The translations under genes were made by a program, and so were the position numbers. From positions 1-45,567 of the forward strand of contig PXYT01000026.1 of NCBI GenBank assembly GCA_003023725.1: a DNA stretch of 45,567 nucleotides, in the 5' to 3' direction. Numbering within the stretch: position 1 is the stretch's first letter; every line of letters begins with the position of its first letter. The notes below the pieces were generated by a model. That model was given only the letters and a program-made list of their open reading frames with translations. It was not told where the DNA came from and made no database searches. Source of the stretch: Sulfobacillus benefaciens. GTDB taxonomy: Bacteria > Bacillota > Sulfobacillia > Sulfobacillales > Sulfobacillaceae. Positions 1 through 45,567 of this stretch are shown piece after piece.

Positions 1-148
1 GGGCCGCATCCACCAGGCTCTGCCGCCCAAAGAGAGTCACGGCACCGGCAACCCCTAAAGCCGTCGTACCCACGAGAAACTGACGGCGACTCCATTGCTG
101 TTCCTCTGGTATATCCTCCTCCGGGGGTTCATTTGGCAATTTGTTCAC
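1..148 (-). CDS. N-terminus of a Tat-exported protein (partial)
   Basis: The gene runs off the left edge, so only 49 residues are visible. Translation starts at GTG (148-146), preceded by an AAAGGAGGAG ribosome site. The N-terminus is acidic and proline-rich (NEPPEEDIPEEQQ), followed by a twin-arginine motif SRRQFL near residue 20 and a hydrophobic stretch rich in Gly, Ala, Thr and Val. This is the layout of a Tat signal or anchor on a cofactor-containing exported protein. A Rieske iron-sulfur subunit would fit the nearby sulfocyanin-like gene, but no Rieske motif lies inside the window, so identity is open. Confidence 0.6.
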   Translation of the reverse strand, partial: MNKLPNEPPEEDIPEEQQWSRRQFLVGTTALGVAGAVTLFGRQSLVDAA

Positions 149-665
149 CCAAGCTCCTCCTTTCGGGTCGGATCGTGTATTGTGCGGTGGGGCAACGTGA
201 AGGAAAGAAACAGTCAGAACATTCTCACTATGTAACGCAGCAATTGTTGTGGCCTTGTTTCCTGGGCTCATCTGGTTTCTAAGAAAGGATCTTTCTTCTA
301 GCCTTGGTAGAATGAAACAGGACCATTTACGCTGGCTACCGCAGCTGCTTGGTCTTATGCGGGAGCGGCAAATCACGGCGATCGCGAATCTCTGCCTCGT
401 CGTACGGGGATCGAATCATCTCGGCTAACGGCGAAGAATCAAGTCTCGCATAGACCAAAAACCTGTTCTTTCATCACGCGCACACAAACCGCAGACATTT
501 AACAATACTCGGGAATACCCGATTACCCATCAAATTATCCTAGTTAAAGAGTACTGTCAAGTAATACTCAACGATAAATCTGCAGAGTTTCTCTTTGCAT
601 CAACATCTAATACTTTGAGGTTTTCACCCCGTGCATCGTCAGTACAGCACGACTTGATTGTTCTT
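149..665. other. Intergenic region without a recognisable gene
   Basis: No convincing coding sequence is seen in about 500 bases. A perfect inverted repeat with 7-base arms (AAGAAAG, GAT, CTTTCTT) lies at 281-297 and could be an operator for the Tat gene on the minus strand. No tRNA-like T-arm or terminator with a T-run was found. Confidence 0.4.
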
Positions 666-1187
666 TTACGACACCGACATTGATGGAGTGCCCTTCGGCA
701 CGACCTTCACCGTATCCCAGAGATCGCTGGTCGGTTGATTATGAGGATCACCGTTCAGCATGTCCCCAAGAGTGTAGCTGCCAACATGAGAAGCCGTGAA
801 TCGGTAAGTGTGGCTGTGTCCCGGCAATATGCCGGCAGTCGGCAATAGAGCCACAAGATGGTAAGGCTGCCCTGCCCCTTTAAATGCGAGATGATGATGA
901 TGATAAATACCAATCGATTCCGGTATCGGCCCGTTATTAATAAAGTCCATATTCACGTGATACCCCCGCGGAATGGTGATAATCAATTTGCCCCGGGTAT
1001 AGCCGTCGAAGACGGCACTTTGCAGGGAACTGGAATAGGTACTCTCCACTTTAAGATCCACGGTTTTCGAGGCCGGATGAATCGTCATCCATTTGGACGC
1101 GTTAATGGTTTGCGTGCCGCATCCCGCCAAAGCCATGGATAAAACTCCCAATGCAGCCACCCCGGCCCATTTACCGGCTGTTGGCAT
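666..1187 (-). CDS. Sulfocyanin-like lipoprotein lacking type-1 copper ligands
   Basis: A 173-residue lipoprotein. The start is preceded by AAAGGAGGAG. The signal peptide ends in the lipobox LAGC with Cys23. The mature part follows the sulfocyanin (SoxE) cupredoxin pattern: WMTIHPASKTVDL near 33-45, FDGY...GKLIITIPRGY near 60-76, and GILPGHSHTYRFTASHVGSY near 119-138. Sulfocyanin carries an electron-transfer copper held by His, Cys, His and Met. Here the first-His region reads PIPES instead of a PHS-like motif, the segment after GSY (LGDMLNGDPHNQ) has no Cys, and Cys23 is the only cysteine. A His4 cluster at 96-99 is an alternative metal site. It probably sits outside the membrane. A role as a structural or metal-binding relative rather than an electron carrier is inferred. 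Confidence 0.65.
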   Translation of the reverse strand: MPTAGKWAGVAALGVLSMALAGCGTQTINASKWMTIHPASKTVDLKVESTYSSSLQSAVFDGYTRGKLIITIPRGYHVNMDFINNGPIPESIGIYHHHHLAFKGAGQPYHLVALLPTAGILPGHSHTYRFTASHVGSYTLGDMLNGDPHNQPTSDLWDTVKVVPKGTPSMSVS

Positions 1188-1343
1188 CCCTTCACTCCTC
1201 CTTTGTGATTAAATACAAATACACATTAGCATAAGCCAGGATCTATAGCTGCCCTTGCTTCACTATTTCATAAAAAATATTCAAATCAGGCTATCATAAC
1301 TTTACTCTCACTACGAACTAGATTTTACTTTACTAAAATCATG

Positions 1344-2561
1344 TCAAGCTACCCAATGGGCTGTTGCGAAAAGTGCAGTCAAGAGTCCTGCCATATATAA
1401 AGACCCGACCCAGTACCCCTTTCGCCAGAAGGGATGACGCGTCAGTGCAATTGCGGTGGCAATAAGGATGGGAAAGTCCTCGAAAATGAGACGGGGGAAA
1501 GACATGAGGGGTTGTTTCGTCGAAGGGTAGAAGAGGGTGATGCACAAGGATGGGATAAGATAAGCCCATAAATAGAGAGGCAAAAACCGGCCGTAGATGA
1601 TAATAATCGCCAGACTAAAGGCCATAAACACCGCATTATAGAAATTCATATCGAGACCGCTGGCAGGCCCGGTGGCAAATATCCGAGAAAAATTCCATAA
1701 CGCCTCGTGATTCGCCCAAGCAGCGTAAAAAGCCTGCTGCAAGGTAATCCAGGGCCAGGTAAAATGACGTCCCCAGTCGGACTGGACAGCATTAAAGAGA
1801 AGAGGATCGTGAAAACGCCAGGTGAGAAAAATCATATAGATACTCATTCCTGCGGTTGGGCCCAGACTAAATTGAACCGCCTTCCAAAACCGTTTCTCGT
1901 GTTGCCAAACCCAAACAAACACGACCAGAGTGAGTAACCCTCCGTACACACTGGTCAGGGTAGCCAGAGCCGTCGTAACCAGCACCCAGCGGTATTGGCG
2001 GCGTCCCAGCCAATACAATGTGGAAAACACCAACGCCATATACAAAGGCTCAGTGTATACCGCGTTGAGATAGAACGCGGTAGGAAAAAACGCGTAGACG
2101 ACCACAGCCATCCAGGCTACCTGCTCATTCCATTGCTGTTCCGCCCACCGGTACAAAAAGAACACAGAGATTCCGAAAAATACCAAACTCAAGGCAATTC
2201 CCGACCATACAGTCGATCCGAAAAGATGCACCAGCCAGGGGTACAGGGGAAAAAATGCTGATGCCATGGGCCTTCCCTTATACCCGTACTGGGCAATGGA
2301 CAAATACCAGTAGCCATCCCAATGTGCCCATAGTCCGACTAAGCTCTGAAACCATAAACCTCCATGCGGTGGAATTTCCCCTTGGGGAGAGTCCACCCAG
2401 GCATGCGGAAGGTAAACGTAAGCCAGACTGGCGATTTCCACAAAAAAGGCACGGGACAATAGCACAACAAAGACCAACAAAGTCCCTCGCCACAACCTCG
2501 CCATCGATGTCCGGCCCTCATTCGGCCGTAACTCGTCGTCTTTCGTGAGTTGTTGTCCCAT
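1344..2561 (-). CDS. PIG-V-like mannosyltransferase / integral membrane glycosyltransferase
   Basis: A 405-residue protein with many hydrophobic segments. The first loop, around residues 70-95, carries HWDGYWYLSIAQYGY, the acidic signature of GT-C glycosyltransferases related to GPI mannosyltransferase 2 (PIG-V). A second hallmark, FFPLYPW, follows near 102-108. Members use polyprenyl-phosphate sugars as donors and act on the outer face of the membrane. An AAAGGGAGG site eight bases before the ATG at 2561 supports this start, although Met20 is also possible. The C-terminus keeps alternating hydrophobic helices to the end. Substrate and acceptor are unknown; a cell-surface glycan role is inferred. 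Confidence 0.75.
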   Translation of the reverse strand: MGQQLTKDDELRPNEGRTSMARLWRGTLLVFVVLLSRAFFVEIASLAYVYLPHAWVDSPQGEIPPHGGLWFQSLVGLWAHWDGYWYLSIAQYGYKGRPMASAFFPLYPWLVHLFGSTVWSGIALSLVFFGISVFFLYRWAEQQWNEQVAWMAVVVYAFFPTAFYLNAVYTEPLYMALVFSTLYWLGRRQYRWVLVTTALATLTSVYGGLLTLVVFVWVWQHEKRFWKAVQFSLGPTAGMSIYMIFLTWRFHDPLLFNAVQSDWGRHFTWPWITLQQAFYAAWANHEALWNFSRIFATGPASGLDMNFYNAVFMAFSLAIIIIYGRFLPLYLWAYLIPSLCITLFYPSTKQPLMSFPRLIFEDFPILIATAIALTRHPFWRKGYWVGSLYMAGLLTALFATAHWVA

Positions 2562-2638
2562 TGTTTCGCCTCCCTTTAGACATTACGAAATTCCGGCCCG
2601 AATGTCGAACCGGAATTTATCGTTCGTGCCATGTGATT

Positions 2639-2851
2639 TTAAGAGACACGCATCACCTGAGGAAAGGCGGTCGAGTGTACCGGAAATCCCAGCTGGCGTT
2701 TTCGGTCAATAATATATTGGTTCAATTCATACAGCCTTTCCGACAATTCCCGATTGGCCGCGTCGAATGAGGCCGCGTCGGCACAATTAAAACGCTGAAG
2801 AGCTAACTGATAACGCCTGACAAGTGCTTGAAATTCGTCCGGTCCTCCCAT
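2639..2851 (-). CDS. Small helical protein, DUF2508/YaaL-like at best
   Basis: A 70-residue protein with a strong AGAGGAGG site seven bases before ATG. The sequence is charged and helical: RRYQLALQRF near 12-21 and a heptad-like stretch ELSERLYELNQYIIDRKRQ near 35-53. Size and the alternating pattern resemble the short DUF2508 (YaaL) family, but the likeness is not decisive. It is followed by the mannosyltransferase gene in the same direction, 77 bases away. No catalytic motif is visible. Confidence 0.5.
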   Translation of the reverse strand: MGGPDEFQALVRRYQLALQRFNCADAASFDAANRELSERLYELNQYIIDRKRQLGFPVHSTAFPQVMRVS

Positions 2852-3051
2852 GTCTATTCCTCCTCTTTATAACTTTTTAACGAAGTTTTCTTAAAAAATG
2901 ATGAAAAAACCGTCCTTAAATTCCAAAAGTCGCCTCCACCCCCCCTGCGGGATGCCAGGAACATAACAGCCGGCTCTTCGTCAAATTTTCCCCAAGAGCC
3001 CGTACGGCACAATACCTCTAAAACCGTCAAACCCCGTAAACTTTTCCGGCA

Positions 3052-3357
3052 TTAACTCCGTCCGCGCCACAATCTTCGGACGTCTTGCGTTATTATCTTA
3101 TGCCTCTGCTGTGCCAGTGTCTCACCCCAAGCCGGCCACAAGTTCAAAATCTTCTCGAACCCTAAGCCTGTAAACAACAGCCATCGTTCCCATGGTTGCG
3201 CCAATGCCAAAATGTCCGAGGTAAAAAACGACTTCGCCGTCCGGGGATAGCACAAAATTGCCTGCGCGGTATCGGTGACGAGGTAAAAAACGCCGGGGCG
3301 TATCAACACACACTGAAGACATTTGCCTATGGGGGTTGGCGTTTCTGGTGCACACAT
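3052..3357 (-). CDS. Hypothetical protein
   Basis: I do not recognise this protein. ATG at 3357 (protein start MCAPETPTPIG) is chosen because AGAGAGG lies nine bases upstream; an ATG eight codons earlier lacks a site. The 101-residue product has two cysteines in GKCLQC, an aromatic middle (PWERWLLFTGLGFEKILNLWP) and a basic end (RRLWRGRS). No membrane helix or signal peptide is evident. A chance reading frame cannot be excluded. Confidence 0.35.
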   Translation of the reverse strand: MCAPETPTPIGKCLQCVLIRPGVFYLVTDTAQAILCYPRTAKSFFTSDILALAQPWERWLLFTGLGFEKILNLWPAWGETLAQQRHKIITQDVRRLWRGRS

Positions 3358-3558
3358 CGTCACATTCCTCTCTCTTTGCATGGCACTTTCCGGCTTTATT
3401 ACTAAAACGCCATAGTCCGCCGGGAAGTCACATCCGCGTTAAAGACCCCACAGACGCAGAATTCGGCCCTACGGTTGAACTCTTGACACCGCGGCAAAGC
3501 TGAGAACCCCTCACCACAAGGTTGAGCCACTCGGAGAACGGTAGATTCACGTGCAAGA

Positions 3559-3592
3559 AAAATCCCGCGCATGAGAAAGGGCACGGGATTTT
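3559..3592. terminator. Bidirectional terminator-like hairpin
   Basis: AAAATCCCG (3559-3567) pairs with CGGGATTTT (3584-3592) around a 16-base loop. The arms give an A-run before and a T-run after the stem on either strand. It lies about 100 bases beyond the stop of the HAD gene on the minus strand. Confidence 0.5.
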
Positions 3593-3691
3593 GTTCCTGG
3601 CAAAGATGGCTTAGCTCTCAGACGCTGATATCAACCAGTGAGCATTTACGGGCGGATTCCCAGCCAACCATGCTTGCCAAGGCGGAATCAG

Positions 3692-4405
3692 CTAGCGGTC
3701 GATGATGCTCAACACCTCTTTTAAAGCCCTTACGGTCTGTGGCGGCCCTTCCAGCGGCCCATGCCAAGGCCGGTCGTAGCGCCGGATCCAAATTGGGGTT
3801 AAACCCATTCTATAGGCACCGTAGATGTCCATGACCGGGTTATCTCCCACGAACCAAACGTCGCGGGGATTCACGTTTAATTGTTGCAATGCATGCTGAA
3901 AAATCCCGGCATACGGTTTTTTGATTCCGATCTCTCCGGATATACTAATCGCATCCAAATAGGGACGGATTCCCAATGTATCGATTTTCTGGTTTTGTCC
4001 CGGCCCCTGACCGTTCGTGACCACCCCTAGCTTAAATCCACGTTGCCTTAGCGTGTCCAGCGTTTCCTCCATCTCGGCTGTCCGCTCACTGCATAAAGGG
4101 AAATATGTGAACCAGTGTCTCATCAGGCTCTCCCAGTCCGGCACCGATTGGATCCACGGCAATGAACGCTGTAAAGCCTGCATGGCCTCTTTTCCCGATC
4201 TCAAGGGTCCCCCATCCGCTTCTACCATCAACTCTGCCAGAACGCCACTGTCGAGGGGGGCCAACAGTTCTTGAAAGTCCCTCTGGAAATAACGGACGGC
4301 ATAAGTTCGTATGGCGGGAAAGCGGTCATACAGGGTATCATCCAAATCAAAGAGCACAGCCTTTGCGTCGACCGTCGCCACCTCCTTTTGCATCTTCATC
4401 GCCAC
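3692..4405 (-). CDS. HAD-superfamily hydrolase, subfamily IA
   Basis: A 237-residue phosphohydrolase. All four HAD motifs are visible: the nucleophile motif LFDLDDTLYD near residues 18-27, the motif II Thr in GVVTNG, the Lys in GIKKPYAGIF, and the acidic motif GDNPVMDIYGA. These support an Asp-linked phosphoryl transfer; the cap lies between motifs I and II. The family includes phosphoglycolate phosphatase and haloacid dehalogenases, and substrate cannot be read from sequence. The start is uncertain: GTG at 4405 and ATGs at 4399 and 4393 lack a clear site, while AAGGAGG lies just inside the frame. A hairpin terminator follows at 3559-3592. Confidence 0.8.
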   Translation of the reverse strand: MAMKMQKEVATVDAKAVLFDLDDTLYDRFPAIRTYAVRYFQRDFQELLAPLDSGVLAELMVEADGGPLRSGKEAMQALQRSLPWIQSVPDWESLMRHWFTYFPLCSERTAEMEETLDTLRQRGFKLGVVTNGQGPGQNQKIDTLGIRPYLDAISISGEIGIKKPYAGIFQHALQQLNVNPRDVWFVGDNPVMDIYGAYRMGLTPIWIRRYDRPWHGPLEGPPQTVRALKEVLSIIDR

Positions 4406-4492
4406 GTTATTGCACGATATTTATAAAATATCATTGAGAACGAGACGCTCGGCCTCAAACTCCCCATAATTGCACGGGAAAGGAGAATTTTT

Positions 4493-5056
4493 TTGGACCA
4501 CGGAGAACATTCCTTGTTTTGGCAACCCCCAGGGCACAATCATTACCCAAGCCCGCTCACATTCACTGAGTCCGTCTTCGGATTTATCGGCGGCTTTGTC
4601 ATTGTCATGCTGCTGCGTTATGCCTCGCATTGGACCCATTTTCTTTGGCTTATCCCGCCCTTCGCCGCCTCCGCCATGGTTTCGTTCGAATATTGGCGCT
4701 CGCCGATTGCCCAACCTAAAAACATCATTGGCGGGCATTTTCTGTCCTCTTTGGTGGGCCTCATCGCTTGGCACATCTTGGGAACAAAGCCCTGGGCTCT
4801 GGGCCTGGCGGTGGGCATCGCCATTTTCCTCATGACCATCCTCGGGGTAAGCCACGCCCCCGCCAGCGCCGATCCCATCATCGTCATGTTGAATCATGCC
4901 TCCTGGGTTTTTCTTTTGACTCCGGTTCTGGCCGGAGCGCTTACAGTGGCGGCCTTCTCCTTGTTCTTCAACCGGTTCATTCGCCACAAACCATATCCTG
5001 TCTACTGGTGGGACATCAGGAAGCCGCGAAAGCCCGGCAATGCAAGACTCTCTTAA
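4493..5056 (+). CDS. HPP-family integral membrane protein
   Basis: A 187-residue membrane protein starting at TTG behind GGAAAGGAG. It has about four hydrophobic helices, including GFIGGFVIVMLL and FLWLIPPFAASAMVSF. The segment FAASAMVSFEYWRSPIAQPKNIIGGHFLSSLVG matches the HPP family, whose usual signature has prolines and glycines around a short loop followed by GGH. Other members have been linked to nitrite or small-ion transport in plastids; the bacterial role is largely unknown. It is transcribed divergently from the HAD gene. Confidence 0.7.
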   Translation: MDHGEHSLFWQPPGHNHYPSPLTFTESVFGFIGGFVIVMLLRYASHWTHFLWLIPPFAASAMVSFEYWRSPIAQPKNIIGGHFLSSLVGLIAWHILGTKPWALGLAVGIAIFLMTILGVSHAPASADPIIVMLNHASWVFLLTPVLAGALTVAAFSLFFNRFIRHKPYPVYWWDIRKPRKPGNARLS

Positions 5057-5153
5057 GCCGGGGCAATCTTCGTGAGAGGGGCGGGAAGTGTTTGGGGGGA
5101 TATAGCTCTCCCTGGCACTGCCGGGATTTCGGAGTCGGGAATAAAACGGCAAA

Positions 5154-5184
5154 TTGCAGACTGCCGGGAAAAATTCGCTATACT
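5154..5184 (+). promoter_or_regulatory. Candidate promoter for the photolyase gene
   Basis: TTGCAG (5154-5159) is followed after 19 bases by TATACT (5179-5184). A second TATACT lies at 5190-5195. The leader would be about 65 bases to the TTG start. Confidence 0.4.
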
Positions 5185-5256
5185 CTAGCTATACTCTGTA
5201 TGAGTCGCTGGTTTTGACTGGTATCGGCGCCCGGCGGCGGAAAGGAGCCGTTCTTC

Positions 5257-6717
5257 TTGTCTAAACCCATTATTGTAGCCTTGCGGCGCGATTTTCGGCT
5301 GGACGACAATCCGGCTCTTTATCACGCCGCAGAAGAAGGACAAGTGATCCCGGTTTACGTGCTGGACGAGAGCGCGGCACCCCCAGTGCAATCCGCCAGT
5401 TTTTGGTGGCTGATCCAAAGTCTTAAATCCCTGTCCCTGCGCCTTGCGGACCGGGGTGTCTCGCTAATCTTGCGGCGCGGCCAATATGCTGTGGTGCTAG
5501 CCAACCTCGCCGCAAGTATCGGCGCCTACAGCGTATTCTGGAATGAGGGGATTTTCCCCGGCGAAAAAAAACAAGACGAACAGCTCAGGCACCGGCTCTC
5601 TCAACATAGTGTGCCCTTCCGAGTCTTCCCGGCCAATTATTCGAGTGTTTTCGGGACAGTAATGACTCAGCAAAATACGCCTTACCGTTTGTATTCGCCG
5701 TTCTTTCAGCAAGTCCTGTCAATCTTGCGGGAACAAACCCCGAGGGTGCTGCCCGCTCCTGGCGATATCAAGGGTTTTGGGGTCATTCCCAGTGACAGCG
5801 TGAGATCCTGGGAATCAGACGCTTCCTTGAACTCGGGCAAGCTGGCTCTGTACTGGCAACCCGGGGAGGAGCACCAAAGGGCCCATTGGCAACATTTTTT
5901 GGAAACCAGTGTGGAACAGTATGATTCCCGTGGAACCTATGACAACGAACGAGGATCATCCAAACTTTCCGGTGCATTGCACTTTGGCGAAATCAGCATT
6001 CGCCGGGTTATGAAAGATCTTGTAGACCACTACGATGTGCTCAATGGAACCCGTCAGGTGCCGCCCGGTATTCAGACTTTCTTTAAACAACTTATGTGGC
6101 GGGAATTCTCGGCCTACCTGCTGTATCACTTTCCGTCTTTGGCAGACACCCCTGCCGACCGGGACTGGATTAGCTTCCCCTGGAGGCATGCTCCGAAATC
6201 TCTCAAATCCTGGCAAGAGGGCCACAGTGGCTATCCGATCATCGATGCGGGAATGCGTCAATTGCGGCAAATGGGATGGATACCCAATCGCATCCGTATG
6301 ATCGTGGCCAGCTTTCTTGTTAAGGATCTCCTCATTTCGTGGCAGGAAGGCGCCAAATGGTTTCGTGAGCGTCTTGTCGACGCCGATGAAGCCAGCAACG
6401 GCGTATCCTGGCAGTGGATTAGCGGCACGGGTTTTGACCATATTCCATTCTTCCGGATTTATAATCCTGTGACCCAGTCTCACAAATTCGATTCAACCGG
6501 CGATTACATCAGAATGTGGATCCCCGAACTGGCCAAACTTCCTCTCTCGCTCCTCCATGCTCCCTGGCAAGCTCCCCGGGATGTCCTGGAATCCTTTGGG
6601 GTTCACCTGGGCGACAATTATCCCCTGCGCATCGTCCACCATGAGCATGCCCGTCAGCGAGCGCTCAACAGCTATGCGGAATGGAAAAAACCAGCAACCG
6701 AATCTGGAAGCGACTAA
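5257..6717 (+). CDS. phr: Deoxyribodipyrimidine photolyase (class I type)
   Basis: A 486-residue light-driven DNA repair flavoprotein that reverses cyclobutane pyrimidine dimers. It begins at TTG with AAAGGAG eleven bases upstream. The N-terminal antenna domain (about 1-130) starts IIVALRRDFRLDDNPALYHA. The FAD domain carries WREFSAYLLYHFP near 285-297, the adenine-contacting region GYPIIDAGMRQLRQMGWIPNRIRM near 325-348, and WQWISGTGFDHIPFFRIYNP near 400-420. The order and length match class I photolyases. Cryptochrome-like function is less likely in this setting. The next gene follows after 63 bases. Confidence 0.93.
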   Translation: MSKPIIVALRRDFRLDDNPALYHAAEEGQVIPVYVLDESAAPPVQSASFWWLIQSLKSLSLRLADRGVSLILRRGQYAVVLANLAASIGAYSVFWNEGIFPGEKKQDEQLRHRLSQHSVPFRVFPANYSSVFGTVMTQQNTPYRLYSPFFQQVLSILREQTPRVLPAPGDIKGFGVIPSDSVRSWESDASLNSGKLALYWQPGEEHQRAHWQHFLETSVEQYDSRGTYDNERGSSKLSGALHFGEISIRRVMKDLVDHYDVLNGTRQVPPGIQTFFKQLMWREFSAYLLYHFPSLADTPADRDWISFPWRHAPKSLKSWQEGHSGYPIIDAGMRQLRQMGWIPNRIRMIVASFLVKDLLISWQEGAKWFRERLVDADEASNGVSWQWISGTGFDHIPFFRIYNPVTQSHKFDSTGDYIRMWIPELAKLPLSLLHAPWQAPRDVLESFGVHLGDNYPLRIVHHEHARQRALNSYAEWKKPATESGSD

Positions 6718-6780
6718 TCCCTTCTCGACGCATATCCCCGGGGAAAGTGACACATGTTATCGCTGTGGTGATGAGACGCA

Positions 6781-7953
6781 ATGACAAAACACGGATGGAT
6801 CAGTGGACTGGCCCTGGTGCTATCAACAGCCGCAACGGCCCCACACCATATTACGCCCACGCCCCTGACCCCAAACGAGCAGCACATCAAACAAATTCTG
6901 CACAACCTGGTGACACGGGAAGACAATGCCATTATCACCGGTCACAAGGCTGATTTACGGTCGATCATTCTTCCCCATTCAGATGCCCTGGCCAGAGCCG
7001 AGAAACGTGCGCGTTACCTCAAAGTCTGGGCCACATCCCGCGGCCTCGACGTGCGGGGCATCACGATCAGCCTGAGGACTCCGCATATTCGGTTCGTGGG
7101 TCGCGGACGGGTTAATATCTTTGGCGTGGTTGGTGAATCCTACCGTGTCACAAAGAAAAATGCCGCCCCCGTCAAAGATGCACCGGATGATCGGTTCGGT
7201 CTCGGCGTCCGGCACGATTATGTGCTGGTGAAAGAACGCGGGCAATGGTTCATTGCCTCCGATGACTTCACCGACCCATTGAACCAAGACACCCGGCTTT
7301 TGCATCAGGCTCTCCCCGCCCAAGGATCTGTTCAGGCGCACCCGCCCGCCATTTCCTCGCGCGGGGCCGAGAAGGCGGTTCAATATGCCAATACCTATTG
7401 CGGATCCGCACCGGGATGCGGCAATGACCGCTATTATAACAGCGATTACACCAGCTACAACGGAGAGGGAGGAGATTGCACGAATTTCGTGTCGCAAGCC
7501 CTTCACGCGGGAGGATTCTTGATGAGTCCGCATTGGGAATATTCCCAGGCCAGGGGGGAAGGAAGTCCTGCATGGGTCAATGCCGATCGTCTGAAGGACT
7601 TTTTGGAATCCTCCGGCCACGCCACTCTTTACGCGTCCGGACCATACAATAAACTCACCCGGCCCCTTCCCCGGTTTCCCGACGGAGCCGTGAATGCGTT
7701 GCGGCCGGGCGATCTCATCAGTTACGTTGAAGGCCACCGGGCCGTTCATACCGCCATTGTCGTCGGTTATGACACCTTGGGATTCCCCGTCGTTGACACG
7801 CACACATCGGACCGTTACCGGGTTCCCTGGGACTTGGGGTGGGACCGCCGCACGATTTATGATTTATGGCATGTCCATTATCCCCGTTCAGTTGTGTTCC
7901 GCACCTCGTCCCCCCGTTCCCCGGGGACGGGAGACATCATGAACCATAGGTGA
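6781..7953 (+). CDS. Secreted protein with amidase (Amidase_6) domain
   Basis: A 390-residue protein with a weak N-terminal export signal (MTKHGWISGLALVLSTAATA). Residues about 20-185 form a variable domain. From about 197 the C-terminal half matches the putative amidase domain of Firmicutes: AVQYANTYCG, YNGEGGDCTNFVSQALHAGG with the likely nucleophile Cys, a later HTAIVVGYD His motif, and DTHTSDRY. This NlpC/P60-related fold usually cuts peptide or amide bonds at the cell surface. The ribosome site is weak. The last 76 bases overlap the convergent acylase gene. Confidence 0.8.
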   Translation: MTKHGWISGLALVLSTAATAPHHITPTPLTPNEQHIKQILHNLVTREDNAIITGHKADLRSIILPHSDALARAEKRARYLKVWATSRGLDVRGITISLRTPHIRFVGRGRVNIFGVVGESYRVTKKNAAPVKDAPDDRFGLGVRHDYVLVKERGQWFIASDDFTDPLNQDTRLLHQALPAQGSVQAHPPAISSRGAEKAVQYANTYCGSAPGCGNDRYYNSDYTSYNGEGGDCTNFVSQALHAGGFLMSPHWEYSQARGEGSPAWVNADRLKDFLESSGHATLYASGPYNKLTRPLPRFPDGAVNALRPGDLISYVEGHRAVHTAIVVGYDTLGFPVVDTHTSDRYRVPWDLGWDRRTIYDLWHVHYPRSVVFRTSSPRSPGTGDIMNHR

Positions 7954-10229
7954 GTCGGCATGCCAGGGCCAAGCGGAAAATATTCGCCCCGGAGATAAGG
8001 GAGGACGAGATTGTCATAGTGGGACGATAGTGGATGTCCGGACTGACCTGTCAAGTGAATGCCCACCGATTCCACGGGAGTCGACAGATCCATGATTTGG
8101 CGGTAACTAGGCATGAACGCCACCGGCCTCGGCCAAGGCAGATTCGGCTCCAGAGCAAACGCTGTCTGCAACGGAGTATACAAGTCCCCCGGCATAGGTA
8201 ACATCCGGCGAGCAAATAGCGGCGCCAAAATTTTCACATCGCCAAACGGATGAAAAAGCCGGACTTTATGTGCCCGTCCCCAGGCCCAATGTCCGGATGT
8301 GGAGCCAAAGTGCTTGTGAAGCCATTCCTGGGCTTTAGTGATGGCCTGCGTGATATCCAGTTCGTGCCAGTGCGTTAGAACGGCGGGAATCAAACGCTCC
8401 CCCAAAAGGCTCCACCAGGTCTCGGGGTAGGGGTGGGTTCCCGGCAATCCTGGCCGGATGTCCCGAAAAAACGGAGTGTCAAGACGCCGGCGAATGGGTT
8501 CCGGAACACTGGCCAGAGCAAACAAGTAGAGTATGGTAGGCGCCGCACTGTCTATAGTCACCTGACCATGAAAGTCCTGGAGGGTCTCACGCCATTCAGA
8601 AGGAATTTTCGTTTCTCGCAGTTTTTTTGCGAGTTGATCTAACGGTTCCGAATAGACATCCAGCTGTATAGTCCGAAAAGTGTCTTTGGAATGTCTGGGC
8701 ACCCGTTCAATGAGCTCCTGAATGCGCCGGGCACGCGTTCCCAGAGCATAGCGGCCAAAAAGAGGAACCTCCGCCTCGTCACCCACCACCGGATTATTGG
8801 CACTGACAATATATCCCCTATCCGGATCGAAGATCCGGGGCATTTGCGTCCATTCAACCCATCCCGACCACCGGTATTTTTCGGTGTTCCCATCCACAAC
8901 TCCCCGCCAGGGGCCATTTTCGCGCATAGGCACCCGCCCCGCGGCAATGTATCCGATATGTCCAGCGCTATCACCGTAGACGAAATTCTGGGCAGGAACC
9001 CACCATTCCGCCAAAGCGGTGTTGAATGTCTCCCAGTCATGGGCACGGTCAAGGCGCAATACCGCCTGCGCCAGAGGCAGGGGTTGAAAACCCGCCCATG
9101 CCATCGCGATGTGGTGGTTCTGGTCTTCCGAGTAGATCACTGGGCCCCATTTCGTGTCGTAGCAACTCAGCTTTTCATCCTCTTGCCCCCGCACGTGAAT
9201 GATTTCCTCGCGCTGCACAATGGTTTCCATCTTGTCGTCAACGCGGTAATGCACCTGGTCCGATTCCATCCTAATTCGGTACAAATCCTGAACATCGGGG
9301 TCAATATTGGTCACACCCCAGGCAATATACTGATTTTGGCCAATGACAATGCCAGGAGCCCCCGGCAGAGATGCTCCAAAAACGTGCAGCGCCCCACCTT
9401 CTAAAAACATTTCATACCAAATGGACGGCAATTGCGGCATCAAATGCGGATCATTGGCTAGTAGCGGTCCCCCGGTTTCCGAATGGTTTCCGTCAACCAC
9501 CCAATTGTTGGATCCGACTCCGATACTGCCCCAGGCCTCATAACGTCCCGTATCGGGAACAATGGTGGGCGCTGTCATATTGATTGCACCAAACAGCCAT
9601 TCCCGAACAACCTCGTCGGTATCGGATCCGAGCTGATCGCTGATCCACTTGGCATGCCATATCGAATTAAGGGACCAAGCCAGTTGATAAGCGACGGCAT
9701 TGGTGTCCTCGACCGTCCAGGGCCGCAAATGTCCTTTTAAAAAACGGTATTCGGGAGGCAAAGGCTGAGTGGAAAAAGCATAATTGATCCCCTCAACATA
9801 GGACTGAACATATTCCTTGGTATTGTCCGACCAGGTGCCGACAGCTTCTTTGGCCCAGTGCGCAATATGAAGCTTGCGCATGAAACGGTCAAACACCAAA
9901 GTTTTGGGTCCCAGCAGTTCAGCGAGCTGCCCTAATGGCAGCCGCCTGGACAAATCCATCTGAAAAGCCCGTTCACGGCCATGAATAAACCCTTGCACAA
10001 ACAAGGCGTCCTTCATACTCCCCGCCTGAACATGCGGCACCCCGACATCGTCACGAGTGATTTCTACCGGCCCCTCCAAGTGCTCCGAAAAAATTTCCTG
10101 AGGAAGTTTTTGCACGGGCTTGAGCATTCCCAGCCACCGGAACAAGTGACTGGTCCTCCGGAAACCATGTAACCAGAAGGGATAGTGAAATGAGAGCGCA
10201 TCCATTTCATTGACATGCGACTTACGCAT
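7878..10229 (-). CDS. Penicillin acylase family N-terminal nucleophile hydrolase
   Basis: A 783-residue amidohydrolase precursor. The alpha-subunit region includes DDVGVPHVQA near 60-69 and GRERAFQMDLSRRLPLGQLAELLG near 84-107. The autocatalytic cleavage site is GSNNWVVDG with Ser240 as the future N-terminal nucleophile of the beta subunit, followed by GGPLLANDPHL. The family cleaves amides of penicillins, acyl-homoserine lactones or other N-acyl compounds; substrate is not evident. GAGGTG precedes the ATG. No clear signal peptide is seen, unlike many family members, so a cytoplasmic location is possible. Its 3' end overlaps the convergent amidase gene. Confidence 0.88.
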   Translation of the reverse strand: MRKSHVNEMDALSFHYPFWLHGFRRTSHLFRWLGMLKPVQKLPQEIFSEHLEGPVEITRDDVGVPHVQAGSMKDALFVQGFIHGRERAFQMDLSRRLPLGQLAELLGPKTLVFDRFMRKLHIAHWAKEAVGTWSDNTKEYVQSYVEGINYAFSTQPLPPEYRFLKGHLRPWTVEDTNAVAYQLAWSLNSIWHAKWISDQLGSDTDEVVREWLFGAINMTAPTIVPDTGRYEAWGSIGVGSNNWVVDGNHSETGGPLLANDPHLMPQLPSIWYEMFLEGGALHVFGASLPGAPGIVIGQNQYIAWGVTNIDPDVQDLYRIRMESDQVHYRVDDKMETIVQREEIIHVRGQEDEKLSCYDTKWGPVIYSEDQNHHIAMAWAGFQPLPLAQAVLRLDRAHDWETFNTALAEWWVPAQNFVYGDSAGHIGYIAAGRVPMRENGPWRGVVDGNTEKYRWSGWVEWTQMPRIFDPDRGYIVSANNPVVGDEAEVPLFGRYALGTRARRIQELIERVPRHSKDTFRTIQLDVYSEPLDQLAKKLRETKIPSEWRETLQDFHGQVTIDSAAPTILYLFALASVPEPIRRRLDTPFFRDIRPGLPGTHPYPETWWSLLGERLIPAVLTHWHELDITQAITKAQEWLHKHFGSTSGHWAWGRAHKVRLFHPFGDVKILAPLFARRMLPMPGDLYTPLQTAFALEPNLPWPRPVAFMPSYRQIMDLSTPVESVGIHLTGQSGHPLSSHYDNLVLPYLRGEYFPLGPGMPTHLWFMMSPVPGERGDEVRNTTERG

Positions 10230-10437
10230 TCTTCACCTCGAAATTATTCGTGATGCCATCCAAAATCCATGTCATCCAAATCCGTGTTGCTCGCTTGTAG
10301 TGTACAATTCTCTCAGCAAAATTACTATGCAATGTCCGCTTTCCCGGTGAGTTCTCATGGTCTTTTCATCGAAACCTTGTTTACTTGACAGGAATCCGAC
10401 AACACCGGCTTCGACAACAATCTGTGTGGAGGAGATT

Positions 10438-11010
10438 ATGCATTTTCTTATCGGCATCTGGAGCGCATTTCTTCAAACTTGGATCCACATCGGGATTCAT
10501 ATTTTTCCCCACACGATCCATCCCATGGTTGTGCACTTTCCAATTGCTCTGCTGTATTTGGCGTTAGCTGTCGACATTCTTGGGAAATTAGTCAAAACCC
10601 CCGACCGGTTTTTCGACCGCGCCAGTTTTTGGCTTACCGTTCTCGGATTTATCGCCGGCGCCGTGGCGGCGGCCATGGGCGTAATCTCCGAACAATTCGT
10701 GAAATGGAACAGCACCACGATTGCCATTTTGGCTGCCCACCAACGTGATGCCGTGCTAACGGGAATTTTTGCGTTCCTCGCCATCATAGCCCGCCTCATT
10801 GCCCACTATCCTCAGACCGCAATGGGACGCAATTCACGCTGGTCATTCGCCAACAGCGGGCGGGGAAGGTCAACAGGACTTTCCACATTGTTTCTCTTTC
10901 TGGCGGTTGTCATGATAACCTTGACCGGCACGTTAGGAGGCACGATGGTCTACCATTATGGTGTGGGTATCAGGCACGTCACCTATATTAATCCTCTCAA
11001 GAAACCCTGA
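10438..11010 (+). CDS. DUF2231 membrane protein
   Basis: A 190-residue membrane protein. ATG at 10438 is chosen because TGGAGGAG sits four bases upstream; the longer frame from 10357 lacks a site. The pattern HTIHPMVVHFPIALLYLAL near residues 21-39 is the hallmark of DUF2231 proteins, whose conserved HP...VHFP histidines suggest heme or metal binding. Four membrane helices follow, including FWLTVLGFIAGAVAAAMGV and the last one near GTLGGTMVYHYGVG. A terminator follows directly. The function of the family is not established. Confidence 0.8.
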   Translation: MHFLIGIWSAFLQTWIHIGIHIFPHTIHPMVVHFPIALLYLALAVDILGKLVKTPDRFFDRASFWLTVLGFIAGAVAAAMGVISEQFVKWNSTTIAILAAHQRDAVLTGIFAFLAIIARLIAHYPQTAMGRNSRWSFANSGRGRSTGLSTLFLFLAVVMITLTGTLGGTMVYHYGVGIRHVTYINPLKKP

Positions 11011-11030
11011 GGAAATGGCCCTGAATTTTC

Positions 11031-11053
11031 CCCCGCTACCCGCGGGGTTTTTT
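11031..11053 (+). terminator. Rho-independent terminator
   Basis: CCCCGC (11031-11036) and GCGGGG (11042-11047) form a GC-rich stem with a five-base loop followed by six T residues. It lies 20 bases after the DUF2231 stop. Confidence 0.85.
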
Positions 11054-11197
11054 CGCCGCAAGAGATATTCCCGGCATCTTTGGCATAAACATATCATAGA
11101 GAAAGGAATGCCCGCAGCCATAAGTTGCGGGAAAAGATACTCATGCCATAAGCCGACCGGGGACACTGGTTCGGCACAAAGGAGATCCGTGGCGGTT

Positions 11198-11866
11198 ATG
11201 ACCAAGAGAAGTCCATGGACAATACTGGGATTGCAGCCGACGTCGGACACCGAAGAGATCCGGCAAGCCTATTTGTCGAAGGTCCGCCAGCACCATCCCG
11301 ACCTCTATCAAGAAGATTCTCGGGCCCGCATGGTTCAGGAAGAACAAATGAAATGGATTAACTGGGCCTATACCGAATTGATGGCCAATCCCAACACTGC
11401 TTTTCCCGAGAGCACTGAGGAGCGTCGCGCCCCTTCTGCATCAGGCAAAGAAGAGACCAAGCCGCCCTGGATCACGTGTTCATGGCACGGCCAGCCAGCC
11501 GGCACCCATTGTTCGCGGTGCCACGCCCCCTTATGTCCCGCCTGCCCGGGATTTTTGCAACAATCCTGTGCCTTTCATCTCCGTCAAGCATCCCGGACAA
11601 AATTCCGGCGCCGAGTGATGGGAGAATGGTCTGGGCTTTTTCTGATTGTGGGTTGGGGAAAGTTATGGCCGTGGCCCCTGCCCATCATCTTGTGGACCAT
11701 TCTCGGCTATCTGGCCGTTCTCGGGATTGTGGAACTCCGGCGGTTTAGGTATTTCGGCTGCCTGGCCTGGTTATTTATTCCCTACAGTCTTGTGTTGGCG
11801 GGCCTTTATCGTCTCTATGACGGACTCAGCCGCTGGAACCAAGAGGCGGGCAATATTCCCGATTAA
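11198..11866 (+). CDS. J-domain protein with B-box-like zinc finger and membrane tail
   Basis: A 222-residue protein. Residues 4-65 form a DnaJ J-domain with the HPD motif at 33-35 (RQHHPDLYQ), which stimulates Hsp70 ATPase. Residues 94-127 form a Cys/His array (Cys94, His97, Cys105, Cys108, Cys113, Cys116, Cys124, His127) like a B-box zinc finger. Residues about 145-205 hold two or three membrane helices. This order suggests recruitment of a chaperone to the membrane. ATG at 11198 was chosen; GTG at 11189 is also possible because AAAGGAG ends at 11184. It is separated from the DUF2231 gene by a terminator. Confidence 0.75.
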   Translation: MTKRSPWTILGLQPTSDTEEIRQAYLSKVRQHHPDLYQEDSRARMVQEEQMKWINWAYTELMANPNTAFPESTEERRAPSASGKEETKPPWITCSWHGQPAGTHCSRCHAPLCPACPGFLQQSCAFHLRQASRTKFRRRVMGEWSGLFLIVGWGKLWPWPLPIILWTILGYLAVLGIVELRRFRYFGCLAWLFIPYSLVLAGLYRLYDGLSRWNQEAGNIPD

Positions 11867-12017
11867 GGGGCATCTCCCAGGATTTCGGACGGGGTAACGA
11901 CAAGCCATCAAGAACGAAAGTTCCCGGTGACGCGCGTAACTTCCCGGATCTTGACGCTCGCATTCGGATATAGTAGGGCTATGAAAGCATCCTAAACACA
12001 CGGGGCGGGGGAGCTCT

Positions 12018-12770
12018 ATGCGAGAACCAATAATATCCGTGATTATTCCGACAGTGCATCTTTACACGATAAGACGGGCTCTGAACTCCATCGCGGCGCA
12101 AGGCGCCGGCTATATCTCTCGCTTGGAAGTCTTTGTGGTCTCTGACGGCCGCCCCCCCTTAAACGGACTACTGGCAGGGCAATACCCGTTCGCGCTGCGT
12201 TTCATCGGCGTGTTACCGCAACAAGGTGCGGCCACCGCCCGCAACGTGGGTTTGCATTTTGCCCGCGGACAATATGTCGCCTTGTTGGACGATGACGATG
12301 AATGGTTGCCCAATCACCTCGCCCAGACCATTGCCACATGTGAAAGGACCCGGGGAATTGTTTTTACCGACGCCGAGCTCTACCACGTCCAGGAAGGATG
12401 GCACCGACCGTTTCGTTTTGCGTACCACCCGTCCATGCTTACCAAAACCAGTCCCGTAATCCCTTCCACCATGGTTGCCTTGCGCAAGACCTTTTTCGAA
12501 GTGGGACACTTTGACACTCAAATTCCGGCATATAGCGACTGGGACTGGATTTTGCGTGCGAGTGCCAAAGGAATACCTATTACCCGCATTCCCGAAGTCA
12601 CTACAAACTACTATTTTTCTCCGGAGTCCACTTCCTCCCGTTCCCAGGACATGGTTCCGGAACTGCTCAAACTTTGCCGGAAACACAATCTGGGACGCGT
12701 GCCGGTAGCGAATTTTGCCAAAATGATCACGGATCCCTGGTTCGCACGTTGGCGCATTCCCGGTCCCTGA
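12018..12770 (+). CDS. Family 2 glycosyltransferase
   Basis: A 250-residue GT-A glycosyltransferase. The N-terminus ISVIIPTVHLYTIRRALNSI is the nucleotide-sugar binding strand. GAATARNVGLHFARGQYVALLDDDDEW near 72-98 holds the metal-binding acidic motif. A second acceptor-site motif, YSDWDWILRASAKG, lies near 173-186. No membrane helix is present, so it is a cytosolic or peripheral enzyme. GGGGGAG precedes the ATG. It may decorate an envelope polysaccharide; donor and acceptor are unknown. Confidence 0.88.
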   Translation: MREPIISVIIPTVHLYTIRRALNSIAAQGAGYISRLEVFVVSDGRPPLNGLLAGQYPFALRFIGVLPQQGAATARNVGLHFARGQYVALLDDDDEWLPNHLAQTIATCERTRGIVFTDAELYHVQEGWHRPFRFAYHPSMLTKTSPVIPSTMVALRKTFFEVGHFDTQIPAYSDWDWILRASAKGIPITRIPEVTTNYYFSPESTSSRSQDMVPELLKLCRKHNLGRVPVANFAKMITDPWFARWRIPGP

Positions 12771-12913
12771 TCGCTTGACATCTCTCGGCCCCAGAACGAA
12801 CGGAACGCGCACAATAGAGCCTCCGTAGCCAAGGATCCTCTCAAAACTGTTATGCAGCTCATGACAGACGGTATACCATGACGCTAGGGCGACTTCCAGA
12901 TTATGAACCGCGG

Positions 12914-14083
12914 CTAGGATCGGTTGGCCGAAGAGTTTAAGGCGAGTTCTTCTTCGACAAACACATCCCGGCCTGCCCCCAGCCCAAAGACGGCCATTAA
13001 GACCACCACGAGAAGCATAACGGATAGTGGCAGAACCCACGATCCGGTCCAGCTGTGAAATAGACCTACCGAAATCGGTCCGCAAGCGGCCAGCACATAG
13101 CCGATTGACTGAGCCATGCCCGATATGTTTCCCGCCAGCTGATGGGTTCGGGCGCGCAGACTAAAGAACAACAGAGCCAAACTTATACTGGCCCCCGCGC
13201 CAAATCCGACAAAGATCACCCAAATCACAGAAACGATTGTTCCACGGGTCGTTAACAGCCCCGCATATCCAATCAGAAACAGCGCACTGATCCATAGCAC
13301 CAGATGCTGCTGCCGCGCCTGACGCCCAGCCAGAATTGGCACAATGAAGGTCGCGGGAAGACTCACGATTTGCATAAGAGAAACCAGCCATCCCGCCATC
13401 GTCAGGCTCATGCCGCGATCATGGAGCAAGGTCGGCAGCCAGGCGACGTTCACGTAGAACAGGAAGGACTGCAGGCCCATGAAAAGGGTAATCTGCCAAG
13501 CAATGAGAGAATGCATCAAAAGAGAGGGGCGCTCTTCGTCGGGAGTATGATGGTGTCGTGCCAGGGGCAGCCAGACGACTAAGGCGACCAGGCTCAAAAC
13601 GGCCCAACTCTCCAGCGACCCGCGCCAGCCCAGATGCATTTGCCGTGCCAAGGGCACGCTGATTCCGGAGGCTATCCCGGCAAACACATTCATGGTCGTC
13701 GTGTAAATTCCGGTCATAATTCCGATATGACGGGAAAAATCGCGCTTAATCAAACTGGGAAGCAGCACATTGCCAATAGCGGCCCCGGCCCCCACCAGAA
13801 ACATGCCGCTTAAAAGGGTCCAGGGACCGCCCCATGACCTAAGAAGCGTTCCTGCCAGCAATATCCCGAGCCCGGTAATGAGTGTGCGTTCCAATCCGAA
13901 TCGCCGAGCCCACCGAGGAGCCAAAGGGGAAATCAGTCCGAAAGCCATAAGCGGAATGGTCGTAACCAAACCAGCCAGTGTTCCTGAGATTCCGGTTCCT
14001 TGCACGATATCCGAAATCAACGGGCCTACGCCGGTAATGGTGGGCCGCAAGTTGGCGGCCATTAAAACGACGGCGAGAATCAA
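12914..14083 (-). CDS. MFS transporter, CynX/NimT type
   Basis: A twelve-helix transporter of about 389 residues. The beginning ILAVVLMAANLRPTITGVGPL matches the start of E. coli CynX, and APRWARRFGLERTLITG is the loop 2-3 motif of the major facilitator superfamily. The frame is open up to 14182, but bases 14154-14182 form a promoter, so a start at TTG 14083, behind CGGGGAT, is preferred. CynX-like carriers move cyanate, nitroimidazole-type compounds or organic anions; substrate here is unknown. It is divergent from the aldo/keto reductase gene. Confidence 0.8.
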   Translation of the reverse strand: MILAVVLMAANLRPTITGVGPLISDIVQGTGISGTLAGLVTTIPLMAFGLISPLAPRWARRFGLERTLITGLGILLAGTLLRSWGGPWTLLSGMFLVGAGAAIGNVLLPSLIKRDFSRHIGIMTGIYTTTMNVFAGIASGISVPLARQMHLGWRGSLESWAVLSLVALVVWLPLARHHHTPDEERPSLLMHSLIAWQITLFMGLQSFLFYVNVAWLPTLLHDRGMSLTMAGWLVSLMQIVSLPATFIVPILAGRQARQQHLVLWISALFLIGYAGLLTTRGTIVSVIWVIFVGFGAGASISLALLFFSLRARTHQLAGNISGMAQSIGYVLAACGPISVGLFHSWTGSWVLPLSVMLLVVVLMAVFGLGAGRDVFVEEELALNSSANRS

Positions 14084-14153
14084 AAATCCCCGTCGTGTGG
14101 AAATACTGCCACGATCCGTATTGTTGCCCCCACATCTTAGTTTTAGCCGTTTT

Positions 14154-14182
14154 ATTGTACCCCACTCGGTTCCGACGCTCAA
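14154..14182 (-). promoter_or_regulatory. Promoter of the CynX-type gene
   Basis: On the minus strand TTGAGC (14182-14177) is spaced 17 bases from TACAAT (14159-14154). It overlaps the open 5' extension of the transporter frame, so the extension is unlikely to be translated. Confidence 0.65.
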
Positions 14183-14246
14183 GAAACGCCTGCCTGTCTC
14201 GCGCTTGGGCGAGATTCGCGCCAGGCGGTTTTTGCTGTTCTGGCAC

Positions 14247-14276
14247 TTGAGTAATTTTTTCTCTCGAGGTTATGAT
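14247..14276 (+). promoter_or_regulatory. Promoter of the aldo/keto reductase gene
   Basis: TTGAGT (14247-14252) is spaced 18 bases from TATGAT (14271-14276). The transcript would start about 14 bases before the ATG, just ahead of the ribosome site GGGAGGTGA. Confidence 0.65.
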
Positions 14277-14296
14277 ACCCTGGGAGGTGACTTAAA

Positions 14297-15277
<981 letters not shown>

Positions 15278-15290
15278 TCGTTTAGCCTTT

Positions 15291-15319
15291 AAGGGGCGGG
15301 ATCACGCCTCCCGTCCCTT
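15291..15319. terminator. Terminator-like hairpin between convergent genes
   Basis: AAGGGGCGGGA (15291-15301) pairs with TCCCGTCCCTT (15309-15319), an 11-bp stem with one G-T pair. No T-run follows on the plus strand. It separates the aldo/keto reductase from the convergent secreted-protein gene. Confidence 0.5.
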
Positions 15320-15359
15320 ACCAATGTCTCAGAGTGAATGAGCCAAGCCGGCTTTGACT

Positions 15360-16706
15360 TCATGGGGAAGCGGGACTAAGACTTGGAGTTGACCCCTTGT
15401 CGGGACTTGGCTGAGAAGGCGGCGTCGAGGCCGATGTTGACGGCGACAGTGATGGGGTGGCTGGCACGGAACTGAGAACCTGAGGGCCGCTTTGCCACCA
15501 ATACCATCCAACAGGAACATACACAGTGTGCTGAGAAGTCTGTGCTTGATAGGTTAGAGCTAACAGCACTTGATTCCCCTGTTCCACAATCAGTTTGGGC
15601 GCACCCGGATGCAATGTCTGATATCCCGCTAAATCAATAGGAAGGGCCGCAACGGCTCCAGCCTGGGAGTCTCGCGGCGTATATGAAAGGGTTTCGGCAT
15701 AATGGGTGAGTTGCAGAATTTCGGATTGCGGCAACACCACACTTTGCGCCTGACCCTGTTCATTAATCGCGATTCGGTAGACGAGGGTTTGACTGTTCCA
15801 GGACGTGACGACCCGGTCAGGAACCGGAATTCGGCCAATCAACCGGAAACGGACGCTTTGCCAGCGCCCTCCTTGCAAATTGCTAAGACTGAGAAATGAG
15901 CCACTCTGATTTAATACGACCGAGTTCACGCCAACTTGCGTGTTGAATAAGGTGTTGGCTTCATCAAGACATTGCTGGATAAGAGGCTCGGAAGGGGACC
16001 CAGCCACAGGATGAGGCAGCGAGACCGCCGCTCCGGGGTTAATTTCCGGAACCGGATACAACGTTTGCAATCCCCCCATATAGGGCGACAGTTCGGCAGC
16101 CAAGGGCATCATCTGGGACGCTCTCATTGCGCCTGTCACTAAATTAGCCGTTAACCATGAACTGTTCCGACTGTCCAGAATCGAAAGATAGGCGTCATTT
16201 CCGCTCAAATTGGTCAATTGCACAGTGCCTGCAGCTACATAAGTTCCCGTGATCACGTGATTGCGGGCCGTGAGCACCACCACATTTCCCGGCCCTTGCA
16301 AGATTTGAAGAGTACTGGTTTCCCCTCCCAGATCCGCCTGCAATTCAAACATCACATGGTAATATCGGGATTGATAGAACGCCACAGGATTTAGACTCAA
16401 AGGATATCCGCGAGTCAACAGACTTTCTGTCTGGCTTCCGCCCACGATGCGGACGTTGGTTCCCGCAAAGACCGGAGTCGTAGTCGTGGTAATCGCCGCC
16501 GGTGGTATTCTTATCGTTTTTGCCGACTTCGTTTTCTTGTATGCCCCCACGTCCTTTCGCGGAAAGAGAGGAGCCGTGTGTTTTGCCGATACCCCTTCCC
16601 GTTTCGGAACAACCAATGCATCAAAATGGGGACGTCCTACCGCCACTGCCACAGCGCTGCCCATTACCGCGGCCGCGAGGGACAGCAACGCTAATTGGAC
16701 CTTCAT
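15360..16706 (-). CDS. Secreted protein of unknown function
   Basis: I do not recognise the family. The 448-residue product starts at ATG 16706 with AGAGGAG ten bases upstream; a TTG three codons earlier is too close to that site. An N-terminal signal (MKVQLALLSLAAAVMGSAVAVAV) is followed by a basic linker and a Thr tract (TTTTTP). The middle is beta-rich with few charges. The last about 35 residues are almost only Ser, Pro and Thr (SLSPSTSASTPPSQ), typical of wall-spanning or glycosylated tails. No catalytic motif is seen. A cell-surface location is inferred. Confidence 0.65.
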   Translation of the reverse strand: MKVQLALLSLAAAVMGSAVAVAVGRPHFDALVVPKREGVSAKHTAPLFPRKDVGAYKKTKSAKTIRIPPAAITTTTTPVFAGTNVRIVGGSQTESLLTRGYPLSLNPVAFYQSRYYHVMFELQADLGGETSTLQILQGPGNVVVLTARNHVITGTYVAAGTVQLTNLSGNDAYLSILDSRNSSWLTANLVTGAMRASQMMPLAAELSPYMGGLQTLYPVPEINPGAAVSLPHPVAGSPSEPLIQQCLDEANTLFNTQVGVNSVVLNQSGSFLSLSNLQGGRWQSVRFRLIGRIPVPDRVVTSWNSQTLVYRIAINEQGQAQSVVLPQSEILQLTHYAETLSYTPRDSQAGAVAALPIDLAGYQTLHPGAPKLIVEQGNQVLLALTYQAQTSQHTVYVPVGWYWWQSGPQVLSSVPATPSLSPSTSASTPPSQPSPDKGSTPSLSPASP

Positions 16707-16980
16707 TGACCACAAACTCCTCTGGCTCTAAGGTTCATTGACGATCTCTTCTTTCTGAGAACATAACGCCACCATGCACTATAAGGTTACGGCTTGTGTC
16801 CTTAAAAATCTAGGGAAAGGGAAAGACTCGTACTGGGTACAGAATTTCATTTTTTCGCAGTACATGAAGGGTTCTTCACATAATTCCCAGCCTGTTCGGA
16901 CAGACTCAGGAATGCCGGATCAAACCCGATCCGCTACACCGTCCTATTCGAACGCACTTACGATGAAAAAGGAGTGGATG

Positions 16981-17211
16981 ATGTTGGCTGATGCCCCTCG
17001 TGCCGTCATGTTCGCTGTGGTGACCGTCAACCGTCAAGCCATTGGAGGCGGGATGGCTCCCATCTTCTATGCCCAAGACATTCCGGAGCGGAACAGAACC
17101 GCCCTGTGGTTATCAAGAATCACAAACTGCATTGTTCATGATTTACATGACGGTTCGTTAGCGCTGATTGTGAATGCACCCGATAAGTCTTCGTCCTCTC
17201 ATTCGTCTTAA
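16981..17211 (+). CDS. Capping complex subunit for YIEGIA homologue
   Basis: A 76-residue protein. ATG at 16981 is preferred because GGAG lies six bases upstream inside AAAAAGGAGTGG; the open frame extends further upstream without a site. The core VMFAVVTVNR, GGGMAPIFYAQDIPERN, and IVHDLHDGSLALIV matches, from memory, the small 'capping complex subunit for YIEGIA' family of spore formers (GGAPxFYAxDxxER...VHDL pattern). Its partner YIEGIA is a sporulation-associated membrane protein and is not encoded next to it here. Assignment rests on motif recall, not a search. Confidence 0.6.
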   Translation: MLADAPRAVMFAVVTVNRQAIGGGMAPIFYAQDIPERNRTALWLSRITNCIVHDLHDGSLALIVNAPDKSSSSHSS

Positions 17212-17290
17212 GTCTCTGGGCACGGTTCTTTGAACATAACGCCCGCGCATTCCCCTGGTTAGGTGATAGCCCAGAGGAGGTCAAGCGAGC

Positions 17291-17309
17291 GGCATCCGTG
17301 CAGGATGCC
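17291..17309. terminator. Hairpin after the YIEGIA-capping gene
   Basis: GGCATCC (17291-17297) and GGATGCC (17303-17309) form a perfect 7-bp stem with a five-base loop, followed by a pyrimidine-rich stretch (TTCCTTTCCC). It could end the upstream transcript or mark an old element edge. Confidence 0.4.
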
Positions 17310-17432
17310 GGGGCTTCCTTTCCCTCATGCATGGATCTTGTAACTACTCAGAGGTGGCAGATCCCATTCCGAATAAGGAAGGGCCGTCCCCCCCCCGAAA
17401 TCAGTTGGATGCTCGACACAAGCTGGGGAACC

Positions 17433-17850
17433 CTACGGTGGAGTGGGCGGGAGATAAGGCGCCCCTGGGATCGCTTGTTGGAGATATTCCATAACCGGGA
17501 GCCCCTGTTTCTTCCACGTCGAAATGTCGCCTCGAATCCGTGCCAAGACTTCCGCCCCCGTCATGCTCCGAAAGGTGCCCGAGATCTTCTTCTGGGGGAC
17601 TTTCATCATCCGTACGGCCTGTTCGGCCTGATTACGTAACGTGCGATCTGGATGTGTTTGAGGATTTGCGGATTCAGAATATGCCCACGCGACCGAAGGC
17701 GAAGCGTGAGGCTCAAGGCCGGTTTCTGCCCAATCACGCCGCAGCTAAAGCCGGGCCCTTTGTCATCCCACTGGGATTCGGATACTCCCGCATATTGCTT
17801 GTCTCCCGCGATCTGTCTACGGGCTGGATTCATGGTCCAATCCCGTCCTC
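17433..17850 (-). pseudogene. Decayed IS66-family transposase, C-terminal part
   Basis: Reading the minus strand to the TAG at 17435-17433 gives LRNQAEQAVRMMKVPQKKI, then SGTFRSMTGAEVLARIRGDIS and TWKKQGLPVMEYLQQAI. This is the conserved tail of IS66-type transposases (NNQAER...R.MKV...SG.FR...GA...ARIRGYIST..KQG). Upstream the frame is broken by a TAG near 17750, and no N-terminal part or intact element is present. Several short reading frames in other frames fill the rest. It is a relic of an insertion sequence. Confidence 0.7.
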
Positions 17851-17878
17851 TTGATATCCGGAGCATATAAGCTATTCT
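17851..17878 (+). promoter_or_regulatory. Candidate promoter upstream of the SDR gene
   Basis: TTGATA (17851-17856) is spaced 16 bases from TATTCT (17873-17878). Transcription would begin near 17885, right at the palindrome 17885-17899, with a leader of about 125 bases to the GTG start. Confidence 0.45.
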
Positions 17879-17884
17879 TGTTTA

Positions 17885-17899
17885 TAGACCGTTCGGTCA
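17885..17899. promoter_or_regulatory. TetR-family-like operator
   Basis: The palindrome GACCG-TT-CGGTC (17887-17898) flanked by TA and A matches the common operator form TNNACCG-NN-CGGTNNA used by many TetR/AcrR regulators. It overlaps the expected transcription start of the downstream gene. No TetR gene lies in the window. Confidence 0.5.
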
Positions 17900-18010
17900 C
17901 CGAATAAGATCTCCCGGGCACGGCCGTGTCACAAACAAACGGAGCCCACCGGCCTCATATGTTCGGCGGTAACCGATGACAATGACGGTTAAATCAAGGA
18001 TGGAGGTCAT

Positions 18011-18811
18011 GTGCTTTTCATGCAAAAGGCTCGTCTAGACCATAAATATATTGTCGTCACCGGGGGAACCAGCGGTCTTGGACTGGCCATGGCCAGCGCC
18101 CTGTTAAGGGAAGGAGCGACGGTAGCTATTTCCGCCCGGCCCGGAAGTCGGCTTGCCGCTTGTGTCGCAGATCTTCGCAACCAGGGCTATCAAGCCGAGG
18201 CTTTGCCCATGGACGTCCGCGATCCCGATTCTGTCCGAAGCGCAGCGCAAGAAATCGGTTCGCGGTGGCCGCGGCTGGATATGGTCATCAATAATGCCGG
18301 TATCGGCATGCGCACCGTCAACCTGGACTTTTTACAGAGCCCGCAACCTTTTTTCAACGTGTCGCCCCGCCAATTCGACGATGTCATTGCCACCAACCTG
18401 ACGGGATACTTTCTGGTATCGCGCGAGTTCTTTTCTTTGTTCGAAAAACAAAACGCCGGCCGTTTCTTGAACATTTCGATGAATCATGAAACCATGGTGC
18501 GCCAAGGATTTGTTCCTTACGGCCCTTCTCGTGCCGGAGCCGAGGCTCTTTCCTATATTATGGCCAAAGACCTTGAACCCTTCGGCGTCACCGTGAATAT
18601 CCTGTTGCCCGGAGGGGCCGTGAAAACCGGGATGATTCCCGAAAACGTGCAGGAATCCGTGCGTTCCAGACTCCTTGACCCCGAAATCATGGGACCGCCT
18701 GTCGTTTTTTTGGCTTCAGACGAAGCGAAAGGAATAACCGGTGAGAGGATAACAGCCACATTGTGGCATGAATGGTGCCGAAGTCACGGAATAGTACCCC
18801 GTGATTCTTGA
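18011..18811 (+). CDS. Short-chain dehydrogenase/reductase with YxxxR active site
   Basis: A 266-residue Rossmann-fold oxidoreductase. The cofactor loop TGGTSGLG lies at 17-24 and NNAG at 94-97, both typical of classical SDRs. The catalytic Ser is Ser156 and Tyr is Tyr170, but the usual Lys four residues after Tyr is Arg174 (YGPSR). A strongly conserved C-terminal proline region, LLPGGAVKTGM, follows. GTG at 18011 is preceded by GGAGGT. A promoter with a TetR-like operator lies upstream. Substrate is unknown; whether the Arg variant is fully active is open. Confidence 0.85.
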   Translation: MLFMQKARLDHKYIVVTGGTSGLGLAMASALLREGATVAISARPGSRLAACVADLRNQGYQAEALPMDVRDPDSVRSAAQEIGSRWPRLDMVINNAGIGMRTVNLDFLQSPQPFFNVSPRQFDDVIATNLTGYFLVSREFFSLFEKQNAGRFLNISMNHETMVRQGFVPYGPSRAGAEALSYIMAKDLEPFGVTVNILLPGGAVKTGMIPENVQESVRSRLLDPEIMGPPVVFLASDEAKGITGERITATLWHEWCRSHGIVPRDS

Positions 18812-18844
18812 TGAAACCAATCTAAGCATCCCTGGAAGAGGGTT

Positions 18845-18885
18845 CGGCGGGCGGGTTACGACAGTGAAAAATATCCCCCCGCCGG
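18845..18885 (+). terminator. GC-rich hairpin after the SDR gene
   Basis: CGGCGGGCGGG (18845-18855) can pair, with a mismatch, with CCCCCCGCCGG (18875-18885) around a 19-base A/T-rich loop. There is no T-run after it, so termination is only plausible. Confidence 0.35.
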
Positions 18886-19191
18886 AAGCCAAATCGATGC
18901 GGGGTCAATTAGACCGTCACGGCAACCAACCAAACATACCGCCGCAACAACCTTCGCCCCATCTGTGCCGTTGACCCGTCGCCCCCTTCAGCATGAATGG
19001 AACGATTGGCCCCCTGTGAATAAGGATTTTGCCAGATCGCCACAAACCGATTCGCCCACGGTACATCCCCGTACTCTCCCGTGTCCTCAACCGGTGCAAG
19101 TGGGTCCGTGTCCCCTCAAGAGGTTAAAAGAGCGGCACCCCGGCCGACAAGAGCAGGCCTAGGGGTGGTGCGCTGTCTTTCGCATCGTGTC
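18886..19191. other. Intergenic region, no gene seen
   Basis: About 300 bases without a supported gene. Short open frames on both strands lack ribosome sites and recognisable motifs. The neighbourhood of the decayed IS66 transposase makes old element debris possible. Confidence 0.35.
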
Positions 19192-20034
19192 TTAAGTGTG
19201 AAAAACCGGAGGTATATCATGTCGCGTAGCTTCGCGGTAGAAGATATTTGATTCAATAGCAATGAGTGTCAGAACGCCGGCATATAGGACAATCGCAAAA
19301 AACTGGCCAATGATGGGAACCAGGCCGAATAACGAGAACAGCACGGTCGCCGCGAGTACCAATAAAGCCGTCAATCCCGTTAGTCTCAGGCTCTCTCCCT
19401 TGTGACGCCACACCCACGAGAGACCCCGTCCCAGACTTTGCAGCACGGGCTGACGGCCAAAATACACAGCCCCCATCCAATACAACACAGCGGCAAACCA
19501 CCAGAACATCAGGGTCAGCGTGATTAACACACTCACAATGCCCATGATCACCCGGAGTACCAAAGCGTGCTGTCCGAGAAAGGCCAGCAAAAAATTCACC
19601 AGAAGGGCTACAGCCAGCATAACCGCCGTTCCCACAATGATTCCCACTAAAAGACCCAAACTTTCCCAGAACAACCGAAACCCATAGCGAAAAAAAGCAA
19701 ACAAGCCCACGGACGTATTGCTGCCCGTCTGAAGATTGTCGGCCACTCCCCCATATAAGGCCCCGACGACAAACGGAAAAACTACCAACATCATCGTGAG
19801 GTAGGTCAGTGTCAGCTTTAAGGCCAGTCCATGAGGCAGGGACGGAATGCTGGACACTGTGATTTTGCTCGGATTCAAGGCCTTGAGCCATTGCTGGAAC
19901 CCGCTGCCTAGTCCACGGATTGCGACAAGTTGGAACAGAAAAAGAATAAACAGATACCAAAACGACAACACCAAGTTTCCGGGATTCCGTACAAGGTGTC
20001 GCCATGCATGGCGAAGAATGTTCGTGGCTGACAA
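19192..20034 (-). CDS. Polytopic membrane protein of unknown function
   Basis: A 280-residue protein beginning at TTG with AGAGGGGG upstream. It has about six hydrophobic helices, among them NLVLSFWYLFILFLFQLVAI and MLAVALLVNFLLAFLGQHA. The layout (N-terminal amphipathic RHAWRHLVRNPGN, six helices, GRQPVLQSLGRGLSWVWRHKGESL loop) resembles the broad group of poorly characterised YciC/DUF-type membrane proteins. No transport or enzymatic motif is visible. A TATAAT-like element lies upstream at 20218-20223 on the same strand, with a very short open frame between. Confidence 0.65.
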   Translation of the reverse strand: MSATNILRHAWRHLVRNPGNLVLSFWYLFILFLFQLVAIRGLGSGFQQWLKALNPSKITVSSIPSLPHGLALKLTLTYLTMMLVVFPFVVGALYGGVADNLQTGSNTSVGLFAFFRYGFRLFWESLGLLVGIIVGTAVMLAVALLVNFLLAFLGQHALVLRVIMGIVSVLITLTLMFWWFAAVLYWMGAVYFGRQPVLQSLGRGLSWVWRHKGESLRLTGLTALLVLAATVLFSLFGLVPIIGQFFAIVLYAGVLTLIAIESNIFYREATRHDIPPVFHT

Positions 20035-20121
20035 AATTTCCCCCTCTTCCCTTGTTGGTAATCATCTAAGCGAGATCGGGATTCCTCAAACACAAATCCG
20101 ACCAAAATCGGTGGCCACCCC

Positions 20122-20172
20122 TCAGCGGTCCTGTTGTTGGTTCTTATCCTGCCGCTTTATGGGGTGTTCCAA
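20122..20172 (-). CDS. Possible 16-residue leader peptide
   Basis: A TTG codon at 20172 has AGAGGAGG eight bases upstream and opens a 16-codon frame reading MEHPIKRQDKNQQQDR before TGA. It lies between a TATAAT-like element (20218-20223) and the membrane-protein gene. A leader peptide or a false start are both possible. Confidence 0.25.
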   Translation of the reverse strand: MEHPIKRQDKNQQQDR

Positions 20173-20256
20173 GGTTGAATCCTCCTCTCTAGCTCTAACC
20201 GCACTCGTTCTAAAGGCATTATATAACACTTGCCAAAGACGCCGCGCCGCAAATAC

Positions 20257-20284
20257 TTGCAATCTTTTCCAGACATATTATAGT
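20257..20284 (+). promoter_or_regulatory. Candidate promoter for the response regulator gene
   Basis: TTGCAA (20257-20262) is spaced 16 bases from TATAGT (20279-20284). It lies 24 bases before the ATG at 20308. Confidence 0.45.
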
Positions 20285-20307
20285 AATAATGAATAAAAAC
20301 CAACTCC

Positions 20308-20727
20308 ATGATGAGGATGATCGATCCTGTGGCCACCATTCTTATTATCGACGATGAGCCTGGCATACGCCATATCACGAGCATGATCATCAAACAAAAC
20401 GACCTGGACTCTCCTCAAGTCCCCTTGCACACGGTTGAGGCAGGCAACGGCGCGGAAGGACTCGGTCTCCTGTTCCGCCATCATCCCGAGTTGGTGATAC
20501 TCGACAATCGGTTGCCCGATATGAACGGGAGCGAATGGATTGAGCGATCCGGCTTAATTTGGCCTGCTGCTGTTATTCTCATCTCAGCCTCTGCGGAACT
20601 GGAATCGATAGCCCGAACACATCCAGTGGTCGTTGGAATGCTGGCCAAACCCTTTAAACTGGCAGAGCTGCGCATGATCATTCACAAGGTCCTGTCCCGG
20701 TTACTGTCTAAAAATGTTCCGTCATAA
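20308..20727 (+). CDS. Single-domain (CheY-like) response regulator
   Basis: A 139-residue receiver with no output domain. The acidic pocket is Asp15/Asp16 (IIDDEPG), the phosphorylation site Asp66 (VILDNRLPDMNG), the switch residue sits in LISAS near 91-95, and Lys114 is in AKPF. Such stand-alone receivers pass a phosphate on or bind other proteins. The start is uncertain: ATG 20308, ATG 20317 or GTG 20329 (the last begins VATILIIDDE). The gene lies tail-to-tail with a histidine kinase gene 72 bases away, its likely partner. Confidence 0.85.
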   Translation: MMRMIDPVATILIIDDEPGIRHITSMIIKQNDLDSPQVPLHTVEAGNGAEGLGLLFRHHPELVILDNRLPDMNGSEWIERSGLIWPAAVILISASAELESIARTHPVVVGMLAKPFKLAELRMIIHKVLSRLLSKNVPS

Positions 20728-20798
20728 AACGCGTCAACATACCCCCTCCCTGGAAATCACTCCGACGCCATTGCGTCTCAATCCGGCGGTTCGCCAGG

Positions 20799-21707
20799 TC
20801 AATGCGAATTGCTCGCCCTCTCCTTTTGCGGATTCTTGGGCAACCTCACCAAGATAGCCGTTCCAGGCGACAGGTCTTCAATATCAATGCTCCCGTGGTG
20901 CTGTTCGACGATTCGGCGACAAATCACCAAACCCAGGCCGTGTCCATCGCTTTTGGACGTGTAATAGGGGTGGAACAAAAACGGTCGAATCCCTGCTGCG
21001 ATGCCTGTTCCGTTGTCCGATACACGCAAGAGTACGTGCGTGTTCTGATTCTCCGTAGTGATGTCGATTTCCCCTCCTTCGTTGACGGCATCGCAGGCAT
21101 TGCGAAGCAAATTGCGAACAACTTGGCGGATGGTTCTTCTGTCACCCCGGATCCAGCCCATGTCTCCTGTTATTCTTAAACTGACACTCTTCCGTCGCAA
21201 AAACTCCTGAAATTCATTACCCACATCCTGGCACAAACGTGCCAAATCAAATGCCTCAAACTGCAAAATCTCCTGGTATCCCCGTAAAACATCTTCCAAA
21301 CGATCGCTAATCTGGATCAGCAATTCGGCTGTTTTAGTCAGGAGGGGATCGGAATAAGACTGGGACATTAATTCTTGATATCCAAGCGCCACTGTCAGAG
21401 GATTTCTGACTTCATGGACCACCGAAGCAATGACAAATTGATTTTCCCGATCAACCGCGAGATGCGACAGCACTTCGGCCAAAAATCGTACCCAAACCAG
21501 GGCTACGGGTTGGTTGAATCCTAAGCGGATCACCCCCACGTCCGTTTCCTGCCTGTAGACAAACCCGTCAGCGTCGCCCTCTCCCACTGACCATTCCCCA
21601 TCCTCTCCTTCCCCCTCCCAGGAAACAAATTCCAAAGGAATTCCTATTTGGTGACACCATGACCAAAGCGCTTCAACCACCTGACGGTGTGGATTCACGA
21701 CGACCAT
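20799..21707 (-). CDS. Soluble sensor histidine kinase
   Basis: A 302-residue kinase without any membrane helix. ATG at 21707 follows AAGGAA by six bases; the frame is open to GTG 21758. An N-terminal region of about 85 residues includes a Glu/Gly/Asp-rich stretch (EGEGEDGEWSVGEGDADG). The HisKA domain has the phospho-His near residue 98 in SVVHEVRNPLT. The ATPase domain has the N box RNLLRNACDAV, G1 DNGTGI and G2 GHGLGL. It should sense an internal signal and phosphorylate a receiver, most simply the convergent single-domain regulator. Confidence 0.88.
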   Translation of the reverse strand: MVVVNPHRQVVEALWSWCHQIGIPLEFVSWEGEGEDGEWSVGEGDADGFVYRQETDVGVIRLGFNQPVALVWVRFLAEVLSHLAVDRENQFVIASVVHEVRNPLTVALGYQELMSQSYSDPLLTKTAELLIQISDRLEDVLRGYQEILQFEAFDLARLCQDVGNEFQEFLRRKSVSLRITGDMGWIRGDRRTIRQVVRNLLRNACDAVNEGGEIDITTENQNTHVLLRVSDNGTGIAAGIRPFLFHPYYTSKSDGHGLGLVICRRIVEQHHGSIDIEDLSPGTAILVRLPKNPQKERASNSH

Positions 21708-21866
21708 CTCATCTTCCTTATCGTAATCGTATGATTTCATTCGCAAACCATCGTGCACCCCGAAAGATTCAAGGTAGAGGATATGTTCCTCACTTGACGG
21801 TTCGTCCTGGTCGGGGATAATAACAAGTACGCAGGGTTAGCCAGGATCTCTCGGGGAGACTTAGTT

Positions 21867-22886
21867 ATGTCCACTATCGATCTGTTTGCCATACAGCCTT
21901 ACATGACTCTTGCCGATTATGCCACGACAAGTCAATTTTACCATAAAATGGATATTATCATGCAACGTATTGCCTCGAGGCGAGATCCCCATATTCCCGC
22001 TCTGGCGGTCTTCCCGGAAGATCTGGCAACGTTTTTAGTGTTATCGGACAATTTGAACCTCATTAGCGGTGCCGCTACCATGGACGAAGCCTTTTCACGT
22101 ATCGGGCGAAAATTGTGGCCGTCCTTATTGGAACAAATGCTTAGTCACCACACCTTGTCCTTGCGGCAAGCGTTTTTCCTTTTGACTGCCCCCAAGGTCT
22201 GGCGCGTTTGGCACAGTACCATGAGCCGCCTGGCCCGCCAATACGAGGTCTATCTCGTAGCCGGCAGTGCCTTGCTTCCCGAAAACGCCAGAGGCTACCA
22301 ATCCGAAACGTTTACCTCCCATTCAAACCGTATATTTAACTTTAGCATGACAATCAATCCTTCGGGGGATGTTATTCACACCACGCGCAAGGTAAACTTG
22401 GTTCCCACTCAGGAAGATACGCTGGATTTATCGTCGGGGTCATTGAGCAACGCCCTCCAATCCTTCACCATTGACAACGTCTTGTGTGCCACCGCCATTT
22501 GTTATGACGGCTTCCGAATTCCCCACACATCCCGAGAGCCTCGTTTTACCCCGTTATTGCCATTGATGGATCAACAGGGCGTTCGCATTGTCGCCCAGCC
22601 ATCGGCCAATCCCTGGTGGTGGAACGAACCCTGGCCCTTTAATCCCCGCCTCACTCGGAGAGAACAATGGACCAAGGAAGGCGCTTTCAGTCTGCTCACG
22701 CAGTTCACAAACATTTCGGTCATTGTCAATCCTCAGCTGTTGTTCCACGCGTTGGACATTCATTTTGACGGTCCCAGTGCAATTTACGGCAGGATCGGCT
22801 CCCAGGCAGCCGTGCTTGCCCAAAGCTCGTTTATTGATCCCCTTCCCTCCTCCGAAGATATTGTATGGTTTCGCTGGTCCGAATGA
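21867..22886 (+). CDS. Carbon-nitrogen hydrolase (nitrilase superfamily)
   Basis: A 339-residue enzyme with the complete Glu-Lys-Cys triad: Glu51 in AVFPEDLAT, Lys175 in RKVNLVPTQED and Cys212 in TAICYDGFR. The fold cleaves nitrile or amide bonds or transfers acyl groups. About 70 residues between strand 2 and the Lys motif are longer than usual and predicted helical (LLEQMLSHHTLSLRQAFFL). GGGGAG lies upstream of the ATG. The next gene also has a nitrilase fold but lacks the Cys, so a paired function is possible. Confidence 0.85.
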   Translation: MSTIDLFAIQPYMTLADYATTSQFYHKMDIIMQRIASRRDPHIPALAVFPEDLATFLVLSDNLNLISGAATMDEAFSRIGRKLWPSLLEQMLSHHTLSLRQAFFLLTAPKVWRVWHSTMSRLARQYEVYLVAGSALLPENARGYQSETFTSHSNRIFNFSMTINPSGDVIHTTRKVNLVPTQEDTLDLSSGSLSNALQSFTIDNVLCATAICYDGFRIPHTSREPRFTPLLPLMDQQGVRIVAQPSANPWWWNEPWPFNPRLTRREQWTKEGAFSLLTQFTNISVIVNPQLLFHALDIHFDGPSAIYGRIGSQAAVLAQSSFIDPLPSSEDIVWFRWSE

Positions 22887-23225
22887 ATTGCCATTTTCTG
22901 CCTTTTAGAGTATGATGTTTCTCATGGAGAGCGAGCCCGGTGGATTTGCCAAAAATAGGCTGAGAGGAAAGTTCAACTAAAGTAAACGGCAGGATGAAAA
23001 TCCTTCTGTTCCACAAAGTTCCAGGTATTTCAAGAGGCAAGAGCATCCCGTAGCAAGTCGGTCCTTAACTCGAATAAAGGCCAGATGCAGCGTGGAAAAC
23101 TTCTTCCCTGTTCCTCGGGATTTTGGGCGTACCAATGACGTAAGAATAGTCTCATCCAGTCGGAACCCGTCACCGCCCAATAGGACGATAGGAGTGAGGG
23201 CAAAACGAATCGAGGAGGAGTCGCC
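22887..23225. other. Intergenic region between the two nitrilase-fold genes
   Basis: A 340-base gap with no supported plus-strand gene. A minus-strand frame ending at 23030 reads SDWMRLFLRHWYAQNPEEQG, which looks protein-like, but it overlaps the start of the next gene by 23 bases and has no good ribosome site. It may be gene debris or chance. Confidence 0.3.
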
Positions 23226-24722
23226 ATGCCTGTTCCCCGTATCGCCATTTGTCAGATAGTTTACCTGCGCGAGCTGGACAAAGCTCTTGCTCGTGCCAAG
23301 GAGTCTATACGCCAAGCCGCCAGCCGGGGGGCGGACATTGTCGTGTTCCCGGAATGGTTTTTGGGATTGAATCCGGTGGAAGTCATACCCAATCGCTTCA
23401 CGGACACTCTGAGCCTAATGGCCCGAGAACTCGGTCTCATGATTGTCACCGGCAGTCTCAGGGTGCTGGACAACGAGACGATTAAAAAACAGCAGAAAGG
23501 CCTCGTTATTGACCAGGATGGAACCATTGTCGGAACCCAAACCAAGATGACGTTTCAGCCGACCGAGCGCCCCTGGTTTGAGCCTGGACCCGGAATTTCC
23601 GCGATCCACACCCGTTTCGGACGTCTCATCATCCTTCTGGGACTTGATGCGCTGGATAGGGCGTTATGGGACTCTGCCCGTGGCTTTCAGCCAGACATTG
23701 TGGTGATGGCCACGAGCCCGCGCAATGTAGCCGAACAAAACGAACTGCAGGACTTGGCCATCAATCATAGTCTTGATATCCAGGGCACAGTCCTCGTGGC
23801 TCCCTTTCTCGGACGGTTTTCCGGACAGAATTACATCGGCGGAGCGGTGATAGCCCATCAGGGAAGGCTGGTGAGCATGGCGGGAGAGGACCCAACTTTG
23901 CTAATGGCCGAAGATCCCCAAGCCCCTTTAATTCAACTCGGAGTGAGCGACATCTCGTACTACATCCCTTTAGCCAGTGTTCCGCCGGGGCTTAAAACAT
24001 TTGCCCGCAGGGCAAAGGAACCCGAAGCCGAAAAGAAGATTTTGTTGGACTGGGGAGCCAACATGCTGAGCGACCCGTCCTACATCGGCCGTCAGCTACT
24101 TGCTGCCGTCCAAGACAATCCCCGCTGGCTGGCATTGGCACCAGGCAACCCGGGACAGGCCTCTCAACTGCAATCCCTGCTGGATGCCGGGGCTGCCGGA
24201 ACTTTTCTCTATCCGGCCCTAAGCCGTCATATGCCTTACGACGAGGACGTATTGTCACTCGCACCCGTGATTAACCGCTTTAAACGACCGGTTTTGATTC
24301 ATACCGGTCCAGGTCCGGCACCGCTGAGATTGGAAAGGCCGCTGTTCTGGGACGAATTTCTTCAGGAAATTCACGAAACTCCAGTGATTATGGTGCACTC
24401 CGGCGTTCTTTCCCCATTTTGGGACGAGGTCATCATGCTGGCGATGCGTTATCCCCATGTTTTTTTGGAAACGTCCTTGATTTCCCTGGAACTTTTGCAA
24501 CGAACACTCAATGCGATTGGCTCATCCCGCCTCATTTTCGGTAGCGGCGGCGCAGAGAGTCACTTTCTGGATGAATGGCAAAAACTCGAGTCGCTGAAAC
24601 CATTGCTGGCGGCGGCCGAATGGATCGAACTCGCCGGGCAAAGAGCCAAGGGTTTGTTCTTTGATTCCCCGGGGTCCCACGGCAGCCACAAACTATCCGT
24701 TGTACGCCGGCAACCAGGGTGA
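23226..24722 (+). CDS. Nitrilase-fold / amidohydrolase-fold fusion, both apparently inactive
   Basis: A 498-residue protein behind a strong GAGGAGGAG site. Residues 1-260 have a nitrilase fold: Glu43 (VFPEW) and Lys107 (TKMTF) are kept, but the nucleophile Cys position in the elbow motif is Gly139 (LLGLDALD). Residues about 270-480 resemble an amidohydrolase of the Amidohydro_2 type: His359 (IHTGPGPAP) and His391 (MVHSG) are kept, but the N-terminal HxH is DWG near 275 and the late GTD metal Asp is GSGG at 439-442. The arrangement suggests two non-catalytic domains used for binding or regulation. Alternatively the second domain uses other metal ligands. It follows an intact nitrilase-family gene. 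Confidence 0.7.
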   Translation: MPVPRIAICQIVYLRELDKALARAKESIRQAASRGADIVVFPEWFLGLNPVEVIPNRFTDTLSLMARELGLMIVTGSLRVLDNETIKKQQKGLVIDQDGTIVGTQTKMTFQPTERPWFEPGPGISAIHTRFGRLIILLGLDALDRALWDSARGFQPDIVVMATSPRNVAEQNELQDLAINHSLDIQGTVLVAPFLGRFSGQNYIGGAVIAHQGRLVSMAGEDPTLLMAEDPQAPLIQLGVSDISYYIPLASVPPGLKTFARRAKEPEAEKKILLDWGANMLSDPSYIGRQLLAAVQDNPRWLALAPGNPGQASQLQSLLDAGAAGTFLYPALSRHMPYDEDVLSLAPVINRFKRPVLIHTGPGPAPLRLERPLFWDEFLQEIHETPVIMVHSGVLSPFWDEVIMLAMRYPHVFLETSLISLELLQRTLNAIGSSRLIFGSGGAESHFLDEWQKLESLKPLLAAAEWIELAGQRAKGLFFDSPGSHGSHKLSVVRRQPG

Positions 24723-24739
24723 TCCGGGGATGACTGCAT

Positions 24740-24845
24740 TTCCCACAGCCTTATCAAAATTTGTCCACAGTCTGTAGATATCTTTACCGTTATCCCGCTT
24801 GAACGCGGACGGGCCCGTGACAAAAGAGAACTCATCTTATCCACA
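24740..24845. promoter_or_regulatory. Cluster of DnaA-box-like sequences
   Basis: TTATCCACA (24837-24845) is a perfect consensus DnaA box. TTGTCCACA (24761-24769) has one mismatch, and TTTCCCACA near 24739-24747 has two. All three lie on the plus strand in the 260-base gap before the HNH gene. A DnaA-responsive promoter is the simplest reading; an origin is not claimed. Confidence 0.4.
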
Positions 24846-24927
24846 GCTTTTCCTCTGCCAAGAGTGGCCAGAGGTATGAAGGCCTTTCGCCGGTGATCTA
24901 AAACCCAGTAGACAAAGAACTCATACT

Positions 24928-24967
24928 GTTCTCTTTGACTTCTGCCGGTTGCGGTATAATAGAGAAC
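24928..24967. promoter_or_regulatory. GTTCTC/GAGAAC repeats around the HNH gene promoter
   Basis: GTTCTCT (24928-24934) and AGAGAAC (24961-24967) form an inverted repeat that brackets TATAAT (24955-24960). GAACTCAT also occurs twice upstream, near 24828 and 24918. TTGACT at 24935-24940 is only 14 bases from the TATAAT, so the -35 is not certain. This looks like the control region of the HNH gene. Confidence 0.45.
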
Positions 24968-24981
24968 CAAGGAGGTTTAGG

Positions 24982-25581
24982 ATGGGTATGGAAGAGTCGC
25001 TCTTGGAAAAAGTTCCGGTGGTGGATTTACGGGGACAGATGTTGTCGCCATGCAGTTGGGCAAAAGCGGAGCAAAACCTTCGCGACGGACTAGCCCGCTT
25101 GATCGATGGAGTACTTCATCTTAACTACCGCCCTTTGGCTTACCGCAAGATCTACCGCCTAGTGCGCCGGCGCGATGGTTTAATCTGCGCATGGTGCCAT
25201 GGTCCCGGTTCGACCTTAGAGCATGTGTTGCCGATTTCGTGGGGCGGACGCACGACTCCGGATAACTGCGTTATCGCCTGTCGTGCGTGCAACCACTCCC
25301 GAAATAATGCGCTGCCCTCGCAGTTCATTGCCTGGACAGGATATAAACCCAGCCATCCGGTTATTCTTAAAATTTTACACAACGAAGAGGAATCCCTGTT
25401 AAAAGCCAAGCTGTCACTGCGAACACGCCCGATTCAGTCGTGTGCCAGCAAAGAAGAGGCGCAAATCTGGGTCTCTTTCCGGCAAGGCATGTTTGATACC
25501 TCAAGACCCAAACCGCCGTCGGAACCCGTCAGCCGTTTCCACCCTGAGACAGGGCCCTTTTTACAGTTTTTCGTTCCATAG
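24982..25581 (+). CDS. HNH endonuclease
   Basis: A 199-residue protein starting at ATG 24982 with AAGGAGG six bases upstream; the frame is open earlier but overlaps the TATAAT element. The HNH core lies at about 64-108: Cys69 and Cys72 (ICAWC), His81 (EHVLPIS), Asn95 (PDNC) and Cys100, Cys103 and Asn104 (CRACN). The two CxxC pairs bind a structural zinc and the histidines form the metal-dependent nuclease site. No phage genes surround it, so it may be a stand-alone nuclease, DNA-repair or defence enzyme. Confidence 0.85.
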   Translation: MGMEESLLEKVPVVDLRGQMLSPCSWAKAEQNLRDGLARLIDGVLHLNYRPLAYRKIYRLVRRRDGLICAWCHGPGSTLEHVLPISWGGRTTPDNCVIACRACNHSRNNALPSQFIAWTGYKPSHPVILKILHNEEESLLKAKLSLRTRPIQSCASKEEAQIWVSFRQGMFDTSRPKPPSEPVSRFHPETGPFLQFFVP

Positions 25582-25583
25582 GC

Positions 25584-26024
25584 TTACGTGGCGGCGCTTT
25601 GAGAGCTCGGACGCCAGCTTCCCAATACGGCTAGGGCCAGGTTCTGCTGTGAGCGGGGAACGTGGATTTTTATGGCCTGGCTTTGGTGACGATCCGTCCA
25701 CAGCCCATAATACGTAAATTGGTTCCCTTTTTTAACCTGCCACTCCTTAATATGGTTTCCCACCTTGGGCATCAGTTTGGCCGTGGCGGGCAGATCGGCC
25801 GGATTAAGCCCAGGCAATAACCATAGTCCGTCATCCTTTTGGGACAGACTTTCCAAGTAGGCCTTGCCTTTATTCATGGCATGCCAGCTGGCCGGAATGG
25901 TGAGACTCTCGCTATGATTATGGATGACCCGCCAACTTCCGCTTTGGGTCCCAATCCACACGGCGGCCGCAACAACACAGGCAAAGACGACTATACCCCC
26001 GCTAACGAGTGTGCGAGTTTTCAT
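25584..26024 (-). CDS. Membrane-anchored or secreted hypothetical protein
   Basis: A 146-residue product with an N-terminal export segment (MKTRTLVSGGIVVFACVVAAAVWIG) followed by an exposed beta-rich domain. It includes SLTIPASWHAMNKGKAYLESLSQ and YYGLWTDRHQSQAIKIHVP. I do not recognise the family. The ribosome site is weak. It is convergent with the HNH gene, only two bases from its stop. Confidence 0.5.
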   Translation of the reverse strand: MKTRTLVSGGIVVFACVVAAAVWIGTQSGSWRVIHNHSESLTIPASWHAMNKGKAYLESLSQKDDGLWLLPGLNPADLPATAKLMPKVGNHIKEWQVKKGNQFTYYGLWTDRHQSQAIKIHVPRSQQNLALAVLGSWRPSSQSAAT

Positions 26025-26379
26025 CGGCGGCTCACGGGATCATGTCCCTCCGATCTCCTCGTAAATTTACGGTTCTCCATACGAAACTTTCCCCCTAAAT
26101 GGTTTTGAATGATTTGGATTTCAGTGATTAATAGCAACATCACATACACAAACCTTACACTATATACGAAAGATGAAGCAATTCCCGGAACCTTAGTCCG
26201 TGGAGCGTGGGTTGAAGAAAACCTCCGACACACCGTCCTTTTGCTCTGAAGATAATGGCGCCTTCTCAAAGTGCCAGCCTCCCATATCGAAGGACCGCTC
26301 TCCCTCTCTCACTAATTATGCGAACGTTAGCCTAAGACATCGCCAAACGTATTCCGCCACCATACAGGGCCAGCATACA
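26025..26379. other. Intergenic region upstream of the TnpB relic
   Basis: About 350 bases with no supported gene. It precedes the transposon relic and could contain its decayed left end, but no terminal hairpin or TnpA remnant was found. Confidence 0.3.
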
Positions 26380-27110
26380 AAGACGGTCAAAAGTGTGCGC
26401 CCTGCTCATGACGAAAGCGGTTTTTCATAGTGCAATTCGTCTGTGTACGCCGCGGAAGAACCACAACCTTCTCAATCGCCTGCACGGCACTTGCAATTGA
26501 TCTGGGTTTAGCCAACCTTGCGACTTGCGTGAACGGTGCCGATGAGACGTCGTTCGTCATCGACGGAAAGGCCCTCAAATCCCTTAACCATCAGTACCAC
26601 GTGCTCGTGGGAAAGCTACAATCGATCCTTCGCTCTGCAAAAGTTACCGCGTTCGGAGAAGACGGCACGTGCGACGATCCATCGCAATCATCAGGTGCGA
26701 GACTATATGGTGTAAGGTGGCCCGGTACATTTTAGATCATCACATTGGGAAAATGGTTGTGGGGTACAATCCCGATGGGAAACGTCACATCAACATTGGT
26801 CAGCGTAACCATCAACACTTTGTGCCAATCTCTCACGGACCACTTCGCGACCCATTAGAACACCTTTGGTGAACCTTTCATGATGAAATATCTTGCAACA
26901 AAAAGAATCGTAGACATCCATGGCCAATTCTCTTGAGGGTGATGATCTCCTCGTCTGGCACGGTACACATCCAGAAGAGCAATAGCGGCAAACGGGTCAA
27001 GGTTGGACTGTACCCCCGTGACAGACGACTACGCGCCATTGTGAATGTGCAGCGAATATCCTGCGCAAAAGTCACCACAGACTCAATGTCGAGCGAGTGG
27101 CTAGGGGGAT
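26380..27110 (+). pseudogene. tnpB: Decayed TnpB (IS200/IS605 group) gene
   Basis: Consecutive fragments in different frames match the order of TnpB. AIDLGLANLATC (about 26490) is the first RuvC motif. Then come FVIDGKALKSLNHQYH, the fragment YILDHHIGKMVVGYNPDGKR with NIGQRNHQHFV (about 26720-26830), and GKRVKVGLYPRDRR (about 26995), the remnant of the zinc/RuvC III region (GLYRTADGR..NADVNGA). Stops and frameshifts separate them, so no active nuclease is encoded. No TnpA is nearby. A trace of the guide RNA could persist at the right end, near 27050-27150. Confidence 0.75.
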
Positions 27111-27246
27111 TTTGGCGAACTCATTGCGATGGGAATGTCAAAGACTTTTTCATCATGTTGCCGAAAATACAATGCTGGTGCTTGGCATCCATGTATACTG
27201 GGTGGTAAAGGTGTGCATTCCAGCACCCCACAAGGAGGAAAATTTC

Positions 27247-28083
27247 ATGGCTGTGCGTAATGTCATCTCCACCCTGACCGGCAATGGCGAAGAAATCATG
27301 GGGCCGGACGTGTTGCTCTATCACTATCCAGGCAACGATATTATGAACGGATCACTGCTGACGGTGGAATCGAATCACTTTTGTGTGTTAAAAAGCCGTG
27401 GAGCGATTTTAAATGTCTATGAAACCGGGCAGTACCAAGTAGACACGCCGCAACACATCTTGGTCGGAGCCATTCAGCAAGCATTTTACGGAGGCCAGTC
27501 TCCATGGCAATACGAAGCGATCTACGTAAACCGGGCGAAGCTGGTCATACGCGCCGAAGGACAGGCCTTATCCCGCGAAATGGCTCAGTTGCGATATCAG
27601 GTCGACTATTACATCCACGTGGATTCAAAAGATGACGCGCTGAATGTTGTGCAGCACATGCCTTATCAAGGCCATTTCATCAAAACCTCGGAGGTTAACA
27701 CCTACGCGGCACCGGTTCTCGAACAGGCCATCAATCAAATCTGTCAGGTGACTCCGTTGGAACAGATTAACGAAAAGATCCATGACATCACCGAACTCGT
27801 GACCGCCCACCTTCAAGACTTTCTCAGTACTTACGGCATCACTTTGAATAACGTTAAAGTCCTGGTTGCCCCGGCGGACGAACTGATGAAAAAACTGATC
27901 TCCCTTCGCGCATTTGGCCTTAACGAGGAAACCGCAATCCGCTACTACATCGCCATGATTATGGCCGAGCGCGGGCTCTTAACGGCACCAAACATGATTA
28001 GTGGTACGGGTTTCACTATTCAGGGGTCGTCGCCTCTTGTCGACACTGGTCCTTTGATGGCACCTCCAACGCCGGCACGTTAA
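27247..28083 (+). CDS. SPFH (band 7)-domain protein, YdjI/virion-core type
   Basis: A 278-residue protein starting at ATG 27247 behind AAGGAGG; the frame is open earlier but lies in the TnpB relic. The domain (about 25-200) has NGSLLTVESNHFCVLKSRGAI and YETGQYQVDTPQH, the pattern of SPFH proteins related to B. subtilis YdjI. These assemble on membranes and help organise membrane domains or stress responses. No membrane helix is seen. The C-terminal 70 residues (LMKKLISLRAFGLNEETAIRYY) are helical, then Pro/Thr rich. A second gene follows after 72 bases. Confidence 0.75.
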   Translation: MAVRNVISTLTGNGEEIMGPDVLLYHYPGNDIMNGSLLTVESNHFCVLKSRGAILNVYETGQYQVDTPQHILVGAIQQAFYGGQSPWQYEAIYVNRAKLVIRAEGQALSREMAQLRYQVDYYIHVDSKDDALNVVQHMPYQGHFIKTSEVNTYAAPVLEQAINQICQVTPLEQINEKIHDITELVTAHLQDFLSTYGITLNNVKVLVAPADELMKKLISLRAFGLNEETAIRYYIAMIMAERGLLTAPNMISGTGFTIQGSSPLVDTGPLMAPPTPAR

Positions 28084-28155
28084 GAATCAGAGAAGTAGCA
28101 AGCATCCTTGAAATACGGCAAAGTCGAATTTTTTTGCGAAAGGTGATGTCGTTCG

Positions 28156-28692
28156 GTGGAACGCCACGAAGCCATACCGGTGATTGTCGCGAAGTTCTTC
28201 CAGGAAAGCCGTGATGTGAATCCTTATGCTTCGGCCGTGACAATGCGCGCCTTTGATCAGGTTATTCGAAACCAATTGGCGGATAGCCTTGCCCGATCAG
28301 CAGGGCAGTGGCGCGCGCTATATCAGCAGCAGGGACATCTGGTGGGAACTCCAAGCAGAGACCATCCTTTCCCCGACAAAGAAGCGATGGACAGCCTGCG
28401 CCGTTTAAAACAACTGGCCGACAATGTCTCACAAACGGTTGCGCATATCCACGCACTGGAGACACCATCATCGGACCGTGTCTATCACCGCATCCGCAAT
28501 AACGATCAAATCCTGGAAATGCTCATCGACGTGGACTATCAACTGGCTACGACAGCCGCCGCGATTGACGATTTAACGAACAGGCTCACACTGGAAGGTT
28601 GGAAGGAGATCGAGCCAGCCTTTCAAGAAAGGTTGGCTCAGCTGATACAGGGAATACGAAACCGCTCCCGCATTGTTTCAGAGGTTGTCTAA
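28156..28692 (+). CDS. Helical protein of unknown function, partner of the SPFH gene
   Basis: A 178-residue protein that starts at GTG behind AAAGGTGAT. It is nearly all alpha-helical, with heptad-like regions RRLKQLADNVSQTVAHIHAL and ILEMLIDVDYQLATTAAAI. I do not recognise it. No membrane helix or signal peptide is present. The short spacing to the SPFH gene suggests an operon, so a membrane-stress or scaffold role is inferred only from context. Confidence 0.6.
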   Translation: MERHEAIPVIVAKFFQESRDVNPYASAVTMRAFDQVIRNQLADSLARSAGQWRALYQQQGHLVGTPSRDHPFPDKEAMDSLRRLKQLADNVSQTVAHIHALETPSSDRVYHRIRNNDQILEMLIDVDYQLATTAAAIDDLTNRLTLEGWKEIEPAFQERLAQLIQGIRNRSRIVSEVV

Positions 28693-29457
28693 CCCAATCG
28701 GCCGAAAAGTTGCTTCCTCAACCCTTTGGGATAGTGCTGGTGGTGTCCAAGGCGGCTTCAACTTCATGTTGGAGACGATGTAAGCGCCGTACCTTCATGG
28801 GTCCCCGGTTCCCGTCACAGGCATCTACGACGCGGGGACGATCCCGGCGTGCAGAGAGTGTCCCATGACACCTTGGCTTTACCCGTTGGCAGTATCGTGG
28901 GAACCGGCACCTACTCCTATTTGGGCCGGGGCATGAGAAAACCCCCACCACCGATGGCGGAGCGGTATACGGCAATCGAGAATTGACTCCAGGGCATCCC
29001 AATGGCAATTGGCAGCCCAGAATAATTAATTTTGATTTTTGCCAAAGAAATCGGCGTGAACAAGGGAAATGTTTTCTCAACATCTGATGAGCAAGCATTG
29101 TCCGTAGACCGGGAGACATCGTCACGCACTCCCTTAACCGTTTGATGCCGAATCACTCTGTGAGTACTTCTGCCCAGCGGAGCCCCCGGAAAGATCCCGA
29201 AGTCTAAGATTTCCCCAAACTCAACAACAACGCACACGGTCATCAAGGCACAGACGTGAAAAGATGCTTGGTTTACCAAGATATCGGAATGGTTGGCAAA
29301 CACTCGATTTCGGATGAATAGCCAATACACGCCAAGTGGCCTATTGGGACAAAAATGATTACCTGGCCCGCTTCCGCCAGGGAAAGGGCTAGGAGTTGAC
29401 CAGGTAAATCCTGGAGCTCTTAGAGAAGAACGCAACACATTTTGTGTAAGAGGAGTG
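28693..29457. other. Long intergenic region without a clear gene
   Basis: About 765 bases. A minus-strand frame (28917-29438) and shorter plus-strand frames exist, but none has a good ribosome site or a familiar motif. A plus-strand fragment, GDDPGVQRVSHDTLALPVGS near 28835-28900, looks protein-like and may be gene debris. Confidence 0.3.
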
Positions 29458-30402
29458 TCAGACCCTTTTCGTGATATTTAAGGATTGTCGAATGCCTTGT
29501 TCAATATCATAAGGGGTTTCCTGATATACATAGTAATTGAGCCAGTTGAAAAATAAGATGTGAGCATGCGAACGCCAACGCATAATTGGAGTTTTTGCCG
29601 GATCGTTATCAGGAAAATAGTGGCGGGGCAAAGAGGTGTTGAGCCCTTTAGTCCGGTCTCTGGTGTATTCACTCAGCAAAGTCATCCGATCATATTCGGA
29701 ATGGCCGGTCACAAAAACCTGCCGTCCGTCTTTGCTCGTCACCATATAAACCCCAGCTTCGTCAGAGTCCGCAATCAGCTCGAGATCCGGATGCCGGAGA
29801 ATATCTTCGGCACGAGTCGTTGCATAACGCGAATGCGGAACGAAAAACTCGTCGTCAAACCCGTGAACCAGATTGACGGATTTCACCACATGGTGAGCAA
29901 AAACTCCAAACAGTTTTTCGGCCATAAGATATTTGGGAATTCCAAAATGATGGTACAAACCGGCCTGAGCAGCCCAGCAAATATAAAAGGTCGATGTCAC
30001 GTGCTCGAGCGTCCAGTCCATTATCGTCTGGAATTCCGACCAGTATGTAACCTCCTCAAAGTCCAAATGCTCTAGGGGCGCACCCGTTACAATCATGCCG
30101 TCAAAGAATCGGTCGCGCACCGCGTCAAATGTCTTGTAAAACGCTTCCAGATGATCCTGCGAGGTGTTCTTGGAGCGATGCGACTGCATTCGCAGAAAAA
30201 TCGTTTCCACCTGCAGAGGTGTGTTGCCTAATAAGCGCAGAACCTGAGTTTCGGTGGTTTCTTTAATGGGCATTAAGTTTAAAATAAGAATCTTCAGCGG
30301 ACGAATATCCTGGTGAAAAGCCCGGTCTTCAGGCATCACAAAAATTTGCTCTTGTTCCAGGATTTCTTTGGCAGGCATTCCATCGGGAATCTTAATGGGC
30401 AT
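29458..30402 (-). CDS. metAA: Homoserine O-acetyltransferase (MetA family, acetyl type)
   Basis: A 314-residue enzyme of methionine synthesis that acylates the hydroxyl of homoserine. ATG 30402 is used because AAAGGAG precedes it, and this gives family numbering: nucleophile Cys142 in [16 protein letters not shown] and His234 in GHSEYDRM. Position 111 is Glu in [15 protein letters not shown]. In this family Glu111 favours acetyl-CoA and Gly favours succinyl-CoA, so acetyl-transfer is predicted. The frame is open to 30465 but begins upstream of the ribosome site. It has its own extended -10 promoter and lies downstream of argS in the same direction. Confidence 0.92.
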
Positions 30403-30475
30403 CCGCACTACTCCTTTCACCAGACTTGCTTGCGCCCCGTCCAGGCCGGTCTCAGGGAAAATCACCGCACACTAG

Positions 30476-30484
30476 ATTGTATCA
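30476..30484 (-). promoter_or_regulatory. Extended -10 promoter for metA
   Basis: On the minus strand TGATACAAT (30484-30476) is an extended -10 element (TGN before TACAAT). The leader to the ATG at 30402 would be about 65 bases. No S-box riboswitch fits in the space. Confidence 0.5.
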
Positions 30485-30567
30485 CGAACTGGCAGGGGCA
30501 ACCGCAGAGCTTCCATTTTTGTCTCCCGCCGCATTCCTTTCCGTGAGCCGGATGCCAATGGGTAAAG

Positions 30568-32235
30568 CTACATCGTTTCCGGCACAGAAATTCCCATAAT
30601 ACCGAGACCCGACCGAATGACCCATAAGGTGGCTTCGCTTAAGGTTACGCGAGCCATAGTCATTGCGGGATCCTCACTTAAAATTCTGTGTTGGCGGTAA
30701 AAGGAATGGAAAGCCGCTGCTAATTCCGTAAGATATTTCGGCAAATATTGGGGAGCCCGGTCTATAGCCGCCCGTTTGACTACGTCGGGATACCGCGCCA
30801 AAATAAACAACAAACGTCTTTCAAGTGGTTCCGATAACAAAGTTGGATTCCAGGCAAAGGCATCTTGATGACTCTGCCGCCACTGGCGAAGCACGCTGTG
30901 AATTCGTGCGGCAGCATACTGAATGTAGTACACGGGATTTTCGTTGCTCTTGAGTTCAGCCAATCCCAGATCAAAATCCATCGGTGTATTCGGGGCCCGT
31001 TCCAAAAAGAAATAGCGCGCCGGATCCACACCGACTTCTTCAATCAGCTGCTCGAGGCTGACAAACTGTCCTCCCCGCTTAGACATTCTCACGACCTCAT
31101 TGTTTCGAACGAGACGGACCAGCTGGATAATCATGATTTCCAGGCGGTCAGCCGGAAAACCCAACGCTTGGACCAAAGCCTGCATGCGCCCCACGTATCC
31201 GTGATGATCCGGACCCAATAAGTCAATAACCCGGTCGTATCCCCTCTCGAACTTTCCGGCATGATACGCCGCGTCCGGAACAAAATACGTATAGCTGCCA
31301 TCCGATTTAACCAATACCCGATCTTTATCATCGCCGAACCGCGTGGAAACAAACCACTTGGCTCCGCCTTCCTCCTTGACCCATCCCAATGCTTCCAAAC
31401 GTTCTATAATTGCTTCCGGCGCTCCTTGATCTCTCAGATCTTTTTCGTAGATCCAGCTTTCAAATTCCACCCCGAACCGCCGAAGAATTTCTTCCTGAAC
31501 ACGCCTTAGATGTTCCGCTCCAAATTGCCCCAGCAGGGCGTACAACCCGTCGTCCGGTTCTTGGGGCACCCAATTCGGGTTGTGTTCCAAATACTCCCTG
31601 GCGATATCGATCACGTATTCGCCAGGATAGATGCCTTCAGGCCAGGGATCAATCTTGGCCCCTTCCAGTTCCCGAATTCTAAGGTAGATGGCTTGCCCAA
31701 ATTTGATGATCTGATTCCCGGCATTATTAACATAAAACTCGCGGTCTGTCACGAATCCATTCACGCGAAAAATGCGCGCCAGAGTGTCCCCCACAGCGGC
31801 AGCACGGCCACTGACAATCACAAGGGGTCCCGTTGGATTCGCCGAGACGAATTCAATGAGAACGCGCTCACCATTCCCCCACGTGCTGTGTCCATAATTT
31901 ATTCCTTGGGCGCGAATATCATTGACGACTTCTGCCAGCCACGGGGTAGACAAGGTGAAATTTAAGAAACCAGGTCCGGCCGCCTCGATATGCGTCACCA
32001 AATTTTGCAACTGCCGTGTGAGTTCCGGCACCATGTCCTCGGCCAATTGGCGTGGTGCCTGGCGAACTGTTTTACCGATTTTAAGACAGATGCTTGATGT
32101 CAGATCCCCGTGTCCTTCTTCAGAAGGCACACCCACGTCGACCCGGTCTTCATCCACATCAATATCCCGGCTCTGAAGCCATGCCTGAATCGCCCGAGCT
32201 ATACTTCCGCGTGCTGAATCTAAACGGGATGCCAC
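30568..32235 (-). CDS. argS: Arginyl-tRNA synthetase with variant HIGH motif
   Basis: A 555-residue class I synthetase that charges tRNA-Arg. The Arg-tRNA-Arg N-terminal additional domain covers about 1-110. SANPTGPL at 131-138 is followed by VIVS where other enzymes have HVGH or HIGH, then GRAAAVGD. The KMSKS loop reads RMSKRGG near 385, and the C-terminal anticodon domain is complete (YLTELAAAFHSFYRQHRIL). The start is GTG behind AGAGGGGGG. It is the last gene after pvlArgDC, speE and speB; the 13-base gap to speB supports co-transcription. Confidence 0.93.
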   Translation of the reverse strand: MASRLDSARGSIARAIQAWLQSRDIDVDEDRVDVGVPSEEGHGDLTSSICLKIGKTVRQAPRQLAEDMVPELTRQLQNLVTHIEAAGPGFLNFTLSTPWLAEVVNDIRAQGINYGHSTWGNGERVLIEFVSANPTGPLVIVSGRAAAVGDTLARIFRVNGFVTDREFYVNNAGNQIIKFGQAIYLRIRELEGAKIDPWPEGIYPGEYVIDIAREYLEHNPNWVPQEPDDGLYALLGQFGAEHLRRVQEEILRRFGVEFESWIYEKDLRDQGAPEAIIERLEALGWVKEEGGAKWFVSTRFGDDKDRVLVKSDGSYTYFVPDAAYHAGKFERGYDRVIDLLGPDHHGYVGRMQALVQALGFPADRLEIMIIQLVRLVRNNEVVRMSKRGGQFVSLEQLIEEVGVDPARYFFLERAPNTPMDFDLGLAELKSNENPVYYIQYAAARIHSVLRQWRQSHQDAFAWNPTLLSEPLERRLLFILARYPDVVKRAAIDRAPQYLPKYLTELAAAFHSFYRQHRILSEDPAMTMARVTLSEATLWVIRSGLGIMGISVPETM

Positions 32236-32248
32236 TGGATTCCCCCCT

Positions 32249-33106
32249 CTATGCTATGGCCAGTAATGCTTCTCGGATCAATTTTGCCGCAAGGACGGCC
32301 GATCGCTGAGACACATCATTAGCGGGCATGACCTCCACCAGGTCTGCTCCCACGACCTGTAAGCCTTTGAATAGCCGCACGGCCTCAAAGGCTTCAGTCG
32401 ACGAGATGCCCCCGGGCTCTGGCGTTCCGGTCCCGGGCAGATAGGCCGGATCGATGACGTCGCTGTCTATAGTGACATAGACAGGCCGACCCTGCAACTC
32501 GCCCAGAACCTGTTCCAGAGGATTTTTGACCTCATGGGGATAGAAGTGTCCGAGTTGACGGGCAAAAGCAATTTCATCACGGGTACCCGAGCGAATGCCA
32601 AACTGATACAGATTCCCTGGTCTAATCCGTTCGGAAATCCGCCGCATTACTGTGGCATGCGACAATTTTTCCCCTAAATAATCATCGCGCAAATCGGCAT
32701 GGGCATCCAAGTGCACAATCACCAGATCCGGATACTTTTCCACCAGTGCCTGCACGATGGGGAAACTCACGAGATGTTCTCCTCCCAATGCAAAACACCG
32801 CTTGCCGTCTGCAATCATTGTCTGGACAGCGGTTTTAATGCGGTGCAGACTTTCCGTCACGTTACCGAATGGGAGTTCCAAATCCCCTGCATCGCAAAGC
32901 CTAAGCTCGTCCAAATCCCGGTCCAGCATAACCGAGTACGTTTCGATGGCGTAGGACGCTTCCCGAACACGCACTGGGGCAAAACGGGACCCCGGTTGAA
33001 AGGAGACGGTAAAATCCATAGGTATGCCGAAGTAGATCCATTCGGCGTCCTCCCATGAACTGACCATACCCAGAAATCTATCACTCTTGTTGAATAATAC
33101 GTTCAC
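32249..33106 (-). CDS. speB: Agmatinase family ureohydrolase
   Basis: A 285-residue binuclear manganese enzyme. The GTG at 33106 overlaps the stop of speE by four bases and has GGAGG ten bases upstream; the longer frame to 33238 is not preferred. Metal-binding motifs are GGEHLVSFP near 122-130, HLDAHADLRDDY near 144-155 and TIDSDVIDPAYLPGTGTPEPGG near 214-235. Agmatinase gives putrescine and urea. In Thermus-type pathways a relative hydrolyses aminopropylagmatine to spermidine. The neighbouring pvlArgDC and speE fit either role. Confidence 0.9.
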   Translation of the reverse strand: MNVLFNKSDRFLGMVSSWEDAEWIYFGIPMDFTVSFQPGSRFAPVRVREASYAIETYSVMLDRDLDELRLCDAGDLELPFGNVTESLHRIKTAVQTMIADGKRCFALGGEHLVSFPIVQALVEKYPDLVIVHLDAHADLRDDYLGEKLSHATVMRRISERIRPGNLYQFGIRSGTRDEIAFARQLGHFYPHEVKNPLEQVLGELQGRPVYVTIDSDVIDPAYLPGTGTPEPGGISSTEAFEAVRLFKGLQVVGADLVEVMPANDVSQRSAVLAAKLIREALLAIA

Positions 33107-33915
33107 CGGATCAGATCCTCCACAAATCGGGGCAGATGAAAACAGCTGTCCTGGATATTCGGGGTCCAATACCGGGTCTCTAAAGGCACCCGACGGGCAG
33201 GCCTCAGTGGTTGTTTGGACCCCAAGGTAAAACTCCACAGCCCCGACGGATAAGTAGGCACAGAAGCCAAATAGAGACGAGTGACGGGAAAAGAACGGGA
33301 TACTCCTGCCACTACCCTTTGAATGATATCAGGTTCAAGAAAGGGCGACTCGGATTGGGCAACCATGATTCCGTCACGACTCAAGGCATCATAAATGTTC
33401 TGGTAGAATTCGGGAGCAAAAAGGCCTTCCGCGGGTCCGACAGGATCCGTGGAGTCCACGATAATCACATCAAAGTCTCTGGCCTGTTTTACCCATGCAA
33501 TGCCATCGGTAAAATGAACATGTGCCCTGTCATCCTCGAGACCTTGGGCTATTTCAGGAAAGAAGCGTTTACTGGCTTCCATCACTTTTTCATCAATTTC
33601 AATGAGGTGCGCTTCCTCAATTCCTGGTTGTTTAAGAATTTCACGGATGGCTCCCCCGTCGCCCCCGCCAATAACCGCGACTCTCCGCGGGTTAGGATGA
33701 AGCAAGAGAGGAACGTGGGTAATCATCTCGTGATAGACGAACTCGTCCTGTGTGGTTGTCTGAATGGCTCCATCCAATACCAGCATACGTCCGTAGGCTT
33801 CGGTCTGCAGAACCGCGAGTTCCTGATACTGAGTTTTTTCGTGCCATAATACGTCTTCGATTCTAATCCCTAAGCTCACATTGCGGGTCTGCAGCTCGCT
33901 AAACCAGGTATTCAT
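33103..33915 (-). CDS. speE: Polyamine aminopropyltransferase (spermidine synthase)
   Basis: A 270-residue enzyme that transfers an aminopropyl group from decarboxylated SAM. Signature sequences are LVLDGAIQTTTQDEFVYHEM near 46-65, VIGGGDGGAIREIL near 81-94, and DVIIVDSTDPVGPAEGLF near 150-167. The order within the operon is pvlArgDC, speE, speB. If the acceptor is agmatine, the next gene would give spermidine; if putrescine, speB acts first. SpeD, the source of the co-substrate, is not in the window. The GAAGG before the ATG is close to the codon. Confidence 0.93.
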   Translation of the reverse strand: MNTWFSELQTRNVSLGIRIEDVLWHEKTQYQELAVLQTEAYGRMLVLDGAIQTTTQDEFVYHEMITHVPLLLHPNPRRVAVIGGGDGGAIREILKQPGIEEAHLIEIDEKVMEASKRFFPEIAQGLEDDRAHVHFTDGIAWVKQARDFDVIIVDSTDPVGPAEGLFAPEFYQNIYDALSRDGIMVAQSESPFLEPDIIQRVVAGVSRSFPVTRLYLASVPTYPSGLWSFTLGSKQPLRPARRVPLETRYWTPNIQDSCFHLPRFVEDLIR

Positions 33916-33990
33916 CCTTCTTTAGTCCTGCCTTTCCTTAACCCGTTACGGTCCTCATCCGCCCATTCTTCATCAATTCGCACCCAACCC

Positions 33991-34452
33991 CTAGTACCAC
34001 AATGCCACTGCTGCGAAGGCGCAACCAATGGACTGTACCCGGTGCTCACTGGCCCGCACGATCACACGGGTAAGTTCCCGTCTTCGTTGCTGAAATGCTG
34101 CACGGACCATTTCCGTCACGGTATCTTCTGCCTGTTCCTGACCACATCGTCCGGAAAATTCCATAATGACCCCGTATTCATCGGACTCCCCGATCCCCAC
34201 GGCAACGGCCGCCGAGATGGTCTCCCCCGTCAAATCCGAAGTGATCGTGCCATATGCCGTCGGCATCAACTGCCCGGGGATGACCTCCAGTTTTTCGACT
34301 TGAATCGCATTGGGAGGAAGGATGGAACTCACACGAATCAGGTTCACATTGCCGATTCCTGCGGCCAATAAGGCATTGTCGAATGCGTTCAAGCGGCTGG
34401 GGCCTTCCGCTGATCCGGCGATGAGGGTAAATTTTTTCGGGGTTTCTAGCAC
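33991..34452 (-). CDS. pdaD: Pyruvoyl-dependent arginine decarboxylase
   Basis: A 153-residue proenzyme that cuts itself between Ser42 and Ser43 (RVSSILPPN) to create a pyruvoyl cofactor. GIGNVNLIRVSSILPP near 32-47 and the MEFSGRCG region near 96-103 match the family. It converts arginine to agmatine, the first step for the polyamine genes that follow. Translation starts at GTG with AAGGAGG eight bases upstream. It is the first gene of the leftward operon and has a good extended -10 promoter. Confidence 0.93.
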   Translation of the reverse strand: MLETPKKFTLIAGSAEGPSRLNAFDNALLAAGIGNVNLIRVSSILPPNAIQVEKLEVIPGQLMPTAYGTITSDLTGETISAAVAVGIGESDEYGVIMEFSGRCGQEQAEDTVTEMVRAAFQQRRRELTRVIVRASEHRVQSIGCAFAAVALWY

Positions 34453-34488
34453 CTCTGTGCCTCCTTATGCGGACAAATTTCCTTGCAA

Positions 34489-34516
34489 ATTATAACAAAC
34501 GCCATCAAGAATACAA
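34489..34516 (-). promoter_or_regulatory. Promoter of the pvlArgDC-speE-speB-argS operon
   Basis: On the minus strand TTGTAT (34516-34511) is spaced 16 bases from TATAAT (34494-34489), which is preceded by TGT, an extended -10. The leader to the GTG is about 30 bases. Confidence 0.7.
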
Positions 34517-34736
34517 TGATTTAAATGCATATGCCAAAATAAAGAGACCATAAGTCCGACATGACTCCCCGTACCCCAATATGACCATTTTCCAATGATT
34601 TCATGCGGAAAGGATCAAAGTTCCCGCTTTCTGTTTGACAATTTGTGGATCAAATGTTTTAGCTGTCCCACGGAATACTAGGAACATCTCGTCCCACTCC
34701 CTCTGAAATCCCGGGGTAGGCATCAGGAGGATCGAA

Positions 34737-36839
34737 ATGGAATCCAGAAGAGAAAAACACGGACGCCGTCAACCATCAAAGCGCGACCGCTTAATCGGGA
34801 AAATTCTGCACGTGATTGCCATGGCCAGTTTACCGTCCATCATCATCTTATCCGCATTGCTGCTGTTGCCCGTGTCATGGCTCGCTCTGCCCGTTCCCGC
34901 CCTTCCTGCGGACACTATGATTTATGATCAAAGCGGGCATTTGGTTTCCGTGCTTCCCGGATCACAAAACCGAATTCCGATCACCTATTCCGTCATCCCG
35001 CCCATCATGCAAAATGCTTTGGTAGCGATTGAGGACAATACCTACTGGATTGAACCGGCAATTGATCCCGTGGGGATTCTTCGTGCCGCAGTGGTTGATT
35101 TGATCAATCATAAAATCTTGCAAGGAGGCAGTACCATAACCCAGCAACTCGCCAAGAATCTCTATTTGAGTGAACACCGCACTTTCTCACGCAAGTTGAA
35201 GGAACTCCTTATCACGCTCAAACTGTCCGCGATGTTCGACAAGCGCCAAATTATCACGATGTATCTCAATGACGTCTACTTTGGAGAAGGAGCCTATGGC
35301 CTACAGTCTGCCTCGGAAACCTACTTTGGACATTCAGTTCACTCGCTGACATTACCAGAAGCGGCACTTCTCGCAGGGTTGGTCAATGCCCCCGCCTATT
35401 ACGATCCCTACCTCCACCCACGGGCCGCTGTCCAAAGACGCAATCTGGTACTACAGCAAATGGCCGTCCTAAAATATATTACTCCGAAAGAGGCTAAAAG
35501 CGCCGAACGAGTCCCTTTACACCTGTCCCGGGCAGCCATTTTGACGAACCGGGCGCCGTACTTTACACAATTCGTGGCTAACGAACTCCTACGCCTAGAC
35601 CCCTCAATCGGCAGGCATTTCTATAACAACGGGTTGAGCGTGACCACCACCATGAATTGGGCCATGCAAAAAGACGCTCAACTAGCACTGGGTAGATACC
35701 TGCCCCGGACCCGCAACGTCAACGGAGTCCCTGAGCCGGAAGCGGCCCTTGTGGCCATCAACCCCCAAAACGGGTCCGTCGAGGCCCTCGTTGGGGGGGA
35801 TAATTTTGAAAAAACACCCCTGGATCGAGCCACCAAAGCGGCGCGTCCGCCTGGATCCGCCATGAAATACTTTTTATATACCACCGTGATCCATGACGGC
35901 TTTCCCACGTCGTCGGTTAAAGACTCATCACCCATACGCTTTCCCGCCGGCGGGGGACAGTGGTATGTTCCTCACAATTACGCTCATGTCTATAATGGCC
36001 CCTTAACTATCCGGCGAGCCGTTGCCTATTCGGACAATATTGTGGCGGTAAAATGGATGAATACCGTGGGACCTCCTGCCATGATTAACATGGCCCGCCA
36101 GATGGGTATCTCAAGCCCCCTCGCGAACAATCTCACAACCGCCTTAGGTTCCTCTTCCGTTACGCCACTCGAGATGGCGCGCGGAGTAAGCACCCTGGCC
36201 AATGGCGGCAGGCGAGTGCAGCCGTTTGGCGTGCTCAAGGTAGTGAATCAGAACGGACAGATTATTTTTCGGGACCATTCACGTCTCACCCGGGTCATCA
36301 GTCCCCAGGTCGCTTACGTGGTGACCAACCTGTTCACCGCCCCCTTATTGAATCCCAAGGGCACGGCGCACAACCTCCGTTCCATTGTGAACCGGCCCGC
36401 CGCGGCAAAAACCGGTACCTCTTCACAGCAACGGGATGCCTGGCTGGTGGGCTACACACCGCAACTTGCAACGGCCGTATGGGTGGGAAACGACAATGAC
36501 TCCCCACTCGGACTGACCGGAGATTTGGCTGCTGGTCCCATTTGGGCCCATTTTATGAAAACAGCCCTGGCTTCCCGTCCCAAAACGGCATTTACCGTGC
36601 CGCCCGGGGTCATCTGGAAATCTGTGTGTGAGAGCACCGGCCTCCTAGCCAACAAATGCTGTGCTTCGTACCGTGAAGTTTTTGTCCAAGGCCATGCTCC
36701 CACCAAGGCCAGCCCAGGCTGTACCCGTGGCCGGAATCATGGCGGATCCGCGAAAAATCCCGGCAGTCCTCAAGCCCGGAATACAACCTCGTCCGCATAT
36801 CGCCTTCTCAAATCCATTTTGAAGTCGTTGACACCTTAG
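34737..36839 (+). CDS. pbpA: Class A penicillin-binding protein (glycosyltransferase/transpeptidase)
   Basis: A 700-residue bifunctional peptidoglycan enzyme. An N-terminal membrane anchor spans about 23-55. The GT51 domain has AIEDNTYW (catalytic Glu99), GGSTITQQLAKN near 130-141 and the MYLNDVYFGEGAYG segment near 175-188. The EDxxFxxHxG consensus His and Gly are replaced here (EDNTYWIEPA). The transpeptidase domain has SAMK near 374, SDN near 435 and KTGTSS near 557. The C-terminus has extra cysteines (ANKCCASYR, PGCTRG). AGGAGG precedes the ATG. It is divergent from the pvlArgDC operon and convergent with phzF by four bases. Confidence 0.9.
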   Translation: MESRREKHGRRQPSKRDRLIGKILHVIAMASLPSIIILSALLLLPVSWLALPVPALPADTMIYDQSGHLVSVLPGSQNRIPITYSVIPPIMQNALVAIEDNTYWIEPAIDPVGILRAAVVDLINHKILQGGSTITQQLAKNLYLSEHRTFSRKLKELLITLKLSAMFDKRQIITMYLNDVYFGEGAYGLQSASETYFGHSVHSLTLPEAALLAGLVNAPAYYDPYLHPRAAVQRRNLVLQQMAVLKYITPKEAKSAERVPLHLSRAAILTNRAPYFTQFVANELLRLDPSIGRHFYNNGLSVTTTMNWAMQKDAQLALGRYLPRTRNVNGVPEPEAALVAINPQNGSVEALVGGDNFEKTPLDRATKAARPPGSAMKYFLYTTVIHDGFPTSSVKDSSPIRFPAGGGQWYVPHNYAHVYNGPLTIRRAVAYSDNIVAVKWMNTVGPPAMINMARQMGISSPLANNLTTALGSSSVTPLEMARGVSTLANGGRRVQPFGVLKVVNQNGQIIFRDHSRLTRVISPQVAYVVTNLFTAPLLNPKGTAHNLRSIVNRPAAAKTGTSSQQRDAWLVGYTPQLATAVWVGNDNDSPLGLTGDLAAGPIWAHFMKTALASRPKTAFTVPPGVIWKSVCESTGLLANKCCASYREVFVQGHAPTKASPGCTRGRNHGGSAKNPGSPQARNTTSSAYRLLKSILKSLTP

Positions 36840-37705
36840 ACATAGAACGTGCCGTCAACCACGGGAAAGACCCGCCCCCCCAATTCCAAAGACCCTAAAG
36901 ACAAAGCATTAAGCCGTACATGAATTTCGGAAGTTCTACCCATTTCCGTTCCCTGGCTAATAATGTAACGGCGGATGGCCGTCTCCCCCGCACTCTGCAT
37001 CAAATAAGTCGCAAATCCAGCTGCTGCGGATCCAGTGGCCGGATCTTCTCCCTCTTTGTTAAAAAACCGGGCCCGGTAGGTGGTAGGGCCTACCATGGCC
37101 ACAACATAGACCCCCTGAACACCGAGGTCGTATTGCAGAGCCGCAATTCGAGGGAGCAGGGGTTCGAGATCAGGCAAAATTTCCGAATTCGTGATAAATA
37201 CTACGAGATGGTCAATTCCTGTGCCGCAGACAGCGGGGGGCATCGTCTCATCGAGAAAAATATCTCCAACCCCAAAGGCAGACGCCAGACGGGTGGCACT
37301 CACCAACACGTCGCGCACATGACCTTTAGGAGGAACAATCCATATCCATCCCCGTTCATCCTCACTACATGACGTGTCTCCTGCCCCACTTATCTGCATT
37401 CCAGGTCCCTCGAGAAGACCTTTCGCTTTCAACACAAAATACGTTCCCAGTGTGGGATGACCCGCAAAAGGCAGCTCCTGGTACGGCGTAAAAATACGAA
37501 CCCGATACCGTCCCTCACGTTCCGGGGGCTGCGTGACGAACGTCGTTTCCGGACAGTTCAGTTCGCGGGCTATGGCCTGCATGGTCGAAACGTCCAAAAA
37601 ACCCGGAACATCATAAAATACCGCTAAAGGATTTCCTCCCAGCACTTGGCCGCTTTCTGGGCTAAAGACATCGACCTGCATAAAAGGTAATTGTCGTTTT
37701 GGCAA
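36836..37705 (-). CDS. PhzF-family isomerase
   Basis: A protein of about 289 residues with the diaminopimelate-epimerase-like fold. The conserved Glu lies in NCPETTFV, followed by LPFAGHPTLGT and a second-domain motif GEDPATGSAAAGFA. Members include phenazine-pathway PhzF and many enzymes of unknown substrate. TTG at 37705 is preferred because GAGGAG is six bases upstream; an ATG two codons earlier is almost touching that site. No other phenazine genes are nearby. Its stop overlaps that of the convergent PBP gene. Confidence 0.88.
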   Translation of the reverse strand: MPKRQLPFMQVDVFSPESGQVLGGNPLAVFYDVPGFLDVSTMQAIARELNCPETTFVTQPPEREGRYRVRIFTPYQELPFAGHPTLGTYFVLKAKGLLEGPGMQISGAGDTSCSEDERGWIWIVPPKGHVRDVLVSATRLASAFGVGDIFLDETMPPAVCGTGIDHLVVFITNSEILPDLEPLLPRIAALQYDLGVQGVYVVAMVGPTTYRARFFNKEGEDPATGSAAAGFATYLMQSAGETAIRRYIISQGTEMGRTSEIHVRLNALSLGSLELGGRVFPVVDGTFYV

Positions 37706-37731
37706 ATTCATTCTCCTCTATCAATACTTCA

Positions 37732-37763
37732 CAATTCCATGACAACCCCAGGTTGCGGAATTG
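37732..37763. repeat. Long imperfect hairpin upstream of the PhzF gene
   Basis: CAATTCC...CAACC (37732-37747) pairs with GGTTG...GGAATTG (37751-37763) with a small internal loop. No T-run follows on either strand. It could be an operator or RNA structure near the PhzF start. Confidence 0.4.
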
Positions 37764-39017
37764 CCCTGCTTCCCATATCCTAATGCCTTATGCTTCCCAA
37801 AATCTATCCCATAGAGCCATTTAATGCCGGGATATCTGGAAATTTCACCGAATGTTCCCGAATCCAAGGGTAAAGGCTCCATAAACCCTGCACTGTATGG
37901 AAGAGGCTTCAACTGGTCAAGGCATTTCTTTAACTTCCGCCAGCCGTAGTTAAGGACAAACCTTCAGGAATCAAATTCCCCTCTTCCGCCATTCTTGGTG
38001 TGTACCGAAATGGCAGACACCAAGAATGGCGTACCCCTGGCTCGAAACACGGGCCCTGTTAAACCGTGCAGCCGCAAAAAAGAGAAGAAGGATGCCCGCC
38101 GACTTCCCTTTTCTGATTTCCTCTTCAATATAAACGATAGTCTGGCCGCCCCGATCCCACGTTCCTCACGACCATTACCGCATGAAATGAGAATTGCGGA
38201 GAAGCCAGAGTTGGAGAAACCTCAAATTTGAATCAAAATAAATGTTCGGAATCAAGATAGCACAAAACAGCATTTGCCACTCCGGCCAAAACCATGGAGA
38301 TGCCGTTTCTTCTTCTTCGGTCAAAAGGTCTGCTACTGCTTGGAAATAGGGATATTCGGGCATCATCTTATTGACTCCTCTGAGATCGCAGCAACCACAA
38401 TCGCGACCACTCCGCCATCCCTGATACTCCTCATGCTGAACGGCTCTCCCTCAGTGATTTCACCACCATGGGAGGAGAAGGCCGAGTGGACAAACATTTC
38501 TCCTCCATGTCATTCGAGCGTCTTCCGGTGCCATCACACGCTGTTTCGAAACCCGGCCATGTCCATAACGACAACTGTAAGCAAAGAAGCAAGGGCTCCC
38601 GATCGTCGACCCCTCGATTTCTGCTGGCTATTATCATTTTTCGTGGTTCGACCAGAACTCGGTAAAACCGTCGGTGTTCGGAGCGAGCTCTAATTTCTTT
38701 CCTTAAAATTCATACACCCCTTGTGAACCTTTGGCTGTTTATGACCCTTTTACTCTATCAAAGCCACAGTGGGTATGTCACGAGATTTAACCCGATGTCC
38801 GAAAAGTCTGAGACCCGCATGGGTAGGGTTCGACAGTCACTAAGCTTTTTCAAGCCTGACATGCCTACGCACGCCCACGGGAAAAAACCTTGAGTGCCGC
38901 TTGTTGTGCCGGATAAGGGGGTATCGGGAGAAAAATTCCTGGAAATAATGGCTTCCTTATGCCCAGGAGCATGCCACCTGTCCGCCTATGTGGCATTGTG
39001 GCACATCAATAGCTGAA
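37764..39017. other. 1.25-kb region without a convincing gene
   Basis: No product can be named. On the minus strand several tiny frames have ribosome sites: ATG near 38498 after GGAGGAG gives about 44 residues (MFVHSAFSSHGGE), and its stop overlaps an ATG near 38366 with AGAGGAG eight bases upstream that opens 63 residues with PWFWPEWQMLFCAIL. The latter weakly recalls HhH-GPD glycosylases, but the helix-hairpin-helix and catalytic parts are absent. The region may hold decayed genes. Confidence 0.3.
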
Positions 39018-39046
39018 GGCCCCCGTGACAGCGCGTCACGGGGGCC
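39018..39046 (-). terminator. Terminator-like hairpin after the first Hsp20 gene
   Basis: GGCCCCCGTGAC (39018-39029) and GTCACGGGGGCC (39035-39046) form a perfect 12-bp stem with a five-base loop. It is 19 bases beyond the Hsp20 stop on the minus strand. The following T-run is weak. Confidence 0.65.
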
Positions 39047-39064
39047 CAGAACCAGCGGATCGGA

Positions 39065-39457
39065 TTAAGCCTCAATACTGCTGGCGGTATCCCGATTGAT
39101 GATACGAACCGGAATCACTTTCTTTTCAGGCAAGGGAATCTGAATGGTCAAAAGGCCCTGATTCAATTCTGCAGCGATGTGATCCGCCTGGGCCCGATCC
39201 GGCAATTCAACACGATAGTGGAACGGAACCTGCCGAAATTCCCGGCGCAAGTACACTCCCTCTTCGTTCGCTTTGTGGTCCATCCCCTGCCCCCGAATCT
39301 CAAGGACATTGCCATCAACACTTAAGCTTAATTGTTCCTGTGTATAACCCGGAACTGCTAGTACCACCTTGAATTGGTCGTCCTGTTTCACGATGTTCGC
39401 GGCCGGCACAAACTCCATTTGTTCCAAAGGACGGAACAATTCATCCCATGTTGTCAT
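39065..39457 (-). CDS. hsp20: Small heat-shock protein, Hsp20 family (copy 1)
   Basis: A 130-residue ATP-independent chaperone that holds unfolding proteins. The alpha-crystallin domain spans about 20-115, with VVLAVPGYTQEQLSLSVDG near 31-49, a variable loop, and AELNQGLLTIQIPLPEK with the Gly-Leu-Leu strand near 95-111. The C-terminal IPV motif (KVIPVRI) supports oligomer assembly. AGAGGGGTGAG precedes the ATG. It has a TTGACA promoter and AAAGTCA repeats shared with copy 2, from which it differs in sequence (about half identical by eye). Confidence 0.9.
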   Translation of the reverse strand: MTTWDELFRPLEQMEFVPAANIVKQDDQFKVVLAVPGYTQEQLSLSVDGNVLEIRGQGMDHKANEEGVYLRREFRQVPFHYRVELPDRAQADHIAAELNQGLLTIQIPLPEKKVIPVRIINRDTASSIEA

Positions 39458-39476
39458 TGTGTCTCACCCCTCTATA

Positions 39477-39528
39477 TGACTTTGACTATCTTTGACTTTA
39501 TAATATGGGTTCCTTGCCCCCTTGTCAA
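39477..39528 (-). promoter_or_regulatory. Promoter and repeat operator of Hsp20 copy 1
   Basis: TTGACA (39528-39523) is spaced 17 bases from TATTAT (39505-39500) on the minus strand. Two AAAGTCA copies start 16 bases apart immediately downstream (39499-39477), covering the transcription start. The same pair occurs in front of copy 2. Confidence 0.75.
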
Positions 39529-39860
39529 TGCCTTTTTGGGAAAAAGTTTCTTGCGAAAGAATCTCGGTATGAGGTCCGTCGAGGAATTGCCCGCGTCGTC
39601 TGAAGCCCTTATCCGGTCATTCTGTCTCTCTTGTAAGCTGTTCCCCAAAGATTTTGACCTTGGCACAGGACACCCCTTATCTTTATGGTCCCAGAATTGT
39701 TGTCACGAATGATGACGCCTGGCTCAGCAAGCCTCTCGAGGTGTAGGGCAGACACCAAAGCAGGGAGACCCCAAGCCTGATTCGGACTCCTGAACACCCA
39801 CCTTAAGATGCCGTGTTCGGCACAAAGAGGTTGTCAGAGTCAATGGCGAGAATATAAATA

Positions 39861-39897
39861 TTCAGGTCCCAGACCATGTCAATGGTAGGAACCTGAA
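39861..39897 (-). terminator. Terminator-like hairpin after the second Hsp20 gene
   Basis: TTCAGGT...ACCAT (39861-39876) pairs with ATGGT...ACCTGAA (39881-39897), with small bulges. On the minus strand it is followed by TATTTATATT. It lies about 40 bases after the Hsp20 copy 2 stop. Confidence 0.55.
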
Positions 39898-39935
39898 CAA
39901 CCGATGTGAACTGCTGAGGTTTCAACGGCCCTATC

Positions 39936-40337
39936 TTATGCCTCAATTCTCTTCATGGTGTCAGTGCCTTGAATCTTCACGGGAATCACTTTCTTCGGCT
40001 GCAGCGGAATCCTCACGGTCAACAGGCCTGCCTTCAATTCAGCGTCGATGTTTTCAACCTGCGCCCGTTCCGGCAACTCTACCCGGTACCTGAAGGGCAG
40101 TTGCCTTATCCCCCGACGCAGATAGACTTCATTTTCTCTACTGCTGTCTTCGCTGCTGTTGTCACCGTCACCACCAATTTCCAACATGTTCCCTTCGATG
40201 CTCAAATGCAATTGTTGTTCGGAATAACCCGGCACCGCCAGCACCACTTCAAATTCGTCCTCTTTTTTCACAATGTTGGTGGCCGGAACAAAATCGACTT
40301 GTTCTAATGGCCGGAAGAATTCATCCCACATTGTCAT
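39936..40337 (-). CDS. hsp20: Small heat-shock protein, Hsp20 family (copy 2)
   Basis: A 133-residue Hsp20 with the alpha-crystallin domain at about 20-118. VVLAVPGYSEQQLHLSIEG and AELKAGLLTVRIPLQPK are the conserved strands; the C-terminus has KVIPVKI, the IPV-type contact. A Ser/Asp/Glu insert (DGDNSSEDSSRENE) sits in the variable loop, longer than in copy 1. GGAGAGGTGATG precedes the ATG. Tandem arrangement with copy 1, but separate promoter and terminator, argues for parallel induction rather than an operon. Confidence 0.9.
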   Translation of the reverse strand: MTMWDEFFRPLEQVDFVPATNIVKKEDEFEVVLAVPGYSEQQLHLSIEGNMLEIGGDGDNSSEDSSRENEVYLRRGIRQLPFRYRVELPERAQVENIDAELKAGLLTVRIPLQPKKVIPVKIQGTDTMKRIEA

Positions 40338-40357
40338 CGCACATCACCTCTCCTTTG

Positions 40358-40410
40358 TGACTTTGTCTTTTGTTGACTTTATGATAGATCATCTTCTTTT
40401 TTGGTGTCAA
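40358..40410 (-). promoter_or_regulatory. Promoter and repeat operator of Hsp20 copy 2
   Basis: TTGACA (40410-40405) is spaced 18 bases from TATCAT (40386-40381) on the minus strand. Two AAAGTCA copies begin at 40380 and 40364, 16 bases apart, exactly as in front of copy 1. Confidence 0.75.
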
Positions 40411-40534
40411 GTCACCACCTCGAAATTTTTGGAGAAATTTCTCCATGCCCCAAATCGTGATCCCCTCATCGACGAATCCCAGATTTATTCCATATATGCG
40501 GCCATCAGAGCTATAATCCACGACTCGCCAGAAA

Positions 40535-40563
40535 GCATAATCCAGGGTTTCCCTGGATTATGC
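40535..40563 (-). terminator. Perfect hairpin after the acyl-CoA ligase gene
   Basis: GCATAATCCAGGG (40535-40547) and CCCTGGATTATGC (40551-40563) form a 13-bp perfect stem with a TTT loop. It lies about 60 bases beyond the ligase stop on the minus strand, the end of the catabolic operon. Only TTTC follows, so the T-run is weak. Confidence 0.6.
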
Positions 40564-40621
40564 TCGGGATTTCGGCAACAAAGCGAATGTTCCGCTGCTT
40601 ACCACACTGTCCGGTCTGATT

Positions 40622-42187
40622 TCAGTGAACCCGTTTTCCCTGATCTTTCCAAAAAGGTTCTCGTAAGAGATATTTCTGAACCTTGCCACTGGCAGTGCGG
40701 GGCAAGGCACTGACCACCTCGACCGAGGTGGGGCACTTGAAATGCGCTAAATACTCGCGACAAAATCGGATGATATCCTCCTGTGTCGGATTCATGCCGG
40801 CTTTTGGCACAACAATAGCTTTGACCGTTTCCCCCCATTTTTCATGGGGTACGCTGATCACCGCCGCATCAGCAATAGCGGGATGGCGGTACAATACCGA
40901 CTCCACTTCCACCGACGATATATTTTCTCCACCTGAAATAATGACATCTTTGTCTCTGTCCCGGATTTCAATGTAATGGTCCGGGTGAACGACCGCCAAA
41001 TCTCCCGTATGGAACCATCCGCCCCGCATGGACTTTTCCGTGGCTTGGGGATCTTTGTAATAGCCCTTCATGACCACGTTACCGCGGCAGACAATTTCTC
41101 CCATTTCTTCCCCGTTTTCACGCACGTCGGTGCCGTCCGCCCGTACTACGCGAACCTCTCCGGCTAAGAGCTGAGAGATACCTTGACGGGATGAACGGAT
41201 GGCTCTTTGATCCACGGGCCAGTTGCGCTCTTCCGGAACCCACTCCGATACGGTTATGAAAGGAGAAACTTCGGTCAGCCCGTAAACATGGAGAATCTTA
41301 AAGCCCAAAGATTCCATGCGCTCAATGATTGCCGCCGGAGGTGGAGCCCCTGCCGTGGCAACCAGCACGGGATGGCTCACACCGGAACTGCTGGCCGTAT
41401 GGATCATCATATTGAGTACCGCCGGCGCACCGCACATGCGAGTCACATCATTTTGGCGGATAGCCTCCCATATTCGGGCTCCCTCCACCTTGGGCAGAGT
41501 CACATGAACGCCGCCGACTCCGCTCACGGCCCACACTCCACCCCAACCATTCACATGAAACATCGGCAAGGTATGCAAATAAACGTCACCGAGACTAACC
41601 TGCAGATGGTAGGTAAAGTCTACCGCGTTGATCAAAAGGTTGCGGTGGGTCAGTTCCACCCCTTTTGGCCGTGCCGTCGTACCACTGGTGTAATTCAAAG
41701 TCATGGTGTCGTCTTCTCGAATATCGGGCAAAGGCAGAGGATCCCCTGAATGGGAAGACAGCAGAGGTTCCAGGTCCACTTGACCCTCCACGGATTTTCC
41801 GGAAACCCACAGGGGTGGCAACCGGTCCTTCAGAGGTTCAAGCAAAGGCCACAAATCCCCGTCAATAACGATAAGGCGAGATTCAGAATGATCCAGAATA
41901 TATCCGTAGTCGTCTGCGACCAAACGCGTATTTAACGGCACTAAAACCGCTCCAATCCAAGGCACGGCGTAAAACATGTCCAGCATTGGTCCTGTATTCG
42001 GCATGAGGACCGCGACCCGGTCGCCGGCCTTGACTCCGGCATCTTGCAGCGCGCGAGCCAACCGAAAAATCCTCTGCGACCATTCATCGTAAGTATACCG
42101 GCGTTCGCCATCGATCAAAGCCAAGCGTTTGCCGTAATACTTAAATCCTCTGTCCGCTAACTGGAGCGGTGTTAACGGTGTGTTCAA
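40622..42187 (-). CDS. AMP-forming acyl-CoA ligase
   Basis: A 521-residue adenylating enzyme that activates a carboxylic acid to its CoA ester through an acyl-AMP. The phosphate loop YTSGTTARPKGVELTHRN is near 167-184, VYGLTEVSPF near 294-303, GWFHTGDLAV near 390-399 and the C-terminal catalytic Lys in GKVQKYLL near 501-510. Size and motifs suit medium/long-chain or branched acids; propionate-type substrates are possible in context. The start is TTG behind GGGGGAAAG. It lies 12 bases after the lyase gene, so it ends the operon. Confidence 0.9.
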   Translation of the reverse strand: MNTPLTPLQLADRGFKYYGKRLALIDGERRYTYDEWSQRIFRLARALQDAGVKAGDRVAVLMPNTGPMLDMFYAVPWIGAVLVPLNTRLVADDYGYILDHSESRLIVIDGDLWPLLEPLKDRLPPLWVSGKSVEGQVDLEPLLSSHSGDPLPLPDIREDDTMTLNYTSGTTARPKGVELTHRNLLINAVDFTYHLQVSLGDVYLHTLPMFHVNGWGGVWAVSGVGGVHVTLPKVEGARIWEAIRQNDVTRMCGAPAVLNMMIHTASSSGVSHPVLVATAGAPPPAAIIERMESLGFKILHVYGLTEVSPFITVSEWVPEERNWPVDQRAIRSSRQGISQLLAGEVRVVRADGTDVRENGEEMGEIVCRGNVVMKGYYKDPQATEKSMRGGWFHTGDLAVVHPDHYIEIRDRDKDVIISGGENISSVEVESVLYRHPAIADAAVISVPHEKWGETVKAIVVPKAGMNPTQEDIIRFCREYLAHFKCPTSVEVVSALPRTASGKVQKYLLREPFWKDQGKRVH

Positions 42188-42199
42188 TGAGCTTTCCCC

Positions 42200-43141
42200 C
42201 TATTTGGTTTGATGTCTTCGATCCCGAAACGCAGGGCCGGTAACCGATTGTGCCCCATAACGCTGTTCAAGCAAGTGAATCTCCGGCAGGCCAATGAAGT
42301 CCAAAAATTCCTGAAAGGGAACCAATTTGTCCATAACCCCGATAGGGGTTCCCCTCTGGCGGATCGTCCTCAGGACCTCCCGCATAGCTCTCGTCGCGGA
42401 CAGCAGAGTGCTGACGGGAAAGATGACCATCCTAAAACCCCATTCCCGCAGATTCTCATAAGTCACGGGAGGAGTTTTGCCCCCTTCCGCCCAGTTGAAT
42501 AACAGAGGGGTTCCGGAAAATGTGCGCGCAATGGTGCGAATTTCCTCCTCATTTTCGGGAGCTTCGATGAACAGCATGTCGGCTCCCGCCTCCCGGTATT
42601 TCCTCCCCCGTTCCAGAGCCTGATCCAAACCTTCCACGGCTCTGGCATCGGTGCGGGCGATGATGAAAAAGTCGGGACATTTTCTGGCATCCACGGCTGC
42701 ATGAATTTTGGCAACCATCTCTTCGGCCGAAATGACTTCTTTACCCGCCATATGACCACACTTTTTGGGAGCGCTCTGATCTTCCAGATGGATCCCCGCC
42801 ACTCCTGCCCGCTCGTATTCTTGAACAGTACGAATGACATTGAGCGGGTTGCCGTATCCCGTGTCGGCATCCGCTATGACGGGAGTTTCAGGAACCGCAT
42901 CAGCAATCTGACGGGCATGGTCGGCCATTTCCCGTAAGGACAATAGTCCTACATCGGGTCGTCCCAGTACCGATGCCGAGGCACCAAATCCGGTCATATA
43001 CACGGCTTCGAATCCGGCTTCGACAATCAACCGGGCGCTTAAGCCATCAAACGCGCCCGGTGCCAAAATAGGATCACTCCCGCTCAGCAGTTCTCGAAAC
43101 TTCGTTCCAGGCTTGAAAGCCGGTACCATCCACTCATTCAC
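42200..43141 (-). CDS. Isocitrate lyase/PEP mutase superfamily C-C lyase
   Basis: A 313-residue (beta/alpha)8 enzyme. GTG at 43141 overlaps the small-subunit stop by four bases and has AGGAGG eight bases upstream; the longer frame is rejected. It has the metal-binding ADADTGYGNPLNV near 95-107 and the mobile catalytic loop KKCGH near 126-130, which marks lyases such as 2-methylisocitrate lyase and dimethylmalate lyase rather than phosphonate mutases. It likely splits an alkylmalate- or methylisocitrate-like acid into pyruvate or succinate plus a second acid. Context with the aconitase-family subunits supports this. Confidence 0.85.
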   Translation of the reverse strand: MNEWMVPAFKPGTKFRELLSGSDPILAPGAFDGLSARLIVEAGFEAVYMTGFGASASVLGRPDVGLLSLREMADHARQIADAVPETPVIADADTGYGNPLNVIRTVQEYERAGVAGIHLEDQSAPKKCGHMAGKEVISAEEMVAKIHAAVDARKCPDFFIIARTDARAVEGLDQALERGRKYREAGADMLFIEAPENEEEIRTIARTFSGTPLLFNWAEGGKTPPVTYENLREWGFRMVIFPVSTLLSATRAMREVLRTIRQRGTPIGVMDKLVPFQEFLDFIGLPEIHLLEQRYGAQSVTGPAFRDRRHQTK

Positions 43142-43638
43142 TCTGTTTTCCTCCTCCTGACTTCCTGCCGGGCCCACTCAACCAAACCTCCTGCGGCAAT
43201 GAGTTCTTGTAAAAATGCGGGATACGGCTCAATACGGTAAGTGCCCTGGGGCGTCTGAACAATTCCCTTATCCGTATCCACCTCAGTCATGTCCCCGTCC
43301 CGCACAGCCAACGTCACTTCAGGGCAAATAATGATCGGCAATCCCAAATTGATAGCATTGCGAAAAAAGATTCTCGCAAAACTGGACGCAATCACCCCGC
43401 TGACCCCAGCTCCCTTCAGTGCCAAAGGCGCATGCTCCCGGGACGATCCGCAACCGAAGTTGCGTCCGGCCACAATAATGTCCCCGGCTTTGATCTTTGT
43501 TGGCCATTCAGGCCCCAGACCCTCAAACACGTGTTCGGCCAATTGACTCATATCAGTGATGGCCAGATAACGGCCAGGAATGATGACATCGGTGTCGATA
43601 TCGTCCCCCACGCGCACCGCCCGGCCCGTGAACATCAT
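43138..43638 (-). CDS. Aconitase-family small subunit (LeuD/DmdB-like)
   Basis: A 166-residue swivel-domain subunit. GRNFGCGSSREHAPLALKGAG near 58-78 and ASSFARIFFRNAINLGLP near 83-100 are the family signatures. The substrate loop after IIPGR reads YLAITD, unlike the YLRT and YLVY forms I recall for homoaconitase and isopropylmalate isomerase. Start and stop overlap the large subunit and lyase genes by four bases each, so translation is coupled. Role in leucine synthesis is possible, but the adjacent lyase argues for a degradative hydro-lyase. Confidence 0.85.
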   Translation of the reverse strand: MMFTGRAVRVGDDIDTDVIIPGRYLAITDMSQLAEHVFEGLGPEWPTKIKAGDIIVAGRNFGCGSSREHAPLALKGAGVSGVIASSFARIFFRNAINLGLPIIICPEVTLAVRDGDMTEVDTDKGIVQTPQGTYRIEPYPAFLQELIAAGGLVEWARQEVRRRKTE

Positions 43639-44933
43639 AGATCTTCCCCCCTTTCCCTGCCCCCGGTAATTAGAACAGGGTCAATGAGTTCTCCGGCCAC
43701 TGCCGCCGCAGCGGCCACGAAGGCATTTCCCAGATAGATTTCCGCCTTGGCGTGACCCATCCGTCCTCTGAAGTTCCGGTTGGTCGTGGCCACGGCCACC
43801 TCATCTTGGTCCAAAAGTCCCATATGACCTCCAAAACAGGCTCCGCACGTGGGAGTAGACACGGCGGCACCAGCTTCAATAAGTTGTTCAATAATGCCGT
43901 CTTCCAGGGCTTGCTGGTAAATATGCTGGGTTGCCGGAACGACGATAAGGCGGGTTCCACGGGCCACATGTCGCCCCCGGAGAATTTCCGCAGCCTGGCG
44001 CAAATCGGTTAGCGTGCCATTAGCGCAGTTTCCGATATACACCTGGTCAACATGACGGCCCGACACCTCATCCAAAGAGTGCACATCCCCCGGTGAATGA
44101 GGAACCGCCACCAAGGGCGGCATATCAGCCAAAGAAAGGACATACCGTTCACGGTAGATAGCATCCTTATCGGCTGCCACGGCTTTATCCGACGGCACAG
44201 CTCGCTCTTGAGCCCATGCGGAGAGAAGCGGATCCGCTTCGACCATTCCGGCTTTCGCGCCCGCTTCTACAGTCATATTGCATAGTGCCATGCGTTCATC
44301 CATGTTAAGAGCCCAGATGCCCTCGCCACTAAATTCCAACGCCATATAAGTAGCCCCGTCCACGCCAATTTCCTGCAAAACGCGCAAAATCACATCCTTG
44401 CCGGTCACGTAGGCCGTCGGTCTTCCCGTGAATTCAAAGCGCAGTGTTTGGGGAATCTGAAACCATAAATCGCCCAGAGCCAGAGCCACAGCTATGTCGG
44501 TGGACCCGAGGCCCGTCCCGAATGCGTTAAAAGCCCCGTAAGTGCAACTATGGGAATCACCGCCGATAATCAGCTCACCCGGGGCCACCAGGCCTTGTTC
44601 GGGAAGAAGGGCGTGTTCGATTCCTCCTTGGCCCACCTCATAATAATGGGTGACCCCGTAACGTTCGGCGAAAACACGCATCTGCCGAATACCGTGTGCC
44701 GCTGCAATAGTGGGCGGAGGAGCAAAGTGATCGGCAACCAAGACAACCTGATCCGGATTCGATAATTTTGTAGCTCCGACGGCTTCGAACTGACGAAATG
44801 CCAAGGGCCCACTCACATCATTGAGAAGAATGCGGTCCACTCGCGCCCGAACGATCTGCCCAGGCCGCACTGCAGCGGGGCCGTCCACCAGGTGATCCAT
44901 CAAGATTTTTTCGGCCATAGTCCACCCACTCAT
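43635..44933 (-). CDS. Aconitase-family large subunit (LeuC/DmdA-like)
   Basis: A 432-residue [4Fe-4S] hydro-lyase subunit. The true start is ATG 44933 (MSGWTMAEK) with AGGAGG seven bases upstream; the frame continues to 45431 only because of a one-base change in a G-run. Cluster ligands are Cys in YIGNCANGTLTDL near 291-303 and CGAC in PTCGACFGGHMG near 351-362; GGDSHSCTYGAFNAFGTGLGS lies near 121-141. The end ATTNRNFRGRMGHAKAEIYL is typical of the HACN/LeuC group. It forms a dehydratase/isomerase with the small subunit. Confidence 0.88.
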   Translation of the reverse strand: MSGWTMAEKILMDHLVDGPAAVRPGQIVRARVDRILLNDVSGPLAFRQFEAVGATKLSNPDQVVLVADHFAPPPTIAAAHGIRQMRVFAERYGVTHYYEVGQGGIEHALLPEQGLVAPGELIIGGDSHSCTYGAFNAFGTGLGSTDIAVALALGDLWFQIPQTLRFEFTGRPTAYVTGKDVILRVLQEIGVDGATYMALEFSGEGIWALNMDERMALCNMTVEAGAKAGMVEADPLLSAWAQERAVPSDKAVAADKDAIYRERYVLSLADMPPLVAVPHSPGDVHSLDEVSGRHVDQVYIGNCANGTLTDLRQAAEILRGRHVARGTRLIVVPATQHIYQQALEDGIIEQLIEAGAAVSTPTCGACFGGHMGLLDQDEVAVATTNRNFRGRMGHAKAEIYLGNAFVAAAAAVAGELIDPVLITGGRERGEDL

Positions 44934-44935
44934 CG

Positions 44936-45365
44936 TTACGCCTCCTGGGACCAGGCCGCCAGCCCCGCTTGAGCGCATTCCATGTCCTGGCTGTAATGAC
45001 CTCCCGAACAGCCTATACCCCCCCACAACCTGGCCATTGGCTACAATAGGATATCCGCCTCCAAACACGATCAACCGCGGAGTTGAGGGGATACCTGTCA
45101 AGAGAGGCGCATCGTTTTTGATAAATTCATGCCATTGATCCGTGGCAATACCAAAACTGGCGGCAGTCCATGCCTTATTTTGGGCAATATCAACGCTCAA
45201 AAGCTTCACTCCGTCCATCCGCAAAAAAGCTTTCAGGATACCCGAGTCGTCGACCACCGCAATCACCATGGGCACACCGATTTCCTGAGCCTTGGCCGCG
45301 GCCGCGTTAACCATAATCTGAGCCCGTTCCGCTGTAATGCTCCATTTCTCAAAAGTCTGGCTCAC
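44936..45365 (-). pseudogene. GlcG/HbpS (DUF336) domain protein, frameshifted in a G7 run
   Basis: Start GTG 45365 has AAGGAGG seven bases upstream. The first about 115 residues are a clear GlcG-like domain: AAAAKAQEIGVPMVIAVVDDSG, FLRMDG, SVDIAQNKAWTA and FGGGYPIVANGQVVGG. At seven G residues (45018-45024) the frame shifts and runs into leuC. If one G is removed, the tail reads GIGCSGGHYSQDMECAQAGLAAW and stops at 44938-44936, giving 142 residues, the normal family length. It is either a real or switching frameshift or a sequencing error. The family binds heme or small metabolites and often accompanies dehydratases. Confidence 0.7.
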
Positions 45366-45519
45366 TGTACTCCCTCCTTGTTCATTCACATGAGTTCCCT
45401 CCCTTACCATCAACCAACATGGGACCAGCACTTAGCCGCATTCCGCAATGAAAGCATACTCCTTCACAAATTCTCTCAAAACTTCCGTCAGGTAACCGTG
45501 TCATTGATCAAAACTGTGT

Positions 45520-45567
45520 TCAAGTCTCTGGCAGCTCCATCACCTGTTGCAATACGTCATCACCCGG
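45520..45567 (-). CDS. C-terminal end of an upstream gene (partial)
   Basis: The minus strand entering the window reads PGDDVLQQVMELPET and stops at TGA 45522-45520. Too little remains to identify it. It would be the gene before the GlcG-like gene. Confidence 0.3.
   Translation of the reverse strand, partial: PGDDVLQQVMELPET

Follow-up and report, generated by a model that had tools for sequence, protein, structure and literature searches.

Pseudoenzymes are known chiefly from eukaryotic signaling, where they act as regulators. In characterized nitrilases, the nucleophile is a Cys. A nitrilase domain can also be joined to a second domain, as in NitFhit, where the partner is the Fhit nucleotide-binding domain and the nitrilase Cys is kept. 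We analyzed a gene from Sulfobacillus benefaciens, P0001, which lies in a 45,567-nucleotide stretch of DNA (the window). Like NitFhit (1ems), its product joins a nitrilase domain to an unrelated domain, but here the partner is an amidohydrolase-like barrel and the nitrilase Cys is absent. Nit2 (2w1v), Nit3 (1f89), an aliphatic amidase (2uxy), and PH0642 (1j31) resemble the nitrilase half of P0001 in fold, Glu-Lys-Glu pocket, and domain length. In contrast to the nitrilases of PF00795, with their nucleophile Cys, all P0001 members in the order carry Gly at that position. The second half shares the TIM-barrel fold with Amidohydro_2 proteins (3cjp, 3irs, and intact relatives of 240-311 aa in the phylum, L098-L106), and the beta5 and beta6 His residues recur in many, though not all, P0001 members. 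Unlike Amidohydro_2 proteins, P0001 has no DxHxH, carries Gly in place of the late Asp, and has its barrel fused behind a nitrilase domain. A literature search of incomplete coverage found no paper describing a nitrilase-superfamily pseudoenzyme of this kind.

Domain architecture and active sites of P0001

The P0001 reading frame encodes 498 aa, and its ATG is closely preceded by an AGGAGGA ribosome site. The gene and its landmarks are located in the window as follows.

23226-24722, forward strand: P0001, the predicted double-pseudoenzyme gene, stop included (37 homologues in the order plus one copy cut by a contig end)
23226-23948, forward strand: nitrilase-fold half, residues 1-241 (PF00795, alignment to solved nitrilases, fold match)
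23919-24665, forward strand: amidohydrolase-fold half, residues about 232-480 (PF04909, barrel-only model against 3cjp_A)
23640-23642, forward strand: codon of Gly139, at the nucleophile Cys position (alignments and invariance)
24546-24548, forward strand: codon of Gly441, which replaces the late metal-ligand Asp (FGSD to FGSG)

An earlier note, made from this DNA alone, had proposed a fusion of a nitrilase fold with an amidohydrolase fold, and both assignments held. Pfam placed residues 5-134 in PF00795 (57.2 bits; curated cutoff, 23.2) and residues 295-440 in PF04909, or Amidohydro_2 (40.7 bits; curated cutoff, 26.4), and structure searches recovered both folds. The whole-protein model, predicted from an input alignment of 8 sequences, was of medium confidence (mean pLDDT, 64.7; pTM, 0.46). 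In this model, the fold of residues 1-241 matched nitrilases at Z about 17-18, and that of residues 261-480 matched amidohydrolases (3cjp_A, Z = 18.3). Modeled alone, the barrel half was predicted better than in the full-length protein (pLDDT, 73.5; pTM, 0.77), and its match to 3cjp_A began at residue 232 (Z = 17.9). Profile-profile comparison of the barrel with its intact relatives gave a probability of 99.8%.

We scored residue conservation in 36-37 homologues of 41-100% identity, of which 36 cover the nitrilase sites and Gly441 and 37 cover the barrel His residues. When aligned to solved nitrilases (Nit3, Nit2, and the aliphatic amidase), P0001 has Gly139 where these enzymes have their nucleophile Cys, so that the earlier reading of a pocket with Glu43 and Lys107 kept and the Cys replaced was upheld. 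The pocket also retains Glu114, the second Glu of the active site, which that reading did not include. Glu43, Lys107, Glu114, Gly139, and Asp141 were each invariant (36/36); against a background of 36 invariant columns out of 241, the chance of four named columns in this half all being invariant was about 4e-4. Further invariant residues of the pocket region were W44, N49-P50, R57, R79, Q89-Q90, and W117-F118. The possibility that a Cys lies elsewhere in the protein was also considered: a search of the whole family alignment found no conserved Cys column.

The barrel half likewise agreed with the earlier description of two retained His residues and a missing HxH and late Asp. Alignment to intact relatives identified H359 and H391 as the beta5 and beta6 His residues. 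The first was present in 30 of 37 homologues and the second in 20, with Ser at that position in 15. Because these residues drift, the second pocket does not appear to be a kept metal site. The late metal Asp of strand 8 was Gly441 in 36/36 homologues versus Asp in 10/10 intact relatives. No His was found in the DxHxH columns in any of three alignment modes, the first-strand region of the model being of low confidence. We rejected the segment D275-W-G-A-N as a degenerate DxHxH, since local profile alignment puts residues 265 onward on strand 2 and places the first barrel strand upstream, near residues 236-238.

Distribution, selection, and genomic neighborhood

Of the 42 genomes of the order (the Sulfobacillus group), 38 carry the fusion, and these span 15/15 genera. 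A P0001 match was obtained in 37 of these genomes; in the 38th (G018), the gene start is visible at a contig end. P0001 was single copy in the S. benefaciens source genome and across the order. Among the genomes without an intact copy, G036 has decayed fragments only and G013, G028, and G030 have none; G028 and G030 are assemblies of 63-71% completeness. The homology search for the fusion was made within the phylum, where 398 sampled genomes yielded it in only three, all of the same order; the others matched one domain. When one genome per species was scanned with a peptide pattern, a method that detects only close relatives, seven loci were returned, in Sulfobacillus harzensis and six other Bacillota assemblies. 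A phage or plasmid origin was rejected, as there were 0 PHROG or phage matches and two Agrobacterium plasmids gave weak, single-domain matches only.

Every homologue of the fusion in the order has lost the catalytic positions (36/36 at both Gly139 and Gly441). P0001 had dN/dS values of 0.051-0.057 in two within-genus pairs and 0.10 in a pair from another genus, one member of which had lost the P0002 neighbor described below. For P0002, dN/dS was 0.10-0.14; the double pseudoenzyme is more constrained than its intact neighbor. The double loss of active sites proposed in the earlier note thus stands, with a conserved fusion and dN/dS of 0.05-0.10. As judged from sequence, P0001 is a maintained double pseudoenzyme that has lost both canonical active sites and is under strong purifying selection. 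Its near order-wide, single-copy presence and tight constraint suggest that the protein has a binding or regulatory function and is not decaying.

Two genes flank P0001 on the same strand.

21867-22886, forward strand: P0002, intact nitrilase-superfamily enzyme and candidate partner (339 aa; E51, K175, E183, C212)
24949-25581, forward strand: HNH-endonuclease-like gene, a frequent syntenic neighbor downstream, with no evident functional link to P0001

The Glu-Lys-Glu-Cys residues of P0002 were kept in 26/26 aligned copies, with one row gapped at E51, which confirms that an intact nitrilase lies just upstream. A close P0002 homologue was present in 35/42 genomes of the order, and G023 adds a weak match. 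In 27 of the 34 genomes with both genes (G018 counted in), and in all three families, P0002 lies upstream of P0001 on the same strand and within about 0.5 kb. In five others the spacing is 2.4-7.5 kb, still on the same strand, and in the remaining two the genes are on different contigs. The P0002-P0001 adjacency is ancestral to the order. Four genomes have P0001 without an intact P0002: G008, G015, and G023 keep it without a close P0002, and in G010 P0002 is in pieces (L111, about 6845-8033) and P0001 is intact. Conversely, G036 has P0001 in pieces (L107, about 6554-7113) beside an intact P0002. The association between the presence of the two genes had a nominal P of 0.011, which became 0.24 after removal of two incomplete genomes that lack both.

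The earlier note had suggested that P0001 may regulate the upstream enzyme and had asked whether the two co-occur. For co-occurrence, the adjacency holds, but four genomes with P0001 lack an intact P0002 and one shows the reverse. For regulation, the ancestral adjacency speaks in favor, and the syntenic surroundings and the solitary decay of each gene speak against. Since each gene persists in genomes where the other is not intact, the pairing is not obligate and a strict pair is excluded. Moreover, the whole neighborhood is fairly syntenic among genomes of the order for other genes too, so the two genes may have stayed adjacent by descent and not through selection. A partnership between P0001 and P0002 is plausible but not obligate.

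The genes are separated by 339 bases (22887-23225), compared with 378 bases in the nearest relative, and the two gaps resemble each other at their ends only. A leader RNA in this interval was rejected, given 0 Rfam matches at the gathering threshold and no conservation of the gap in the nearest relative. The HNH-endonuclease-like gene directly follows P0001 in many genomes of the order. In several genera belonging to two families, a urocanase gene adjoins P0002 upstream, in divergent orientation (for example, L108, 4154-5857; L107, 3388-5178). We discarded a link to histidine breakdown, as the urocanase gene is on another contig in this genome and is missing from other genomes that keep P0001.

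Tandem nitrilase proteins of the class

Outside the order, the nitrilase half of P0001 had its best relative in L119, a 547-aa protein that carries two nitrilase domains, the second of which gave the match. A class-wide search recovered further proteins of this type.

L119, 1031-2674, reverse strand: tandem nitrilase, 547 aa
L121, 834-2459, forward strand: tandem nitrilase from the class-wide search
L122-L140: further tandem nitrilases, spread over many genera of the class

We treated 19 sequences as tandem, some with open frames that exceed the homologous region and two Pfam-checked for the second domain. After alignment, the first domain had the Cys in 18/19 proteins; the second had it in 0/19, with Gly there in 13/19. 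Two tandem proteins tested against NCBIfam hit no model above cutoff. In L126 (G055), the first domain also lacks the Cys (VLGGD), and both domains look inactive.

The tandem proteins are thus like P0001 in having a Cys-less nitrilase domain, but the partner of that domain is an active nitrilase and not a barrel. Pfam finds one nitrilase domain and one barrel in P0001, hence no two-nitrilase chain. Like P0001, the second domain of L119 combines an intact Glu-Lys-Glu with Gly at the Cys site; in the Cys-less second domains of tandem proteins, these three residues are often lost. In a maximum-likelihood tree, sequences of the P0001 nitrilase half grouped together with full support, on a long branch, but showed no supported grouping with P0002 or with tandem second domains. 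Neither a constraint joining it to tandem second domains (p-AU = 0.145) nor one joining it to P0002 (p-AU = 0.163) was rejected. From these data, a common origin of the Cys loss in P0001 and the tandem proteins is neither favored nor rejected. An origin from a tandem first domain was disfavored (p-AU = 0.042, from few replicates).

A proposed binding role for P0001

We tentatively favor the reading that P0001 is a noncatalytic subunit that binds an amide or carboxylate and possibly co-assembles with an active nitrilase. The Glu-Lys-Glu pocket of its nitrilase half would position an amide or acid, and Gly in place of Cys would bar the usual covalent chemistry. With the nucleophile replaced and Glu-Lys-Glu kept, the pocket most likely binds without cutting and would hold a small amide or carboxylate as a natural substrate trap or ligand sensor. 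The metal-less barrel may be a scaffold or a second binding module. Like other nitrilases, P0001 would probably dimerize or oligomerize through the nitrilase fold; where P0002 is present, it may join the assembly, and P0001 may adjust its activity or specificity. We infer ligand binding, oligomerization, and partnership with P0002, with amide binding in particular suggested by the invariant Glu-Lys-Glu. According to their structure titles, engineered Cys-to-Ala amidases have been crystallized with intact glutaramide (6ypa), butyramide (4izs), and nicotinamide (5ny7), which indicates that a nitrilase pocket can bind without the Cys. Grass nitrilases require heterocomplexes. When inactive C182A subunits of plant nitrilases are mixed with active ones, they shift the substrate preference of the active subunits, passing on their own (PMC6214922). 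Together with these precedents, a binding, co-assembling subunit is the most economical reading of P0001.

Other accounts of P0001 fit parts of the same evidence. If the protein were mainly structural or an assembly factor, with both folds serving as scaffolds, neither pocket binding a physiological ligand, and the pocket residues kept for folding, the drift of the remaining barrel His residues would be expected, and invariant Gly at the former catalytic positions 139 and 441 would fit packing roles. However, folding rarely requires polar pocket residues such as this Glu, Lys, and Glu, and their invariance here contrasts with their frequent loss in tandem second domains that likewise lack the Cys; we consider this account unlikely, though not far-fetched. 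Slightly less probable is an enzyme with changed chemistry, in which Glu-Lys-Glu directly activates a water molecule or bound cofactor, as in a hydratase, lyase, or substrate-assisted hydrolase. The entire pocket region is invariant, as an active site would be, and some pseudoenzymes prove active via migrated residues (PMC10211241). Against this, a conserved Cys is absent throughout the family, and Cys replacement is the standard inactivating mutation, C182A having been used as the inactive form (PMC6214922).

That P0001 is a dedicated, obligate subunit needed for P0002 activity would account for the same-strand adjacency across three families, but it is hard to reconcile with G036 and G010, in each of which one partner has decayed alone, and with the three genomes that retain P0001 without a close P0002, and we regard it as improbable. 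Although the absence of both catalytic sites could indicate a decaying gene or an annotation artifact, the low dN/dS, the presence in 15 genera, and the invariant pocket refute this idea almost completely. The binding subunit that we favor could be extended into a bolder and rather unlikely scheme: an order-wide natural substrate-trap receptor whose Cys-to-Gly pocket and metal-free barrel would sense an amide and, through mixed assembly, switch an active nitrilase, the tandem proteins being a parallel one-chain version in related families.

P0001 combines two apparently dead hydrolases of different superfamilies, one with its pocket frozen and the other with its site abandoned, in a bacterial protein that is maintained. 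It therefore provides a clean case for asking why a dead C-N hydrolase is retained. The tandem active/dead proteins suggest that dead nitrilase domains may be a recurrent partner of active ones.
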